From: Bacteroidota bacterium
GTDB taxonomy: Bacteria > Bacteroidota > Bacteroidia > Flavobacteriales > Schleiferiaceae
Direction of reading: 5' to 3'
DNA length: 64,000 bases
Assembly (NCBI GenBank): GCA_024742495.1
Contig: JANSYJ010000003.1
Location: forward strand, 1-64,000
Shown: positions 1-64,000 of the stretch, in pieces
How positions within the stretch are numbered: position 1 is the stretch's first letter
Layout of the letters: each line of letters begins with the position of its first letter
Made by a program: the position numbers and the translations under genes
The notes under the pieces: generated by a model
What the model was told of the DNA's origin: nothing
Databases searched by the model: none
What the model saw: the letters and a program-made list of their open reading frames with translations, nothing else

Positions 1-2
1 AA

Positions 3-110
3 GAAGGAAAGCACAAACTGTCGGCTTTGAACGCCGTGGCAAATAAAATTGTATTACGAATTTTTGCTGTAGCCAATCGAGAAGAACCTTTTGTGAAATT
101 AGCGGCCTAA
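3..110 (+). CDS. IS110-family transposase, C-terminal end only (partial)
   Basis: An open frame enters from the left edge and stops at TAA 108-110, giving 35 residues. The pattern GKHKLSALNAVANK followed by IFAVANREEPFV is the typical tail of IS110-type transposases (the DEDD/Ser transposases that act without long terminal inverted repeats). Only the tail is visible, so it is not possible to say whether the element is intact to the left. No inverted repeat or target duplication is seen after the stop, as expected for IS110. The family call rests on a short stretch and is moderate. Confidence 0.55.
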   Translation, partial: EGKHKLSALNAVANKIVLRIFAVANREEPFVKLAA

Positions 111-179
111 AAGTTTGTTTTAATCTTAGAATGCTCACCATAACAGACTAAACTTTGTCACCCCGAGCCTGTCGAGGGG

Positions 180-320
180 CAGGAGACTACAAACATTTGA
201 AAAGTAAAGTACCCCAGCCATGATTTTTTGGTTCTTTGGCATCCAAGGGAAAAGAAAAATAAAAAAGACCGGTTTGCTACTAGAGCTTAGACATGGGACC
301 GGTCATTGTGCTCCCTTTTA
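180..320. repeat. Dispersed intergenic repeat, copy a
   Basis: Positions 180-266 begin with CAGGAGACTACAAACATTTG and run through a CCCCAGCCATGATTTTTTGG core. Positions 267-320 (starting GACCGGTTTG, with TAGACATGGGACCGGTC inside) follow. Both modules recur at about 4950-5277 and 5446-5740, but there the second module precedes the first. No coding frame is convincing. This copy is the most diverged of the three. Confidence 0.7.
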
Positions 321-622
321 GAATTATTTGCTGCTAAGAGTTTGATTATGGTTCCAAAATGGTAGATCTAAAACTGCGATAAGTGCTTTTTGCAGAAAGC
401 TAATGCTTACCCGCGGGTCACTATCCAGAAGACATTTACTTCTCAGCAAAGCAGATACATGAAAATGCTGCCTAAAACCATTATGTACAAACTATAAATT
501 GACCAATTACTTTCCTAAAAATTGGGAAGGCTCATTTTTTACTTAAAAATGACTGCAGACTGAAGGTACACGGTAAGCCCTTTTTCTCATAATTGAATTA
601 CCTTGCGCTAAATCTGATTTTT
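321..622. other. Intergenic stretch, no recognised feature
   Basis: About 300 bases lie between repeat copy a and the first gene. I see no convincing ORF, RNA gene, terminator or TAnnTTTG promoter element here. It presumably holds the promoter and leader of the gene starting at 623. Confidence 0.5.
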
Positions 623-3055
623 ATGCAAAAGCTCCTTCGTTTAGCCCTCTTTTGGGTTTTAAGCCCTACACTTCTTTTTGGCAGCCACGTAATCACCAGC
701 TATGCCGAGTTTGAAATTGATTCAGCCACAAACGAGATATCAATCGAGTATCATGTTATTTTGGATTCTACAGGCATTAGCTTTATTCAAAATACCATTA
801 GTGCTCAAGGTCCAATTAACATTGTATTGTTGAGGGATACGGTAATTCCCTTTCTCGGAAAGCTTGGCGGACCATTTTGTTCAGGACCGATATACTACGA
901 AGTAATTTTTAAGGTAACTGGTCGGCCTCTTTGGGTTCCGAACGGTTCGGGCTTAATAACCTTTGATATGTGTCCCCCATGTTGTGTTAGCACTAGCCAA
1001 AACCTGGTCGGTAATTCCAAATCTTGTGCGTCCATAACTTTTGGAGCCCAACCAGACGGACAAGGGGACTATTACTTCCCCAATGTTAGTACTTTCGGCA
1101 CCTCTCGTAATTTTATTCAGGAAGCTTACGCGGGTTTATCGAACCTAAATGACTTCGGTCAGAATTTTATTCCTGGTGTAGATTCAATTGATTTTAGATT
1201 GGCTGGAGTTCCGCAGGGAGGCGGCGGCATTGCAGCTATGTTCCAAGGTTATTCTGTGATCACTCCATTACCAGATTTTTCTGAGGATAGTTTGAACGGG
1301 CCAAATGAATTTTATCCAAATCTTGGAGTAATAAAATCTTTAGCTATTGACAGTAGTTTTTCCGAAGGCAATTATTCAGTAGGGATTGAACGGAGGACCT
1401 ATAATGATGGTCAGGTTTATACTTCAGATCGAAGCACATTCTTAGTTTATTATCATCACCGTGACACCTCTATTGCGCCTTTTGATCTTCGGGTGAAAAC
1501 GCCAGATTCAAGCTTTCGAACCAATAGCGCCACCACTCATTTAAGCTATAACCTGGCGGTGGGCGATAGCCTGGAGCTTGATATTACAGCCTTAGGAAAT
1601 GTGGGAGATATAATGCTGCTGCTGTCCGATACCATTTTAGAACCTTTAGATACCAGTGAATTACCTGCCGGAACTAGCTATGGACTCCCCAAGCTCATTT
1701 CATTAAATCCCGGCGGAGGTTTTGTGAATCTTGATTCGAATAGCGTACGGTTTTCCTTTGTGCCGACTTTTGATAATATCCGCTACATGCGTGAGAGGAA
1801 TTACTATAAACTGGTATTTGGTCAAGATTCATGTAGGGGCGATGTTCATTCGGTTCTGATTGAAGTAGTGTTTAATCAAAAACCTAGAATATTGGTTTTG
1901 GGCGAAGAACGGGATTCATTAGAAATCTGCACCTTGTTTGACCCTAGACTGGAAGTATTTAAACCCAATAACAGTTTTAGATGGGTTCCCGCAGCTTTGT
2001 TCAGCTCTGCTACTAATCATTTTACCAATGTTACGGCTAAGGTTAGTCGGTGGTACTATCTCGTTAACCCTTTAACAGCCGCACTTTTAGATTCCATCTA
2101 CCTTGACTTTATACAAGTAGATACGCTGCATCAATTAAATGTCGATACCCTAGCTTCTCGCTTAGTGCTAAATGATGCAAAAGCCAGTCAATCTCAGGTT
2201 TGGAGAATTGCAGATATGATTGAGGTAGAAAACGATATGGAGGATGAACTACCCATTTTGGGCCCGGGTGAATACCATGTACTAAGCGAGTTTGATCGCT
2301 ATGAATGCCCTCATTTTAGTGACACAGCAAACATTTCTTATAATTCCAAATGGGCTTCCAACTACGGTAAAGCCCAAGGGGTAGATAGTGTGGTTTTAGA
2401 TGTTTTAGAGGATCCAAGGCGTCAATTCAGCTTCAAAATCCAATCTAATGCTGGAGTAAAACATATTAGTGAATTGTACATCAAAGGATTAAAGGATGTA
2501 AGTGATGATGGAAGTGCTTGGCTTACAGTACACTTAAACTCCAATGGAGGCTTTAATAGGATTGATACATTTACCTTAAAACAAGCTACATTCCTTACTA
2601 TTCCCGTTTCTGAAACTTTTCTTAACACCGATCGCTTAGAGGTCACTGTAGACATGCGAGGTAAAATAATGTATCATAAACTTGTAGTCCCCAATTACTC
2701 ATATTACGCCGGTGATTTTCGCTATTATCACCTAAGAGTAGGAGCGGATGGGAGTAATCTTCTAAACGCAACAAGCACTTTACCCGTCGGATTGAAATTA
2801 GCCAACACTATTGGCTTGGAAGAAATACCTGATACTAATGTTATCACTCTCTTTCCCCAGCCAACTTCTGGAATGCTTCAGGTGATTGGTTCTTCGATCA
2901 AAGGACAAAGCTGGACTTTAAAGGCTTTAAATGGTAGCAGCTTATTGCAGGGTACATTCAGTGGGAACGAGGCAGAGCTTGATTTAAGTCAACTTCCGGC
3001 AGGGCTTTATTTACTGGCCATTAATGAGCAAGTGCATAAGGTGGTGAAGGAGTAA
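623..3055 (+). CDS. Secreted T9SS cargo protein, function unknown
   Basis: 810 residues starting at ATG 623. An in-frame TTG at 593 is possible, but the signal peptide (MQKLLRLALFWVLSPTLLFG) begins exactly at the ATG. The C-terminus, from about residue 755, has the type A T9SS sorting domain: LFPQPTSG, then strands ending LDLSQLPAGLYLLAI and a lysine-rich tail. This domain sends proteins through the gliding-associated type IX system to the surface or medium. The N-terminal part holds a cysteine cluster (CPPCC) and resembles the beta-rich N-termini of other Bacteroidota surface proteins. No catalytic motif is seen, so adhesin or structural roles are as likely as enzymatic ones. Confidence 0.8.
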   Translation: MQKLLRLALFWVLSPTLLFGSHVITSYAEFEIDSATNEISIEYHVILDSTGISFIQNTISAQGPINIVLLRDTVIPFLGKLGGPFCSGPIYYEVIFKVTGRPLWVPNGSGLITFDMCPPCCVSTSQNLVGNSKSCASITFGAQPDGQGDYYFPNVSTFGTSRNFIQEAYAGLSNLNDFGQNFIPGVDSIDFRLAGVPQGGGGIAAMFQGYSVITPLPDFSEDSLNGPNEFYPNLGVIKSLAIDSSFSEGNYSVGIERRTYNDGQVYTSDRSTFLVYYHHRDTSIAPFDLRVKTPDSSFRTNSATTHLSYNLAVGDSLELDITALGNVGDIMLLLSDTILEPLDTSELPAGTSYGLPKLISLNPGGGFVNLDSNSVRFSFVPTFDNIRYMRERNYYKLVFGQDSCRGDVHSVLIEVVFNQKPRILVLGEERDSLEICTLFDPRLEVFKPNNSFRWVPAALFSSATNHFTNVTAKVSRWYYLVNPLTAALLDSIYLDFIQVDTLHQLNVDTLASRLVLNDAKASQSQVWRIADMIEVENDMEDELPILGPGEYHVLSEFDRYECPHFSDTANISYNSKWASNYGKAQGVDSVVLDVLEDPRRQFSFKIQSNAGVKHISELYIKGLKDVSDDGSAWLTVHLNSNGGFNRIDTFTLKQATFLTIPVSETFLNTDRLEVTVDMRGKIMYHKLVVPNYSYYAGDFRYYHLRVGADGSNLLNATSTLPVGLKLANTIGLEEIPDTNVITLFPQPTSGMLQVIGSSIKGQSWTLKALNGSSLLQGTFSGNEAELDLSQLPAGLYLLAINEQVHKVVKE

Positions 3056-3290
3056 GGTGACTTTAAAAATTATAGACTCTACTTATTCTGAACATTTTAG
3101 GACGATTGGAGCTATAAGCTCCGCTAAAACTTGGACCAGTGAATAATGTTTAAACTTAAGCAATGCTTGTACAGAAGTCTTTATTTGTAGAATGTCTTTA
3201 AATCAACGCTTTAACTCTGCCGCGAGGTTTTACCTCAATAATAGTTCTGAATGTGATTGCACTTCAAACTAGAATCCGTCAATTTCATTT
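3056..3290. other. Convergent intergenic region with a hairpin
   Basis: The gap between two convergent genes contains GGAGCTATAAGCTCC at 3108-3122, flanked by TTTTAG (3095-3100) and CTAAAA (3124-3129), which extends the dyad. There is no clear T-run, so a terminator role is uncertain. Nothing else is recognised. Confidence 0.4.
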
Positions 3291-4886
3291 CTACTCCTTC
3301 GGAATAATATAGCTCGCCCTAGCCACCTTTAGGCGCTCCTCTTCGCTTAGAATGTAGTAATACTTGTTATCGATGGTGCTTTTAAACAAGGAATGCACAT
3401 CCAGATATAGATCTTCATCTTCGGGGTCTAGAAGATGATCAACTATAATTTGGACATGTTCACCCGTTGCCGGGTCTATCTTATCAATTACTGGAATACC
3501 ATCTTCAACCTCTTCCAGTGGTTCGCGCTCCTCGTAATCATCTATGGTAAGGTTTTCATCTAATTCATTGTAGAGAATTAGCAAGGCGCCATTTTCAGAT
3601 AAGAATTTATATTCTAGATAGGCATCGTAAACATACATATCAAATTGATTCACCATACTCTTAGAGAGGTAATCAATGTTTTTATACCAAAGTAAGTTGT
3701 ACTGATTATCAAGGGTATAGACAAAGCGATCGTATTGATGGAAGCTTGAGAAAAGATTACTGCCAACCCGAGTCGCCGATCTATTTGTATGGGCTATTGT
3801 ATAAAAACGATTACCGCTCGAGTCTTGCAAGGAAGCTACATCATGGCCTAGGCCTGACTCAGGGTAATTGCTTGCTCCGAATGCTGAACGCATAGGGGTT
3901 CGAGGACCACTCAGCATTCCTCCAAAATAAGTGTAAATCTTCATGGAGCCTTCTTGCAAACGATGCTTTATAGCTGGTTTAAGCGTTTTACTTTGCAAGT
4001 CATACTCTAAGAGGTAAATGCCTTCTTTTAATTCAGAAGATTCTTGAGCTCGAAGAATGGGGAAGCTCATTTTATCTTGATGCTTTTTATGGGTACAATG
4101 GAACATGGGGTTGCCATTATCAAGCAGCCAACTGTCCTGGAGCTCTAAATAGATTAGGGGGTCTATGATTAAATTTTCAGGGATGGATACACTTGAAGAT
4201 TCAAAATCATTCTGCGCATCGAGATGGATAATATGCGGCGGTGAAAAAAAGAAAACCGACCCGTCGTTGCCAAATAAAGGCCTGGCGATCGAAGTTTTTA
4301 ATGGCCCATTCGAAGCGTAATCAATTTGATTAAGCTCCTCAAATGAACTACTTAAAATGCTTAGGGTTTCTTTGATTTGAGATCCTTTGTAACCTTTATG
4401 AATTTCAAATAGGTAGTAGTGGTCGGTTTTTTCGTGATACCAAATATCCATGAAGTTCTGATCCATGAAAGCATGATAGTCGTGATGTTTCAAAACCCGT
4501 TCAGCAATCACTTCGCCGCTATTTAAGTCCATTTGATGGACCCAAAGTTCGCGGTGTTTTTCTTTGCGATGATCATAGTAGACAAAAAAGACGAGGGTAT
4601 CATTCCGTACCATCCAGCGCTGTAAAACATGTTCCATCTTACGTTCTACATGTATTTCAAATATTGAATGCCTTTCGATTTCAAGCGTGGTTCGGTTTAC
4701 TTTCATCAGATCAGCATTGCCAATGTCTAGGCGAGCAACAAAGAATAAGTGACTATCATTCTCATGTACCAACTCAGGACTCAGGTAATTTCCAATGCCT
4801 TCACCGAGAGGACCTATTTCTACTTGTGCGGATAGGGATAATGCTCCAAATAGGAGCCCAAAAGTCATCAGGGTATTTTTAAGCAT
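3291..4886 (-). CDS. Secreted protein of unknown function
   Basis: 531 residues with a clear signal peptide (MLKNTLMTFGLLFGALSLSAQ), so it is exported. No lipobox and no T9SS sorting domain is visible at the C-terminus, so it is probably periplasmic or outer-membrane associated. The body is rich in aromatic residues and alternating strands (repeated patterns such as LFFVARLD, LVFFVYYD, FYTIAHTN), which suggests a beta-propeller-like fold, but no family motif is recognised. The gene is isolated: the repeat cluster lies upstream and a convergent T9SS gene lies downstream. Confidence 0.7.
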   Translation of the reverse strand: MLKNTLMTFGLLFGALSLSAQVEIGPLGEGIGNYLSPELVHENDSHLFFVARLDIGNADLMKVNRTTLEIERHSIFEIHVERKMEHVLQRWMVRNDTLVFFVYYDHRKEKHRELWVHQMDLNSGEVIAERVLKHHDYHAFMDQNFMDIWYHEKTDHYYLFEIHKGYKGSQIKETLSILSSSFEELNQIDYASNGPLKTSIARPLFGNDGSVFFFSPPHIIHLDAQNDFESSSVSIPENLIIDPLIYLELQDSWLLDNGNPMFHCTHKKHQDKMSFPILRAQESSELKEGIYLLEYDLQSKTLKPAIKHRLQEGSMKIYTYFGGMLSGPRTPMRSAFGASNYPESGLGHDVASLQDSSGNRFYTIAHTNRSATRVGSNLFSSFHQYDRFVYTLDNQYNLLWYKNIDYLSKSMVNQFDMYVYDAYLEYKFLSENGALLILYNELDENLTIDDYEEREPLEEVEDGIPVIDKIDPATGEHVQIIVDHLLDPEDEDLYLDVHSLFKSTIDNKYYYILSEEERLKVARASYIIPKE

Positions 4887-4949
4887 AGCGAATTTTGGTT
4901 AGTTGGGTTACCAAATGTAGAGAATAAAGAACGCTTTGCTTTGAGCTCA

Positions 4950-5010
4950 GACCGCTTCGCTTTTAGAACCTAGACATGAGATCAGTCGCTTCGCTCCTTG
5001 TGAGAGGAAT
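4950..5010. repeat. Dispersed intergenic repeat, copy b, first module
   Basis: Begins GACCGCTTCGCTTTTAGA and continues through TAGACATGAGATCAGTCGC to CTTCGCTCC. The same module occurs at 5446-5512 and, more diverged, at 267-320. The word CGCTTCGCT appears in direct and near-inverted arrangement, so short hairpins are possible. Confidence 0.75.
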
Positions 5011-5119
5011 AGCGTATTAAGGTTATGGTTACTACTCTAAATCTATAGTTTACGGGAAAAGTATAAGGCACCGTTTTTTAAACATTTAAAACTAACAATA
5101 TTGGGTAGTTGCCGGCCTT

Positions 5120-5237
5120 AGGGTGCGCAGCTTGCCAAATGGCAGTAGACGACTAGCTGAGATGGGTTGCGACATAAGGAGCTCGCCCACCGAAGCAGGA
5201 GACTACAAACATTTGAAGAGTTAAGCACCCCGGCCAT
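5120..5237. repeat. 118-bp near-perfect repeat, copy b
   Basis: Positions 5120-5237 match 5616-5733 over 118 bases with one difference that I can see (AATGGCAGT against AATGGAAGT). The second part, from CAGGAGACTACAAACATTTG, is also in copy a at 180. After the match, this copy continues CATGATTTTTTGGTTCTTTT like copy a, whereas copy c diverges into the next gene. Confidence 0.9.
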
Positions 5238-5333
5238 GATTTTTTGGTTCTTTTTCATCGAAGGAAAAAGAATGAGGAAATAAAAAAAGTGACTAGAAAT
5301 TTAGTGAAATCCTCATCCGTGCTGGCCCGGCCC

Positions 5334-5388
5334 AAAAGTCGATGGTCTGTGGGCAAACCGCAGGTTGGACCGCAGACCATCGACTTTT
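5334..5388. repeat. 16-bp perfect inverted repeat between repeat copies
   Basis: Arms AAAAGTCGATGGTCTG (5334-5349) and CAGACCATCGACTTTT (5373-5388) are exact reverse complements with a 23-base loop. It lies between the two 118-bp copies in a gap without genes. It could fold as a long RNA hairpin or be a REP-like palindrome. A T-rich run follows only on the right arm, and no gene reads into it from nearby, so a plain terminator is less likely. Confidence 0.8.
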
Positions 5389-5445
5389 CAGGGGCCTAGC
5401 GTTTTTGCCTACTTTTTGGGCAATGTGAAAAGGAGGGTTAATAAA

Positions 5446-5512
5446 GACCGCTTCGCTTTTAGATATTAGACCTGAGATCAGTCGCTGCGCTCCTTGAGAG
5501 AGGGATGGCGTT
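5446..5512. repeat. Dispersed intergenic repeat, copy c, first module
   Basis: Second clear copy of the module at 4950-5010: GACCGCTTCGCTTTTAGA, then GACCTGAGATCAGTCGC and GCTCCTTG. Its spacing to the following 118-bp module resembles copy b, so the pair of modules appears to have been duplicated as a unit about 496 bp apart. Confidence 0.75.
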
Positions 5513-5615
5513 TAAAGGTAGCGAGCATTACTCCGAAGCTATATTTCACGTATACAGTAAGAGGCACCACAACTAAAACACCTAAACCGAATAGTATTGC
5601 TTAGGTTTCGGCCCT

Positions 5616-5733
5616 AGGGTGCGCAGCTTGCCAAATGGAAGTAGACGACTAGCTGAGATGGGTTGCGACATAAGGAGCTCGCCCACCGAAGCAGGAGACT
5701 ACAAACATTTGAAGAGTTAAGCACCCCGGCCAT
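5616..5733. repeat. 118-bp near-perfect repeat, copy c
   Basis: Partner of 5120-5237. It ends about 70 bases before the start of the gene at 5801, and its sequence fuses into an open frame that would extend that gene's N-terminus. That extension is repeat-derived and not accepted as coding. Confidence 0.9.
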
Positions 5734-5800
5734 AATTTTTCAGCTTCTTGAAATCCAAGCCTTGGTTTTACACGTATATAGGGGGAACAGAGCGGGATTT

Positions 5801-6199
5801 ATGATAAAAGAATTAAACTGCCTTCGGGCCTTAGATCAGGATAAGGAGATAGTAATAGCAAAGTTTAGAGGTCCATTGGATTACCAAAACTTTGTGGAAG
5901 TGGATTTCCAATGCCGTAAACTGGCACACCGCATGGGCTTTGCCTTAATTCTCGATTGCCAACATGCGCAAATAGACATTCCACTGCGCGAATTATTGAC
6001 CTGGTTTTTAGATCGATACCTCGATGACCTGCATCTAAGGGAAGTCACTACCTTCTTTCTCATCGACTCAAAATTTTATCCAGCCGATCGATTGAACCTA
6101 GCCTGGGCGCCCTTTAAAGTGCCAAGCTATGCTTCCCACCAAAGTCTCAACGAAATTCAAGCCATTGTGGAGGAACAACCTTATGGCGTTTGGCGCTAA
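5801..6199 (+). CDS. Small protein, possibly STAS/SpoIIAA-like
   Basis: 132 residues from ATG 5801. An upstream in-frame start at 5663 is rejected because that extension is encoded by the 118-bp repeat. The pattern IVIAKFRGPLDYQNFVE followed by FALILDCQHAQI alternates strand and helix in the way SpoIIAA/STAS-like domains do (strand, short helix, strand with an acidic residue), but no phosphorylatable serine is evident at the expected place. It could instead be an uncharacterised family. It is convergent with the H-NOX/kinase pair; no operon partner. Confidence 0.6.
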   Translation: MIKELNCLRALDQDKEIVIAKFRGPLDYQNFVEVDFQCRKLAHRMGFALILDCQHAQIDIPLRELLTWFLDRYLDDLHLREVTTFFLIDSKFYPADRLNLAWAPFKVPSYASHQSLNEIQAIVEEQPYGVWR

Positions 6200-6254
6200 A
6201 TAGAGAAACCCTTAAGCTTGCTTTAAAGATTATTTAGGCTTTCTAATTAGCAGA

Positions 6255-7985
6255 CTAACTTAAAAACTTAGCCAGCACCCTTCTCAATTCTGAAATCTCA
6301 ATAGGTTTGGATAAAAAGTCATCCATGCCCGCTTCCAATGCTTTTTGCCGGCTTTCCGCAAATGCATCAGCGGTAAGCGCCACCACGGAAATACGTTCAC
6401 TTAGGCTATGCGCCTCCCGGTTTCGCCATTCTTGTATGGTACTAATGCCATCCTTTACGGGCATTTGAACATCTAAGAAAACCAGATCATAATGCTGCTT
6501 ATCCAGCTTATCCAAAGCCAATTGCCCATTATTTACCATCTCCAAATTGGGCTTAAACTTTTCAAGCATCTTCTGAAGTACCAATTGGTTCATCAAATTA
6601 TCCTCTGCTACCAGTATATTTTTACCGGCAACTATAGAAAGATCATGCGACCATGACTTTTGCTTATTGCTGTTTTCCTTGTGATCTGGATCGAAGTTAA
6701 AGTCCATGGTGAAAATGAAGCTACTGCCTTTTCCTTGCTCGCTCTCCACCCAAATATCACCACCCTGACCTTCAATGAATTTCTTGGTAATGGTGAGCCC
6801 TAATCCTGTTCCACCATATTTACGCGTTGTATCATCACCCTCCTGGGAGAAGCTTTCAAATACCTTGTCAATTTTATTGGCGGCTATGCCAATGCCCGTA
6901 TCTCTAACTTCAAATCGAATTTTAATTTTATTCTCCTCTTTTGAAAGGATTTTAGTGCCAATGGTAATGCTTCCCTTGGCAGTGAATTTCATCGCATTAC
7001 CAACTAAATTCAGGAAAATCTGATTTAGCTTAACCCGATCACCCTCAAGAATTCGAGGAATATCTGGATCCAGGTCGGTCTTAATTTCTACCCCAACTTC
7101 ATTGGCCCTAAATTCAAAGGTTTGACGGATACCTTGCAGTAAGTGCCTGAAATTAAAAGGGATTTGTTCAAAGGTGATTTTCCCGGCTTCAATTTTTGAG
7201 AAATCTAAAACCTCATTAATAATGCCCAATAAACTATCGGCAGAATATTTCATGGAATTGAGGTAGTGAGCTTGCGCTCGATCATGATCCTCACTCATGA
7301 GTATATTGGTTAAACCAATTATTGCATTTAATGGGGTGCGAATTTCATGACTGATTTTTGAAAGAAATTCTGATTTCGCGGAAGTCGCTTTTTGGGCAAT
7401 ATCACGCGCTTCTACCAATTCCCTGCGGTATTTCTCACTCTTAGTTATATCGAGGGAATAACCGATGAACATTTCAATTTCATTATGGCTGCCGAAAAGA
7501 GGTAAAAGGCGGCGGAGGTAGTAACGGGTTTGCCCTCCGCTTTTAATGTCTTCTATCCATTCGGTAAGCTTGAGGCTATTGCGAACCTCCTGATAGCGCG
7601 AAGCTCTTTCTTGGGCCACCTCCATGGGAAGGGATATTTTCTGGCAATAGTCAAAATCATTTTTTCCAATGAGCCATGAGCGCATTTCGGGGTTTTTAAC
7701 CGCACTTTCCGAAATAAAGATATAGCGTTGATTATGATCGGCCACAATAATTTCTGCGGGCACCTGATTAAGGATGGTTTCGTAAAAATTACGCTGTTCC
7801 TTAACTTCCTGAGCACGATCAGATACCTTAGTCTCCAAGCTACGGTTGAGTTCCTGTAGCTCAATATTGGTTTTATAAAGCTCCAAGGCACGATCTTCCA
7901 GTAACCTTTCGGCTTCCTTGCGACCTTGCTTTTCACGGTCCAAAGCCCGTTTTAATACTTTAATCTGTTTAAGGGTGTCTTCCAC
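6255..7985 (-). CDS. Hybrid histidine kinase paired with H-NOX
   Basis: 576 residues, cytoplasmic (no membrane segments). Order: N-terminal coiled coil (1-65), PAS domain (about 70-185), HisKA with phospho-acceptor His213 in SKISHEIRTPLNA, HATPase (about 315-430; DTGIGI and GGTGLGL), and receiver (about 455-575) with phospho-acceptor Asp505 in LVFLDVQMP and the conserved lysine in LSKPIE. Translation starts at GTG 7985, directly after the TAA of the H-NOX gene with no spacing. That is the arrangement of H-NOX-associated kinases, in which NO-bound H-NOX inhibits autophosphorylation. A phosphotransfer (Hpt) partner or final regulator is not in the window. Confidence 0.92.
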   Translation of the reverse strand: MEDTLKQIKVLKRALDREKQGRKEAERLLEDRALELYKTNIELQELNRSLETKVSDRAQEVKEQRNFYETILNQVPAEIIVADHNQRYIFISESAVKNPEMRSWLIGKNDFDYCQKISLPMEVAQERASRYQEVRNSLKLTEWIEDIKSGGQTRYYLRRLLPLFGSHNEIEMFIGYSLDITKSEKYRRELVEARDIAQKATSAKSEFLSKISHEIRTPLNAIIGLTNILMSEDHDRAQAHYLNSMKYSADSLLGIINEVLDFSKIEAGKITFEQIPFNFRHLLQGIRQTFEFRANEVGVEIKTDLDPDIPRILEGDRVKLNQIFLNLVGNAMKFTAKGSITIGTKILSKEENKIKIRFEVRDTGIGIAANKIDKVFESFSQEGDDTTRKYGGTGLGLTITKKFIEGQGGDIWVESEQGKGSSFIFTMDFNFDPDHKENSNKQKSWSHDLSIVAGKNILVAEDNLMNQLVLQKMLEKFKPNLEMVNNGQLALDKLDKQHYDLVFLDVQMPVKDGISTIQEWRNREAHSLSERISVVALTADAFAESRQKALEAGMDDFLSKPIEISELRRVLAKFLS

Positions 7986-8516
7986 TTAGGAGATTTTAAA
8001 CTTTACTACCGTTCCACTCTCTTCCAGCAATTCGGTTTCAATTTTTAGCTCAGTATCATATTTTTCCCCTGCCGCTTCAATCAGGCCCAATGCCAAGTCC
8101 GCCATTTTCCTTTCAGATCGGTATATCATGGTCATTTCACCATCCTTTCGCTCCGTCTCAAAACGAGGTAAATCTGCATCAGGATAAAGTTTTTTAACCT
8201 CTACATGAATGTGCTGATCCACTTGCTCCAATAAATCAAAGGGATGATTTACATTTTCAAAGAATGCGGGATAATTGGTATAAAAAGTATTAAATAAATA
8301 GTGCCCAAAAGCTTTCAGTAGGTCGGGTACAGGAACCTTGGTATGCTCGCTTAAATTTACCACTAGGGTCACCATCTCACTATGTGGGTAGCTGCCTACC
8401 GAAGTATAGCTTCCGCCAGATGCTAGTTCGGAAGACTCCAAAATGTCATCTACGGTCTCTAGGCCAAACTTTCCTTCAACCATATCCAGAAACTCCGAGA
8501 AAACGATTCCCTTCAT
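7986..8516 (-). CDS. H-NOX (heme NO-binding) sensor protein
   Basis: 176 residues, the normal size for a stand-alone H-NOX. It opens MKGIVFSEFLDMVE and has the family's heme signature: His104 (in HIHVEVKKLYPDA, seven residues before Tyr111) aligns with the proximal heme ligand of soluble guanylate cyclase, and YxSxR is present as Tyr132-Ser134-Arg136. It binds heme and senses NO (some homologues also bind O2) in the cytoplasm. It is the first gene of a two-gene operon with the hybrid kinase, which is its expected signalling partner. Family assignment is firm; ligand preference is inferred. Confidence 0.93.
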   Translation of the reverse strand: MKGIVFSEFLDMVEGKFGLETVDDILESSELASGGSYTSVGSYPHSEMVTLVVNLSEHTKVPVPDLLKAFGHYLFNTFYTNYPAFFENVNHPFDLLEQVDQHIHVEVKKLYPDADLPRFETERKDGEMTMIYRSERKMADLALGLIEAAGEKYDTELKIETELLEESGTVVKFKIS

Positions 8517-8658
8517 AATGCTATTTTTAAGATCTGTTAGTGCTTAAATTTAAGCCTGCAAGATACTAATCGCTAATTAAAATATGAGACTTAAAGAGTG
8601 CTGTTAATCAGGTCTTTACGGAACGAGGATTGCGATTTATTTATTTCTGCTAATTGGC

Positions 8659-9015
8659 TTGGCACTTTCAATTCTCGTTTTTATTCTGGATGATTTCCAT
8701 GAAGATGATAAAAATGGGACGGCAATTCTTTTCGCTGCATTGGCTCTGGGGCTTATGGGCCTTAGCGAAAATAGAACCCATGCCTGGCGTTTAAAAATCT
8801 ATTGGATTTGCATGGCATTGTACTTTTTAGAGCTCTTTAACCAGCTGAGCATTTATTTCCAAAACTGGGGATCACGCTTAAATTATTACAGCTCCATAAA
8901 TTTATTTGCTTCGGTCGGATACCTTTGGGCGCTGCTTTATTTCAGCTTTCGAGCTTTGATCATTATTCTGCCCTTGCACTATGCTTATTTACTCAAAGCC
9001 TATCAAAAGCTTTAA
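8659..9015 (+). CDS. Small membrane protein, unknown
   Basis: 118 residues from a TTG at 8659. About four hydrophobic segments (residues 1-10, 21-35, 47-66, 82-112). The start is uncertain: the frame stays open upstream to 8608 with no ATG or GTG, and the upstream codons read as hydrophobic (IAIYLFLLIG), which would complete the first membrane helix. So the real protein probably begins before the TTG, at an unusual codon, or there is a small sequence problem. It lies just before the bestrophin gene (31-bp gap) and may be cotranscribed. No family recognised. Confidence 0.5.
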   Translation: MALSILVFILDDFHEDDKNGTAILFAALALGLMGLSENRTHAWRLKIYWICMALYFLELFNQLSIYFQNWGSRLNYYSSINLFASVGYLWALLYFSFRALIIILPLHYAYLLKAYQKL

Positions 9016-9046
9016 GTTTTAAGAAATTATATGATCTTCGAGGTCT

Positions 9047-10072
9047 ATGATCATTACCAAGAACTTCTCCTTCACCCAAGTGCTCCAATTCTCTGGTCAT
9101 CACTTACCCTGGCTCACGATTTGGATGTCCTCAGTAGTGGCACTCTATGAATTTCAAGATAACCATTGGATGTTTATTCCTTGGTTGCCGGTTTCCATCA
9201 TTGGCACGGCGGTGGCCTTTTATGTGGGCTTTAAAAATAATAGCGCCTATGATAGAATGTGGGAGGCACGAAAGATTTGGGGGGCCATTGTAAACAGCAG
9301 TCGAAGCTGGGCTAATATGGTGAGCAATTTTGTAGATGACTCCAAGCTTAATGAATCAGGGGAAAAGGGCTTACACAAAAGACTAATTTACCGACACATT
9401 GCTTGGTTATACGCCTTGCGCAGTCAGTTGTTGCAGCCAACACCCTGGGAACATACGAAGCAAAAAGGTATGGTTGGTATTTATGCCCGCAGGTATCAGC
9501 GTAAGTTTGGTTTGGGTCTAATTAACGATGAGGTGACAAAAATTGAGCTGCAACAGTTTTTAGCAGAAGACGAGTATGAGCAGATGCTTGCGGCCTCAAA
9601 TACGGCTACCCAAATTGTTTACCATCAAGGTAAAGATTTGAAGATGGCTTTTAAAACTGGTGCCATTGATGATTTTAGGCATATGGAATTGCAAAAATTA
9701 TTGAATAGCCTCTATGATCATCAAGGGAAATGTGAGCGTATCAAGAAGTTTCCTTTACCACGTCAGTATGCTAATATGAGTTTCATCTTTGTTGGAATTT
9801 TCATTTTTTTAATGCCCTTCGGCTTGCTGCCGGAGTTTGCAAAATTTGGTGATTTTGGTACTTGGACAGCGATACCATTTATGGTTTTAGTGGCCTGGCT
9901 TTTTGTGGTGATGGAAATTGTGGGGGATTATTCCGAAAACCCGTTTCAAGGTATGGCAAATGATATTCCCATGCTCTCTTTATGCAGGACTATCGAGATT
10001 GACTTACTGGAAATGCTCGGTGAAACGGATCTACCAGCGCCTATTGAAGCAAAAAAAGGAATTTTGATGTAA
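9047..10072 (+). CDS. Bestrophin-family ion channel (UPF0187)
   Basis: 341 residues. The family core is unmistakable: AVAFYVGFKNNSAYDRMWEA followed by RKIWGAIVNSSRSW near residues 60-95, and a second pair of membrane helices at about 240-290 (FIFVGIFIFLMPFG, FMVLVAWLFVVMEI) followed by YSENPFQGMANDIPM. Bacterial bestrophins form pentameric channels in the inner membrane; many conduct cations and some anions, so ion selectivity cannot be read here. Start is ATG 9047. The neighbouring sensory genes suggest a role in ion or osmotic homeostasis, but that is only inferred from position. Confidence 0.9.
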   Translation: MIITKNFSFTQVLQFSGHHLPWLTIWMSSVVALYEFQDNHWMFIPWLPVSIIGTAVAFYVGFKNNSAYDRMWEARKIWGAIVNSSRSWANMVSNFVDDSKLNESGEKGLHKRLIYRHIAWLYALRSQLLQPTPWEHTKQKGMVGIYARRYQRKFGLGLINDEVTKIELQQFLAEDEYEQMLAASNTATQIVYHQGKDLKMAFKTGAIDDFRHMELQKLLNSLYDHQGKCERIKKFPLPRQYANMSFIFVGIFIFLMPFGLLPEFAKFGDFGTWTAIPFMVLVAWLFVVMEIVGDYSENPFQGMANDIPMLSLCRTIEIDLLEMLGETDLPAPIEAKKGILM

Positions 10073-10134
10073 GTCATCCCGAAGGCTAGGCTTCAGTTTT
10101 AGGATTGATTAATTTCGCGGCGGAACGAAGGGAT

Positions 10135-12036
10135 ATGAAAGATTTAAGCAAGGAGTTTCGGCAAGCATTTAAGGAGGATGATCAATGCTTCAATTTTGTT
10201 CAGGAAGAGGCATTAGATGGAATAGCTTACCGCGAAATAAGCGGTGATAAAGGCTTTTGGGCCGACCCCCGCTTTTGGCGAATCTTAGCAATTAAACCCC
10301 GCAGGGTTAAACACGATTTAGATTTTTGGCATGCTCAGTTAAAAGCAGAAGATCGCCATAGAGAGCAGATTGCTTTTGAGGAATGCATCGCCAATCCTGC
10401 AGAAAACGCCTACGACTTAGTATTACCTTTTCATCATAATGATGGGTCCCTGGTTTGGATGGAACTGAAAGGGCGAATAATTGAAAGCGCTAAGCTTGGC
10501 GGGAAGCGGATGATTATTGCTTTTAGGGAGATCACAGAGTTAAAACGACAAGAGACTTTTTTACGTCATTCCTCGGAAATGGCCCGCATTGGCTTTTACG
10601 ATTGGAATATTCGGGCTAAGAAACTAGAGTGGAGCAAGGTTACCAAAGAGATTCATGCGGTGGCCGATGACTTTAAACCAGATTACAGGCAAGCCATTAA
10701 ATTTTATAAAAGTGGCCGTTCCCAGCAGAAAATCACGGAGTTGGTGGATAGGGCGCTACATCATGGAGAGTCCTTTGATGAGGAGCTCCAAATTGTGGAT
10801 GGCGAAGGCAAGGAGAAGTGGGTTAGGGCAATTGGAATCCCCGAAATTAAAGAAGGCATAACCATTCGCTTATATGGCCTGTTCCAAGACATCGACATGC
10901 AAATTCGCACCCAGAATGCCATTCGTTCGGAGCGTAGTTTGTACCGCCAGGTTTTAGAAGGAGCGAGCCTCGGTGCTTGGGATTGGGATATTGATGCTGA
11001 TAAAATGACCCTCAACCATCGAGCAGCACAAATGCTGGGTTACGAACTGGAGGTGATGCGGCGTGAAGGACAGATTTACTGGTTCGATTTAATCCATCCC
11101 AATGATAAAGCCAGACTCCATAAGAATCTGCAAAACTATCTGGTTGGTAAGAGTGATAAATTTGAGATGGAATGCCGTTTGCAACGCTCAAACGGGAAAT
11201 ATCGCTGGCTCTCTATTACTGCCAAACTCTTTCAGCCCGATTTACATTTCGAGCGTCCACGATTAGTAGGTGTATGGAAGGATATCCATTTTGAAAAACA
11301 GAAGATGGATTATTACAGCACCTTTATCCAAGAGACGCCTTTGGCCATTGCGATGTTTGATAAAAACATGCATTATATGGATTGCTCAAATAAATGGCGA
11401 AGCGACTATGGCTTGGAGGAGATACCTATTATCGGCAAAAGCCATTACGAGATTTTTCCGGAAATAAGTGAGGAGTGGAAGGACTTTCATCAAAAGTGTA
11501 TGGAAGGTGGAACTTTTCGTCGTGATGAGGATAGCTTCATTAGGCCGGACGGAAAACTTCAATGGATACGTTGGGAGATTCGCCCTTGGTACAACGAGGA
11601 CTCTGAGTTGGGTGGACTCATCATGTACACCGAGGATATAAACATGCGTAAAGAAGCGCAGCAGAAATTAGCACATTCGCAAATGGCCTTTGAAGCTAAT
11701 TTCACCAATGGGGCCATCGGAATGGCGATTATTGGCAAGGACGGCGAATGGCTGCAAGTGAATGATAAAATTTGCGAAATGCTAGCTTATACAGAGGCTG
11801 AACTCAAGACTAAAACCTTTCAAGAAATTACCCATCCTGATGATTTAGAAAAGGACCTCACGGAACTTCGAAAATTAGAGGCTGGAGAAATCAAAAACTA
11901 CCAAATGGAGAAGCGGTATTTCCGTAAGGATGGGGAAATATTAAAGGCTACCTTGGCTGCTACTTCCGTTCGTAACAAGGACAATGAGGTAGAATACTAC
12001 ATTTCTCAAATTATAGATTGCCGGCCAAAGGAATAG
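10135..12036 (+). CDS. Multi-PAS sensor protein without an output domain
   Basis: 633 residues from ATG 10135; an upstream TTG (10105) is less likely. About five PAS/PAC units follow one another: about 15-135, 145-260, 275-390, 400-515 and 525-630, with recurring marks such as WDIDADKMTLN, YRWLSITAKL, GKLQWIRWEI and a PAC end (YYISQIIDC). There are no transmembrane helices. The protein stops right after the last PAC, with no HisKA, GGDEF or HTH domain, and no kinase frame follows (a lipoprotein gene does). It may act in trans on a separate kinase, or be a kinase that lost its catalytic half. Confidence 0.85.
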   Translation: MKDLSKEFRQAFKEDDQCFNFVQEEALDGIAYREISGDKGFWADPRFWRILAIKPRRVKHDLDFWHAQLKAEDRHREQIAFEECIANPAENAYDLVLPFHHNDGSLVWMELKGRIIESAKLGGKRMIIAFREITELKRQETFLRHSSEMARIGFYDWNIRAKKLEWSKVTKEIHAVADDFKPDYRQAIKFYKSGRSQQKITELVDRALHHGESFDEELQIVDGEGKEKWVRAIGIPEIKEGITIRLYGLFQDIDMQIRTQNAIRSERSLYRQVLEGASLGAWDWDIDADKMTLNHRAAQMLGYELEVMRREGQIYWFDLIHPNDKARLHKNLQNYLVGKSDKFEMECRLQRSNGKYRWLSITAKLFQPDLHFERPRLVGVWKDIHFEKQKMDYYSTFIQETPLAIAMFDKNMHYMDCSNKWRSDYGLEEIPIIGKSHYEIFPEISEEWKDFHQKCMEGGTFRRDEDSFIRPDGKLQWIRWEIRPWYNEDSELGGLIMYTEDINMRKEAQQKLAHSQMAFEANFTNGAIGMAIIGKDGEWLQVNDKICEMLAYTEAELKTKTFQEITHPDDLEKDLTELRKLEAGEIKNYQMEKRYFRKDGEILKATLAATSVRNKDNEVEYYISQIIDCRPKE

Positions 12037-12084
12037 ATTCCAACCATTTTGAAAAGCCGTTCGTCTAAAGAGGGATTAACAGCA

Positions 12085-12765
12085 ATGAAAAAATATCTCC
12101 TTCTTTTAATTATAGTCTTGCAAGCCTGTTCGGCGGATGAATCTTTTGATTTTAAATCACCCAGCGGCTTAAGCTTTTACTTTGATGTAAATCGAGAAGC
12201 TAGTAAAAATGGACGCTTGCTATTTAATGATGGTTTCATTCTTATTTCCCGCCTGCAATTAGAGGGAGATCGCGTGCAAGCAGAAGACTATTTCTTTCAG
12301 AATGGCTATCAACCCCCGATTTTAGCGGAGCTGGATTCCAATGCTTATAATCCTCAACTGCAGTTTGATTTCCCCCAAGGGATCTACAACCGTATTGAAT
12401 TTGAATTCGAAATACCCTCTTCCAATATTACCGTTTTACAGGTTGATGGTCAGTTTAAGGACTCTACGGGAGCATGGCTTCCCATTCGTTTGGAGGTAAG
12501 TAGCTTTGAGTTGTTCCAGGTTTTAGCAGCGGATCGTGAAGGAGAGCAGGAAATTGTAATTGAAGATCAGTTTAGCTATTCTGCTTTAATTAGACTTAAT
12601 ACCGTGCATTGGTTCTCAGGAATTAGTATTGCTCAACTGGAAGCTGCAGATCGTACTATTATTAATGGTCAGAGTGGAATCCTTATTAAGGATAATAAAA
12701 ATACGGCTATCTACAATGAGGTTGATGATCGATTGGATGAACTAAATAGCCTTTCCATCCGATGA
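12085..12765 (+). CDS. Lipoprotein upstream of ECF sigma factor
   Basis: 226 residues from ATG 12085; a TTG 36 bases upstream is ignored because the lipoprotein signal MKKYLLLLIIVLQAC starts at the ATG. The lipobox LQAC puts a lipidated cysteine at residue 15, so the mature protein is membrane anchored in the periplasm or exposed outside. The rest is mostly beta strands with no recognised domain. Its stop overlaps the start of the sigma factor gene by four bases (ATGA), so the two are translationally coupled, which suggests it belongs to the same envelope-sensing unit. Confidence 0.8.
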   Translation: MKKYLLLLIIVLQACSADESFDFKSPSGLSFYFDVNREASKNGRLLFNDGFILISRLQLEGDRVQAEDYFFQNGYQPPILAELDSNAYNPQLQFDFPQGIYNRIEFEFEIPSSNITVLQVDGQFKDSTGAWLPIRLEVSSFELFQVLAADREGEQEIVIEDQFSYSALIRLNTVHWFSGISIAQLEAADRTIINGQSGILIKDNKNTAIYNEVDDRLDELNSLSIR

Positions 12766-13319
12766 GCATTAAGGACATCCTAAAGCTTGATGATGATAGC
12801 ATAATTAAAGGTTGTTTAAAGAACGACCGGCTCTATCAGGAAGCACTTTATCGCAAGTTTGCCGATAAAATGTATCGAGTAGCCTGGACCTATGCCAAGG
12901 ATGAAGATGAGGCTTGCGATATACTCCAAGAAGGCTTCATCAATGTTTTTAGAAAACTTGATCGCTATAAATTCGAAGGTTCTTTTGAAGGCTGGGTTCG
13001 CCGCGTCATCATTAATAAAGCATTGGAACATTATCGCGCCAAAAAGCGCAAAGAAGAGGTTATTCGCGAGTATAATGAGCATCAAACCTTAAGCACCGAC
13101 GATTTGCTTTCGGGCATACAAGCCAAGGAACTGGTGAATATGGTTAACCATTTACCGGAGAAAGCTGCGATGGTTTTAAAGCTGTATGCAATTGAAGGCT
13201 ATGCCCATCGTGAGATTGCCGATATGATGGGGATTTCAGAGGGAACATCCAAATCTCAGCTCAATCGAGCCAGAGGTCTATTAAGAGCAAAAATTAATAA
13301 GATCGATGGCGGGGAATAA
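12762..13319 (+). CDS. ECF RNA polymerase sigma factor
   Basis: 185 residues, the usual ECF size. Region 2 (about 22-92) includes DEDEACDILQEGFINVFRKL and FEGWVRRVIINKALEHYR. Region 4 (about 125-178) has the helix-turn-helix YAHREIADMMGISEGTSKSQ. It directs core RNA polymerase to a small set of promoters in response to an envelope signal. It overlaps the lipoprotein gene upstream (4 bases) and the anti-sigma-like gene downstream (14 bases), so the three are one operon. Its target promoters cannot be identified here. Confidence 0.93.
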   Translation: MSIKDILKLDDDSIIKGCLKNDRLYQEALYRKFADKMYRVAWTYAKDEDEACDILQEGFINVFRKLDRYKFEGSFEGWVRRVIINKALEHYRAKKRKEEVIREYNEHQTLSTDDLLSGIQAKELVNMVNHLPEKAAMVLKLYAIEGYAHREIADMMGISEGTSKSQLNRARGLLRAKINKIDGGE

Positions 13320-14694
13320 GCACTTGGATAAAAAAATCCGCGACAGCTACGAAAGCGCTGCTCCGAAGGCTCCCGAAGGATTATGGTCTGCGATGGAAGA
13401 GGCCTTGACTAGGCCGGAATCGGCCCTTGACGCCAAGGTGAAAGAGAGCTTTGAAAGCGCGCATAGCAGTCCGCCTGAAGCGGTATGGGCCGGTATTAAT
13501 CGCCAACTTACAATTGACAAAGCTTGGTTGGGCATTAACCGCTACCTAAATAGGAGAGCGGCCTATATTTGGACGGGCAGAATCGCGGCGCTTTTACTTC
13601 TGGCTTTCGGTGCATTTTGGTTTTATCCGTTCGCACAAAGCACAAAGTCTGATCATGAATATTTAAAAATAGATTTAAGGGACCGACCTCTTAATGAGCT
13701 TAAAGGTAATTCATTTCCAAGCAGCGAAACCCAGTCTTCAAAATTCAATCAAGAAAGCAATCCGGCAGAAAATGCTCCCTTAGAGGAAACTTTTAAGGCT
13801 GCGGCCAATTTGACTCAAAACCCGGCGCCTGACCTGCCAGTAGCAAATAGTTCGGCGTTTAATAATCCCAGTTCAATTCGGATAGCTTACCAAAATGCTA
13901 ATCCTCTTTCAGAGGATCAAGCTCTTAATGATCTTTACGCAACAAAGCGGAGTGACCTTGCTCGCCAGCCAAGTATTTTGCCGCCCAATAATCGTGTTTG
14001 GGATAGCCTAAAGGTGGCCGAAGTATTTGCCCCATTGCAATTATATGCCATAGATGCTCCGCCTAGCATTCCCTTAAAGAAGCGAAATTCTAGCACCCTT
14101 TCGAAATGGGAATTGGGCTTTGAATACAGCTTTAATCGAGATTTTTTAAGCAATAATATCGCGCGTGAAAGCCAAGATCCTCGAAGCTTAGTAAACAGCA
14201 GTGCGGTTTACAGCAATAACTATAAATTGGTTTTGCACTATCGCTTTCAACCGAAGTGGAGCTTAAAATTGGCCTTACAACCTAATCGCCAAATGGCTTT
14301 AGCTTATGGCACTTACCGCGAAGGGCAGTATGTTCAAGAGCAGCTAAGTTTAAACTTTCACCGCCTTGGTTTAGGATTAGCGCATCGTTTACCCTTGGGC
14401 AGAATGACTAGCCCTTGGTCTTTAAATTTAGGTCTAGAACCCTATTATGCTTATTTGGATCAGGCCATGGACAACAAGCTGGATCGAAGGGAAAGCTATA
14501 GCAGTGCTTATGGCTTGCAAATGAGACTTGGTCAGGAATGGCGAAAGAGAAATTTAATCCTAAGTCTAGGTATAGAAACCGACTTTAATTTTAACAATCT
14601 CTATCGGGGAGATGCTCGCATTCCATCCGATTTTGATCGCACCTTATATCGCTCTTGGAGTGCCTACCTCGGTATGCGCTATAGCTTGTTTTAA
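13306..14694 (+). CDS. Anti-sigma-like protein with C-terminal beta-barrel-like domain
   Basis: 462 residues. Residues 7-34 and 41-68 are two copies of a cytoplasmic motif (LDKKIRDSYESA..PEGLW and LDAKVKESFESA..PEAVW), the kind that opens Bacteroidota anti-sigma proteins. One membrane helix spans about 85-107 (IWTGRIAALLLLAFGAFWFY). A low-complexity linker follows. From about residue 265 the protein alternates amphipathic strands and ends in SAYLGMRYSLF, with a terminal phenylalanine as in outer-membrane barrels. It overlaps the ECF gene by 14 bases. Likely role: hold the sigma factor at the inner membrane and sense the outer envelope. It is convergent with the acetyltransferase gene (4-base overlap). 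Confidence 0.75.
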   Translation: MAGNKHLDKKIRDSYESAAPKAPEGLWSAMEEALTRPESALDAKVKESFESAHSSPPEAVWAGINRQLTIDKAWLGINRYLNRRAAYIWTGRIAALLLLAFGAFWFYPFAQSTKSDHEYLKIDLRDRPLNELKGNSFPSSETQSSKFNQESNPAENAPLEETFKAAANLTQNPAPDLPVANSSAFNNPSSIRIAYQNANPLSEDQALNDLYATKRSDLARQPSILPPNNRVWDSLKVAEVFAPLQLYAIDAPPSIPLKKRNSSTLSKWELGFEYSFNRDFLSNNIARESQDPRSLVNSSAVYSNNYKLVLHYRFQPKWSLKLALQPNRQMALAYGTYREGQYVQEQLSLNFHRLGLGLAHRLPLGRMTSPWSLNLGLEPYYAYLDQAMDNKLDRRESYSSAYGLQMRLGQEWRKRNLILSLGIETDFNFNNLYRGDARIPSDFDRTLYRSWSAYLGMRYSLF

Positions 14695-15158
14695 GGCCAG
14701 ATGATATGGCAAACCGAGAGTTGGCCTTGATCGAACCTTTGCTTGGTTTTTCGAAATCCTAGCTTTTCGTAAAAGCCTAAGGGTGAGGGGTAGAGACTGC
14801 CATCGCTTTTTTGGTATTGGTTGTGGTCCACCGCCCAGCCATTTAAAATTTCATATTTCTCTTGAGCCCTTTTAAGAATTTCGCTACCCCAACCTAAACC
14901 TTGTTTGTTTCGGTCTACTATCATGGCAAACCATGGCAGACCATTGCGTTCAAAAACACAGAACCAAGCTTTCAATTCCTTAGTATCGCTAAAAAACAAA
15001 TAGTGCTCGGGCGATTGCAAATGGGCTAGGTATTCCTCTAATTCCTCTATTTGCTGAAAAGTGGCTTCAAGGGGATATTCTTGATTCCAGAGCCTAAATA
15101 GTTGCTTTAAATTTTGAGAATTTAGCTTAGGATATTGTTCCGCTTGCGGACATATCAT
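14691..15158 (-). CDS. GNAT-family N-acetyltransferase
   Basis: 155 residues. The acetyl-CoA binding core is seen as PWFAMIVDRNKQGLGWGSEIL (V-x-x-x-x-QGxGxG/S) at about 85-105, followed by the late GNAT pattern SPLGFYEKLGFRKT near residue 130. It transfers acetyl from acetyl-CoA to an amine; the substrate is unknown. Its start codon overlaps the stop of the upstream secreted-protein gene (ATGA), so the two are coupled, although a cytoplasmic enzyme with a secreted protein gives no obvious joint function. Confidence 0.85.
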   Translation of the reverse strand: MICPQAEQYPKLNSQNLKQLFRLWNQEYPLEATFQQIEELEEYLAHLQSPEHYLFFSDTKELKAWFCVFERNGLPWFAMIVDRNKQGLGWGSEILKRAQEKYEILNGWAVDHNQYQKSDGSLYPSPLGFYEKLGFRKTKQRFDQGQLSVCHIIWP

Positions 15159-15592
15159 TTCTCGTCCTGTCCTAGGATTCGGGTCATTAAAAATTGGCCG
15201 GGATTATTCATCAGTGCCTTTCCCTCCGAAACTACCGCATCAGTAATTTCAACCGCGCTGCCCCAAATATTGGTAATTTTCCCTTCGCTATCCGCTAAAT
15301 TTCCTCCCCAATCTTTGGAGGTTACTTCAACCTGAGGACAGCCTTCTGAGCAAGGACATGTATCATCAAAAACGCTTATCTCAAAATCACCATCCAGTAC
15401 AGCCTCTAAATCATTGCGCACCATCTGTTGGGCAGAGCTTGAACCAAAATCTAAACCTCTAAAAACAACATGTGCCTTAAAGGTCTCATAATTATCACTT
15501 TGCACACAAAAACTGTATTCAGCTACCTGTCCACTAAGGAAGGTGCCAAGACCTAAAAAGAGCAAGAGAAAACCAAATTTGGAAAAGGACAT
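15155..15592 (-). CDS. Small secreted protein, unknown
   Basis: 145 residues from ATG 15592 (a TTG two codons upstream also exists). Signal peptide MSFSKFGFLLLFLGLGTFLSG. The mature part is about 120 residues with a CPCSEGCPQ cysteine cluster, which could form disulfides or bind metal. No family recognised. It is followed, with a 4-base overlap, by the acetyltransferase gene. Confidence 0.7.
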   Translation of the reverse strand: MSFSKFGFLLLFLGLGTFLSGQVAEYSFCVQSDNYETFKAHVVFRGLDFGSSSAQQMVRNDLEAVLDGDFEISVFDDTCPCSEGCPQVEVTSKDWGGNLADSEGKITNIWGSAVEITDAVVSEGKALMNNPGQFLMTRILGQDEK

Positions 15593-15660
15593 GACCAATT
15601 ATTTGCTTGCCCTAAAGATGCTAAATAATTAGCATTAATGAAAAGCTCATTAAGAGCCCC

Positions 15661-15688
15661 AAAAAAAGCCCCGTGCTTGGGGCTTTTT
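15661..15688 (-). terminator. Rho-independent terminator of the 15716-16612 gene
   Basis: Stem AAAAAGCCCC (15663-15672) and GGGGCTTTTT (15679-15688) with a six-base loop. Read on the minus strand the right side ends in seven T's. It lies 28 bases after the stop of the lipoprotein gene. Confidence 0.85.
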
Positions 15689-15715
15689 AAGAAATAGGCT
15701 TGAGTAGAAAATCAT

Positions 15716-16612
15716 TTAGCGACTTACCACCCCGCTGGGGTTGGTATTGGCGGCATTGTTGTCCATACTGTAAGGTGTATGGTCCATAGCGCCAGCCGGA
15801 ATACTCGCTACCAAAGGCTTTAGGGTAAATGGAGCCGGGCTATTATCGGGTACGGGTTCAATAGAAATTACCGCGGTTGTTCCACTTAAATCAGTAGGGA
15901 AAGAAAGACCTTGTGGCGCATTGAGCAAAAAGTCTTCACCTGGAAAAGGAGGTCCAGCCATGGTGCCCGAATAAGTAGCCGCTTCATCCGAGCCAGATGC
16001 AGAAGTAAAAGTGCCGGTTGATAAAGCTTGACCATTTATAACTACCCAGCCTTCATAGGCCCAGCCCTCAGCTAAAACTGGTAATTCTAAACCTGCAGAA
16101 GGTCCGGCAGGATCTAACCACCAAATACCACTTAGTTCATCGGTCATGCTCCCACCATCCGTAGGGGTAGCAAGTATAAAACTCCCGGAGGCGCTAGTGA
16201 AATCGGAACCAATAGCGGCCGCATGAGCGGTATTTAAAGAAGCCATATCGCTACTGAAGTCACCAGCCAGTATATGCACCGAACTAGGACTGGGATCGGG
16301 ATCGGGACTGGGTTCAATGGTTAAGACATAAGTTGAAGCGGCGGCCAAATCATCAGCATTAAGGCTAAAGGAGGTTTGACTGGGATTTCCATCTGCATCT
16401 ACGCTAAAAATACCAGCTGAAATGGGACTGCCATCCACAATAATCCAACCTTCGTAATTATAGTCAGCGCCAAGATCCTCCAATCCTGTAAAGTTCATGT
16501 TTAGCTGGGCATTGGTCGAAGCGGTATCGGTTGCGTCATCCTCGGAAGAGCAGGCACCTAAAAGGGCTAAACTCATAAGGCCACTTAGGCCTATTTTCAT
16601 TGTTCTTTTCAT
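15716..16612 (-). CDS. Lipoprotein with two RskA-like repeat domains
   Basis: 298 residues. Lipoprotein signal MKRTMKIGLSGLMSLALLGAC with the lipobox cysteine at residue 21. The mature protein has two related domains, each starting YEGWIIVDGSPISAGIFS (about 54-71) and YEGWVVINGQALSTGTFT (about 185-202) and each ending with a strand like VLTIEPSPD or VISIEPVPD. The pattern 'hydrophobic-W-hydrophobic-G-x-x-x-S-x-G-x-F' recalls the extracytoplasmic domain of anti-sigma-K (RskA) proteins, but no membrane helix or sigma-binding part exists. Function unknown; it may bind a ligand at the outer membrane. Confidence 0.75.
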   Translation of the reverse strand: MKRTMKIGLSGLMSLALLGACSSEDDATDTASTNAQLNMNFTGLEDLGADYNYEGWIIVDGSPISAGIFSVDADGNPSQTSFSLNADDLAAASTYVLTIEPSPDPDPSPSSVHILAGDFSSDMASLNTAHAAAIGSDFTSASGSFILATPTDGGSMTDELSGIWWLDPAGPSAGLELPVLAEGWAYEGWVVINGQALSTGTFTSASGSDEAATYSGTMAGPPFPGEDFLLNAPQGLSFPTDLSGTTAVISIEPVPDNSPAPFTLKPLVASIPAGAMDHTPYSMDNNAANTNPSGVVSR

Positions 16613-16759
16613 AGGGTGTAATATTTTTTTGTCTTGGTAATTTGTTTACCAGATTACAAGGGCAAATATTCCACCTCTCCCTAAATCAAGGATTAGCTTT
16701 ATTTCCTTAAAGCTTGTCAATTTTTCCCAGCCTTTTCGTCTAGATTAAAATTTGCAACA

Positions 16760-17590
16760 ATGATTTATCGCGGTACCACCGATGAATACCTCGCTATAGC
16801 TGAGATAAAAGGTCAAAATTTAAGTGGATTACTAGAGCCCGTTCGCAATGCTTTAATGGTGCTATGGTTTACCGAGAATGACAATAGTTTGGAGATTGAT
16901 GGCTCGCGATTCTGTTTTCAGAAAAATGAAATCATTTGTCTTACGGAGTTTCATCAAGTAAATAAGGTGGAGATCAAAGGCGCAAGGCTTATCAAGTTTA
17001 ATCGTGCTTTTTATTGCATTTACAATCACGATAGTGAGGTAGGCTGCAAAGGTTTACTATTCTTTGGGGCCCAGCGTATTCCCCAATTTAAACTGCCCAA
17101 TGAAGAGCTCGATGTTTTTACCACTGTTTTTCACATGTTTAAACTTGAGATCGACCGGAAGGATCTGCTGCAATTGGAGATGCTCCAAATGATGTTAAAG
17201 CGTTTTTTAATTCTTTGTGCACGGGTTTACAAGGCCATGAATAAGCTCGACCAACCCGCTGCCGATATCGATTTGGTGCGGGAATACAATTACTTGATTG
17301 AGCAACATTTTATGGAAAAACACCTAGTGTCCGATTATGCTGAAATGCTTCATCGCTCACCCAAAACCTTATCTAACCAGTTTCGGAAGATGAATCTTAA
17401 ATCGCCTTTGCAGTATATAAAAGACCGACGAATGCTTGAGGCGCGCCGACGATTATTGCGAAAAGGGACGAGCATCCAGGAGGTGGCATATGAGCTGGGT
17501 TTTGAGGATGTGCAATCCTTCAGCCGTTTCTTTAAAGGAGTGGAGTCCTGCAGTCCGAGTGAGTTTATAAAACAGCAAGGGACAAATTGA
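16760..17590 (+). CDS. AraC-family transcriptional regulator
   Basis: 276 residues. The C-terminal 100 residues form the AraC double helix-turn-helix: HRSPKTLSNQFRKMN, then IQEVAYELGFEDVQSFSRFF. The N-terminal 170 residues look like a cupin-type sensing domain (FCFQKNEIICLTEFHQV). The AhpD-like gene starts 92 bases downstream on the same strand and is a plausible target or cotranscribed partner. Divergent from the lipoprotein gene at 16612, so it may act on that promoter too. Confidence 0.9.
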   Translation: MIYRGTTDEYLAIAEIKGQNLSGLLEPVRNALMVLWFTENDNSLEIDGSRFCFQKNEIICLTEFHQVNKVEIKGARLIKFNRAFYCIYNHDSEVGCKGLLFFGAQRIPQFKLPNEELDVFTTVFHMFKLEIDRKDLLQLEMLQMMLKRFLILCARVYKAMNKLDQPAADIDLVREYNYLIEQHFMEKHLVSDYAEMLHRSPKTLSNQFRKMNLKSPLQYIKDRRMLEARRRLLRKGTSIQEVAYELGFEDVQSFSRFFKGVESCSPSEFIKQQGTN

Positions 17591-17682
17591 TAATCATTGG
17601 GGAAAAACGGCCTAGCATAGGGGAATCTAATTGAGACAATTTTGCACTGTTCATTTAATTAAAAACAAATAATAGTAGCAAA

Positions 17683-18231
17683 ATGATAGAATTTAATGTT
17701 CCAAGTCAAGACGAAGTAAGTAGCAATAATGCGGAAATCTTCGCGAAGCTAAATGCCAATTTGGGATTTGTTCCCAACCTTTATGCAAGCATGGCCTATT
17801 CGGATACTGCTTTGGCCAATTACTTGCAATTTCAGGGAGCGAAAAGCTCTTTTACAAATAAGGAGAAGGAAGTTATTAATCTGGTTGTGAGCGAGTTTAA
17901 TAACTGTAAATATTGTAAAGCGGCCCATACTGCCTTAGGCAAGATGAATGGTTTTAGCGAAGCCCAAATCTTAGATATCCGAGCCGGTCACATCACTTGG
18001 GATGCCAAGCTCGCCGCTTTAGCAAATCTCACTTTGGCCATATTAAGTAGCAAGGGAAGTCGCGTTCAAAGCGAATTGCAAAAGTTTATTGATCTTGGAT
18101 ATACCAAGGGTAGCCTGGTAGATTTAAACTTAGCTATTGCCGACAAAATGGTGATGAATTATTTACACAATACCATTCAAATTCCGGTTGACTTTCCAAT
18201 GGCCGAAGAGCTTGATGAGGTTTTATCCTAA
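17683..18231 (+). CDS. AhpD-like carboxymuconolactone decarboxylase family protein
   Basis: 182 residues. The AhpD/CMD signature is clear: NCKYCKAAHTALG with Cys75, Cys78 and His82, preceded by an EKEVINLVVSEFN helix. In AhpD the two cysteines reduce peroxides or reload AhpC, and the histidine relays protons; a peroxidase-type antioxidant role is therefore likely. It follows an AraC regulator in the same direction and is closed by a strong terminator, so it is a monocistronic or two-gene unit. Confidence 0.88.
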   Translation: MIEFNVPSQDEVSSNNAEIFAKLNANLGFVPNLYASMAYSDTALANYLQFQGAKSSFTNKEKEVINLVVSEFNNCKYCKAAHTALGKMNGFSEAQILDIRAGHITWDAKLAALANLTLAILSSKGSRVQSELQKFIDLGYTKGSLVDLNLAIADKMVMNYLHNTIQIPVDFPMAEELDEVLS

Positions 18232-18353
18232 AGGGAGTAGAATGTAAATTCTAGCCGTAAAACCCTCAGCTTAACCAAAATAATAAACCATTTGAAATTT
18301 TAGTTGAGTTCGGATTAGATTTAGTACCAAGACCTCTACCGAGGTGTTTTAAT

Positions 18354-18383
18354 AAGCCATCCTTTCGAAAGGATGGCTTTTTT
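18354..18383 (+). terminator. Terminator after the AhpD-like gene
   Basis: AAGCCATCCTTTCGAAAGG ATGGCTT at 18354-18379 is a perfect palindrome, followed by six T's. It lies 122 bases after the stop codon of the AhpD-like gene and ahead of the hybrid kinase. Confidence 0.85.
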
Positions 18384-18496
18384 ATTGAATTTAAGTCTAT
18401 GTTAATCAGGGCTTAAGCTTGATGTCTTGAATATTTACACCAATCTTGAAATCCAAGACCCCAACTCCTCACGTACATAAAGGAAATAATTTAACT

Positions 18497-20863
18497 ATGG
18501 GAGGTCAAATTAAACAGAAGATGGTCTTAGTTGCCATTTTTATCAGTTTTACAGGTAGTCTTTTTTCGCAGGAGCAAATCAAAGTTCAAACTTCGGTTTT
18601 TCAAGCTGGGGATCGCAATTATGAATTAGCCGAGATTAAGGCTTTTTCAAATCAAGGTTTTGTGCCATTGGCGGAAATCGGATCGGATCAGGGTTTTACT
18701 AATGAATACTTTTGGTTAAAGCTTAAGCTTGAAAACCCGGGAAATCAATCTTTTAATGGACTTTTAAGTACGGGCAGGCCGATTACTGATGAGGCAATTT
18801 TATACGATGGTGAAAAACAAATGCGCAGTGGCGATTTGGTGCCATTTAAGGATCGCGCTTATGCGCATCGACTAACTTCATTTCCCATTAGTCTAACTTC
18901 AGGCGAGTCTAAAGTACTTTACCTAAAGCTTAAAAGCGATGGCGAAACTTTGGATATCAATCCGCGCCTTCAATCGGCAGAAGCCTTTGCTTTTGAGCAA
19001 TACAAGCAGCAGCTTTTCCTCGGTTTATTTTATGGAATGCTGTGCATTAGCGCTTTAATCTACCTTTTCTTCTATACAAGCTTGCAAGAGCAAAGTTTCT
19101 TGTTTTATGTGGTTTACATTGGATCAATCGCCTTATTACAAGCATCTTTAGATGGATTGATCTACCAGTATATACTGCCAAGTGGTGGTTTTTTAGGAAG
19201 CAGAATCGTACTCATTACGGCAAGTTTGTCTAATTTCTTTCTTCTGAAATACTGTGCAAGCTTTTTAAAAGTAAAGGATCTCAGTCCGAAGCTTTATCGC
19301 TTTTATAAACTCTTTTACCTTTTAATCCCTGCTTCTGCTAGCCTTCTATTTATTAATGATGCCACTTTAAATTTGGCTTACCCTATCTGTAATGTAGTTG
19401 GTCTATTTAGCTTGGGCTTGATTTTAAGTTCGGTGATACACACCCATCGTAAATTACAGAAAGTAGATCCCTTCTTTCGCTTAGGGATACTATTCCTTCT
19501 TTTAGGTTTACTGGCCTTTATTCTGAACAATTTAGGTTTGTTACCTAATTACTTCTGGGTGAAAAACAGCGCTAAGGTGGGTATTGGCATGGAAGTGGTA
19601 TTTCTGTCTTTATCCATGACCAATTTAATTGGAAAATTACGTCGGGCTAAGGAGCAGTCGCAAAATGAGGCTCTAAAAAACGCCAAGGAAGTTTCTGCTT
19701 TTAAAAGTTATTTCATGTCCAATATCAGCCATGAGCTTAGGACACCTATCAATGCAATTTTAGGGATTTCTTCAGGCGAACTGGAGCAATTTAATCTGAG
19801 CAGTGCAGATCGAGAAAACTACCGTATAATTAGAAGCGCCGCCTATAACCTATTGAGTAATGTAAACGATATCCTCGATTTCGAGCAAATTGAAAAGAAT
19901 GAACTCGAATTAGACATGGACCAAAAATTTAATCCTCGCGCAGCATTAGAAGACCTTTGTGACTCCTGGTTATTTGAGGCAAATAAAAAGGATGTTAAGC
20001 TAAATTGGGCCATTGGTGAACGCCTACCACAATTTGTTAAAGGTGACGAAAAAAGGTTCAGTCAAATGATAAATCACTTGCTTAGTAATGCGGTGAAATT
20101 CACAGAGTCGGGTCAAATTAATGTGGCCTTACATGGGCAAGAAGAGCAGGATGGAAAAGCCAGTTTACGCTTAAGCATTAGCGATACAGGAGTAGGGATG
20201 ACGGAGAAGGAGCGCTTGGAAATCTTCGAGAGCTTTAACCAGATGAAGCGTGATAATAAGCGACGCCACGGTGGGTTGGGACTTGGCCTTACCATAGTAA
20301 AACACTTAGTTGGATTGTTTAATGCCAATTTGAAGGTGGAAAGCGAGCAAGGATTTGGAACTACCGTTCGTTTGTTCATCAATTTAGAGGTGGCTGAAAA
20401 CGAGAAAGAAGCAATTAGCCATGAGGAAAAGCTCGAGGACATTGTTGAAAATACCCCAGTAGAATCTAATGAGATAAAAATTCTTGTTGCAGAGGATAAT
20501 TTGATGAATCAAATGATCATGAAGAAAATTTTAGGTGATCAATCAAATATTAGCTTGGAGATGGCAAATGATGGCGCCTTGGCTTTGAAAGCAATGGAAG
20601 CTAAGAAGTTTGATTTGATCCTAATGGATTTACAAATGCCAAATATGGATGGATACGAGGCTTGTCAAGCGATTCGCAGCGGTGCCTTGGGACAGGAACA
20701 GAGCGAAATCCCAATCATAGCTGTTACCGCGGATGCCACTCAAGAAACCCGAAAGAGAGTTTTTGAAATCGGCATGAATGCTTACCTTACCAAGCCTGTG
20801 CGCAAGGAACAGCTGCTAGAGAAAATCTACGAATTAACTCGTACTATGAGAGTTGCTGTTTAA
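18497..20863 (+). CDS. 7TMR-DISM hybrid histidine kinase
   Basis: 788 residues from ATG 18497; an earlier in-frame TTG adds residues before the signal sequence MVLVAIFISFTGSLFSQ and is not used. Order: periplasmic 7TMR-DISM extracellular domain (about 30-165, with YFWLKLKLENPG), seven membrane helices (about 170-385), HisKA with His412 in SNISHELRTPINA, HATPase (DTGVGM, GGLGLGL), and a receiver with Asp711 in LILMDLQMP. The periplasmic domain of this family is thought to bind carbohydrates or similar ligands. The final response regulator is not next to it; only a small membrane protein follows. Confidence 0.92.
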   Translation: MGGQIKQKMVLVAIFISFTGSLFSQEQIKVQTSVFQAGDRNYELAEIKAFSNQGFVPLAEIGSDQGFTNEYFWLKLKLENPGNQSFNGLLSTGRPITDEAILYDGEKQMRSGDLVPFKDRAYAHRLTSFPISLTSGESKVLYLKLKSDGETLDINPRLQSAEAFAFEQYKQQLFLGLFYGMLCISALIYLFFYTSLQEQSFLFYVVYIGSIALLQASLDGLIYQYILPSGGFLGSRIVLITASLSNFFLLKYCASFLKVKDLSPKLYRFYKLFYLLIPASASLLFINDATLNLAYPICNVVGLFSLGLILSSVIHTHRKLQKVDPFFRLGILFLLLGLLAFILNNLGLLPNYFWVKNSAKVGIGMEVVFLSLSMTNLIGKLRRAKEQSQNEALKNAKEVSAFKSYFMSNISHELRTPINAILGISSGELEQFNLSSADRENYRIIRSAAYNLLSNVNDILDFEQIEKNELELDMDQKFNPRAALEDLCDSWLFEANKKDVKLNWAIGERLPQFVKGDEKRFSQMINHLLSNAVKFTESGQINVALHGQEEQDGKASLRLSISDTGVGMTEKERLEIFESFNQMKRDNKRRHGGLGLGLTIVKHLVGLFNANLKVESEQGFGTTVRLFINLEVAENEKEAISHEEKLEDIVENTPVESNEIKILVAEDNLMNQMIMKKILGDQSNISLEMANDGALALKAMEAKKFDLILMDLQMPNMDGYEACQAIRSGALGQEQSEIPIIAVTADATQETRKRVFEIGMNAYLTKPVRKEQLLEKIYELTRTMRVAV

Positions 20864-20899
20864 TGCCGCTTCAATTGCTTGTCTTAATTGTTTGAAAAG

Positions 20900-21319
20900 A
20901 TGAAAATTTATACGCGAAGGTCTCGGGTATACCGAAATCTCATTCTAGGCCTAATTTGGTTTGCTCTTATGGTTTCCAAGTTTTACTCTGGTGAGCAGGA
21001 GTTTGGCTCCTCTCATTTGGTTTATCTCCTGGCAGGAGTAATCTTCCTGGTTCTATTTTATATCGAGTTAACAAGGCCCTATATCCTAATTGCAAACGGG
21101 AAATTAGAGCAAGGAATATTTATTAAATCCAGCATAAACTTGAAGGAGATTAAAGAATGGCAGACACGCTCAGGAGTGCTTATTTTATCTGGCGACAATG
21201 CGCAAGTCCGGATTTTCCCTAACCGCATTAGTCAGAAAGATATGGAGCAAATTTATGAGCTTCTAAAAGCGGATAAATCTCCAGAGGAGCAGGAATTTAG
21301 AATGAATAATGACTTGTAG
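20900..21319 (+). CDS. Small membrane protein with possible PH-like domain
   Basis: 139 residues from ATG 20900 (a TTG four codons earlier is possible). Two membrane helices (about 15-30 and 41-59) are followed by a soluble part reading PYILIANGKLEQGIFIKSSI and LKEIKEWQTRSGVLILSG, a strand pattern like bacterial PH (YdbS/DUF304-type) domains. It starts 37 bases after the hybrid kinase and may be in its transcript. Function unknown. Confidence 0.65.
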   Translation: MKIYTRRSRVYRNLILGLIWFALMVSKFYSGEQEFGSSHLVYLLAGVIFLVLFYIELTRPYILIANGKLEQGIFIKSSINLKEIKEWQTRSGVLILSGDNAQVRIFPNRISQKDMEQIYELLKADKSPEEQEFRMNNDL

Positions 21320-21613
21320 CTTAGAGCTATTTTTCGATGAAGAGCAATTTTCTAGTAGATAGGCCATTGTAATCTACTTTATAGGTGGTGCAGCCAATAG
21401 ACCTAGTCAATTGCTTGTCACTTTAAGGCTAGACAAAGAACTAAATCTCAATATTACCGATCCGGGATTTTTGGGCTATGGATGCACCAAGACGGACATC
21501 TTAGACTTCGGGAGCTGGTCTTATTTAATTAATTGATGCACCTTCGGCCAGCGACAAGCATAGATATAAACTAAAAAATTAGTTGAAAAAGAATTTATTC
21601 TTTCCTTTGCTTC

Positions 21614-22774
21614 ATGTACTGGCGAATTACAGCTTTCATTTTGTTCTCTTTTTATTCCTTGTTTGGCCAGGAGGTAAATCCCTACCTTCAAATCGAGCAT
21701 CATCTTGGAAGCTATCAATTTGAGCGGGCTAAAGTGGCCTTGGAGGAGCTGCCCGATAGCTTAAAAGAGGAGCAGGACTATCATTCCTATCGGGCTCAAA
21801 TCGCGCGGGCGAGAGGGGACCTCCAGGAAGCGAAAAGCGCTTATGAGGCCTGGATTGGCTTGGATAGCAATTCGCTCAAAGCGTATTTAGCTTGGGCACA
21901 AGTCGAAAGTCAGGTACATAATTACCCTAAAGCGGCGAAACTATATTTGAGCCTCATTGCAAGGGATAGCCTAAATCCATATTTCTATAAATTATTGGCC
22001 TACCTCGAATTAAAGCGGGAAAGCAGCATTGGGGCCTTAATCGCTTTTGAGAAGGTCTTAGAATTAAACCCAAAAGATCAAGAAGCCGCTGCTCAACTGT
22101 CAAAGCTTTATTTAGACTTAGAGCAATTTCAATTGGCAGATAGTTTGTTAAAAGAGCATTTAGTTCTCGATAGTATGAGTCGACCTTTAAATAGGCTCTA
22201 CTTACAATCAGCCTTTCTGCAAAAGCAATACCCAGAAGCGGCAAATCGGGCTGCCTTTAGTTTAAAGGAATTAGGGGATAGCGGTTTAGCCATTTTGCGA
22301 ATGAGCGGCATAGCTAATTACCATATTCAAGAATGGTCTATAGCCACGCACTTACTGCTAAAAGCGCTAGACAGTAGTTCGGATAAAGAACAGATTCTAT
22401 TTTATTTGGGCATGATCCATATTGCGCGTGAAGAGCACCAAAAGGGTCAGGCTTATTTAAAACTGGCGATGCAAGAAGGGACATCTAAAGCAATGGCCGT
22501 TTACCAATTAAATTTGGCCCTGAGTTATGATGAGACAGCCAAGTTCCAAAAGGCAATCCCGCTCTATCAGGCGGTTTGGGAAAGTAGTCAGTCTCCTTTA
22601 ATGCTTTATTATCTAGCGCGAGCTTATGATCAGTATTATGCAGATAAGGGGCCGGCAAAAGATCACTACCAGCTATTTTTAAATAGCGTCGGTGATGATT
22701 ATTACCGCTATCAAGATTACAGCCGAAAGCGAATTGCCGAATTAAAACGCCAAGAGCATTTTAAAGCACCCTAA
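21614..22774 (+). CDS. Secreted TPR-repeat protein
   Basis: 386 residues with a signal peptide (MYWRITAFILFSFYSLFGQ). Helical TPR-type repeats fill the protein: AYLAWAQVESQVHNYPKAA, GALIAFEKVLELNPKDQEA, AAQLSKLYLDLEQFQLADS, and later ones to about residue 350. TPR proteins in the periplasm usually scaffold protein complexes. TTCCTTTG at 21602-21609, five bases before the ATG, resembles the TAnnTTTG -7 element. It is convergent with the DUF2167 gene at 18 bases; no shared terminator is seen. Confidence 0.85.
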   Translation: MYWRITAFILFSFYSLFGQEVNPYLQIEHHLGSYQFERAKVALEELPDSLKEEQDYHSYRAQIARARGDLQEAKSAYEAWIGLDSNSLKAYLAWAQVESQVHNYPKAAKLYLSLIARDSLNPYFYKLLAYLELKRESSIGALIAFEKVLELNPKDQEAAAQLSKLYLDLEQFQLADSLLKEHLVLDSMSRPLNRLYLQSAFLQKQYPEAANRAAFSLKELGDSGLAILRMSGIANYHIQEWSIATHLLLKALDSSSDKEQILFYLGMIHIAREEHQKGQAYLKLAMQEGTSKAMAVYQLNLALSYDETAKFQKAIPLYQAVWESSQSPLMLYYLARAYDQYYADKGPAKDHYQLFLNSVGDDYYRYQDYSRKRIAELKRQEHFKAP

Positions 22775-22792
22775 TTTTGCTTGCCAATTTTC

Positions 22793-23737
22793 TTAGTCCT
22801 GATCAGTATTATCCTTAGTATCGTCTTCTTTTTTCTTTCCTCCAAAAAAGCGACGGAAACCAGCAAATAGGCCAACTGCACCTACGGCAATGATTTTCCA
22901 AAACTTAAGGATTAGGGCAAAAAAGCCAACCTTGGCCAGTACCTTACCCGCTATTAAACCGCCAATTCCGTAGGCGGCAACTTCATCAAGATCAGGATTG
23001 AAATCGGCATAACGATGACCATCATTAAATTCAACCGATTCTAAAATGGCAGGCATATCCGCTTTTATTTGATCCAACAAATAAAGTCCACCGATAAAAT
23101 TCATCTCCAAGTAACCGCGTCGTCCTAAAATGCGCACATTATAGTTGAGTACATGAGCAGAATCGCCATCAAAAGAAAGCTCTTTAGCCCAATGTAATTT
23201 CTTAGTGGCCGCATCGTAATAAGGTGGATTGGCCCAACCGATAATATCAATGGTGGGGTAGCCTAATCGCTGGCGTTCCGCATTACTGGCACTTGCATCT
23301 TCCTGCATGGTCTCCAGCAATTCGTCGTAGTCAAGATCCTCAGCATCATCATCATCTACAAAGCCTTCGCGTTCAAAACTAATTAAGATGGCATAGGTGC
23401 TATCGTTTAAAACCGAAGTCCCTTTTGGGATCATCATGCCTATTAAGGATTCTTGCGGTGGATTATTCCAAACATCGGTAAGCACCTGCTTGGATTGCTC
23501 AGTAGCCAAATACATCAGTTGATCCGGCACCCTTAAAGTAGCTAAATCATTGGATAACATTATGGTGCCCTCTTCAAAATTGAGGGCATTATCTAGGCTG
23601 TCTTGAAACTCTTGATAGGCGTTTAATTGACTCAATAAATCAATAAAAGTGCTATCCATTGCCAGGGAATCATTTTCGTTGGCAACTGCGTTAAAACTAA
23701 TGAGGGCGAGGCAAAGACTAAGGAAGGTTTTTTTCAT
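22793..23737 (-). CDS. DUF2167 domain membrane protein
   Basis: 314 residues. Signal peptide (MKKTFLSLCLALISFNAVA), then a DUF2167 domain of about 200 residues with its usual markers (FEREGFVDDDDAEDLDYDEL, IIGWANPPYYDAATKKLHWA, LGRRGYLEMNF). One or two C-terminal membrane helices occur at about 255-295, and the tail is basic then acidic (KKKEDD). DUF2167 proteins are common membrane proteins of unknown function in Bacteroidota and Proteobacteria. The gene stands alone. Confidence 0.88.
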   Translation of the reverse strand: MKKTFLSLCLALISFNAVANENDSLAMDSTFIDLLSQLNAYQEFQDSLDNALNFEEGTIMLSNDLATLRVPDQLMYLATEQSKQVLTDVWNNPPQESLIGMMIPKGTSVLNDSTYAILISFEREGFVDDDDAEDLDYDELLETMQEDASASNAERQRLGYPTIDIIGWANPPYYDAATKKLHWAKELSFDGDSAHVLNYNVRILGRRGYLEMNFIGGLYLLDQIKADMPAILESVEFNDGHRYADFNPDLDEVAAYGIGGLIAGKVLAKVGFFALILKFWKIIAVGAVGLFAGFRRFFGGKKKEDDTKDNTDQD

Positions 23738-23928
23738 AATTGGTTTATAATAGCGGCAAAACTAGAATAAATATCAAAGGCTGGTTTTTACCGAATAGAA
23801 AAGGAGCCGAATTAGCGAAATAAAGCCTTGAATGTCAAAAAGGCCTTAAGAACATGGCCTAATTTTAACCAACTATAAAGGTGATAGAGGTTACTGCCTA
23901 TTGCCCTAAACAAAGTGACCTTTGCCGC

Positions 23929-24729
23929 ATGGAAATTATAGGATACATTTTGGCTATCGTGATGGGTTTCTCCCTTGGCTTATTAGGAGGAGGAGGTTCC
24001 ATACTTACGGTTCCAATTTTGGTTTATGTCCTAAATATTGAACCGGTATTAGCCACCGCCTATTCACTTTTTGTGGTGGGGTCCACTTCGGTAGTTGGCG
24101 CAATGCGCAAGAATAAGCTTGGTTTAGTGGACCTAAAAACGGGCTTAAGCTTTGCCATCCCATCGCTAATAGCGGTTTTTTTTACGCGCTATACCATAGT
24201 ACCTGCCATACCCGAGCAGCTTTGGGAGTTTAACAACTTTGTTTTAAGCAAGGAAATCGCCATTATGATTTTCTTTGCGATTATCATGCTCTTAGCGTCC
24301 TATTCTATGATAAGAGGACGAAAAGAGGGAGAGGTTGATCCTGAGCCCAAACCTTTAAACATTCCTTTGGTTTTAGTAGAAGGTTTAGTGGTTGGCATTA
24401 TAACCGGTTTAGTAGGAGCTGGAGGTGGATTTTTAATTGTACCAGCACTAGTTGTTTTAGTAGGACTACCAATTAAAATTGCGGTGGGCACCTCACTTTT
24501 AATAATAGCCCTTAAAAGCCTGATTGGTTTTTTGGGAGACCTTGGCAGCGGACAGGACATTGATTGGCTCTTTTTAGTGATTTTCAGTTCCTTCTCCATA
24601 GTGGGAATGTACCTTGGGATTTACACTACTAAATTTGTGAAAGGCGCTAGTCTTAAAAAGGGATTTGGTTGGTTTGTATTGATAATGGGGATTTTTATTT
24701 TATTAAAAGAAACGGTACTGAATGCCTAA
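23929..24729 (+). CDS. TauE/SafE-family sulfite or anion exporter
   Basis: 266 residues from ATG 23929; an in-frame GTG at 23881 adds a non-hydrophobic stretch with two cysteines and is not preferred. The double glycine-rich repeat of the family is seen in SLGLLGGGGSILTVPILVYV (residues 15-34) and again near residue 168 (TGLVGAGGGFLIVPALVV). Several membrane helices make it an inner-membrane transporter; family members export sulfite, sulfoacetate or similar anions. It lies 49 bases upstream of a persulfide dioxygenase-rhodanese gene, which supports a sulfur substrate such as sulfite. Confidence 0.88.
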   Translation: MEIIGYILAIVMGFSLGLLGGGGSILTVPILVYVLNIEPVLATAYSLFVVGSTSVVGAMRKNKLGLVDLKTGLSFAIPSLIAVFFTRYTIVPAIPEQLWEFNNFVLSKEIAIMIFFAIIMLLASYSMIRGRKEGEVDPEPKPLNIPLVLVEGLVVGIITGLVGAGGGFLIVPALVVLVGLPIKIAVGTSLLIIALKSLIGFLGDLGSGQDIDWLFLVIFSSFSIVGMYLGIYTTKFVKGASLKKGFGWFVLIMGIFILLKETVLNA

Positions 24730-24778
24730 TTTGACCCTTGGCGGGAAGATTTTAAATTTAAACTAAAGACAAATTATA

Positions 24779-26191
24779 ATGAATATAGATCAGATATACA
24801 CAGGCTGCCTTGCGCAAGGAGCTTATTATATTGAGAATAATGGAGAGGCGGTAATCATTGATCCTTTGCGTGAGGTTCAACCCTATATCGACCGAGCTAA
24901 TAAAGATGGCGCCAAGATTAAATACATTTTAGAAACGCATTTTCATGCTGATTTTGTGAGCGGTCACCTCACTTTGGCGGAGAAAACGGGAGCTCAAATT
25001 GTTTATGGTCCAACGGCTCGGCCAAACTTTCGAGCTCACATTGCCGCCGATGGTGAGGAGCTAAAAGTTGGTAAACTCACCATTAAGGTTTTACATACCC
25101 CAGGGCATACCATGGAAAGTAGCACCTATCTTCTTTTAAATGAAAATGGAAAAGAACATTCTATCTACTCGGGGGATACCTTGTTTTTAGGTGATGTTGG
25201 TCGTCCAGATTTGGCACAAAAAGCAGCGGATATGACCCAAGAGGAATTAGCGGGAATGCTTTTCGATAGTTTACGAACTAAAATTATGCCTTTGCCAGAT
25301 GAATTGATTGTATATCCTGGTCACGGTGCCGGTTCAGCTTGTGGAAAAAACATGATGAAGGAAACGGTGGATACTTTGGGCAATCAAAAGAAGGTGAATT
25401 ATGCGCTTCGAGCGGACATGACCAAAACCGAATTTGTAAAGGAAGTAACCGATGGACTGCTTCCTCCACCGGTGTATTTTCCTCAGAATGTAAAATTGAA
25501 TAAGGAGGGTTATTCCAGTATTGATGAGGTTTTAGCCCAAGGTTCTAGGGCCTTAGAGGCTGAGGCTTTTGAATTGGAAGTTGAACTTAATGAGGCCATT
25601 GTATTAGATGTGCGCTCTGAAGCAGAATACAGTCGCAGTCATATTCCTGGGTCGATCTTTATTGGTATCGACGGCGATTTTGCCCCATGGGTGGGGTCGG
25701 TGATTGGCGATGTAAAGCAGTCTATTTTGTTAGTATGCCCCGGCGGACGAGAAGAGGAAACAATTACCCGACTTGCAAGAGTGGGATTTGATAAGGTGCT
25801 GGGTTACTTAAAAGGAGCTATGCAAGCTTGGGAGAAGGCTGGTAAGGAAACAGATTCACTAGAATCGCTAAAAGCCACGGAAGCCCATATAAAATGGGAG
25901 CAGGAATCTTCTCCAATTATTGATGTACGAAAGGATGGAGAGTATTCCTCCGAGCATATCGATGGTGCCTTAAATATCCCATTAAACTATATCAATGAAA
26001 GGATGGCGGAGTTTCCTCAAGAACAGAAGTTTTATTTGCATTGCGCAGGTGGCTATCGCTCGGTAATTGCGGCCTCTATCTTAAAATCTCGTGGTTACCA
26101 CGATTTAGTAAATATTGAAGGAGGCTTTACCGCAATAAAGGAAACGGCTTTCCCAACCACGGACTATGTATGTCCATCAACTTTAAAGTAG
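24779..26191 (+). CDS. Persulfide dioxygenase fused to two rhodanese domains
   Basis: 470 residues. Residues 1-250 are an ETHE1-type metallo-beta-lactamase fold: THFHADFVSGH with His54, His56 and Asp58, TPGH with His110, SGDTLF with Asp133, and YPGHG with His182. Two rhodanese domains follow: about 262-352 with Cys320 in CPGGREEE, and about 368-462 with Cys422 in HCAGGYRS. The dioxygenase oxidises persulfides to sulfite, and rhodanese domains move sulfane sulfur (to thiosulfate with sulfite). The arrangement matches CstB, but here both rhodanese units keep a cysteine. The product sulfite could leave through the TauE protein encoded just upstream. Confidence 0.88.
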   Translation: MNIDQIYTGCLAQGAYYIENNGEAVIIDPLREVQPYIDRANKDGAKIKYILETHFHADFVSGHLTLAEKTGAQIVYGPTARPNFRAHIAADGEELKVGKLTIKVLHTPGHTMESSTYLLLNENGKEHSIYSGDTLFLGDVGRPDLAQKAADMTQEELAGMLFDSLRTKIMPLPDELIVYPGHGAGSACGKNMMKETVDTLGNQKKVNYALRADMTKTEFVKEVTDGLLPPPVYFPQNVKLNKEGYSSIDEVLAQGSRALEAEAFELEVELNEAIVLDVRSEAEYSRSHIPGSIFIGIDGDFAPWVGSVIGDVKQSILLVCPGGREEETITRLARVGFDKVLGYLKGAMQAWEKAGKETDSLESLKATEAHIKWEQESSPIIDVRKDGEYSSEHIDGALNIPLNYINERMAEFPQEQKFYLHCAGGYRSVIAASILKSRGYHDLVNIEGGFTAIKETAFPTTDYVCPSTLK

Positions 26192-26785
26192 ATGAATTCA
26201 GCATTTTGGGATAAGAAATACGACAAGCAAGAATTTCACTACGGTCTAGAGCCAAACCGCTTTATAGCCCTTATGCTCGAAAGTCGACCTCCCGGGCGAA
26301 TGCTTTTGGTAGGTGCCGGTGAAGGGAGAAATGCGGTATATGCCGCTAGTTTAGGTTGGGAAGTACATGCTATCGATATATCGAGTACCGCTCGCGATAA
26401 AGCTTTAAACTTAGCGGCCTCGAAAGGGCTAAAGATTCAGTATACGCTGGAGGATGCCTCTAAATTTGAAAGCGACTCTAAATTTGATGCGATAGCTTTG
26501 TTCTTCGCACATTTTCCACCAGAAATTCGACAAAGTATTCACCAAAAGCTAGCTAATTATTTAAAGCCGGTTGGCGAGCTTTGGCTGGAGGCTTTTGCTC
26601 CCGGACAGCTGGAATTTACTTCGGGTGGACCTAAAGCAGTTGAAATGCTATATAAGCCTGAGACCTTACAAAAGGATTTTGAGGCACTGCAAATTCGCCA
26701 GTTGGAAGTTAAACGCTATGAGCTTAATGAGGGCGAGGGGCATCGGGGCCTAGGTGAAGTTATTAGACTTAGAGCAGTACGATGA
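26192..26785 (+). CDS. SAM-dependent methyltransferase (TehB/TPMT-like)
   Basis: 197 residues, class I fold. N-terminus FWDKKYDKQEFHYGLEPNRF; SAM-binding motif LLVGAGEGRNAVYAA at 39-52; the acidic end of strand 2 is AIDIS. It starts on the base after the stop of the persulfide dioxygenase gene, so it is in that operon. This kind of small methyltransferase acts on thiols, tellurite or small metabolites; thiol or sulfide methylation is plausible from context but not shown by the sequence. Confidence 0.85.
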   Translation: MNSAFWDKKYDKQEFHYGLEPNRFIALMLESRPPGRMLLVGAGEGRNAVYAASLGWEVHAIDISSTARDKALNLAASKGLKIQYTLEDASKFESDSKFDAIALFFAHFPPEIRQSIHQKLANYLKPVGELWLEAFAPGQLEFTSGGPKAVEMLYKPETLQKDFEALQIRQLEVKRYELNEGEGHRGLGEVIRLRAVR

Positions 26786-26786
26786 C

Positions 26787-26822
26787 AAAAAAAAAGGCCC
26801 TCATTTCGAAGGCCTTTTTTTT
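26787..26822. terminator. Bidirectional terminator between sulfur operon and gcvT
   Basis: A-rich left arm ending GGCC (26787-26799) and right arm GGCC plus eight T's (26811-26822) with an 11-base loop. It sits directly after the methyltransferase stop and overlaps the gcvT stop region, serving both convergent units. Confidence 0.85.
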
Positions 26823-27897
26823 ATTTCACAAAAGGTGGTTTTGTTACAGTCGCCTTTAAGCGTTTATTACGCACCTCTATATAAATTTCGGTATCCGCTG
26901 CATTGTATGGTTTATTGAGGTAACCAAGCCCAATTGCTTTATTTAAGCTTGGAGATTGGGTGCCAGAAGTAACAATGCCTATTTCGTCTCCCTTTGCATT
27001 TAATATGCGATAGTCTTTACGCGGGATGCCACGATCTTCCATTATAAATCCGGTTAAGCGACGGTTTATACCAAGATCTTTTTGGCTTTGAAGAGCATCA
27101 GAATTAATAAAGTTCTTAGTGAATTTTGTAATCCATCCCAAACCTGCCTCTAGGGGAGAGGTTTTATCATCAATGTCATTGCCATATAAGCAAAATCCTT
27201 TTTCCATGCGTAAGGTGTCTCTTGCGCCTAATCCAATGGGCTTGATATCCTGATCAGCCCCAGCTTTAAAAATGGCTTCCCATAAAGCCTGAGCATTCTC
27301 ATTTTTAACATAAAGTTCAAAACCACCTGCACCAGTATAGCCAGTTGCGGAAATGATCGTTTCATAACCAGCCATTTTACCTTTTTCAAAGGTGTAGTAG
27401 GTCATATTGGCCAAATCCGTATCGGTAAGCGATTGCAGGGCATCTGTTGCCAGAGGACCTTGCACCGCAAATAGAGACCAGGCATCACTTTGATTATCTA
27501 AGGTCACCGTTTCTGGGCGATGTTGATCCAACCAATTGTAATCCTTCTCAATATTAGAAGCGTTTACTACTAAGAGGTATTCTTCTTCCCCAAGGCAGTA
27601 CACCAAAAGATCGTCCACAATACCGCCATCATTATTGGGCATGCAGCTGTACTGGATTTTCCCTGCTACTAATTTCGATACATCATTAGAAGTAGTTTTT
27701 TGCAAGAACTCTAAAGCCCCAGGGCCACTAACAAAAAACTCACCCATGTGACTTACGTCAAAAACACCCACTTTTTCGCGTACATGTAGATGTTCAACTT
27801 TAAGGCCTTCGTATTGAACGGGCATATTATATCCTGCAAAATCAACCATTTTACCACCCAAGTCCTGGTGTACCTGATCGAGAACTAGCTTTTTCAT
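26821..27897 (-). CDS. gcvT: Glycine cleavage system aminomethyltransferase (T protein)
   Basis: 358 residues, close to the usual 360-365. The family N-terminus is present (GGKMVDFAGYNMPVQYEG), with VFDVSHMGE, the catalytic acidic pair Asp95-Asp96 in GGIVDDLLVY, SATGYTGAGGFELYV and the C-terminal KPPFVK. It takes the aminomethyl group from the H protein, passes methylene to tetrahydrofolate and releases ammonia. Other gcv genes are not in the window. It follows miaE by 31 bases on the same strand. Confidence 0.96.
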   Translation of the reverse strand: MKKLVLDQVHQDLGGKMVDFAGYNMPVQYEGLKVEHLHVREKVGVFDVSHMGEFFVSGPGALEFLQKTTSNDVSKLVAGKIQYSCMPNNDGGIVDDLLVYCLGEEEYLLVVNASNIEKDYNWLDQHRPETVTLDNQSDAWSLFAVQGPLATDALQSLTDTDLANMTYYTFEKGKMAGYETIISATGYTGAGGFELYVKNENAQALWEAIFKAGADQDIKPIGLGARDTLRMEKGFCLYGNDIDDKTSPLEAGLGWITKFTKNFINSDALQSQKDLGINRRLTGFIMEDRGIPRKDYRILNAKGDEIGIVTSGTQSPSLNKAIGLGYLNKPYNAADTEIYIEVRNKRLKATVTKPPFVK

Positions 27898-27928
27898 TAA
27901 GAGGTTTTTGTGGCTTTCGCCGATGATA

Positions 27929-28516
27929 TTATCCGTGTATATGTTCTTTGGTTCCGAAGTCTTTCATTACCTCTGCTTCAAAGCTTAGGAGCTCATCCCA
28001 CATGGTATCTACTTCATCGCGATCTCCAAAATCTCGGGCAAATTTGAGAAACATGGTGTAATGATTAGCTTCACTAACCATCAATTTGCGGTAAAAGTCC
28101 GCTAAGTCCTGATCTTCAATATTATCGGAAAGCACTTTGAATCGTTCGCATGAACGAGCTTCAATTAATGCTGCAATTAATAATCGATGAACTAGTCGTA
28201 AGTCACGGTCGGGAGTTTTCGGGAAAAACTTGGTGATGCGGGCAACATATTCATCTTTGCGCTCTCTGCCAAGGGTATATCCACGATCGCGAATGCGCTT
28301 ATGAACCATTTCAAAATGACTCATTTCTTCACGGGCCAGGGCGGCCATGGCATCTACCAGGTCCGAGTGTTCGGGATAGGTAATTAATAAAGAGATTGCC
28401 GTGGATGCGGCCTTCTGTTCGCAAAAAGCATGGTCGGTTAAGATTTCCTCAATATTCTTTTCTGCGATGTTTGCCCAACGGGGATCGGTGGGTAATTTTA
28501 ATCGTAATACGCTCAT
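27929..28516 (-). CDS. miaE: tRNA-(ms2io6A)37 hydroxylase
   Basis: 195 residues of the ferritin-like di-iron fold. Likely iron ligands: Glu33 (FCEQKAAS), Glu64 with His67 in REEMSHFEMVH, a glutamate in IEARSCERFKVL, and the final pair in VSEANHYTMF. It hydroxylates the modified adenosine at position 37 of tRNAs reading U-starting codons, using O2. Its start overlaps the stop of the SulP transporter gene by four bases, so it is translationally coupled. Confidence 0.93.
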   Translation of the reverse strand: MSVLRLKLPTDPRWANIAEKNIEEILTDHAFCEQKAASTAISLLITYPEHSDLVDAMAALAREEMSHFEMVHKRIRDRGYTLGRERKDEYVARITKFFPKTPDRDLRLVHRLLIAALIEARSCERFKVLSDNIEDQDLADFYRKLMVSEANHYTMFLKFARDFGDRDEVDTMWDELLSFEAEVMKDFGTKEHIHG

Positions 28517-30687
28517 TTATTTAAAACTTCCGTCAATTGCTCAACAAAATTAACCATTTGCTTGGTCTCACTAACCGTGGCCACTCTTTCTTTGTCAAAG
28601 ATAAGTAGGCCGCGACCATTGCATTCTATGTGGTACTGTTTATGACTTTCTAAAAAGCTAATAAGGGCATTGCTGAAGAATCCTCTAATGGCCTTTTCTT
28701 TATCACCCTTAAGCTTAAAACGCTGCGAAAAATCAGGGTGTAGGTCAAAGTCAATATCTCTAAAACCGGCAAGGTGAGACACTCTATCAAGGAGTCGTTC
28801 TTTATCGAGGACAAAAGCGGCAGTTTTATTTTTTAGTGGAATATAGGCCATGCTCGCGTGGCGCAGGGCATTTCCATAAAAGTCATTGTCCTCAAAATGA
28901 ATATCACACCAGAGCCAGGATTGATCTCTACATTGAATGCGATTCCGGAGTAAATGGATAAACTTGGTATTGAAGTAATCAAAGTCTTTAAATCGGCCAT
29001 GATCTTCAACTTCATGGGGAGCAAAATGGTAATTATGTTCGGCGGCAAAAAGTCTCAGGAATTTCTGTCGGCGACTAAGTTTCCCTTTCGCTTGCCCCTT
29101 TTTGCCGCGAGGTTTTCGATTGCTAAGCGGATGACTCGAAGAAGGGTAGAGGTCATCTAATCCTATCAACTCCAAGCTGCCACCCGCCGCCTCAAAACGA
29201 ATCCGGTATTGTTGAATATGTTCCAAAACCGAATGATCAACATAATGGGCTAGACTAAAATCAAGGATAAGCTCCGAATGGGGATCTATGGTATCCAGTT
29301 GTTTTTTAAGACGTAGGAAATTTAAAAAGTTCGACATGGTTTTCACGCTGAGGTGAAATTTGTGATTTTGCTCTTCAAAGAGTAATACATTGGGCCTAAA
29401 GATGCTCCGTATAAAATAGGTGCCCTTGCCGAGGCTTAACAATTGGTAAACCAGCGTGAGAAGCATGCCACTAAGAATACCAATTATTAAATTACTACTG
29501 AGAGTAATGAGGTAGGTGAATACAAAGAGTATCAGTTCATCGCGCCCAAACTCAGCCATGGCTCTAAATTGAGATGGTGCGGTTAATTTGTAGCCTGTAT
29601 GTACTAGGATGGCGGCAAGCACCGCTAATGGAATATGCTCTAATTGGGTGCTAAACAGAGCTAGAAATAAGGCTAAGAATAAGCCGTGAAAAAGATTGCT
29701 ATAGGCATTGGAGGCACCATTATTTAGGTTAACTGATGAGCGAGCAATAACCGCCACAACGTTTAACCCTCCAATAATACTACTGGCCATGGTTGCCAAT
29801 CCCAAGGCGCGTAAATCCTTATTGCTGTTCGAACGTTTCTGTTCGGGATCCAGTTTGGTAATAGCCTTTATACTCAAGAGCGACTCTACTGCGGCAATAA
29901 AAGCTAGGGACAAGCTTATGGACCAAAAACTGCCATTCGTCCAGGCGTCGAAGGAGGGGAAAACAAAGGCCTCCTTAATCTCCGAAGGTAGACTGATCAG
30001 CTTATCAGCGCTAAGCTGCGGCCATAAAGGAAAACTAGGAGCAAGGTAGGTGTAAGCAATGCCAATTGCTAAAACCCACATGGGAGCAGGTATTTTTTGA
30101 AAGGCCCAAAAATTAACTTTTGGCAAAACAAAAAGGAGTATTAGGCTAGTGATACCAAGCCCGTAGGCTGCGGCTTCACTTTGCCCTTCCCAGATGAGAT
30201 TAAGGGAATGTGGTAATTCAGCTAAAAGCTGAAAAGCGCCAGAGGCCAGTGGCTCCAAACCTAATAATATATGTATTTGTCGACTGAGAATTATTAATCC
30301 GATGGCCGCTAGCATACCACGTATGGCGGCGGCCGGAAAGAGTTCCGATAATACTCCGAAGCGAAAAATGCCCATTAACAATATAAACAGGCCGGAAGTA
30401 AAAATGGCGCCGAGCAGTAATTGATAGCCTAGGAAGGAATCACCATTTCCTAAAACACCCACACCATACAGGCTAAGAACGACCAAACCATTACCTGGTC
30501 CGGCAATAATTAAGCGCGAACTCCCTAAAATGAAAAAGAAGATTGCCCCTGCAACCGTAGCGATAATACCTGCCATGGGAGGAACGCCGCTCGCCAAGGC
30601 TAAACCAAAACTTAGGGGTAAGGCCACCAAGGATACCACCAAGCCTGATTGCAGGTTTTGAGGAATGTTCTTAGGTTTTGTAATCAT
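28513..30687 (-). CDS. SulP-family anion transporter with STAS and extra C-terminal domain
   Basis: 724 residues. Residues 1-400 carry the SulP transport core (LQSGLVVSLVALPLSFGLAL, then AGPGNGLVVLSL and a series of membrane helices). A STAS-like domain follows at about 425-515 (SELILDFSLAHYVDHSVLEH). After a basic linker (KPRGKKGQAKGKLSRRQK) there is a soluble domain of about 190 residues to the end (FAAEHNYHFAPHEVEDHG ... FRDIDFDLHPDFSQRFKL). SulP proteins carry sulfate, bicarbonate or other anions; the substrate is unknown here. It shares TAATG with the usp gene upstream. Confidence 0.88.
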   Translation of the reverse strand: MITKPKNIPQNLQSGLVVSLVALPLSFGLALASGVPPMAGIIATVAGAIFFFILGSSRLIIAGPGNGLVVLSLYGVGVLGNGDSFLGYQLLLGAIFTSGLFILLMGIFRFGVLSELFPAAAIRGMLAAIGLIILSRQIHILLGLEPLASGAFQLLAELPHSLNLIWEGQSEAAAYGLGITSLILLFVLPKVNFWAFQKIPAPMWVLAIGIAYTYLAPSFPLWPQLSADKLISLPSEIKEAFVFPSFDAWTNGSFWSISLSLAFIAAVESLLSIKAITKLDPEQKRSNSNKDLRALGLATMASSIIGGLNVVAVIARSSVNLNNGASNAYSNLFHGLFLALFLALFSTQLEHIPLAVLAAILVHTGYKLTAPSQFRAMAEFGRDELILFVFTYLITLSSNLIIGILSGMLLTLVYQLLSLGKGTYFIRSIFRPNVLLFEEQNHKFHLSVKTMSNFLNFLRLKKQLDTIDPHSELILDFSLAHYVDHSVLEHIQQYRIRFEAAGGSLELIGLDDLYPSSSHPLSNRKPRGKKGQAKGKLSRRQKFLRLFAAEHNYHFAPHEVEDHGRFKDFDYFNTKFIHLLRNRIQCRDQSWLWCDIHFEDNDFYGNALRHASMAYIPLKNKTAAFVLDKERLLDRVSHLAGFRDIDFDLHPDFSQRFKLKGDKEKAIRGFFSNALISFLESHKQYHIECNGRGLLIFDKERVATVSETKQMVNFVEQLTEVLNK

Positions 30688-31547
30688 TAAGAATTGGAGG
30701 ATGTGGCGGAACTATGAACTATTAATAGGTCACTTGGTAGCTCGGAAAGAATGTACTCCAGGTCATGCGTGAAAACGCGATCCATGAATCCCAATTTTGT
30801 GTCTGGTGAATTAAGTACTAATAATTCGGCCCCGCTGCTTTGGGTGTAATGCCCAATGCTATAGCCTGGTTTTCCAAAAATAATTTTGGTTTCAATGCTA
30901 AGGTTACTCACCTTTTTATTCTTCAAGGATAATTTAATCCGGTGCTGTTCGCGTTCTTCAATAATGTGGCGCCATCGATTACAACGCGCCGCCTCTTCAT
31001 CATCTGCAGCGCGACTGGTATTCTTATTCGGTGCTATTTCCTCTACTATATTGAGAATGTTAGTATTTAGAGCTTCAGAAACCGCTAAGGTTTTAGTAAT
31101 GGTTGATTCTGTTTTAGGGTGATCCGCCCCATTCACAACTATATGTCGATAGGATTTTGGGAATCGCAAAGGTTGGGTTAAAAGAAGGATGCTGCAATTG
31201 GACTTGCGCACTAGCTGTCGAGCAATGGAGCCCATATAATAGCGCAATAGACCTTCTCGCGGCAAGGCACCTGCTAAGAGTAAATCTGCATTCTGTTCCT
31301 TACAGACTTCCAAAATAACCGTGGCTACATCGCCTTCCTTCCACAAAAACTGATGGGGAACGGAGAGTGGTCCAATTTCAGCTACTTGCTTTTCGATGGC
31401 CTTTCTTAAGTCCGATTTACCATCCGATACATGGACAAAACTAATTTCCTCGCCCAGCAGCTCGCAAAGGCGGGCAGCCTCTTTAACATTTGCAATTAAG
31501 CTTGGACTCAGGCCGATGCCCATGACCATTTTTCCGAAAGGTTTCAA
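30687..31547 (-). CDS. Tandem universal stress protein
   Basis: 286 residues made of two Usp domains (about 1-145 and 150-286). The first has ADLLLAGALPREGLLRYYMG SIA and SNCSILLLTQP; the second ends GAELLVLNSPDTKLGFMDRV and SDLLIVHS. The nucleotide-binding G-x2-G-x9-G-S/T pattern is only partly kept. Cytoplasmic. It overlaps the SulP gene by one base (TAATG), so it is probably a regulatory partner of that transporter, as Usp domains are with other anion transporters. This is an inference from position. Confidence 0.85.
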   Translation of the reverse strand: MKPFGKMVMGIGLSPSLIANVKEAARLCELLGEEISFVHVSDGKSDLRKAIEKQVAEIGPLSVPHQFLWKEGDVATVILEVCKEQNADLLLAGALPREGLLRYYMGSIARQLVRKSNCSILLLTQPLRFPKSYRHIVVNGADHPKTESTITKTLAVSEALNTNILNIVEEIAPNKNTSRAADDEEAARCNRWRHIIEEREQHRIKLSLKNKKVSNLSIETKIIFGKPGYSIGHYTQSSGAELLVLNSPDTKLGFMDRVFTHDLEYILSELPSDLLIVHSSATSSNS

Positions 31548-31610
31548 TGAGTAGAATTAATGATTTGCCTAAAGGTACAATTTAGGTCTAGGCTGGCGAT
31601 GCAATACTAA

Positions 31611-32261
31611 TTAGTATTTTTTAAAACCCTTGATTGCATTAATAAGGTCCTCTTTAATAAAGGCCCAATGTTTACCTTTTAAGCAGATCGGATCAAAGTC
31701 ATTATCCGCCTGTTCAACACTACCTAGGTTGTCAAGTATCTCATTGACGGAGTAAGAGTAAGGATATCGAGCAGTATAAAAGTTCAAGCATTCTTTTAAG
31801 TCTTGGCTTTCCAATATTTCATGCAGATCCCAAAAGTCCTTTTTCCTCTTAGCATTTGAAATAGCCTCGAGTTTCATTGCGATAATTTCTTTCTGGCTTG
31901 CCATTCTGATGCCATCAACAATTAATGGTGGGTAAACGAAAGGGTCTGTGTAAAAGGTGTCTAGTTTTATCGCGGCATCAAGATTTTGACCCACCAGCCA
32001 TGAACACCCAAATCCAAGGTCATTGCCAAAAGAACTTTGCACAAATGCGAAATTGCTCTTTAATACTTCTTCAAGTTCTGGAAACTCTATCTCGCCATAA
32101 TTTTGGTCGCTGAAAAAATCAATATCTACCGATTGCCGATGACCCAATTGAAGACTTAAAGCTGTTCCTCCAACCAAAAGAAACTTTTCAAAGTAGGGCT
32201 CTTCCATTAACTTAATTAATGCAGAATGTAAATCTGGAGAAACGGTTTGATAATGGAGCAT
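31611..32261 (-). CDS. AbiEii/AbiGii-type nucleotidyltransferase toxin
   Basis: 216 residues. Nucleotidyltransferase signature GGTALSLQLGHRQSVDIDFF: the GGT motif is at 31-33 and metal-binding Asp46 and Asp48 are in DID, with a later KLDTF and KLEAISNAKRKKDFWDLHE. AbiEii-type toxins transfer nucleotides, in studied cases to the acceptor end of tRNA, and block growth until neutralised. The gene starts four bases after the HTH gene, which is the likely antitoxin. Phage defence or plasmid-like stabilisation is the usual role; neither is shown here. Confidence 0.88.
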   Translation of the reverse strand: MLHYQTVSPDLHSALIKLMEEPYFEKFLLVGGTALSLQLGHRQSVDIDFFSDQNYGEIEFPELEEVLKSNFAFVQSSFGNDLGFGCSWLVGQNLDAAIKLDTFYTDPFVYPPLIVDGIRMASQKEIIAMKLEAISNAKRKKDFWDLHEILESQDLKECLNFYTARYPYSYSVNEILDNLGSVEQADNDFDPICLKGKHWAFIKEDLINAIKGFKKY

Positions 32262-32265
32262 TTAG

Positions 32266-32745
32266 TTAGCGATGCACTTTGTAGGGTTTTTCTGTATTGT
32301 TCGTTAATATACGGTTTACCAATTTGGTGCCATAGAATCTGTTAATTTCTTGCTTTTCACGATCGGTACCTCTTTTATAAACTCTTAGAATTACCGCTTT
32401 TGATTGCTTTTCCCAATCGATAAGATTTATGTCGGTGTCCCAGAAAAGTTGCTTTCGAAGCAATTCAAGTTTCGGCTTTGAAGCCGCTTGATGTGATTTT
32501 AAACTCTGAATGTCGAAATAGGTTTGTAATAATGCCAAACTGCCTTCTGGGAACTCAAAGTAGAGTTCCATTTTTAAAGCGAATTCCAAGGGCAGTTTTC
32601 GTCGACCTTTGCAAATGGCATTTAGAGTTTGTGGATGCATACCAATCTTTTGCGCAAAAGGTCTCTGTTTGATTTGTCTCTTTTCCAGCTCTCTTAAAAT
32701 TACTTTACCAGGATGAATGTATTTGTATTTTTCTACAATGTCCAT
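32266..32745 (-). CDS. HTH antitoxin with DUF6922-like tail
   Basis: 159 residues. An XRE/HigA-like helix-turn-helix covers about 12-65 (QRPFAQKIGMHPQTLNAICK, GRRKLPLEFALKME). After a linker, residues 100-140 read LFWDTDINLIDWEKQSKAVI then RVYKRGTDREKQEINRFYG, the pattern of DUF6922-type domains found next to AbiEii nucleotidyltransferases. It should bind and silence the toxin and repress its own promoter: an inverted repeat sits 10 bases upstream of its ATG. First gene of a two-gene operon. Confidence 0.85.
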   Translation of the reverse strand: MDIVEKYKYIHPGKVILRELEKRQIKQRPFAQKIGMHPQTLNAICKGRRKLPLEFALKMELYFEFPEGSLALLQTYFDIQSLKSHQAASKPKLELLRKQLFWDTDINLIDWEKQSKAVILRVYKRGTDREKQEINRFYGTKLVNRILTNNTEKPYKVHR

Positions 32746-32749
32746 GCTT

Positions 32750-32772
32750 CAAAAGTAAACATTTTTGTTTAC
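32750..32772 (-). promoter_or_regulatory. Operator and -7 promoter element of the toxin-antitoxin operon
   Basis: GTAAAC (32755-32760) and GTTTAC (32767-32772) form an inverted repeat with six-base spacing, fitting a dimeric HTH repressor. On the minus strand TACTTTTG (32757-32750) matches the Bacteroidota -7 element TAnnTTTG and overlaps one arm, so repressor binding would cover the promoter. A -33 TTG exists only at shorter than usual spacing (14 bases). The transcript would be almost leaderless. Confidence 0.55.
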
Positions 32773-32945
32773 AATAGATAGATGATATTGAAGGTCATCC
32801 CATGAAACTAAGACTGGAAAGCGATCTCAAATTTGATTATCAATGATTAAAAAAGCCCTTCTGCACGAGCAAAAGCTTTAAAATTAGGTATCGATTGTAT
32901 TTTCTTGATTCGTGAATTTCGGGTAAAGGCTAGAAAATGTTGCAC

Positions 32946-32973
32946 TAAAAAAGAAGGCTATTGCATTAGCCTT
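32946..32973 (-). terminator. Terminator of the SUMF1-domain gene
   Basis: Read on the minus strand: AAGGCTA, loop, TAGCCTT, then CTTTTTTAG. Arms at 32954-32960 and 32967-32973; it begins 18 bases after the stop at 32991. Confidence 0.65.
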
Positions 32974-32990
32974 GAATTAGCTTTGATGCA

Positions 32991-33779
32991 TTAGGGTTCA
33001 ATGACTTCCATAACCACCCTGAAGCCCAGCCGAGGGTCGGGCATCTGAAATTCACCCTGTAGATCAATATAGCATTCTTCAATGAAGCTGTCCCAGCTGC
33101 CACCTTTACTAATTCCATCGGCGGTAAGCTCGGCAACGTTTCCTATGATATCATAAAGCCCTAAGCTATTTGGGGGGTAGCTGCCAACTTTACGGGCATA
33201 AAAGCCAGCATCGGCGATGTAGTTTACACTTCCTTCGGAAAGATTCTGGAATTTAATATTACAAAGTATGGGACTAATCTTTCCATTCTTTTCTGGAGTA
33301 TAGGGTAGGGAACCATACCAAGGTAGTCGGTTGTTTAGTAAAGGTTTTGCAAATGAAATCCATTCGTCTTCGGTGGGTAATCTGAAGACTACTTTCTTAA
33401 AATCTCGTTTTGATTGTTGATGATATTTTTCAGTGAGCCATTTACAATAGGCCACTGCCGCGGCTTTACTAATATTAACTACCGGAAAATTATTGAAAGC
33501 CGGATGACGATGATATTTATCCATCATGGGATCATTGTAGTCGCCAGCATTAAAATTTTGCCAGTAGGAAGAATCCACCTTGAAGGCCTCTAATTGATCT
33601 TCGCTAATATCCTCGGCAATGTCATTTAGAAAGAGTTTATAATCTGCATTGCTAACTTCATACTGGTTTACAAGAAGCTTTGGGCCGAATTCAACATAGT
33701 TTTTAAACGCTTGGCCAATACTTGGAAATTGAATAAGAAGGGCCAGAGCCAAGCCGATGGATGCTTTCGCGTAATTCAT
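32991..33779 (-). CDS. Secreted SUMF1/formylglycine-enzyme-like domain protein
   Basis: 262 residues from ATG 33779, where a signal peptide begins (MNYAKASIGLALALLIQFPS). A longer frame to 33920 runs into tandem repeat DNA and is not used. The SUMF1-type C-type-lectin fold is clear: VNQYEVSNADYKLFL, FPVVNISKAAAVAYCKWLTE, FRLPTEDEWISFA, SLGLYDIIGNVAELT, SKGGSWDS, and DPRLGFRV. The pattern is the one seen in gliding-motility lipoproteins GldJ/GldK and in sulfatase-modifying enzymes, but this protein lacks a lipobox and I see no paired catalytic cysteines. A structural role is likely. Confidence 0.8.
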   Translation of the reverse strand: MNYAKASIGLALALLIQFPSIGQAFKNYVEFGPKLLVNQYEVSNADYKLFLNDIAEDISEDQLEAFKVDSSYWQNFNAGDYNDPMMDKYHRHPAFNNFPVVNISKAAAVAYCKWLTEKYHQQSKRDFKKVVFRLPTEDEWISFAKPLLNNRLPWYGSLPYTPEKNGKISPILCNIKFQNLSEGSVNYIADAGFYARKVGSYPPNSLGLYDIIGNVAELTADGISKGGSWDSFIEECYIDLQGEFQMPDPRLGFRVVMEVIEP

Positions 33780-33847
33780 GTTTAGTGGTTTGGATCGGAA
33801 AACGCAGATTTGTCTGGAAGATTGTGAAACAGGCTTTTGTTTGAATG

Positions 33848-34205
33848 GACTAAAAACCCTTTCACTGCTTCGCAGCTCTTGTTTTTTTATGCCCTTCAAA
33901 GGTTTGTGCAAGCTTGGCATTTTTGGCTCAGGATTAGGTCCCTTTGGTCCTTGATCTCAAAGCCGCTAACATCTTAAGGTTTACGACTAAAAAACCCTGT
34001 CACTGCTTCGCAGCTCTTGTTTTTTTATGCCCTTCAAATGCTTGTGCAAGCTTGGCATTTTTAGCTCAGGATTAGGTCCCTTTGGTCCTTGATCCCAAAG
34101 CCGCTAACATCTTTAGGTTTACGACTAAAAAACCCTGTCACTGCTTCGCAGCTCTTGTTTTTTTATGCCCTTCAAACGCTCAAGCGAGCTTGGCATTTTT
34201 GGGCA
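33848..34205. repeat. 138-bp tandem repeat array downstream of tRNA operon
   Basis: Three units start at 33848, 33985 and 34123 with GACTAAAAAACCCTGTCACT (the first slightly changed); spacing is 137 and 138 bases and the third is cut at about 34205. Each unit carries CTGCTTCGCAG, GTTTTTTTATGCCC, GCAAGCTTGGCATTTTT and (units 1-2) AGCTCAGGATTAGGTCCC. The unit start repeats the sequence found between the tRNA terminator and tRNA-Pro (CAGGGTTTTTTAGTC on the + strand is its reverse complement). No ORF fits. Confidence 0.88.
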
Positions 34206-34206
34206 T

Positions 34207-34240
34207 AAAAAAACCCTGACGATTCCGTCAGGGTTTTTTA
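34207..34240 (-). terminator. Terminator of the tRNA-Ser/tRNA-Pro operon
   Basis: CCCTGACG (34214-34221) and CGTCAGGG (34226-34233) form an 8-bp stem extended by A:T pairs, with a four-base loop and T-runs on both sides. It lies two bases beyond the 3' end of tRNA-Pro on the minus strand. Confidence 0.88.
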
Positions 34241-34241
34241 G

Positions 34242-34316
34242 TCGGGGCGGCAGGATTCGAACCTGCGACCTCCTGCTCCCAAAGCAGGCGCGATAACCGG
34301 GCTACGCTACGCCCCG
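34242..34316 (-). tRNA. tRNA-Pro (anticodon TGG)
   Basis: Reading the minus strand from 34316: acceptor CGGGGCG pairs with CGCCCCG (34249-34243), followed by discriminator A at 34242. The anticodon arm is CCTGC-TTTGGGA-GCAGG with anticodon TGG, and the T arm has GTTCGAATC. CCA is not encoded. Its first base follows the CCA of tRNA-Ser with no gap. Confidence 0.96.
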
Positions 34317-34406
34317 TGGCGGTGAGAGCGGGATTCGAACCCGCGGTACGGTTGCCCGTACGGCAGTTTAGCAAACTACTGGTTTAAGCCACTCACCCAT
34401 CTCACC
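34317..34406 (-). tRNA. tRNA-Ser (anticodon GCT), CCA encoded
   Basis: Class II tRNA on the minus strand from 34406: acceptor GGTGAGA pairs with TCTCACC, discriminator G (34320), CCA encoded at 34319-34317. Anticodon stem GTAGT/ACTGC with loop TTGCTAA (GCT, reading AGC/AGU). Long variable arm GTACGG-GCAA-CCGTAC, T arm GCGGG-TTCGAAT-CCCGC. Pieces of this gene recur upstream in the 74-bp repeats. Confidence 0.96.
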
Positions 34407-34616
34407 GGGTCTATATTTTAATCCTGAGCTAGGCAGTTTAGCATCCGCCTCGGGCGGATAAGCTACTCACCCATCTCACCGGGTCTATATTTTAATCCTG
34501 AGCTAGGCAGTTTAGCATCCGCCTCGGGCGGATAAGCCACTCACCCATCTCACCGGGTTTATATTTTAATCCTGAGCTAGGCAGTTTAGCATCCGCCTCA
34601 GGCGGATAAGCCACTG
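34407..34616 (-). repeat. 74-bp tandem repeats containing tRNA-Ser fragments
   Basis: Units at 34407-34480 and 34481-34554 are 74 bases each; a partial third runs 34555-34616. On the minus strand each full unit begins with the first 22 bases of tRNA-Ser (GGTGAGATGGGTGAGTGGCT..), then a hairpin TCCGCCCGAGGCGGA, then GCTAAACTGCC (the anticodon and 3' anticodon-stem part of tRNA-Ser), then TAGCTCAGGATTAAAATATA. The third unit lacks the first bases and has CTGAG in the hairpin. These cannot fold as complete tRNAs: no T arm or 3' acceptor strand. Confidence 0.92.
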
Positions 34617-34968
34617 TTTCTTCTCAACAAGCTTTAAAATATTTTTTGAGCAGAGAAGGATGGCATTCGCTATTTGCAAATTATTTCACAACTCTACTTT
34701 TACTTTTGATCCAATAAAACAGAATTATGATTTAGAAGAATGATTGATTCACTTGAGCCAATTATCTATTACATCACAATTCTTAAAAGAACGTTGGAGG
34801 AGCATGCTCTTCCTTTTGGGGCTGCAAATTTAAACAGAGAATACTTCTGCGCAATAGAAAAGAAGAAAAAAATATTTAGCTTCTTATAACTGCTTTATAG
34901 GTAGCCAATTGGCATTTCCTATTCAACTATTTCGGTGTTTGCTGAATTCATTTGCGACCTTTGCGGAG
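34617..34968. other. Intergenic region between tRNA array and copA
   Basis: 352 bases between divergent units. It must contain the promoter for the tRNA operon (minus) and for copA (plus). GACCTTTG at 34956-34963, five bases before the copA ATG, is one mismatch from TAnnTTTG. Otherwise I see no ORF, hairpin or CopY/CueR-type dyad that I would defend. Confidence 0.45.
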
Positions 34969-37185
34969 ATGCAAAATAACAAGCGAAAAGAAATCTATCC
35001 CGTTAAGGGCATGAGCTGCGCCGCTTGTGCCTCAAGTGTGCAGCGTATCTTGCAGAATCAGGAAGGTGTTGAACTGGCGGAAGTGAATTTTACGGCACAT
35101 CAGGTAAAGTTGCAATTTGACGATTCAACGGAGCCTTCGAAACTTAAAGTAGCCTTACAATCTGTTGGTTACGACCTTGACCTGGAAGCGGAGGACAGGC
35201 GTGAAGCCCGCAAAAAGCAGCGCATGGAGCGCTATGATACTCGTCGTAAGGCTAGCATTTGGTCTGCTGTATTTGCTATAGCCATTTTTACCTTAGGAAT
35301 GTTTTATTCCGAATGGCTCTACACTCCATTTTTGTCTGCCGCACTTTGTTTACCCGTACTTCTAATCTGGGGCAAACCATTTTATAGTCAAGCTTGGAAA
35401 CAGGCAAAACATGGACAAGCCAATATGGATACCTTGGTAGCTCTTAGCACGGGCATTGCCTTTTTATTTAGCTTGTTTAATACGCTTTATCCTGCTTTTT
35501 GGCTTAGTAGAGGCCTGGAAGCCCATATTTACTATGAAGCGGCAGTTATGATTATAACTTTTGTGAGTATTGGTAAAGCGATAGAAGAAAGAGCAAATGG
35601 TGCTAGTAGTCAGGCTTTGGAACAGTTAATAAACCTGCAACCAAGCATAATACACTTCCTTGATCCTAGTGGTCAAATACAAGATCGACCGCTCGAGGAA
35701 ATTAAAATTGGGGATGAAATTCGTGTTAATCCAGGGGAAAGTATTCCGCTCGATGGGATGGTGATTAGCGGAAAGTCCTATGTAGATGAGAGCATGTTGA
35801 GTGGCGAGTCCATGCCTTTATCAAAGGCCAAAGGGGATCGGGTTTTCGCGGGAACGATAAATCAGAGCAGTTCCTTTACCATGCAATGCCTTAAAGATCC
35901 TGCGGATAGTGTTTTATCTCAAATTATTCGTTTGGTAGAGGAGGCGCAAGCTTCCAAACCGCCTATTCAGGATTTGGTTAATCGCATTGCCGGAATTTTT
36001 GTGCCGGTTGTTTTGCTATTAGCCCTTTTAACCTTTGGTGTTTGGACAATTGCCGATGGCTTTGAAGGTTTAGCCTATGGTTTATACACCGCCATGGCGG
36101 TTCTGGTAATTGCTTGTCCCTGCGCCTTAGGTCTGGCAACGCCAACCGCAATTATGGTGGGTATTGGCAAAGGAGCGGCCAATAATATTCTAATTCGCGA
36201 TTCGGAAAGCTTGGAGTTGGCGCCTAAAGTCAATTTTCTGATTCTGGATAAAACGGGTACCTTAAGTCAGGGAAAAGCCAAAGTTCTCGATATCCAATGG
36301 TTTGTAGACAAGGACTCTTATCGCTCGGCCTTATTAGCTTTGCAAAGTCAGTCTCAACATCCTCTGGCGCTGGCCATAGTGCGGCATTTAAAGGAATCTA
36401 AGCTTAAAGCCAGTCAGCAAGAATCAATTGAGTTAATAGAAGGCCAAGGTGTGCGGATGAAAAGCGCTACTAAAGGTTTTTATGCTTGTGGAAATGAGCG
36501 TTTTGTTCGAGCCTCCTCTGCTATTGAACTGGATGACCATCAGGCGAAAGCCTTAAAGTGGGAGCAGCAAGGAGCCACGGTGCTTTACTTTTTTAATGAG
36601 AAAGAATTAATCGCCCAAATAGTGCTTGGAGACCCCTTGAAGGAAGGAAGCGCAGAAGCCATTAAAACTTTGCAAGGGATGGGCGTAGAGCTCATGATTT
36701 TAAGTGGTGACAAAAAGGAGACCACCGCTTATTGGGCCAAAGAACTGGGAATTGAAAATTTCAGGGCAGAGGTCAGTCCGCAGGAAAAAGGTGCCTTGGT
36801 GCGCGAATTTCAAAATCAAGGAAAGGTGGTAGCAATGGTAGGCGACGGCATAAATGATTCCGAGGCACTGGCACAGGCCGATTTAAGTATTGCCATGGGT
36901 CACGGCTCTAGCATAGCCATTGAGGCCGCAAAAATCACCTTATTAAGTTCCGATTTAAGGTCTATCCCCAAGGCCATTAAGCTCTCCATGTTTACGGTTC
37001 GGGGTATACGGCAAAATTTGTTTTGGGCCTTTATTTATAATCTCATTGGGATTCCCATTGCAGCGGGAATCCTTTACCCTATAAACGGCTTTTTGCTCGA
37101 CCCAATGCTCGCCGCAGCAGCGATGGCGCTGAGCTCTATGTCGGTAGTTTTAAATAGCCTTCGATTAAAAGGAAAAACCCTTTAG
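34969..37185 (+). CDS. copA: Copper-translocating P-type ATPase
   Basis: 738 residues from ATG 34969; a TTG 60 bases upstream opens a non-conserved extension. One N-terminal HMA domain with GMSCAACASS (Cys17, Cys20). P1B-type core: actuator LSGESMP, membrane metal site Cys383-Pro-Cys385 in IACPCALGLATP, phosphorylated Asp427 in DKTGTLS, SQHPLAL as the HP motif, and GDGINDSEAL. CPC with this surrounding sequence indicates Cu(I) export from the cytoplasm. It is convergent, with a four-base overlap, with a small HMA protein gene. Confidence 0.94.
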   Translation: MQNNKRKEIYPVKGMSCAACASSVQRILQNQEGVELAEVNFTAHQVKLQFDDSTEPSKLKVALQSVGYDLDLEAEDRREARKKQRMERYDTRRKASIWSAVFAIAIFTLGMFYSEWLYTPFLSAALCLPVLLIWGKPFYSQAWKQAKHGQANMDTLVALSTGIAFLFSLFNTLYPAFWLSRGLEAHIYYEAAVMIITFVSIGKAIEERANGASSQALEQLINLQPSIIHFLDPSGQIQDRPLEEIKIGDEIRVNPGESIPLDGMVISGKSYVDESMLSGESMPLSKAKGDRVFAGTINQSSSFTMQCLKDPADSVLSQIIRLVEEAQASKPPIQDLVNRIAGIFVPVVLLLALLTFGVWTIADGFEGLAYGLYTAMAVLVIACPCALGLATPTAIMVGIGKGAANNILIRDSESLELAPKVNFLILDKTGTLSQGKAKVLDIQWFVDKDSYRSALLALQSQSQHPLALAIVRHLKESKLKASQQESIELIEGQGVRMKSATKGFYACGNERFVRASSAIELDDHQAKALKWEQQGATVLYFFNEKELIAQIVLGDPLKEGSAEAIKTLQGMGVELMILSGDKKETTAYWAKELGIENFRAEVSPQEKGALVREFQNQGKVVAMVGDGINDSEALAQADLSIAMGHGSSIAIEAAKITLLSSDLRSIPKAIKLSMFTVRGIRQNLFWAFIYNLIGIPIAAGILYPINGFLLDPMLAAAAMALSSMSVVLNSLRLKGKTL

Positions 37186-37391
37186 GCTTGTGGCTTGATT
37201 TCATGTCCGGCAGCCTTAAAAACGGGCTCCAAGTCCTGAATGCTCACCTTTTGATCTACTTCGAGCGTTTTAGCTGCTGCTTCTAAATCAACCTTCCATT
37301 GTCCTTCTCCGAGTTTTTCATTCAGGCCATTGCGCACGCTGTTTAGGCAGCCTTCGCATTTAAGAGAAGTATCGAATATTTGCTTCGCCAT
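37182..37391 (-). CDS. Small HMA-domain copper-chaperone-like protein
   Basis: 69 residues from ATG 37391; the longer frame to 37433 adds an unconvincing N-terminus. It is a single heavy-metal-associated domain with Lys-Cys12-x-x-Cys15 (KCEGC) near the N-terminus and the AGHEIKP end of the fold. Probably a cytoplasmic Cu(I) chaperone or sponge that works with CopA. Its 3' end overlaps the 3' end of copA by four bases, so the two transcripts are antisense at their ends. Confidence 0.85.
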   Translation of the reverse strand: MAKQIFDTSLKCEGCLNSVRNGLNEKLGEGQWKVDLEAAAKTLEVDQKVSIQDLEPVFKAAGHEIKPQA

Positions 37392-37520
37392 CTTTATAAT
37401 TTTCACAAAGGTAATCCGAAAATTAAAGAGCACTAAATGTTCGGCAAAGCCTATTAGGCTTAGAATTGATTTTGTAAATTAGAGATTCCATTTTGGAGTC
37501 ATTACTATATCTATACCCCC

Positions 37521-39533
37521 ATGAAATCCAGACTTTCCCTTCTCATTTTAGCTCTTTTTATTGGCTTTGCTGCTTGTAAAAAAGACGAAGAAACTCAAAG
37601 TTCGAATACAAAAATCGAGGAGGACATTCGAAACCTTCAAATCCCGTCCGCTTTTAACTTCGAGACGGCTCAAGAGGTTCAAACTGATGTTGAAGTTAAA
37701 GGCTTACAAGGTCAAGCCCTAGGAGGCGTGAAGGTGAGTTTTTACACCGATCATCCAGATTTTGGCGGTCAAAAAATTGGCAATGGACTTACTAATAGCA
37801 ATGGACGACTCGTGATGCCCTTGCAAGTGCCGGCCTTTCAGGAGCAAGTCTTCATAAGGGTGCATCAGAGTGGTTTTGCCAATATTGATTCGGTTCCTGT
37901 GCAGGCCCAAATAAATAAGAGTTTTGGCGGGATTTTACCTCAGCGAAAGATGAAAACAGCTGGTATAGCTGCAACGCCTGTGCCCATTAGTGGAAACTAC
38001 TTTTACATGGGTGCGTACAATATAGGAAACTATAAAGGTCTTCCACAATATTTAGAAAGTAATGGAGATAATTTAAGTCAACAGTTCTTAGATGATGTAG
38101 ATGCATCTTTACCGGAAGAGGCCCCAGTTCCCACCAACAATCCTCAATATTTAACTAGTGGGAATGAATTGGACGTAGTTATCACAGACCTGAGCGATGT
38201 TTGGGTCACCTTCGTTGCTGAAGGAGCAGGCTATCGCAATTCTTTAGCCTATTACGTTTTTGATAGTAATAACCCTCCGGCCACGGCCAATGATATCGAT
38301 TCAATTTTTATAATTTTCCCCAATACCTCTCTGGCCTATTCTGGTGGAGAGCTTTATGCTGGTGACAAGGTGCGTTTAGGAACCTTCGAAGCCGGTAAAA
38401 CCATTTCCTGGGTCTTGTTTCAAAACGCCTGGAACGGAAGTGGGGTGAATGTGAACAACAATAAGTTCTATTCAAACCCGGCTTTTAATACCAATGAAAG
38501 TAATCCTAATCGTCAGCATACGGTGGCTTTATCCGATATTGGCCGACAGCTGGTGCTGATAGGTTTTGAGGATCAAACGCGTACTACTGGGAGTGACAAC
38601 GATTTTAATGATTTGATTTTTTACGTGAGTGCCAATCCTTGGGAAAGTATTGATGTAGGATCCTTACCTCCCGTAACGCCAACTCAGGATTCAGATGGCG
38701 ATGGCGTAGCCGATGAATCGGATGATTTCCCCAATGATGCTAGCCGCGCAGTTTTAAATAATTACCAAGGAAGTTTGGCTTTCGAAGATTTGTGGCCGGC
38801 CCAAGGAGATTACGACTTTAATGACCTCGTGCTGGATTACGATATTGATCATATTTTAAACGCTAGCAATGAGGTGATTAATATTGATGCAGATTGGACG
38901 ATTAAGGCGGTTGGCGCCAGTTTTGACAATGGCTTTGGTTTTAGTTTTGACAATCTTCAACCTTCCGAGATTAGTTCGATCAGCGGCTCAGATTTACAAG
39001 AAAATTATATCAGCTTGTCGGCAAATGGTGCAGAAGCGGCACAAAGCATGGCTACGGCGATAGTTTTCGACAATGTTTACAATTTAATTAGCACCAATGG
39101 CGGCGCTTATATTAACACCGAAGCTGGACAAAGCCCTGTAAATCCGGAAACTATAAGCATGTCAATCGTTTTCAACAACCCCACTGATCAGGGTGATGTA
39201 GGAATTCCGCCCTACAATTCGTTTTTAATTGTTAATGGTATTCGGGGTCGAGAAATACATTTGGCGGGCCATCAACCGACCGACCTAGCCGATCAAAATC
39301 TATTTAATAGCCTCTCAGATGCCACGATTTTGGGCAGTAACTACCTTTATAAAACCGATAATGGCTTACCGTGGGCTATTCATTTTAGCAATAACTTTAG
39401 TTATCCCTTAGAGCAACAACCCATTGACGATGCCTATTTATATTTCTCACAGTGGGCCGTTTCTGGCGGCTCTACCAAGGCCGATTGGTTTGAAGATGTA
39501 TCCGGGTATCGGGATGTTTCAAAAATTTATTAG
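37521..39533 (+). CDS. LruC-domain lipoprotein
   Basis: 670 residues. Lipoprotein signal MKSRLSLLILALFIGFAAC with lipobox cysteine 19. A carboxypeptidase-regulatory-like (Ig-like) segment (about 55-135) is followed by a DUF4114-type segment ending SDNDFNDLIFYVS (about 355-370), a calcium-type SDGDGVADESDDFPND repeat near residue 391, and the LruC domain (about 410-655) with WPAQGDYDFNDLVLDYD. LruC proteins are surface lipoproteins known from Leptospira and many Bacteroidota. Function unknown; aspartate-rich loops suggest calcium binding. Confidence 0.87.
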   Translation: MKSRLSLLILALFIGFAACKKDEETQSSNTKIEEDIRNLQIPSAFNFETAQEVQTDVEVKGLQGQALGGVKVSFYTDHPDFGGQKIGNGLTNSNGRLVMPLQVPAFQEQVFIRVHQSGFANIDSVPVQAQINKSFGGILPQRKMKTAGIAATPVPISGNYFYMGAYNIGNYKGLPQYLESNGDNLSQQFLDDVDASLPEEAPVPTNNPQYLTSGNELDVVITDLSDVWVTFVAEGAGYRNSLAYYVFDSNNPPATANDIDSIFIIFPNTSLAYSGGELYAGDKVRLGTFEAGKTISWVLFQNAWNGSGVNVNNNKFYSNPAFNTNESNPNRQHTVALSDIGRQLVLIGFEDQTRTTGSDNDFNDLIFYVSANPWESIDVGSLPPVTPTQDSDGDGVADESDDFPNDASRAVLNNYQGSLAFEDLWPAQGDYDFNDLVLDYDIDHILNASNEVINIDADWTIKAVGASFDNGFGFSFDNLQPSEISSISGSDLQENYISLSANGAEAAQSMATAIVFDNVYNLISTNGGAYINTEAGQSPVNPETISMSIVFNNPTDQGDVGIPPYNSFLIVNGIRGREIHLAGHQPTDLADQNLFNSLSDATILGSNYLYKTDNGLPWAIHFSNNFSYPLEQQPIDDAYLYFSQWAVSGGSTKADWFEDVSGYRDVSKIY

Positions 39534-39557
39534 CCTCTTTTAGAAACAAATTAAATG

Positions 39558-39590
39558 GCCCAGGATATAGAGTTCCTGGGCTTTTTTTTT
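39558..39590 (+). terminator. Terminator after the LruC gene
   Basis: GCCCAGGA (39558-39565) and TCCTGGGC (39574-39581) with an eight-base loop, then nine T's. It starts 24 bases after the stop of the LruC gene. Confidence 0.9.
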
Positions 39591-39783
39591 GACCAATTAC
39601 GATAAAGTCTCCCGCTTATCGAAAAATAAGAACCGTTTATCGAAAAGCTAAGAGGATTTTCTTTCCAAGCGCTTCTGAGTTAGGCCCAGTGTAATTTCAG
39701 CAATGCACATAATTGTGACAAGGGCAGTTTTTAAATCCTACTTAGGGCCTTTAGAATGTTTCGATAAGCTTCACGAGGCTCGC

Positions 39784-39814
39784 TTTGCCATCTCTTTCCC
39801 TCATTGTACTTTAG
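39784..39814 (+). promoter_or_regulatory. Bacteroidota-type promoter of the aminotransferase-murB operon
   Basis: TTTG (39784-39787), exactly 19 bases, then TACTTTAG (39807-39814), one mismatch from the -7 consensus TAnnTTTG. It is 19 bases upstream of the ATG at 39833. Both elements and spacing agree with the housekeeping promoter of this phylum. Confidence 0.65.
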
Positions 39815-39832
39815 CGGCCTAAAGATTTACCT

Positions 39833-41032
39833 ATGCCGGCCATATCCTTAAAGGGGCAAACCATGCCCGAATCCCCAATCCGCAAACTGGCTCCTTTTGC
39901 CGAAGCAGCGAAATTTCAAGGAAAGGAAGTATATCATTTAAATATCGGTCAGCCTGATATTAAAACCCCACCCGAAGCAATTGATGCGGTACGAAATTCG
40001 GATTTAGAGGTTTTAGAGTACAGTCCATCTGAAGGATTTGCCAGTTATCGAAAGGCTTTAGCGGCTTATTATGCCCAACATGATTTGCATGTTACTTCCG
40101 ACGATCTAATCGTAACTACCGGTGGTTCGGAAGCGATTTTATTTGCCATGGGAGCGATATGTGATCCGGGTGATGAGGTAATTATTCCAGAACCATTTTA
40201 TGCCAATTACAATGGCTTTAGCGTAAATGCTGGAGTTACGGTTGTGCCAGTAACTGCCCAAATTGAGGATGCTTTTGCCTTGCCTCCAATTGAGGATTTT
40301 GAAGCCTTGATTAGTCCTAATACCAAGGCGATAATGATTTGCAACCCGGGGAATCCCACAGGTTACTTATATACGCCTCAAGAATTAGAGGCTTTGCGCG
40401 ATTTAGTCTTAAAGCATGACTTATACTTAATTGCAGATGAAGTTTACCGCGAGTTCGCTTATGGCGATAATCACCACATGTCTATTCTTAGTTTAGAAGG
40501 ATTGGAGGAGAATGCCATTGTTATTGATTCGGTTTCCAAACGCTATAGCATGTGCGGAGCGCGCATTGGTTGTGTAATATCACGCAATAGTGCTTTAATG
40601 GCAACGATATTAAAATTTGCTCAAGCCCGTTTAAGTCCGCCTACCATGGCGCAGATTGCGGCGGAAGCAGCCCTGGATGTGGATGAGTCTTACTATGCTG
40701 AGGTAAAGGCCGAGTATACCCGTCGACGCGATATCTTAGTGGATGGCATCAATCAAATAGAAGGAGTGGTATGTCCAAAACCTTCGGGTTCTTTTTACGT
40801 GATCGCTCAATTACCAGTTGACAATGCCGAGCGTTTCGCGCAATGGCTCCTTTCCGCTTTTTCTCATGAAAACAAAACTTTAATGATCGCCCCCGCGGAA
40901 GGATTTTATGCAACCCCAGGCATGGGACAGAATCAAATTAGATTGGCCTATGTGCTGGAAGAAGATAAACTGAAAAAGTGCGTGGAGCTTCTCCAAATCG
41001 CCCTACAGCAATATCCTGGAACCCATTATTAA
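39833..41032 (+). CDS. PLP-dependent aminotransferase, class I (aspartate-type)
   Basis: 399 residues, fold type I. The PLP lysine is Lys236 in SVSKRYSMCGARIG. Other markers: NIGQPDIKTPPEA near residue 43, TTGGSEAILFAM, NPGNPTGYLY and LIADEVYREF. Family members move the amino group between aspartate (or aromatic and branched amino acids) and 2-oxoglutarate. Substrate cannot be fixed from sequence. Its stop overlaps the murB start by one base (TAATG). Confidence 0.9.
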   Translation: MPAISLKGQTMPESPIRKLAPFAEAAKFQGKEVYHLNIGQPDIKTPPEAIDAVRNSDLEVLEYSPSEGFASYRKALAAYYAQHDLHVTSDDLIVTTGGSEAILFAMGAICDPGDEVIIPEPFYANYNGFSVNAGVTVVPVTAQIEDAFALPPIEDFEALISPNTKAIMICNPGNPTGYLYTPQELEALRDLVLKHDLYLIADEVYREFAYGDNHHMSILSLEGLEENAIVIDSVSKRYSMCGARIGCVISRNSALMATILKFAQARLSPPTMAQIAAEAALDVDESYYAEVKAEYTRRRDILVDGINQIEGVVCPKPSGSFYVIAQLPVDNAERFAQWLLSAFSHENKTLMIAPAEGFYATPGMGQNQIRLAYVLEEDKLKKCVELLQIALQQYPGTHY

Positions 41033-42051
41033 TGTTAAACTTCGAGCGCGACTATAGCCTTAAGCCCTTTAATACATTTGGCCTTGATGAAAAAGCGGCC
41101 CTTTTCGTTCGCATTCAAACCGAATCGCAGCTAGAAGAATTAGTGGCGCATCCTTTTTATAAGGATAATTCGGTGCTATGGCTAGGTGGTGGCTCTAATA
41201 TGCTGCTTACCAAAAGCTATGATGGCTTGGTGGTTAAGCTAGAGTTTAAGGGCCGCAAGATGGAAACTATTTCCGAAAATGAAGCGCGGGTTTGGGTCGC
41301 CGGTGGCGAAAATTGGCATGACTTAGTGCAATGGACTATTGCCCAGGGATTAGGGGGCTTGGAAAACCTTTCATTAATTCCGGGAAATGTGGGCACCGCT
41401 CCCATCCAAAATATTGGTGCTTATGGGGTAGAGCTAAAAGATCATTTCGAATCCTTGCGTGCTTTTGATTTGGAGACCAAGGCATGGACCAGTTTTAATC
41501 GCGATCAATGCGAATTTGGCTATCGACAATCGATCTTTAAAGCAAAAGCCAAAGGACGTTATGTGGTTAGCGGGGTAGGCTTTCGCCTGAAAAGCGGCAT
41601 GCATGACTTACGCACTCATTATGGCGCCATTCAAGATAAGTTGGCGAAGCATAAGGAGGCGCCCAGCATTAAATCAATTGCCAAAGCGGTTATTGCCATC
41701 CGTCAATCTAAACTGCCAGATCCAGCGGAGATAGGCAATAGTGGTAGCTTCTTTAAAAACCCCATTGTCAGCAATGAGGCCCATCAACGTCTACTAAAAG
41801 AATTTCCCCAAATAGTGGCTTATCCAGCCGGTGCGAATCATAAAAAACTTGCCGCTGGTTGGTTAATCGAAAAGGCCGGTTGGAAGGGCTATCGCAAAGG
41901 GGACGCTGGCGTTCACAACAAACAGGCCTTGGTTTTGGTTAATTACGGTAATGCTCGTGGAGCAGAAATAAAGGCGCTTTCTGAGGCTATCCAAGAATCG
42001 GTATATCGTACCTTTGCGGTCGCTTTAGAAGCAGAAGTAAACATCATTTAA
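41032..42051 (+). CDS. murB: UDP-N-acetylenolpyruvoylglucosamine reductase
   Basis: 339 residues from ATG 41032; the upstream GTG at 40978 lies inside the aminotransferase gene and is not used. FAD-binding motifs: LGGGSNMLL, NLSLIPGNVGTAPIQNIGAY. The catalytic serine is Ser239 in NSGSFFKNP. MurB makes UDP-MurNAc, the second committed step of peptidoglycan precursor synthesis, using NADPH and FAD. Length and the NIGAYG tyrosine loop fit the E. coli-type (type I) enzyme. Confidence 0.95.
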   Translation: MLNFERDYSLKPFNTFGLDEKAALFVRIQTESQLEELVAHPFYKDNSVLWLGGGSNMLLTKSYDGLVVKLEFKGRKMETISENEARVWVAGGENWHDLVQWTIAQGLGGLENLSLIPGNVGTAPIQNIGAYGVELKDHFESLRAFDLETKAWTSFNRDQCEFGYRQSIFKAKAKGRYVVSGVGFRLKSGMHDLRTHYGAIQDKLAKHKEAPSIKSIAKAVIAIRQSKLPDPAEIGNSGSFFKNPIVSNEAHQRLLKEFPQIVAYPAGANHKKLAAGWLIEKAGWKGYRKGDAGVHNKQALVLVNYGNARGAEIKALSEAIQESVYRTFAVALEAEVNII

Positions 42052-42061
42052 ATAGAAAGAA

Positions 42062-42289
42062 ATGGAAGTTTTTTTAGTGGCAGCAGTTTTATTAGGTCTT
42101 GGTTTTGCTGGTATCGCCATTAAAATTTGGGCCAAAAAGGATGGCGAATTCGCCGGCACTTGCGCAAGCAACAGCCCTTTTTTAAATGAAGAAGGAGAAT
42201 CTTGCTCCTTTTGCGGCGCTTCGCCAGAAGATAAGTGCAAGAAAGATGAGGCGAAAGGGGATAGCTCCCTTAACAGCGCCGCGGTTTAG
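42062..42289 (+). CDS. Small membrane protein with four cysteines, possible NqrM counterpart
   Basis: 75 residues. One N-terminal membrane helix (residues 2-22, FLVAAVLLGLGFAGIAIKIW) is followed by a short cytoplasm-or-periplasm segment with Cys34 (AGTC), Cys48, Cys51 (CSFCG) and Cys59 (DKC). NqrM, the iron-delivery/maturation factor of Na+-NQR, has the same plan: one helix then four cysteines including a GSC-type first one, and is encoded near apbE. Here apbE is the convergent neighbour (four-base overlap). The homology is inferred from layout, not from alignment. Confidence 0.6.
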   Translation: MEVFLVAAVLLGLGFAGIAIKIWAKKDGEFAGTCASNSPFLNEEGESCSFCGASPEDKCKKDEAKGDSSLNSAAV

Positions 42290-43299
42290 TTTAATATTCT
42301 CCGCTTAAAGCCTTCGGATTGGTACACCTGCCAATCCTCTTTATCCGCTTCGGTGTAGATAAGGTAAACCTCTAAGTTTTCACCTTTTTCATCCAAGAAT
42401 TTTAAGCTTCGCTTTAAGCCCATACTCATGAATGCTGTGGCATAGGCATCTGCTTCAATACAGCTTGGCGCAAGAACGGAGGCGCTCAATAATTGATTTT
42501 TTGCAGGATAGCCAGTTTTAGTGTTAATGGTATGTGCATAACGCATACCCGTGGCCGTATCTTCCCAAAACTTGCGGTAGTTTCCACTGGTAGCCAATGA
42601 CATAGAGTCCATCCCTAAAATAAATTGAAAGCGGTCTTGAGCATCAATCTCTTCGGTGGGCTTGTCAACGCCAATTCGCCAAGGTTCGCCATCTAGATTA
42701 TGACCTAAGCAGCGCACTTCGCCACCTACTTCAACCATATAATTTAAAATACCATCTTCTTCCAAGAGGGCACAAATAAGATCAACGGTATAACCTTGGG
42801 CGATGGCATTATAATCGAGTTCCATTCCTTTGGGAATAGACCAATTATCGGAAATGCCAGCTAGCTTCTCCAGTCCGATATAGTTCTTAATACTATCTAT
42901 ATCAGCGGTATCAACAGTTCTTCGAGCATCAGGACCAAAGCCCCAAAAACGAACCAACTTGCCAACTGTAGGATCAAAATAACCATCACTTTCCTTCCAA
43001 ATGGCCAAGGATTTTTCATGAACAGCCTTGAATATTTTGTTCGGCTTTATGGTATCTCCTCGATTAACTTTACTAATTAAAGAAGAGCCTACATAGGTAC
43101 TTAGCGCCAGATCTACCTCTTTGAACTTTGCATCTAATTGTTCGGAACGATTAGGGCGATCGGCTCCTTCGTATAAATAACTCAAGTGAAAGGTAGTGCC
43201 TTGGGCATAGCCATTATAATGGGCTTCCTTTATTGCATTAGGATTAGCACAGGCAGCTAATAGGCTTAGGCCAACTATGATTACTATGTACTTTTTCAC
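42286..43299 (-). CDS. apbE: FAD:protein FMN transferase (lipoprotein)
   Basis: 337 residues with lipobox LAAC (Cys17) in MKKYIVIIVGLSLLAAC. ApbE markers: LSTYVGSSLISKVNRGD near residue 90, DYNAIAQGYTVDLICALLEE, YMVEVGGEVRCLG, and RYAHTINTKTGYPA with the metal-binding aspartate and threonine area. It attaches FMN covalently to threonine of targets such as NqrB/NqrC or RnfG/D, on the periplasmic side. Its start overlaps the stop of the symporter gene (ATGA). Confidence 0.94.
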   Translation of the reverse strand: MKKYIVIIVGLSLLAACANPNAIKEAHYNGYAQGTTFHLSYLYEGADRPNRSEQLDAKFKEVDLALSTYVGSSLISKVNRGDTIKPNKIFKAVHEKSLAIWKESDGYFDPTVGKLVRFWGFGPDARRTVDTADIDSIKNYIGLEKLAGISDNWSIPKGMELDYNAIAQGYTVDLICALLEEDGILNYMVEVGGEVRCLGHNLDGEPWRIGVDKPTEEIDAQDRFQFILGMDSMSLATSGNYRKFWEDTATGMRYAHTINTKTGYPAKNQLLSASVLAPSCIEADAYATAFMSMGLKRSLKFLDEKGENLEVYLIYTEADKEDWQVYQSEGFKRRILN

Positions 43300-44756
43300 G
43301 CTTTTAGTTTTGTTTGATTCTTTCGGGCAAGACTGAGGAGACTTAGGAAAGCAAACATTAAAATCCCATTTAGGATTAAATGTTCAAAGCTCATTTTATA
43401 AGCCCATTGTACTTCCGCTTGATGGCGAATGAAATAGGTAAGAAAGGGCGCCGCAATTGCCGCCAAGGGCACCCATTTATCCAATACTTTCTTTTTTGTG
43501 TAGAGGCCAAAGGCATATAAACCTAATAGCGGACCATAAGTATAACCGGCAGCAGTAAAGAGCTCTTTGATAACGCTGTCGTCATTCATCTCTTTAAATA
43601 TGAGGATCACCAAGAAAAGGACTAGGGAAAAACCAAGGTGTACCAATTTTCGAATGTTCTTAGATTTTTTGATCTCCATCCGCTCAATGCCAATTATATC
43701 CACACAAAAGGATGTAGTTAGGGCGGTTAAAGCCGAATCGGCACTGGAATAAGCGGCAGCAACTAAGCCTAGCACAAATAATATAAGGACCACATTGCCT
43801 AATTGTCCGCTAAGCGCCACAGCCGTGTAAAGCTCATCTGCCTTAGCAAAAGAAATGCCTTCAGCGGCAGCGAAATCGTAAAGCAAGGCGCCTAGCGACA
43901 GGAAGATGAGGTTTACAACAACCAAACTTATCGATAGCCAAAACATATTTTTTTGAGCATCACCTAGACTGCGACAACTTAGGTTCTTTTGCATCATATC
44001 TTGATCTAAACCAGTCATAACAATGGTTAAGAACATGCCACTTAGGAAATTTTTAAAGAAGAAATTCCCTGCCTTCCAATCGGAAAAGAAGAAGACCTGG
44101 GAATATTGGGAATCTTTAATGTAGCTGATTAAGCCCTTTTCCGGGAGAAGCTGATCTTTAATCATATACACTGTAATAAATACAGCGGCCAGCATTAAGG
44201 CGGTTTGCAGGGTGTCGGTCCAAATAATGGTTTTAATCCCACTGCGAAAGGTGTACACCCAAATTAAGAGAATGGTAATTATTACCGTTAGCCAGAAAGG
44301 AATTTCTAAAGAATCGAAAATTACCGATTGCAAAACAATGGCAATAAGATACAATCTAAAAGCGGCTCCAATTACTCTTGATAAAAGGAAAAAGGCCGAT
44401 CCGGTGATGTAGGAATTTCGTCCAAACCGCCCTTCGAGATAACTGTAAATACTGGTGAGTTGAAGTCGATAATAAAGAGGTAGCAATACGCGGATAATAA
44501 TAAGATAGCCCGCTACATAGCCCAGCACCACTTGCATATAAGCAAAGGAGCCAGCTTCCACTAATCCCGGAACCGATAAAAATGTTACCCCAGATAGCGA
44601 AGCGCCAACCATACCAAAAGCCACCGCGTACCAAGGACTTTGACGATTGCCTAAGAAAAAGGCCTGATGATCATCACTGCGACCAGAAATAAAGCTAATT
44701 GCGATGAGTAAGGCGAAATAGCCAACGATTAATCCAATGAGCAAGCTCGCTTCCAT
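43296..44756 (-). CDS. Sodium:solute symporter (SSS family)
   Basis: 486 residues from ATG 44756; the longer frame to 44825 overlaps recR's promoter and start and is rejected. About 13 membrane helices. SSS hallmarks: FFLGNRQSPWYAVAFGMVGA, SGVTFLSVPG, YRLQLTSIYSYLEGRFG, and SRVIGAAFRLYLIA. It imports a solute with Na+; the substrate cannot be read. Coupled to apbE by a four-base overlap. A Na+ importer beside an FMN-transferase fits an organism with Na+-based energetics. Confidence 0.9.
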   Translation of the reverse strand: MEASLLIGLIVGYFALLIAISFISGRSDDHQAFFLGNRQSPWYAVAFGMVGASLSGVTFLSVPGLVEAGSFAYMQVVLGYVAGYLIIIRVLLPLYYRLQLTSIYSYLEGRFGRNSYITGSAFFLLSRVIGAAFRLYLIAIVLQSVIFDSLEIPFWLTVIITILLIWVYTFRSGIKTIIWTDTLQTALMLAAVFITVYMIKDQLLPEKGLISYIKDSQYSQVFFFSDWKAGNFFFKNFLSGMFLTIVMTGLDQDMMQKNLSCRSLGDAQKNMFWLSISLVVVNLIFLSLGALLYDFAAAEGISFAKADELYTAVALSGQLGNVVLILFVLGLVAAAYSSADSALTALTTSFCVDIIGIERMEIKKSKNIRKLVHLGFSLVLFLVILIFKEMNDDSVIKELFTAAGYTYGPLLGLYAFGLYTKKKVLDKWVPLAAIAAPFLTYFIRHQAEVQWAYKMSFEHLILNGILMFAFLSLLSLARKNQTKLKA

Positions 44757-44800
44757 GCGTGAAATTTCCGCAAATAAAATAAATTGCTTGCTAGCACTTT

Positions 44801-44808
44801 TATCTTTG
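44801..44808 (+). promoter_or_regulatory. -7 element of recR
   Basis: TATCTTTG is an exact TAnnTTTG match ending five bases before the recR ATG at 44813, so the mRNA would be leaderless or nearly so. A -33 TTG is present only at short spacing (14 bases). Confidence 0.5.
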
Positions 44809-44812
44809 CCGC

Positions 44813-45439
44813 ATGGACTTTTCATCTAAATACCTTGAAAAAGCGGTATTGGAAATATCTGGTTTACCCGGAATCGGTCGCAAGACCGCGCTACGACTAG
44901 CTTTGCATCTTCTTCGTCAAGAAGAAACTGCCGTGGAGGCATTGTCAGAAAGTTTAATGGATCTTAAGAAGAAAGTGAAACGCTGCCAATCTTGCGGTAA
45001 TCTTAGCGATCGCGAACGCTGCGAAATTTGCGAAAATGTAAAGCGCGACCAAAGTTTGGTTTGTGTTGTTGAGGATATACGTGATGTGATGGCCATCGAG
45101 AATACGGGACAGTATAAAGGGGTGTATCAAGTTATTGGTGCATTAATCAGCCCCATGGATGGAGTGGGGCCTTCTGATCTTAACTTGCAAAGCCTTCTCA
45201 CCAAAGTAGAGGAGGGGCAGGTGCAAGAAGTTATTTTAGCCTTAAGTGGCACTATGGAAGGGGAAACTACCGGCTTCTACATCTATAAAAAGCTTAAGGA
45301 TCAGGGAATAAAATTATCATCCATTGCCAGGGGCATTGCGGTGGGAGATCAATTGGAATATACGGATGAGCTTACTTTAGCTCGCAGCATCCAACATCGT
45401 TTGCCTTATGAGCAATCCTTGCAACAAAATCGCTCCTAG
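44813..45439 (+). CDS. recR: Recombination mediator protein RecR
   Basis: 208 residues. Helix-hairpin-helix [20 protein letters not shown] (15-34), a C4 zinc finger with Cys58, Cys61, Cys70 and Cys73 ([16 protein letters not shown]), then a Toprim domain ([33 protein letters not shown]). RecR with RecO and RecF loads RecA on gapped DNA. The divergent neighbour is the sodium symporter; a membrane protein gene follows three bases after the stop. Confidence 0.96.
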
Positions 45440-45442
45440 AGG

Positions 45443-46807
45443 ATGATTAAGGACCTCAAAGGAATAAGCCTTTTTTTTGTGGCCTTAGTGAGCCGCTTCC
45501 CATTTTTATGGGCCGGCTACGGTCGAGAGTTCGATGCTTGGAGCAATGCCCTTAATGCACGAATAATTTCAGAAACTGGAGTTTACGAAGTTTCAAGATT
45601 GCCCGGTCACCCTTTGCAAGAAATGCTGCTTAGCTTTTTATGGCCCTTAAATCACTCTTATTTTCTGTATAATTTCTTAAGTGCGCTTTTTAGCGCAATT
45701 GCGGTTTTGGCCTTCTATAATATTGCTCGAAAGCATAAAATCGCTGCTGGCTGGTACTGGGCACTAGCCTTCAACTTCATACCCGTTTTTTTCATAGTGG
45801 GGACTTCCACCATGGATTATAATTTTGCCTTAGCCTTCATTTTACTGGCCTATTGGGCCCTATTAAACAAGCAATATATCTGGCTTGGAATAGCGCTGGG
45901 ACTGGCAACAGGCTTTCGCATTAGTTCCTTGGGATTTTTGCTGCCCTTTAGTTTATTAGTGGGATGGAATTGGCAGGCCCAGTTAAAGATGGGCCTTGCG
46001 GCATTGCTAGTTTCGGTACTTTGTTTTTACATCCCTTTTGAAACCTATGGATTCGACTTCCTTGATTTCCATAAACCTCCTTTTCCAGGCTGGCCCTCGG
46101 TTTTGTATAAGTTGAGCATTGGAATTTGGGGTTTACCTTTCTTAATCTTTTTAGCTTTTAGCATTTTTAAACTGAAGCGCTCATCACCGACAGGGAAGCG
46201 GCAAAAAAGCACAAAGGGACTATCCCGTACCGCATTTTTGCTAACTACCATTTTATTGCAGCTCTTCGTATTTATTCGATTGCCTTTTAAAGCAGAATTT
46301 TTTATTCCTGCTTTGCCTTTTATTCTACTTTTTTTGGCGGAGAGAACTGCTTTTAAATTTGGTAAAATGGCAGCGATAGCCAGCATCGCCTCCCTGCTCT
46401 TATTTGGATTTGATTATAAGAGTCCTTGGCGTGGTGCTCGCGCTCCCACCCTTCATTTCGAATTTAAGGCTGGTGCTAAAAGTATTTATTGCGCTCCTTT
46501 TCAAGGACCTTTATTTATAGATCAAGCCAAGCGCAAGGTGCGCAGCCAAACCGTTTTGGATTGTATAGAGGTTTTAGAAGAGAGCCCCAAAGCTTTAGTT
46601 GTGGCGGGCTGGTATTGGCCAGAATTAATCTTTAAATATCCCAGTCATCCTCATCAAATTGTTCATTACAGTTCGCAAACAGAAATAGATTCTGCTCTAG
46701 GTGCTGGAATGCGAATTCTATATTTGCCGGAAATTGGCCTCCAAAATGCAATAATGGAGGGGCATGATAGGTTAGTGCAAAAAGGTGAAGCCATCTTAGA
46801 ACCATGA
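45443..46807 (+). CDS. GT-C type membrane glycosyltransferase-like protein
   Basis: 454 residues with about 9-10 membrane helices. Near the N-terminus is GYGREFDAWSNALNARII with Asp31 at the end of the first helix, the place of the acidic catalytic residue in GT-C enzymes (PMT/ArnT type). The C-terminal 110 residues are soluble. GT-C enzymes use a lipid-linked sugar donor outside the inner membrane. The stop overlaps the start of the next gene (glycosyltransferase fusion) by four bases, so the two are likely in one envelope-glycan operon. Confidence 0.7.
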   Translation: MIKDLKGISLFFVALVSRFPFLWAGYGREFDAWSNALNARIISETGVYEVSRLPGHPLQEMLLSFLWPLNHSYFLYNFLSALFSAIAVLAFYNIARKHKIAAGWYWALAFNFIPVFFIVGTSTMDYNFALAFILLAYWALLNKQYIWLGIALGLATGFRISSLGFLLPFSLLVGWNWQAQLKMGLAALLVSVLCFYIPFETYGFDFLDFHKPPFPGWPSVLYKLSIGIWGLPFLIFLAFSIFKLKRSSPTGKRQKSTKGLSRTAFLLTTILLQLFVFIRLPFKAEFFIPALPFILLFLAERTAFKFGKMAAIASIASLLLFGFDYKSPWRGARAPTLHFEFKAGAKSIYCAPFQGPLFIDQAKRKVRSQTVLDCIEVLEESPKALVVAGWYWPELIFKYPSHPHQIVHYSSQTEIDSALGAGMRILYLPEIGLQNAIMEGHDRLVQKGEAILEP

Positions 46808-48756
46808 AATTAAGCATCGTAATTGTAAACTACAATGTTCGCTACTTTCTAGAGCAATGCTTAAAGTCGGTATTCCAGGCTTTAGATGGCATAGATGCTG
46901 AGGTTTTTGTGGTCGATAATAATTCTCAGGATAGTTCGGTGGACATGGTGAAGGAGGACTTCCCAGATGTGAAGCTGATTGCCAATTCGGATAACCCCGG
47001 TTTTTCTAAAGCAAACAATCAGGCGATTCGCTTGGCAAAAGGGGAGTATATATTACTCCTAAATCCAGATACTGTTGTAGAGGCACAAAGCTTTCAAAAA
47101 AGCATAGAATTTATGGATGCCCATCCCGATGCAGGTGGCTTGGGTATAAAGATGATTGATGGCAAAGGAAATTATCTGCCCGAATCTAAACGAGGATTGC
47201 CTACACCATGGGTCGCTTTTTACAAGATCTTTGGACTGAGTTCTCTTTTCCCCAAATCATCGCGCTTTGCACGTTATTATTTAGGGCACCTTTCGGCAGA
47301 TGAAAATCAGGAGGTGGAAATTCTCGCTGGAGCCTATATGATGATGCGCTCGGAAACCTTAAAGGAGGTGGGCTTATTGGATGAGGATTTTTTCATGTAT
47401 GGTGAGGATATCGATTTAAGCTACCGCATATTAAAGGGAGGCTATAAAAATTACTATTTAGCGGATAGCACAATTATTCATTATAAAGGTGAATCTACAA
47501 AGAAGGGATCCTTAAACTATGTGCGGGTTTTTTACAAAGCCATGGTAATATTTACCGAGAAGCATTTCAGCTCCCGTTTCGCAAAATTTTATTCACTATT
47601 TATCAATTTGGCGATTTACCTGAGAGCCGGAGCGGCGGTTTTAGCCCGGATTGTTAAAAGCGCAAGCCTTCCTCTAATTGATGTGGCCGTTTTATACGCG
47701 GGTCTTTTTTACATCAAAGAGTATTGGGAGCACAACCATCGATTTATTCAAGGGGGAGAATATCCCGCCGCTTTGATGCAGATTGCGGTGCCGGTTTATA
47801 TTTTCATTTGGATGACCAGTTTATTCTTTTCCGGAGTTTACGATAAGCAAGTTCGCATCGGTCAAGTTTTAAGGGGCATTGGCATTGGAACGGTGGCCAT
47901 ATTAGTAGCTTATAGCCTTATTCCCGAAGACTGGCGATTTTCTCGTGCCATCATCATTTTAGGGGCCTTGTGGGCAGGATTAAGTCTCTTGGCTTGGCGC
48001 TACTTGTGGAGCATCATCAGTAAAAAACCAATCCTTGTTTCTACTAAGAAAGATCTCCGTTTGCTATTGGTAGGATCTGGAGATGAAATTGCCCGGGTAA
48101 ATCAGTTATTGAAGTCCAATTTGCCGCACATGAGTTTTTGTGCTTGGGTTAGTTCGGATGGCAACCAAGGGAAAGACTATGTTGGTATTTTGGAGGATCT
48201 GCCCGATTTGATTGGGGTTTTTGATATTGATGAAGTCATATTTTGTTCGGCTAATATTCCCGCTGAGCAAATTTTTAAGGCCATGGGAGATTTGCATGAT
48301 TTTGACCTTGAGTTTAAAATCGCCCCACCTGAAAGTCAGTTTATTATTGGTAGCAATTCCATACATTCTCAAGGAAGTTGGTATACCCAAGATTTCAATA
48401 GCATTGATAAGGCGGGGAATCGCAGGGCAAAACGAATGTTGGACCTTAGTTTAGGCCTTTTTTTATTGGTGATAGCACCTCTTATCATGTGGTTTTATAA
48501 GCAGCCCTTCCGATTTTTCAGCAATGTGATACAGGTTTTATTCGGCCTAAAAACAATGGTGTCTTATGCCCCTCAGGCCGATGCAACTGATTTACCACCC
48601 TTGTCGCCTGGCCTTTTAAATTTGGATTTAGCTTTGAATTTTAATCGCAGGGATGAAGGCATCAAGCAGCAGCTTAATTTACTCTATGCCAAGGACTACG
48701 ATTGGCAGAAGGACCTTTCATTTATTTGGCGACATAGAGGCAGTTTGGGAAATTAA
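46804..48756 (+). CDS. Family 2 glycosyltransferase fused to degenerate sugar-phosphate transferase
   Basis: 650 residues. Residues 1-240 are a GT2 (rhamnosyltransferase type) domain: VVDNNSQDSS with Asp38, NPGFSKANNQAIR, LLLNPDTVV with Asp89, LAGAYMMMRSETL and FFMYGEDIDLSYR. From about 290 there are four membrane helices, a Rossmann-like domain (LRLLLVGSGDEIARV, about 418-520), then RRAKRMLDLSLGLFLLVIAP, the start of a WbaP/Bac_transf domain. The catalytic centre of that domain is missing; the end (YAKDYDWQKDLSFIWR) looks like its final helix. So it probably adds a sugar to a growing envelope glycan, while the second half may only anchor. Confidence 0.82.
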   Translation: MKLSIVIVNYNVRYFLEQCLKSVFQALDGIDAEVFVVDNNSQDSSVDMVKEDFPDVKLIANSDNPGFSKANNQAIRLAKGEYILLLNPDTVVEAQSFQKSIEFMDAHPDAGGLGIKMIDGKGNYLPESKRGLPTPWVAFYKIFGLSSLFPKSSRFARYYLGHLSADENQEVEILAGAYMMMRSETLKEVGLLDEDFFMYGEDIDLSYRILKGGYKNYYLADSTIIHYKGESTKKGSLNYVRVFYKAMVIFTEKHFSSRFAKFYSLFINLAIYLRAGAAVLARIVKSASLPLIDVAVLYAGLFYIKEYWEHNHRFIQGGEYPAALMQIAVPVYIFIWMTSLFFSGVYDKQVRIGQVLRGIGIGTVAILVAYSLIPEDWRFSRAIIILGALWAGLSLLAWRYLWSIISKKPILVSTKKDLRLLLVGSGDEIARVNQLLKSNLPHMSFCAWVSSDGNQGKDYVGILEDLPDLIGVFDIDEVIFCSANIPAEQIFKAMGDLHDFDLEFKIAPPESQFIIGSNSIHSQGSWYTQDFNSIDKAGNRRAKRMLDLSLGLFLLVIAPLIMWFYKQPFRFFSNVIQVLFGLKTMVSYAPQADATDLPPLSPGLLNLDLALNFNRRDEGIKQQLNLLYAKDYDWQKDLSFIWRHRGSLGN

Positions 48757-48786
48757 AAAGGCCCTCTATTACGCCCCAAGTTTTCA

Positions 48787-48794
48787 TACCTTTG
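48787..48794 (+). promoter_or_regulatory. -7 element upstream of the E2 gene
   Basis: TACCTTTG is an exact TAnnTTTG match 36 bases before the ATG at 48831. No convincing -33 element at 19-base spacing. Confidence 0.45.
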
Positions 48795-48830
48795 CAGCCT
48801 TAAAAAAGCGATATAAGCACCTCTCGAATT

Positions 48831-50195
48831 ATGGCGGAAATCGAATTGATCATGCCCAAAATGGGCGAAAGCGTTGCGGAAGCAACCATCATTAAATGGC
48901 TAAAGGAAGAAGGCGATACAATTGAAGCGGAAGAATCTGTACTTGAAATTGCCACTGATAAGGTGGATAGTGAAGTACCTGCTCCCGAAGATGGTATTCT
49001 CAAAAAGAAGCTCTTTAATGAAGATGATGTTGTTCAAGTAGGGCAGGTTATTGCCATTATTGAAACGGAAGCAGATGCTGCAAGTGCGGGTTCTAGTCCG
49101 GCGGCAGCAGCGGAAGCGACTGAGTCGGAAGCTCCAGCGGAAGCGGTGGAAGTTGAAAAAATAGTGGCAAATGGAGAGGCGACCGCAGCGGTTGAAATTC
49201 CTCGCTCTGCCAATGGTAAATTCTTTTCACCACTAGTGCGTTCCATCGCCAAGGAGGAGGGTGTTAGTTTAGCTGAGCTAGATGCTATTGAAGGAAGCGG
49301 TGCTGAAGGCCGTGTAACTAAAGCGGATATTTTAAGTTTCATTGAGCAAAGAGGATCGGCGCCGGCAGCGGCAGCTCCTGCAACAAAAGCAGTAGCCCCT
49401 CAAGCGGAAGCGCCAAAGGCGGCAGTAGCAAGCTCAAGCAGAGCCACACCAGCACCAAAGGCGGCACCTTCGGTTTCTATTGGTGCAAACGACGAGATTA
49501 TAGCAATGGACCGTATGCGCAAGATGATTGCAGAGCATATGGTAATGTCCAAGCACACTTCGCCACACGTAACTTCTTTTGTGGAAGCCGATGTAACCAA
49601 TATGGTTAATTGGCGGAATAAGGTGAAGAATGAATTCCAAAAAAGAGAAGGGGAGAAGATCACCTTTACACCATTATTAATAGAGGCCCTAGTTAAGGCG
49701 ATAAAGGATTTCCCTCTAATTAATGTGAGCATTGATGGCGACAATATTATCAAGCGCGCCAATATCAATATTGGAATGGCAGCTGCGCTACCAAGTGGCA
49801 ACTTAATTGTTCCAGTGATTAAAAATGCCGATAATTTCAATCTTCTTGGATTGAGCAAGCAGGTAAATGATTTAGCACGTCGGGCAAGAGCCAATAAGCT
49901 AAGTCCAGATGAGATACAAGGCGGAACTTATACTTTAACGAATGTGGGAACTTTTGGGAATGTAATGGGAACGCCCATTATTAACCAACCGCAAGTAGCC
50001 ATTATGGCTGCTGGAGCAATTGTTAAAAAACCGGCGGTGGTTGAAACACCAGAAGGAGACATGATTGCTATTCGTCATAAAATGTTCTTAAGTCATAGCT
50101 ACGATCACCGCGTAGTGGATGGTGCCCTAGGAGGTATGTTTGTTCGCCGTGTGGCGGACTACCTTGAGGCATTCGATCCCGAGCGCGAAATTTAA
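48831..50195 (+). CDS. 2-oxoacid dehydrogenase E2 (dihydrolipoyl acyltransferase)
   Basis: 454 residues. One lipoyl domain with lipoylated Lys44 in IATDKVDSEVP, an Ala/Glu/Pro-rich linker, an E1/E3-binding domain (FSPLVRSIAKEEGVSLAEL, GAEGRVTKADIL), a second Ala-rich linker, and the acyltransferase core ending SYDHRVVDGALGG with His426 and Asp430. It is E2 of the pyruvate, branched-chain or 2-oxoglutarate complex; the single lipoyl domain and sequence style favour the branched-chain or pyruvate type. E1 and E3 are not nearby. Confidence 0.93.
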   Translation: MAEIELIMPKMGESVAEATIIKWLKEEGDTIEAEESVLEIATDKVDSEVPAPEDGILKKKLFNEDDVVQVGQVIAIIETEADAASAGSSPAAAAEATESEAPAEAVEVEKIVANGEATAAVEIPRSANGKFFSPLVRSIAKEEGVSLAELDAIEGSGAEGRVTKADILSFIEQRGSAPAAAAPATKAVAPQAEAPKAAVASSSRATPAPKAAPSVSIGANDEIIAMDRMRKMIAEHMVMSKHTSPHVTSFVEADVTNMVNWRNKVKNEFQKREGEKITFTPLLIEALVKAIKDFPLINVSIDGDNIIKRANINIGMAAALPSGNLIVPVIKNADNFNLLGLSKQVNDLARRARANKLSPDEIQGGTYTLTNVGTFGNVMGTPIINQPQVAIMAAGAIVKKPAVVETPEGDMIAIRHKMFLSHSYDHRVVDGALGGMFVRRVADYLEAFDPEREI

Positions 50196-50198
50196 TTT

Positions 50199-50966
50199 AT
50201 GGAATTACAACTCAAGCGACCCATCTGTTTTTTCGATTTAGAGGCAACCGGAACTTCGGTTACCAAAGATCGTATCGTTGAGATTAGTATTCTCAAGATT
50301 TTCCCCAATGGAAACAAGGAGAGTCGTACTTGGTTAGTGAATCCTCAGGTTGAGATATCGGCGGAGGTAATTGCCATACATGGTATTACTAATGAGAAGG
50401 TAGCCAATGAACCCACTTTTAATGAGCTAGCGCATCGTATTTTAGATATGATCAAAGATGCGGATTTAGCTGGTTATAATTCCAATCGTTACGACATCCC
50501 GCTTTTGGTTGAAGAATTTTTACGAGCTGGAATCGATTTCGACATGGGAAAACGGGTGGCTGTTGATATCCAAAATATTTTCCACAAAAAGGAGCAGCGT
50601 ACATTAAGCGCTGCTTATAAATTTTATTGTGGAAAGGACCTGGAAAACGCTCATTCAGCGGAAGCGGATACCGAAGCGACCTATGAAATTCTAAAGAGTC
50701 AGCTGGATCGCTACGATGACTTGAATAATGACATGGAATTCTTGGCTGATTTTAGCAATCGTTTTAAGGCCGCGGATTTTGCAGGATTTATCATTTATGA
50801 TGAGAATGGCATCGAATGCTTTAGCTTTGGGAAATATAAAGGTCAATCCGTAGAGCAAGTATTGGAGCGTGATCCCGGCTATTTTGGTTGGGTTCAGAAG
50901 GCGGATTTCCCCCTTTACACCAAAAAGGTATTAACCGCTATTAAACTGCGTAAAATACAGTTGTGA
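50199..50966 (+). CDS. DEDDh 3'-5' exonuclease (ExoX/DnaQ-like)
   Basis: 255 residues. Exo I motif FFDLEATGTS with Asp13 and Glu15; Exo II near residue 95 (LAGYNSNRYDIPLL); Exo III with HSAEADTEATYEIL near residue 150. The C-terminal part FGKYKGQSVEQVLERDPGYF resembles the small tail domain of ExoX-type nucleases. It degrades DNA 3' to 5' in repair or proofreading. Three bases after the E2 gene and overlapping the next gene by four. Confidence 0.88.
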   Translation: MELQLKRPICFFDLEATGTSVTKDRIVEISILKIFPNGNKESRTWLVNPQVEISAEVIAIHGITNEKVANEPTFNELAHRILDMIKDADLAGYNSNRYDIPLLVEEFLRAGIDFDMGKRVAVDIQNIFHKKEQRTLSAAYKFYCGKDLENAHSAEADTEATYEILKSQLDRYDDLNNDMEFLADFSNRFKAADFAGFIIYDENGIECFSFGKYKGQSVEQVLERDPGYFGWVQKADFPLYTKKVLTAIKLRKIQL

Positions 50967-51571
50967 AAATAATTTGCATCGGTCGAAATTATGCGGATCA
51001 CGTAAAAGAGCTTAGCAATCAAATGCCGAGTGAGCCGGTGGTTTTTCTAAAGCCCGATAGCGCCATCTTACCAAAAGGCAATGCGTTTTTTATTCCAGAG
51101 TTTAGCAATAATCTGCAATATGAAGTGGAAATTGTTATTCGTATCAACCGCTTAGGGAAGCATATCGAAGAGAAATTTGCTCATCGCTACTACGATCAGT
51201 TTACACTAGGAATAGATTTCACAGCAAGGGATTTGCAAAGCGAATTAAAGGCTAAAGGCCTACCTTGGGAGAAAGCCAAAGCATTTGACGGTTCGGCATT
51301 TTTAGGTCCTTGGCAAAAGGTTTCGGATTACGATTTACAGCATCTTAATTTCGGATTAGTAAGAAATGGCGACACAGTGCAAGCAGGAAATAGCGCTGAT
51401 ATGCTCTATTCTATCGATAAATTAATCGCAGAGGTCTCTAAATATTTTAGTTTGAAAATTGGTGATTTGCTATTCACCGGCACTCCAGCTGGGGTTGGGG
51501 CGCTGCAAACCAATGACTTACTGTCCCTTCAGCTCGAGGGAAGGAAGCTTGCAGAGCTTCGCGTTAAATAA
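50963..51571 (+). CDS. Fumarylacetoacetate hydrolase family protein
   Basis: 202 residues from GTG 50963, overlapping the exonuclease gene. FAH markers: IICIGRNYADHVKEL, PVVFLKPDSAIL, YEVEIVIRINRLG, FTLGIDFTARDLQ, KAFDGSAFLGPW and DLLFTGTPAGVGAL. Metal-binding acids are the glutamates in the EVEIV strand and the aspartate in GIDFTARD. Related enzymes hydrolyse or decarboxylate acylpyruvates and oxaloacetate; the substrate is unknown. Confidence 0.92.
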   Translation: MKIICIGRNYADHVKELSNQMPSEPVVFLKPDSAILPKGNAFFIPEFSNNLQYEVEIVIRINRLGKHIEEKFAHRYYDQFTLGIDFTARDLQSELKAKGLPWEKAKAFDGSAFLGPWQKVSDYDLQHLNFGLVRNGDTVQAGNSADMLYSIDKLIAEVSKYFSLKIGDLLFTGTPAGVGALQTNDLLSLQLEGRKLAELRVK

Positions 51572-51598
51572 AAATTTAGCGCAAAGAATAATTAGCAA

Positions 51599-51628
51599 AT
51601 TGTTAATCGTAGTGACTTACTATATTTG
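51599..51628 (+). promoter_or_regulatory. Bacteroidota-type promoter of the large T9SS gene
   Basis: ATTG (51599-51602), 18 bases, then TATATTTG (51621-51628), an exact TAnnTTTG match. The ATG is at 51662, giving a leader of about 25-30 bases. The leader contains TTTGTGCA (51625-51632) and TGCACAAA (51643-51650), an 8-bp inverted repeat. Confidence 0.65.
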
Positions 51629-51661
51629 TGCAACATCAAAACTGCACAAATACTATCTTTT

Positions 51662-54600
51662 ATGAAGAAGTTGCTACTTCTGTCCTTGGGTTTATTGATT
51701 AGCGCTAGCTTATCGGCTCAAATCGACACTCTATTCATAGAAACATTTGACCCCGGCGATTCGATTACGACTTTGTCCTTGGGAACCGCAACAACCACCT
51801 GGAAGGATACCAACAATGTCTCCATTAGTGGCACGGGTTCTTATCACGGGAAGGTTCAAGCTCCGGCCTTGGGATCCAATAGCTCAGAAGTTGTCTTTAG
51901 GACCAACTCCTTTAGCACCACCGGTAAGTCTTTCGTATTCTTGGAGTTTTATCACATTGCAAAAATTAATCAGGTAAACTCTGGTCTAATTCGGGTTTCA
52001 ACCGATAACGGAACTACTTGGACGGCCTTAAACAGTTCCAACTGTACCTATTTGGGTAATGGTAACTGGAATTCCTCTTCCAACTTCCAGGAAGCTTCCT
52101 ATAATATCCCTAACCAAGGGATTAATCATTGGTTTGCTGGAACCGACCCTCCGGTTGCAAATTCTTGGTGGCAGTTTGAAAAATTTGATATTTCTGGTTT
52201 AGCTTCCGGTACTGCGGGTACCGGCTTTGCCAATGTGCAGATTGAGTTTTCTTGTTTTGAAGTTCTTAACCCAATCCTTACCGGCCGTAACTACGGCGAT
52301 GGTTGGTGGGTAGATAACTTAGTAATTACAGGATCTAACTGTGAATTATTTCCTCCGGCATTTCATTTTAACTATACGCCAATTCCTTGTTTCCCAGTTC
52401 GTCCAACCGGAGCGATTACGCAGGAGCCAACTAATAACTATAAAGTTGGAGCAAGGGTAACGGATACAGTGCCAGGTGGAGCAACAAACCCAACCTGGGT
52501 GAGTGGTATTGATAGCGTAACTGTTTTTTACCGCGTTATTAATGCAAGCGGAACCGGTGCATGGCAAAACTTCAACTTGAACCTAAGCTCCGCCCCACAA
52601 TTTGAATATCAAGGTACCTTCCAAAGTGTGCAGCTAGGAGATACCATTGAGTATTACTACAGAGCTTGGGATTTAGCTTGTCCGAATGTAACTAGGTTCC
52701 CAGATTCTTTGGCCAATCCACAGAATGCCTATATTAAATTTTGGCCACAAGCAGGCTTACCCTTTAAGTGTGGAGCTCCAGATTGCGGAACCTTACCAGG
52801 CACTATAAGCAGTTTCCCTTGGGTAGAAAATTTTGAAGGCCCACAATGGGTGGCAGGCTCAGGTATTGGAGATAATGGCACCGGGCACCGTGGTGATTTC
52901 CCGAATGAACAATCGGGAATGAATTACTGGAATGTGCAACCACCAGAGAATACCACTGGTTATGCTTGGAGTATTCGCACTGGTCCAACGGGAACACCAT
53001 TTACTGGCCCTAACGGAAACCATACGCCAACTGGTGTTAAGTATTTATACGCTGAAGGATCTCAGGGTAACCAAAATACCACCACAACTTTAATTACGCC
53101 TTGTATTGATCTTACCAATGTTACAAGGTGTTATGCCTTAGAGTTTTATTACCACTTCTTTGGTGAGGACATGGGTACCATGCGTATTGATATTGATACA
53201 GGTACCAGCAATCCAGCTTGGTACAATGGATACTATTTCGTTCGTAAAGAGCAACAGAAAGCTCAGACCGATCCTTGGGAGCGAGCACTCGTTCCAATTA
53301 AGGAATTTAATGGCCAGTTCATTCGTATTCGATTCTTATCTGCAAAACAAACAACGAAAACAGGTGCTGCCGCTCGCGCGGATATGGCTATTGACGATTT
53401 AAGAATCTTTGAGCCAACTCCAGTTGACGCGGAAATCTTATCGGTTACCGCCCCAGTTGAAGGATTATGCTCTTATTCTGCTTCAGAAACAATTGAAGTA
53501 GTAATCCGTAACAATGGTTGTGATAGTTTAACCAGTTTGCCACTGCGCATCCAAACTAATGGAGGTCCTATTCAAAATGAGACCGCTACGGTGGCGGTAG
53601 GAACAGGTGATACCATTACCTATACTCTTACTACCACAGCAAATATGGCTGCTTTAGGCACTTACGACATTAAAGTTTGGGCCAATCATCCATCGGATAC
53701 GATTAACGATAACGATACTGCCTACAGCGCAACTATTGATCATGTATCTCCATACAATACTTATCCTTTAATAATGGATTTTGAAAGTGTTACGCCAAAC
53801 ACTTCTCAAACAGGAACTAACCTTTTCACCACAGAAACGGGCTTGGATCCTGCCTATGTATGGAAAGTAGGCAACGGCTATACCTTCACAAGGGGAACGG
53901 GGCCTAAATATGGACATCACCGCAAGGGACAGTATTTCTATACTGAAGCTACGGGAAGTACAGGAGATGTTTCAACTTATATTGTTACCACGCAGTGTAT
54001 CGACCTAACCGGTATGTCTAATGCAACCTTGGATTATTACTATCACATGGTTGGAGCTAATGCCGATGAAATTGAGCTCGAAGTTAATGAGCCCGGCGTA
54101 GATGCACCAGATGTTTGGAATCCTGTAACCGGATCCTTGGTAACCAGTTATGCTGGTACTTATCCACTTTCGGATTATGAATACAAAAGGGTGAGTCTTG
54201 CGGCTTATAACAACAAGCAAATTAAAATTCGCATTAAAGCGAGTCGCACGGGAGTAGGTGATTTAGCGGACATCGCATTAGATAAAATTATGTTGTACGA
54301 CCGTATTCAGAAGGATGTCGGTGTAGAATTTATTACTTGGCCTAAATTATCATGGCCTGCTGGCCAGGTGTTTGCCGGTCCAGTTTCAGAAACTGTAGTG
54401 ATTAGAAACTTTGGAACAACCACCGCAACTGGGGTAAGCGCTACTATGAGTATTACGCCGAAATGTGGTCCAAATGCAGGAATTGCTACTTTGTACAACT
54501 CTACATCGTCGGTTAATGTACCTGTTAATACCACTGCTACTTTGGCGATGCCTAACATTGATATCATCGTTCCTGCCGGGGAATGTGAGATTTGCGCCTA

Positions 54601-56557
54601 TACCAGCATTACTGGTGATACCTATAGCTTCAATGATACTGTTTGTAGAACGGTAGTTGGATTGGGTACCTATGATCTTGATTTTTACGATGATTTCGAT
54701 AATTGTGATTATGATGAGTATGGCTTCTTTACCTGGAGTCCTAATAACAATGCTACCTACTATTTGCAATGGGAGCGCGGTGAAGCACCAGGTAATAGTC
54801 AATTTTCATCTACCCAAGCCTCAGATAATATTTGGGCAACCGGCCTAAGTACTGGTCACTTTATTGATGGCAAGCAAGAGGTATTGCGTACGCCTATACT
54901 AGATGGTTTGGATACCGTGGTTTCTGCAACGATAGCCTTCTATCAAAATGTGGATATGGGTAATGGTGCCGCCGGTGCAATTGAAATATTCCGCAATGGT
55001 AACTGGACGGAACTAGGCGGAAACCTAGCAACCTTTAGCAATATTGGCCAGAACTTTTATACTGGGCCCTTTGGAACCATTCAGGGGCCAGCGGGAACTG
55101 GCGTAACGAAGGGTTTTACCGGTTCTTCCGTTAGTTCTCAAGTGCCTTCTGGTTGGGCTTATTCATTCTTCCCAATGTCTCAGCTTAACTTTGAACCGAA
55201 TGCTATTCCATTCAGATTTTACTTTAATTCTACAGTAGGATCTAATACCTCTAGAACATTAGAAGGATGGGCAATTGATGACTTTGAGGTGTTTATTCCA
55301 CCACAAAACTCATCTACTCCCGAGGACTTCGTGTTCCAGAATCCATTACAGATTCCAACCTTCCCTCAACCGATAGATGTATTTATCCGTAATACGGGAG
55401 CGAAAATCTTAGATTCTACCAAGGTGAAAGTACAGTGGTTTGATGATGCGGCTGGAACCAATCTAACTTGGGATGGTCCTTTCGAATGGGCTATTTCTCC
55501 ACGCTTCTTTATCGAAGGAAGTCGCTATCGCTATGATTACATGGATTCTATTCCTGGTTCTGTTATTACTTCGGGTATTCACCAAATGTGTTTAATCACC
55601 GAGAAGCCTAATAATAAAACGGATAACCGTCAAGCGGATGATACCGTTTGCTATCCTGTGGCTGTATTACCAGAATATGAGTTTGATATTGCCAATGGCG
55701 ACTCGATCTATTGTAACGATTTCGAAGACAATAATGGAGCACTACCATTTATAGCGCTGAATACCCAAACTTATGCTCGTGGAGATTGGAGTTGGGAGCG
55801 TGGTACTCCTACACAGTTCCCTGGCGCTTACCAAGGAACGGGTTGTTGGATGACCGGTTTGGATAGTAATTATCGTTCAAGGGATCAGTCTGGATTATTT
55901 ACACCAGTATTTGTTATTGATACGGGTACCGCTTATGAGATGACTTTCATGCACAAGTTTGATACTGAAAAGTATCATGACGGTGGTGTGATTGAAGTAA
56001 CCTTAGATGGTGGACGTAGTTGGCAAGTGCTCGGTTTTGCAAATGAGCAGAACTGGTACAATACTGAGTACGTAACTGCATTGGATATTATTAAGCCAGG
56101 TTGGACTGATACCGCCGATTGGGATACTGCTCGTTATGTATTCCAATTCGATACCGCGGCTGATCGCGCTGTATTCCGTTTCCGTTTTGAAAGTGACTGG
56201 TCTATTCAGGATAAAGGCTGGGCTGTAGATAATTTCTGCATCAAGTCAACTGATGAAAAACCAACCTTCGTAATTGGAAGTGAGGAGTATAATCCAGTGC
56301 CAGAATCTTATATCGGTGAATTACGTCCGAACCCGACTAATTCTATTACCCATCTGCCGCTCTTCAATGCGCAAGCAAAGAACGTCTCCGTGGATATTGT
56401 CAATGTGCTCGGCCAGTCAGTCATGCAGAAGGACTATAATTTAGAACGAGGTAGTTCAACCTTAGTGTTTGAAACCTTCGACTATACCCCGGGTATCTAC
56501 TTTGTAAATGTTAGCATAGACGGAAAGCGGGTAACGCGTAAGTTGATAGTTGACTAG
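51662..56557 (+). CDS. Very large T9SS cargo protein with MAM-like modules
   Basis: 1631 residues from ATG 51662 (signal MKKLLLLSLGLLISASLSAQ). Several beta-sandwich modules end with a W-x-x-D-D/N pattern: GDGWWVDNLVITG, ADMAIDDLRIFEP, ADIALDKIMLYDR, EGWAIDDFEVFIP and KGWAVDNFCIKST, the style of MAM/jelly-roll domains, mixed with Ig-like CARDB-type spacers (DAEILSVTAPVEG, IEVVIRNNGCDSLTSL). The last 75 residues are a type A T9SS sorting domain (GELRPNPTNS ... GIYFVNVSIDGKRVTRK). It is a surface or secreted protein, probably adhesive; no catalytic motif seen. Confidence 0.88.
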   Translation: MKKLLLLSLGLLISASLSAQIDTLFIETFDPGDSITTLSLGTATTTWKDTNNVSISGTGSYHGKVQAPALGSNSSEVVFRTNSFSTTGKSFVFLEFYHIAKINQVNSGLIRVSTDNGTTWTALNSSNCTYLGNGNWNSSSNFQEASYNIPNQGINHWFAGTDPPVANSWWQFEKFDISGLASGTAGTGFANVQIEFSCFEVLNPILTGRNYGDGWWVDNLVITGSNCELFPPAFHFNYTPIPCFPVRPTGAITQEPTNNYKVGARVTDTVPGGATNPTWVSGIDSVTVFYRVINASGTGAWQNFNLNLSSAPQFEYQGTFQSVQLGDTIEYYYRAWDLACPNVTRFPDSLANPQNAYIKFWPQAGLPFKCGAPDCGTLPGTISSFPWVENFEGPQWVAGSGIGDNGTGHRGDFPNEQSGMNYWNVQPPENTTGYAWSIRTGPTGTPFTGPNGNHTPTGVKYLYAEGSQGNQNTTTTLITPCIDLTNVTRCYALEFYYHFFGEDMGTMRIDIDTGTSNPAWYNGYYFVRKEQQKAQTDPWERALVPIKEFNGQFIRIRFLSAKQTTKTGAAARADMAIDDLRIFEPTPVDAEILSVTAPVEGLCSYSASETIEVVIRNNGCDSLTSLPLRIQTNGGPIQNETATVAVGTGDTITYTLTTTANMAALGTYDIKVWANHPSDTINDNDTAYSATIDHVSPYNTYPLIMDFESVTPNTSQTGTNLFTTETGLDPAYVWKVGNGYTFTRGTGPKYGHHRKGQYFYTEATGSTGDVSTYIVTTQCIDLTGMSNATLDYYYHMVGANADEIELEVNEPGVDAPDVWNPVTGSLVTSYAGTYPLSDYEYKRVSLAAYNNKQIKIRIKASRTGVGDLADIALDKIMLYDRIQKDVGVEFITWPKLSWPAGQVFAGPVSETVVIRNFGTTTATGVSATMSITPKCGPNAGIATLYNSTSSVNVPVNTTATLAMPNIDIIVPAGECEICAYTSITGDTYSFNDTVCRTVVGLGTYDLDFYDDFDNCDYDEYGFFTWSPNNNATYYLQWERGEAPGNSQFSSTQASDNIWATGLSTGHFIDGKQEVLRTPILDGLDTVVSATIAFYQNVDMGNGAAGAIEIFRNGNWTELGGNLATFSNIGQNFYTGPFGTIQGPAGTGVTKGFTGSSVSSQVPSGWAYSFFPMSQLNFEPNAIPFRFYFNSTVGSNTSRTLEGWAIDDFEVFIPPQNSSTPEDFVFQNPLQIPTFPQPIDVFIRNTGAKILDSTKVKVQWFDDAAGTNLTWDGPFEWAISPRFFIEGSRYRYDYMDSIPGSVITSGIHQMCLITEKPNNKTDNRQADDTVCYPVAVLPEYEFDIANGDSIYCNDFEDNNGALPFIALNTQTYARGDWSWERGTPTQFPGAYQGTGCWMTGLDSNYRSRDQSGLFTPVFVIDTGTAYEMTFMHKFDTEKYHDGGVIEVTLDGGRSWQVLGFANEQNWYNTEYVTALDIIKPGWTDTADWDTARYVFQFDTAADRAVFRFRFESDWSIQDKGWAVDNFCIKSTDEKPTFVIGSEEYNPVPESYIGELRPNPTNSITHLPLFNAQAKNVSVDIVNVLGQSVMQKDYNLERGSSTLVFETFDYTPGIYFVNVSIDGKRVTRKLIVD

Positions 56558-56580
56558 AACTTATTAGGAGCAATATTTTA

Positions 56581-56618
56581 AAACCCTGATCTTCAATTGA
56601 AGCGTCAGGGTTTTTTTT
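56581..56618 (+). terminator. Terminator after the large T9SS gene
   Basis: AAACCCTGA (56581-56589) and TCAGGGTTT (56605-56613) followed by a T-run to 56618; the loop itself holds CTTCAATTGAAG, a second small stem. It starts 24 bases after the stop. Confidence 0.9.
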
Positions 56619-56770
56619 ATGGATATTATTAGACTGAAATACTGTCGCAATAAGTTCTATTATAATGACTTAGCGACAGGCTGTTTAATCCTTATAGGTC
56701 ATCCCGTCAGACTAATTCATACTTTTTTCATTTGGTTTCCCCTTTGCTTAAAGAAGAGAAAAAGGAAATA

Positions 56771-59395
56771 ATGGATCTTAGTAAACTCACTATAAAATCA
56801 CAGCAGGCCGTGCAAAGCGCACAGGCTTATGCTATGGAGCAAAAACATCAAGCCATTCAAACGGCACATTTGCTTCACGGCATAAAAGAGGCCGATCGAA
56901 ATATCCTCGATTTCTTTATAGAGAAGATGAGCATTAATAAGGCGGGCTTCGATTCGGCCCTCCAAGCCATTTTAAGTTCTTTCCCTAAAGTGGAAGGTGG
57001 GCAGAACTACCTGGATCAAAATGCCAACCAGGCGCTGTTACGCGCTTTCAATAAGGCAAAAGAACTACAAGACGAGTATGTTGCCTTAGAGCACCTTATA
57101 TATGGCCTATTAAGCGGTAAGGATGCCATTGCCAATATGATGAAGGACAGCGGTATGGATATTAGCGGATGGGAGACTGCATTAAAAGAATTAAGAAAAG
57201 GTAGTCAGGCCAATTCCGCTTCTTCCGAGGAGCAATACAATGCCCTCGATAAATACGCTAAGAATTTAAACCAATTAGCAGAAGAAGGGAAGTTAGATCC
57301 GGTTATTGGTCGAGATGAAGAAATACGTAGAGTATTGCAAATTCTTTCGCGGAGAACAAAGAACAATCCAGTTTTAATAGGGGAACCGGGAGTAGGTAAA
57401 ACTGCGATTGCAGAGGGCATGGCCCATCGCATTATTAAGGGTGATGTTCCAGAGAATTTAAAAGACAAAAGAATTTATAGTCTTGATATGGGCGCCTTAG
57501 TCGCCGGCGCCAAGTACAAAGGGGAATTTGAAGAACGCCTAAAGGCAGTGGTAAAGGAAGTAAGCCAAAGCGATGGTCATTTGGTACTCTTTATTGATGA
57601 AATCCACACTCTAGTTGGTGCAGGTGGAGGGGAAGGAGCCATGGATGCGGCCAATATTTTAAAGCCTGCCCTCGCACGTGGAGAGCTAAGGGCTATCGGA
57701 GCAACGACCCTAAATGAGTATCAAAAGTTTTTTGAGAAGGATAAAGCCCTCGAGCGTCGTTTCCAAAAAGTTATGGTTACCGAGCCGGATACAGAATCCG
57801 CGGTTTCTATCTTAAGAGGAATCAAAGAACGCTATGAGACCCACCATAAAGTTCGTATTAAGGATGAAGCAATTTTGGCTTCGGTGGAACTTTCACAGCG
57901 TTATATTTCCGATCGCTTCTTACCCGATAAGGCCATTGATTTAATAGATGAGGCGGCGGCAAAGTTGCGCATCGAGATAAATTCCAAACCCGAGGAAATT
58001 GACCTGCTTGATCGAAAAATCATGCAATTGGAAATTGAGCTTGAAGCAATTAAAAGGGAAGGAGATAAGGCCAAACAAAGCCTTTTAAAAGAAGAGCTTG
58101 CTAGTTTAAGAGAACAGCGCCAAGGTCTTAATGCCAAATGGGAGTCCGAAAAAACCATTGTAGAGGGTATACAAAACGCCAAGGAAGAGATAGAGCAATT
58201 AAAGCTTAGCGCTGAGCAAGCGGAACGTTCTGGAGATTATGGCAAGGTGGCGGAAATACGCTACGGCAAACTTCAAGCTGCTCAAGGGCAATTAAAACAA
58301 TTTGAAGAAGCCGCAGGTGAGCTGCAGAATAGAGATGCCTTAATAAAAGAAGAAGTTGATGCTGAGGATATCGCTGATGTGGTAAGTCGATGGACGGGCA
58401 TTCCGGTTCGGAAAATGCTCGAATCCGAAAGAGCGAAATTATTGAGGTTGGAGGATGAGCTACACAAAAGGGTAGTAGGTCAAGAGGAAGCGATAATTGC
58501 CGTTTCTGATGCCGTTCGCCGCAGTAGAGCGGGTCTTCAAGATCAGAATAAACCCATTGGAAGTTTCATTTTCTTAGGTACCACCGGAGTTGGAAAAACG
58601 GAGTTAGCCAAGGCTTTAGCCGAGTTTTTATTTGATGATGACAATGCGCTCACTAGAATCGACATGAGTGAATATCAGGAAAGACACTCGCTTAGTCGAT
58701 TAATTGGTGCTCCTCCCGGATATGTGGGCTATGATGAAGGCGGGCAGTTAACAGAAGCGGTGCGTCGCAAGCCCTATTCTGTTGTGCTCTTGGATGAAAT
58801 TGAAAAAGCGCATCCAGATGTTTTTAACCTCTTATTGCAGGTTTTAGACGAAGGACGCTTAACGGATAATAAAGGTCGAGTAGCGAATTTCAGAAACACC
58901 ATCGTCATCATGACTTCCAATTTGGGTTCCAAGCTCATTATGGATCGCCAGGAGCAAACTACGGAGGAAAATCGATTTGAGGCATATGAAAACACCAGAA
59001 GCGAACTAATGCAATTGCTAAGGCAAAGCTTGCGTCCCGAGTTTCTCAATCGAATTGATGAAACGATCATGTTTCAGCCATTGGCTAAAAAGGATTTGGC
59101 TGAAATAGTAAGGCTTCAACTAAATCGTGTAAAAGCCCAGTTGCAAGAACAGCATATTATATTGGAGGCTACCGACGCAGCGGTTAATTACCTAGCAGAG
59201 GTAGGCTATGATCCTCAATTTGGGGGAAGGCCGGTGAAAAGGGTGATTCAGAAAAGAGTCTTAAACGATTTATCAAAACGCATTCTATCTGGTGAAGTAC
59301 TCAACGATCAGCTAATATTATTGGATCTCGACCAAAAAGGTTCCTTGATTTTTAGCAATGCAACCATGGACCTAGATATCGAATCTGGCCTCTAG
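56771..59395 (+). CDS. clpB: ATP-dependent disaggregase ClpB
   Basis: 874 residues from ATG 56771 (an earlier frame start at 56732 adds a poorly conserved lead). N-domain with [20 protein letters not shown]; first AAA+ domain with [13 protein letters not shown] and [15 protein letters not shown]; a coiled-coil middle domain (about 400-530); second AAA+ domain with [14 protein letters not shown] and [15 protein letters not shown]. The middle domain and length distinguish ClpB from ClpA/ClpC. It rescues aggregated proteins with DnaK. Its heat-shock regulation cannot be seen from the upstream sequence. Confidence 0.96.
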
Positions 59396-59423
59396 CTAAA
59401 TAGCTGAGTCATTTTAAAGCAAT

Positions 59424-59460
59424 AAAAAAGCGGCCTTGAAATTTCAAGGCCGCTTTTTTT
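59424..59460. terminator. Bidirectional terminator between clpB and the subtilase gene
   Basis: AAAAAAGCGGCCTTGAAA and its complement TTTCAAGGCCGCTTTTTT form a near-perfect 36-base palindrome at 59424-59459, with A-runs and T-runs on both sides, so it can stop both convergent transcripts. Confidence 0.93.
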
Positions 59461-59478
59461 ATTTCAGAACAATAGTAC

Positions 59479-62400
59479 TTATTCCTTAATCATTCTAAAG
59501 GTACTGCTGTACTCATCATTGCTTACCTGAAGGATATAAACTCCTGGAGCTTTATCCGAAAGGTCAATGATCATCTCAGATTGATTGCTAGCCTCAAAAT
59601 TAGCTTGCCAAATCAGCGCTCCGTTAAGATCACTAATTTTCAGCTCCATGTTATTCTCAGTGTCGTCTGTTGCTAAGGTAAAGCGACCATTACTTGGATT
59701 AGGGAATAATTTTAAACCGCTAAGCCAAGCATCTTCGGAAATACCAACTCCAGAGCTATCAACAATTGAGAAATCATCAAGAGCAATATCACTACGGAAT
59801 CCGCCGCCAGTTTTTGCACGGTAACGGATATTAATAGTTTTACCACTAAAGGCGCTCAAATCCGCAGTTAAAGGTAACCACGATGATCCCTGATCACCAG
59901 AAATTTTAGCGGCTACATCTAAGTGCCAGCGACGACCATCATAAACATCTACACTTAAAAGACCCATGTGATCTGCACCACGCATATGGTAGAAAATGGT
60001 CGCATGTGGGCGGTAAACGCTATCAAGGCTAATACAAGGCGTAATTACCATTGCTTCGGCACTATCACAGCCACCAGAAGATTCGAGGTAAAGATATTTC
60101 CCTGAACTCGTACCTGGATTGAAATCAAAATTGGGTCCTGTTCCAGAACTAGCAGTAGGTCCACTCCAAGTTCGGAAATCTATAAAGTCACCAATTTGAT
60201 TTTGATAATTGTACCAACCTTCAACTAAATTACAGCTGGTGAATTCGCAATTGGTATTATCCGAACAACTGTTAAAACCTTCAAAGTCTTGACTATAAGG
60301 TACACTTAAAACCGGTTCGGAACTTACCGTTTTGCGGAAGGTATTAATAATAGTGTCGTTAAAGCTATTACCATCATTAGCATCAACCCAAAATTCATAA
60401 GTTAAGCTCACATTATTGAGCAAGTTCACGCGATTTGATTGGAAATAATAAAGCATGGTATCGCCTGGGTTAAGGCTACCCGTAAATGTTTCCGTACTTA
60501 TAGCGCTGGCGCCTTGTCTGCGGAAGCTAAGATCAAAATTGCTGATCGTTGTTGTTCCAGTATTACGAATGAGGTAAACAGGAAGATCACTGTCTGGCCC
60601 GGTAACACAATCTGGAAGTTCTGCCTGACCAGGAGCTAAAACAGCTTGTAACTCCAAATCATTCGGGATAGCACAGTTAAATACGCCTGGGCTTTTTTGT
60701 ACACCATTAGATCTAAATCCAATATTGGTATCATTAACTACCGATGCAACAGCAAACCAATCAACATCATTAGGATTGTGAGCGACCCAAGCTTCAGATG
60801 AAGTAACATAAGCTACGGAGTCCATGTATTTGGCACCTACCTTATAAACCACATAGCCGCTTACACCATTTACATCATTCCAATCTAGGTGTACGCTATC
60901 GGGACAAGCTGCAATAATATTTAAAGGTCCTGGTACCTGTACAATGGTCATAGGACCAACTACTACAGTATCAAATGCGCTACGTACTCTTAAGTAAACT
61001 TGGTCATTGGTAACATTTGGAATTACCCAGGTCATTTGACGTGCATTTGCAGTGGTATTGATAGTAAGCCAGGAGCCCCCGCCATCTAAAGAGTACTCAG
61101 CAGTATGCGGAGTGCTCTGCGGTGCGTCGAAACGAATTCTTTCGGAAGAGCCCGTAGGTAATCCCATTCCTTCCACGGGATAGGTTACCACTAAATCGGT
61201 GCTTTCGTAATAGGCAATAACAAAGAAACGCTGATCACCGCCAGTAGGCACATTTGTACCATGAATGGTTACTGTAGCTGCTCCGGACGAGGGGTTATCT
61301 AAAGTTACTTGCTCAATATTATTAAGGGAGTCACGTGCACGAACCGCTAAGCTGTTTAAACTCGCCACGTTGGCCGTTGGGTTTAACACCCAAGGAAGAT
61401 AAGTTTGTCCGCTAAAGTCAACTTCTAAATCTAAATCATTTACTAAATCTCTAGCCGCAGAAGGAGAAGCTTCGCGATCTGGCCAAATAACCAAGAAACG
61501 CGCTTGAGCCGTATTTGCAGGAATATTAAAAGTGAAGCTTGCAGAATCCCCAGTTGAGAGACTGTCTTCCATAAACCAACCATTCTCAAGCACTTCATAG
61601 GCGCGACGGGCATTAATCCTTCCGTAGCCAAAACGGTAATCAGGACCAGCATTTCCTAAGTCTTCGGTGGTATTCATTAAAACACCTTTAAGTAGCGATC
61701 CATGGGCTTCTTCGCCCGCATTAAGATCTTTATAGGCCTCCATTAATACCGCAAGAGTTCCGGTTACCCCTGGACAAGACATTGAGGTACCTGTTTTACT
61801 GTTATAGGTATTCGGACCATTGGCATCGGTGGTAGAAAATACCTGAGTTCCTACGGCGCATAAGTCGGGCTTAATACGACCATCACTAGCCGGTCCTCGG
61901 CTACTCGATCCTGCTAAACCATCAGTGGTAGTTACGTTTCCAACTGTAACTACGTTTTTAGCCTGTTTGTGGCCACCGGTAATATTACCCCAACCTACAC
62001 CTGCGCCGTAATCCACAGCACAGCTTGAGCTACCATTATTTCCTGCGGAAAATACGTGGAGCATATTGGGATTGTCATAGGCATCTTTGTCTAGCTGCTG
62101 AGACCAAGTACTATAACCGCCATTACATCCATTTGAAAAGGAATTGGAGGTTAAACGCGCATTGATGCTGGTATACACATTGTCCGCATCATTGAGGTTT
62201 GCAGGATAGGCTCTGTAGAACATATCAGCACCTGGCGCCATGCCACGACCATATGGATTGGCATTTCCAGCGGCGGAGATAGTTCCGGCGGTGTGATCAC
62301 CATGATCCGAACCAGCAGTACCGGCATTCTGTGAAAAACGTCCTTTAAAATCAATGTGCTCGGTAATACCACCGGCATCATTATGTGCCACCATGATCCC

Positions 62401-63081
62401 ACTTCCATCATAATTTAAACCGCCATTAAAAGCTGCTTGCTGAAGGTAATTAACACGGTGATTTGTTGCGGCCGTATAGTTTTCAGGCTCACCTGGAGCA
62501 TAGCGTTCTTCAATGTATTGGATGGCTCCTAAGGAAAGAAGCTCTTCCATACGTTCTGGGTCTAATATCACTTCAAAGCGACGATCGGCAGCGCGGTCAT
62601 TAAGAATAGTAATTCCCTTTAGGCTTAAAGATTGTAGAACTTGATAATGCGAAATTCCACGGTAGTATTGTATCCAAAGCACCAGGCTCTGACCATCTTC
62701 GGCCCAAGCCCATTCATTGTAATTTGCTGTATGCAAGGGTTTAGAAAGACGCCAAGCATCTCTTAAATTTAATACTCGGCCACCAGCATTTTCGATGGCT
62801 TCCTTCGAAGATTCAAATTGATTTTCAGCAACGCGTGCGAAAGCGGCATTGTGAGGAACATAATCCAAAGTCTGAAAACCAAAAAAATCGGACTGAATTT
62901 TTAATTCGGGATGTTGAACAAGAACGTAACGAAAGTTTCCAAATTCGCTGATCCTTCCATCGTTCTCGGCATTTAGGCCCACTGTCTCATTTAGGAATAA
63001 GATCGGTTTTAGGCTTTCGGCATTTTGTCCAAAGGTGATTTGAGCAAAAAATACCAAGCCCAGAAGTAACATTTTCTTCAT
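59479..63081 (-). CDS. T9SS-secreted subtilisin-like serine protease (S8)
   Basis: 1200 residues with a signal peptide (MKKMLLLGLVFFAQITFGQ). A propeptide-like region precedes the catalytic domain (about 205-500): Asp235 in VAHNDAGG, His263 in DHGDHTAGT, Asn348 of the oxyanion hole in FSAGNNG, and Ser433 in GTSMSCPGV. After it: a P-domain-like beta segment, Fn3-like domains (about 660-800), a MAM-like module ending SDIALDDFSIVD, and a type A T9SS sorting domain (LFPNPSNGRFTL ... APGVYILQVSN). It is an extracellular protease, probably for protein degradation outside the cell. Confidence 0.93.
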   Translation of the reverse strand: MKKMLLLGLVFFAQITFGQNAESLKPILFLNETVGLNAENDGRISEFGNFRYVLVQHPELKIQSDFFGFQTLDYVPHNAAFARVAENQFESSKEAIENAGGRVLNLRDAWRLSKPLHTANYNEWAWAEDGQSLVLWIQYYRGISHYQVLQSLSLKGITILNDRAADRRFEVILDPERMEELLSLGAIQYIEERYAPGEPENYTAATNHRVNYLQQAAFNGGLNYDGSGIMVAHNDAGGITEHIDFKGRFSQNAGTAGSDHGDHTAGTISAAGNANPYGRGMAPGADMFYRAYPANLNDADNVYTSINARLTSNSFSNGCNGGYSTWSQQLDKDAYDNPNMLHVFSAGNNGSSSCAVDYGAGVGWGNITGGHKQAKNVVTVGNVTTTDGLAGSSSRGPASDGRIKPDLCAVGTQVFSTTDANGPNTYNSKTGTSMSCPGVTGTLAVLMEAYKDLNAGEEAHGSLLKGVLMNTTEDLGNAGPDYRFGYGRINARRAYEVLENGWFMEDSLSTGDSASFTFNIPANTAQARFLVIWPDREASPSAARDLVNDLDLEVDFSGQTYLPWVLNPTANVASLNSLAVRARDSLNNIEQVTLDNPSSGAATVTIHGTNVPTGGDQRFFVIAYYESTDLVVTYPVEGMGLPTGSSERIRFDAPQSTPHTAEYSLDGGGSWLTINTTANARQMTWVIPNVTNDQVYLRVRSAFDTVVVGPMTIVQVPGPLNIIAACPDSVHLDWNDVNGVSGYVVYKVGAKYMDSVAYVTSSEAWVAHNPNDVDWFAVASVVNDTNIGFRSNGVQKSPGVFNCAIPNDLELQAVLAPGQAELPDCVTGPDSDLPVYLIRNTGTTTISNFDLSFRRQGASAISTETFTGSLNPGDTMLYYFQSNRVNLLNNVSLTYEFWVDANDGNSFNDTIINTFRKTVSSEPVLSVPYSQDFEGFNSCSDNTNCEFTSCNLVEGWYNYQNQIGDFIDFRTWSGPTASSGTGPNFDFNPGTSSGKYLYLESSGGCDSAEAMVITPCISLDSVYRPHATIFYHMRGADHMGLLSVDVYDGRRWHLDVAAKISGDQGSSWLPLTADLSAFSGKTINIRYRAKTGGGFRSDIALDDFSIVDSSGVGISEDAWLSGLKLFPNPSNGRFTLATDDTENNMELKISDLNGALIWQANFEASNQSEMIIDLSDKAPGVYILQVSNDEYSSTFRMIKE

Positions 63082-63361
63082 TAGGGATTTTTTAGGGTCC
63101 GTAAATATAGGGTATAAGAATTAACATTTCTTTCACCTTAAATAGATAATTGATTAAAGCCTCATCTATGGCAACTATCAATATATTTTCATCATCTGTT
63201 GTCATAGACGCTAATCCCCTAAAAGCCTTACACATAAGAATTCAGCAAAGCTGAAAATTTAGAATAACCATGAAATTGATGATGACATTTAGCCTTCCTA
63301 TATCATTCTAAACTAATAACTCAAAAAGCCTTAGTAGATTTGGAATCCTCAAAAACAGTAC

Positions 63362-64000
63362 ATGCGAAATAAAAGTCCTTTCCTAATCCTGATGCTTTTA
63401 GCACAGGTCATTTTTGGTCAAGGTGTAAGCTCTTCAGAGCTATTACATCAATTGCATCAAAGCCAAAATCCCTTAAGAGTACTCTATTTAGCCGCGCATC
63501 CCGATGATGAGAATACTAGAATGATTTCGTGGCTGGCTAATGATATCGGGGCCCAAACCGCTTATCTGAGTCTCACCCGAGGTGATGGCGGTCAAAACTT
63601 AATTGGTACTGAATTAGGGGCTAAACTGGGAGTGCTTAGAACCCAGGAGTTGATGCAGGCCAGAGCCATTGATGGGGGCCAACAGTTTTTTAGCCGGGCC
63701 GTGGATTTTGGCTACAGTAAAAATGCTGATGAGACTTTTCAGCAATGGGATCGAAATTTAGTCTTAAGCGATGTGGTGCGCGTCATCAGAACTTTTAAAC
63801 CACAAATTATCATCACCCGCTTTCCGCCAGATGGGAGAGGTGGACATGGACATCATACCGCAAGTGCCATGCTAGCCTTGGAAGCTTATGAAGTGGCTGC
63901 AGATCCGAAGGCCTTCCCGGAGCAGAATTTGGAAGCCTGGCAAGTGAACCGCATTTTTTGGAATCACAGTGCTTGGTGGGAACCTAAAATCGACAGCCTG
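63362..64000 (+). CDS. PIG-L (LmbE) family deacetylase, 5' part
   Basis: 213 codons from ATG 63362, open to the right edge. Signal peptide MRNKSPFLILMLLAQVIFGQ. Zinc-binding motif AHPDDE (residues 45-50) and the second part of the site in GGHGHHT (His162, His165). The family removes N-acetyl groups from sugars; secreted members of this size in Bacteroidota often carry a further C-terminal domain, which is outside the window. The start is supported by the signal peptide. Confidence 0.88.
   Translation, partial: MRNKSPFLILMLLAQVIFGQGVSSSELLHQLHQSQNPLRVLYLAAHPDDENTRMISWLANDIGAQTAYLSLTRGDGGQNLIGTELGAKLGVLRTQELMQARAIDGGQQFFSRAVDFGYSKNADETFQQWDRNLVLSDVVRVIRTFKPQIIITRFPPDGRGGHGHHTASAMLALEAYEVAADPKAFPEQNLEAWQVNRIFWNHSAWWEPKIDSL

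Follow-up and report, generated by a model that had tools for sequence, protein, structure and literature searches.

Tandem tRNA-Ser(GCT) fragments with a GC-rich hairpin upstream of their parent gene in a Schleiferiaceae genome, and the recurrence of the hairpin junction in other Bacteroidota

In E. coli, the tyrT locus carries tandem repeats (rtT) that lie beside a tRNA gene and contain part of that tRNA. Palindromes can also be inserted within genes, as exemplified by the palindromic elements of Rickettsia. REP and REPIN sequences, which are mobilised by TnpA-REP (RAYT), are dispersed short palindromes that are often intergenic (PMC3733652, PMC6006769). Short GC-rich hairpins are dispersed in the AT-richer DNA of fungal mitochondria too, where GC clusters and double-hairpin elements are regarded as mobile (PMC4618339, citing Paquin et al. 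2000).

Here, we describe an array of tRNA-derived, palindrome-bearing units in a Bacteroidota bacterium of the family Schleiferiaceae. Like REP and REPIN sequences (PMC3733652, PMC6006769), its palindrome is dispersed, comes in genome-specific flavours, and shows exact insertion at one empty site. Unlike REP/RAYT systems, it is only 15 bp long, showed neither a GTAG nor a CGTC tag (CCTG precedes some copies), and sits inside tRNA fragments that have lost 10 to 11 nt; moreover, searches for a RAYT detected none here, nor any next to palindromes of other genomes. In contrast to mitochondrial GC clusters, it lies on a bacterial chromosome, forms a single hairpin, and is tied to partial tRNA copies with fixed junctions. 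The Rickettsia elements are much longer and lie mostly in protein genes, and the tyrT repeats are downstream of the gene and contain the tRNA 3' end, whereas the units described here are upstream, contain the 5' half, and bear a hairpin. Short dispersed palindromes are a known kind of element, and the regularity of the junctions described below can be tested.

Anatomy and predicted transcript of the array

In the window, which is the whole 64,000-nucleotide stretch of DNA that was analysed, TRF delimited a repeat at 34385-34615 with a period of 74, 3.1 copies, and 97% matches. Read along the minus strand, on which all features of the array lie, a partial unit (unit 1, 34555-34615) precedes two complete 74-bp units (unit 2, 34481-34554; unit 3, 34407-34480), their limits drawn from TRF, a repeat search, and the sequence. 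The parent gene of the units, tRNA-Ser(GCT), follows without a gap (34317-34406; ARAGORN, and Rfam RF00005 at 55.5 bits) and is itself followed by tRNA-Pro(TGG) (34241-34316; ARAGORN, and Rfam at 68.5 bits) and, 3' of the latter, by a terminator hairpin made of a 14-bp perfect inverted repeat and a T run (34208-34239).

Each complete unit consists of GGTGAGATGGGTGAGTRGCTTA (tRNA nt 1-22), TCCGCCCGAGGCGGA, TGCTAAACTGCC (tRNA nt 34-45), and TAGCTCAGGATTAAAATATAGACCC, and its last part is 25 nt of copied leader. The 15-bp palindrome of the complete units has the pattern TCCGCC-NGA-GGCGGA and stands at the place of tRNA nt 23-33 (AACCAGTAGTT), which are absent, as are the variable arm, the T arm, and the 3' acceptor strand. 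Unit 1 retains only AGTGGCTTA of the 5' part, followed by the hairpin, TGCTAAACTGCC, and the leader copy, and unit 3 has one G to A change in GTRGC. Matches to the palindrome occur at three places in the array, as TCCGCCTGAGGCGGA in unit 1 (34592-34606) and as TCCGCCCGAGGCGGA in unit 2 (34518-34532) and unit 3 (34444-34458), and the window as a whole holds seven strand matches at two or fewer mismatches, versus 0.35 expected. The units, which have no cloverleaf fold, were called as tRNA by neither ARAGORN nor Rfam, and the Rfam search of the window returned the two tRNAs only, with no family at gathering score for the units. An earlier note on this DNA had claimed two complete units and one partial unit directly upstream of tRNA-Ser(GCT), and TRF and the sequence agree; the sequence likewise bears out its description of tRNA-Ser pieces kept in order, with a hairpin in place of the D-arm end and half of the anticodon arm, and with the T arm and the acceptor 3' strand lost.

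Imperfect complementarity between the 5' part of the unit and its 3' part (GCTAAACTGCCTAGCTCA) makes the whole unit fold as one imperfect hairpin, in which the D-loop GGC lies opposite the GCU anticodon and AGU opposite ACU, in addition to the GC hairpin. Structure prediction for a single unit, which the earlier note had proposed, gave folding better than that of shuffled sequences, with z between -2.3 and -2.8 (-2.28 for unit 2 and -2.79 for unit 3). Because the pairing is internal to each unit, trapping of the real tRNA is not expected. The sequence TAGCTCAGG within the unit was considered as the D-arm of another tRNA, but the unit's own hairpin, of which it would form the 3' arm, accounts for it better.

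A promoter of the tRNA-Ser/tRNA-Pro transcript (TTG, 19 nt, then TAAATTTG) is predicted at 34825-34854 on the minus strand, ~420 nt upstream of tRNA-Ser, from the Bacteroidetes-type promoter consensus. The promoter block TTTGCAGCCCC lies upstream of tRNA-Ser in this genome and in two sister species (G002 and G003), and it is visible also in G001, G004, and G005. The leader measures 422, 173, and 240 nt in this genome, G002, and G003, with three, one, and one units, respectively, and it is short in most other members of the genus. Judging from this arrangement, the units are likely transcribed in the leader of tRNA-Ser/tRNA-Pro, and co-transcription with the real tRNAs, which had been suggested for the case of an upstream promoter, is plausible given a predicted promoter in that position that is recognisable in genus relatives. 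RNase P reads the T arm and acceptor stem, both of which the units lack, and a role as decoy processing sites, also suggested at that time, is therefore unlikely.

Relatives and recurrence in the phylum

A covariance-model search found the unit in 3 of the 88 genomes of the family, namely, this genome, G002, and G003, all of one genus, with one copy each at the equivalent place in the two sister species. The remaining matches of the model, considered as candidates for further units, are real tRNA-Ser genes scoring at most 37 bits. A comparison of the locus in relatives, as the earlier note had envisaged, therefore gives copy numbers of three, one, and one, with a unit core that is 86 to 89% identical among the three species and leaders that are at or slightly above shuffled similarity (41 to 55%, versus 39 to 49% for shuffles). 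Between this genome and G003, identity in the neighbouring region is only 65%. The conservation of the core may reflect selection, conversion by the tRNA gene, or self-correction of the palindrome.

Beyond the family, a scan of ~85,000 species genomes with the pattern TGGCTKATCCGCC-N(1-8)-GGCGGATGCTAAA, which fixes the junction, retrieved eight contigs, all from Bacteroidota and two of them from genus relatives. In seven of the eight, tRNA-Ser(GCT) comes directly after the unit, although in one (L098) the contig stops within the tRNA; the eighth contig (L093) stops at the unit itself. A Bacteroidales contig (L094) has two tandem units upstream of the gene and one core copy downstream, after the terminator, and L094 and L097, which have a neighbouring gene in common, may represent one lineage. 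The 5' tRNA part is largely gone in L091, L098, and L101. Where units are intact, their tRNA-derived bases match the tRNA-Ser of their own genome (e.g., ACCGGC in both in L094), which makes a local origin probable. Spread by transfer from one ancestral mobile tRNA-Ser element was considered and rejected, as intact units match the tRNA of their own genome best or as well as any other.

Because the junction is built into that pattern, tRNA-Ser words with any 12 to 34 nt between them were also sought in 395 genomes of the phylum. Besides this genome, this unbiased check gave two real matches (G076 and G376), and two further matches were due to chance. Both real matches contain flush hairpins of other sequence (CCCCGC..GCCGGG and CCCGG..CCGGG) at an unchanged tRNA-Ser junction, and the G376 copy instead retains the T arm and the 3' end. 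A covariance model run over the phylum detected the unit in 3 of the 395 genomes, none of them beyond the unbiased scan. These counts apply to hairpins at the place where the search words make the tRNA sequence resume, as hairpins elsewhere would escape, and several of the genomes are metagenome bins in which isolated matches may be misbinned.

The dispersed palindrome and other tRNA copies

The palindrome TCCGCC-loop-GGCGGA is dispersed in these genomes above a reversed-pattern control, with 12 versus 0 copies in this genome, 25 versus 0 in G003, 64 versus 1 in G450, and 16 versus 1 in G449. Within the genus, G003, G000, G005, and G002 have palindromes and G004 has none. Each genome has its own habitual loop length (4 nt in G449; in G450, mostly 3 nt), to which the tRNA-Ser units of these two genomes conform. 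Several copies form the tip of longer hairpins, some of them terminator-like. In this genome, palindromes cluster at tRNA genes (~1e-8 by a simple binomial over distinct loci), as seen in the leaders of tRNA-Ser, tRNA-Arg(TCT), and tRNA-Arg(ACG), at two tRNA-Met genes, and at tRNA-Trp. An exact empty site comes from paralogous repeats of this genome, which read GTATCCAAA|AAATCTAGG or GTATCCAAA-CCTGTCCGCCTCGGGAGGA-AAATCTAGG: dispersed repeats with and without CCTGTCCGCCTCGGGMGGA differ by exactly 19 bp within a run of six A, a clean insertion between AAA and AAA without target duplication, observed in one paralogous family only. Larger dispersed intergenic repeats of the genus (L008, L009, L010, L078, L081, L111, and L215) contain one or two TCCGCC palindromes, some with and some without the 19-bp CCTG-tagged copy.

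RAYT was examined as a possible mobiliser and rejected, as it was not found in this genome and does not adjoin palindromes elsewhere. The Y1_Tnp domain (PF01797) was not found in G000, G002, G003, G004, or G005, and the RAYT loci of other genomes had no TCCGCC palindrome within 1.5 kb. In the flanks of ~60 copies, read by eye, no constant GTAG or CGTC tag was present at the hairpin foot, and some copies had CCTG.

Fragments of tRNA-Met carry the palindrome at another fixed junction in this genome, G003, G005, and G454, where it follows T(C/T)(A/T)TA of the anticodon loop and precedes the T arm, replacing ACCCAAAGGT or its equivalent. An unbiased search for tRNA-Met words around an unspecified insert of 12 to 32 nt added five places in four more genomes from two genera of family f38, and all five inserts are flush hairpins. 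One of these genomes (G359) has a compensated stem, TCCGTC/GACGGA, in a fragment that lies upstream of the real gene with a duplicated leader, as in the window. A tRNA-Met fragment upstream of the real gene in G359 (L245) also has its D arm replaced by a perfect hairpin (ATCAGTCAGTTGACTGAT).

By our numbering, the piece missing from tRNA-Ser would extend from the 3' strand of the D stem, part of which is lost, through base 26 and the 5' strand of the anticodon stem to one base of the loop. That missing from tRNA-Met would comprise one base of the loop, the 3' strand of the anticodon stem, and the variable region. Both segments are small inverted repeats (AAC-CAGTA-GTT in tRNA-Ser and ACC-CAAA-GGT in tRNA-Met), and three complementary end bases occur in only 1.5% of 10- to 11-nt tRNA segments. 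On this sequence evidence, the exchange of a hairpin for a tRNA arm is a process that repeats itself rather than a single accident, because it is found at fixed bases beside tRNA-Ser and tRNA-Met in scattered Bacteroidota. The possibility that the units are only slippage debris, raised in the earlier note, is at odds with this recurrence at a fixed junction across the phylum.

Other tRNA genes of this genome have partial copies too. Among 31 tRNAs tested, an upstream copy of the gene's own 5' end was found only for tRNA-Ser(GCT) and the two tRNA-Arg genes, and each copy starts at nt 1. In the tRNA-Arg TCT and ACG leaders (L018 and L031), a 12-nt copy of the tRNA 5' end, a palindrome with CAGG, and an inverted 5'-end copy together make up a leader hairpin. 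Downstream copies of tRNA 3' parts, of 17, 19, and 22 nt, were observed at tRNA-Val (L026), tRNA-Met (L036), and tRNA-Ala (L042), respectively, and in the tRNA-Ala copy the anticodon arm is replaced by another perfect hairpin, CCCGAAGGCATTCGGG. The parallel to the tyrT locus that had been drawn for the array suits the tRNA 3'-end repeats found downstream of tRNA-Val and tRNA-Met in this genome better than the upstream units.

Origin of the units and neighbouring features

We lean slightly toward the reading that a dispersed REP-like GC palindrome was captured in truncated tRNA-Ser(GCT) copies that were then amplified in tandem and are near-neutral. Extra truncated copies of the neighbouring gene would have been the starting material, and the palindrome TCCGCC-loop-GGCGGA would have taken the place of an 11-nt segment, tRNA nt 23-33. 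Capture may have been single-stranded or linked to replication and guided by the small inverted repeats in the tRNA gene, which the palindrome would have replaced as a minimal, putatively mobile element or as a template-switching donor. The palindrome-bearing copy and its leader would then have been amplified by slippage, to three copies here and two in an unrelated Bacteroidales genome, and the array, presumably transcribed as part of the long leader 5' of tRNA-Ser/tRNA-Pro, would be tolerated as a probably close-to-neutral feature. Support comes from the anatomy of the array, the recurrence of the junctions, the local origin of intact units, the dispersed palindromes and their clustering at tRNA genes, the 19-bp empty site, the similar capture in tRNA-Met, and the inverted-repeat nature of the missing segments. 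Nevertheless, plain insertion alone leaves the loss of 10 to 11 nt and the junction shared by separate lineages unaccounted for, no transposase is linked to the palindromes in the genomes searched, and a neutral remnant should show less than 86 to 89% core identity unless gene conversion or palindrome self-correction keeps the core. Template switching at folded single-stranded tRNA DNA, with loss of a stem strand and fold-back copies for which palindromes are the donors, is a different route to the same outcome. It would account for the leader of tRNA-Arg(TCT), where the tRNA 5' end and an inverted copy surround a palindrome (GGTCGCGTAG...CTACGCGACC), for the inverted tRNA 3'-end copies in trailer arrays, and for lost segments that end at or near cloverleaf helix boundaries; nevertheless, it needs a non-homologous donor palindrome again and again, and we consider it improbable. 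If palindromes land at a structure-defined place in spare tRNA copies, and do so in scattered lineages of the phylum, this would hint at a route of transposition or repair in which folded tRNA, as DNA or as RNA, is read.

It is possible, albeit doubtful, that the units act as a functional leader RNA, in which the unit, as a selected hairpin and deliberately unfoldable tRNA mimic, tunes the folding, processing, or level of tRNA-Ser or soaks up a nuclease or a protein that binds tRNA. Junctions and position are constant in scattered lineages, three species retain the core despite near-random leaders, the folding of units is better than that of shuffles, and the stem is kept through compensatory changes (two pairs in A1; TCCGTC/GACGGA in G359). 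Of 13 pairs, 2 changed on both sides, as judged from two sequences, and a self-correcting palindrome would leave the same sign. However, the arms of a dispersed palindrome stay alike even without selection. Also, the unit is rare (3/88 family genomes and 3/395 phylum genomes) and hence dispensable, its 5' part decays in L091, L098, and L101, the tRNA-Met versions lie downstream or upstream without a common place in the transcript, and conservation is partly ascertained, since the patterns used for searching already contained the junction words. Were the units kept for their RNA fold, they would be a new kind of tRNA leader element. A broader proposal, which we judge unlikely, is an undescribed class of hairpin-substituted tRNA mimics in Bacteroidota tRNA leaders and trailers that would have the neighbouring tRNA or tRNA-binding proteins as their targets and would be made repeatedly at cloverleaf boundaries, one anticodon-stem strand going out and a self-contained hairpin coming in. 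Plain tandem slippage of a decayed tRNA-Ser pseudogene with a coincidental hairpin agrees with the duplication of the leader along with the unit and with an array that is 97% alike and so recent, but it leaves the identical hairpin and junction in other orders and in tRNA-Met unexplained; already disfavoured, it is highly improbable. The least credible explanation in our estimation is that the units are footprints of integrative elements. Transfer RNA genes are common att sites, and junctions at the anticodon loop would suit remnants left by a tyrosine recombinase, yet what att duplications usually preserve is the tRNA 3' half. The units, in contrast, retain the 5' end and lack an internal strand. 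Moreover, no integrase was found among the window neighbours in a Pfam scan, and none was recognised among the flanking ORFs of other loci, as judged by eye from ORF starts. Under either the capture or the leader RNA reading, annotation should separate such units from real tRNA genes.

Some 1.5 to 2 kb from the tRNA genes, the minus strand encodes an AbiEii-type nucleotidyltransferase toxin and an HTH/DUF6922 partner (31611-32745). A link between the units and the toxin gene (31611-32261) was considered and dropped, as no such gene was recognised beside units elsewhere among flanking ORFs judged by eye.

A separate trailer array of 138 bp x 2.6 at 33848-34200 on the minus strand, identified by TRF, a repeat search, and an alignment with relatives, contains inverted copies of the tRNA-Pro 3' end and terminator arm with a AAGCTTGC tip, and the Rfam search of the window returned no match to it. 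Its element, which runs from the terminator through a hairpin tip with AAGCTTGCTTG and an inverted tRNA 3' end and terminator arm to GGGATCA...AATCC, is also found at L048, L049, L054, L058, L095, L076, and L026. It follows tRNA-Pro, tRNA-Val, and tRNA-Ser in several taxa and is often in tandem (138 and 172 bp).
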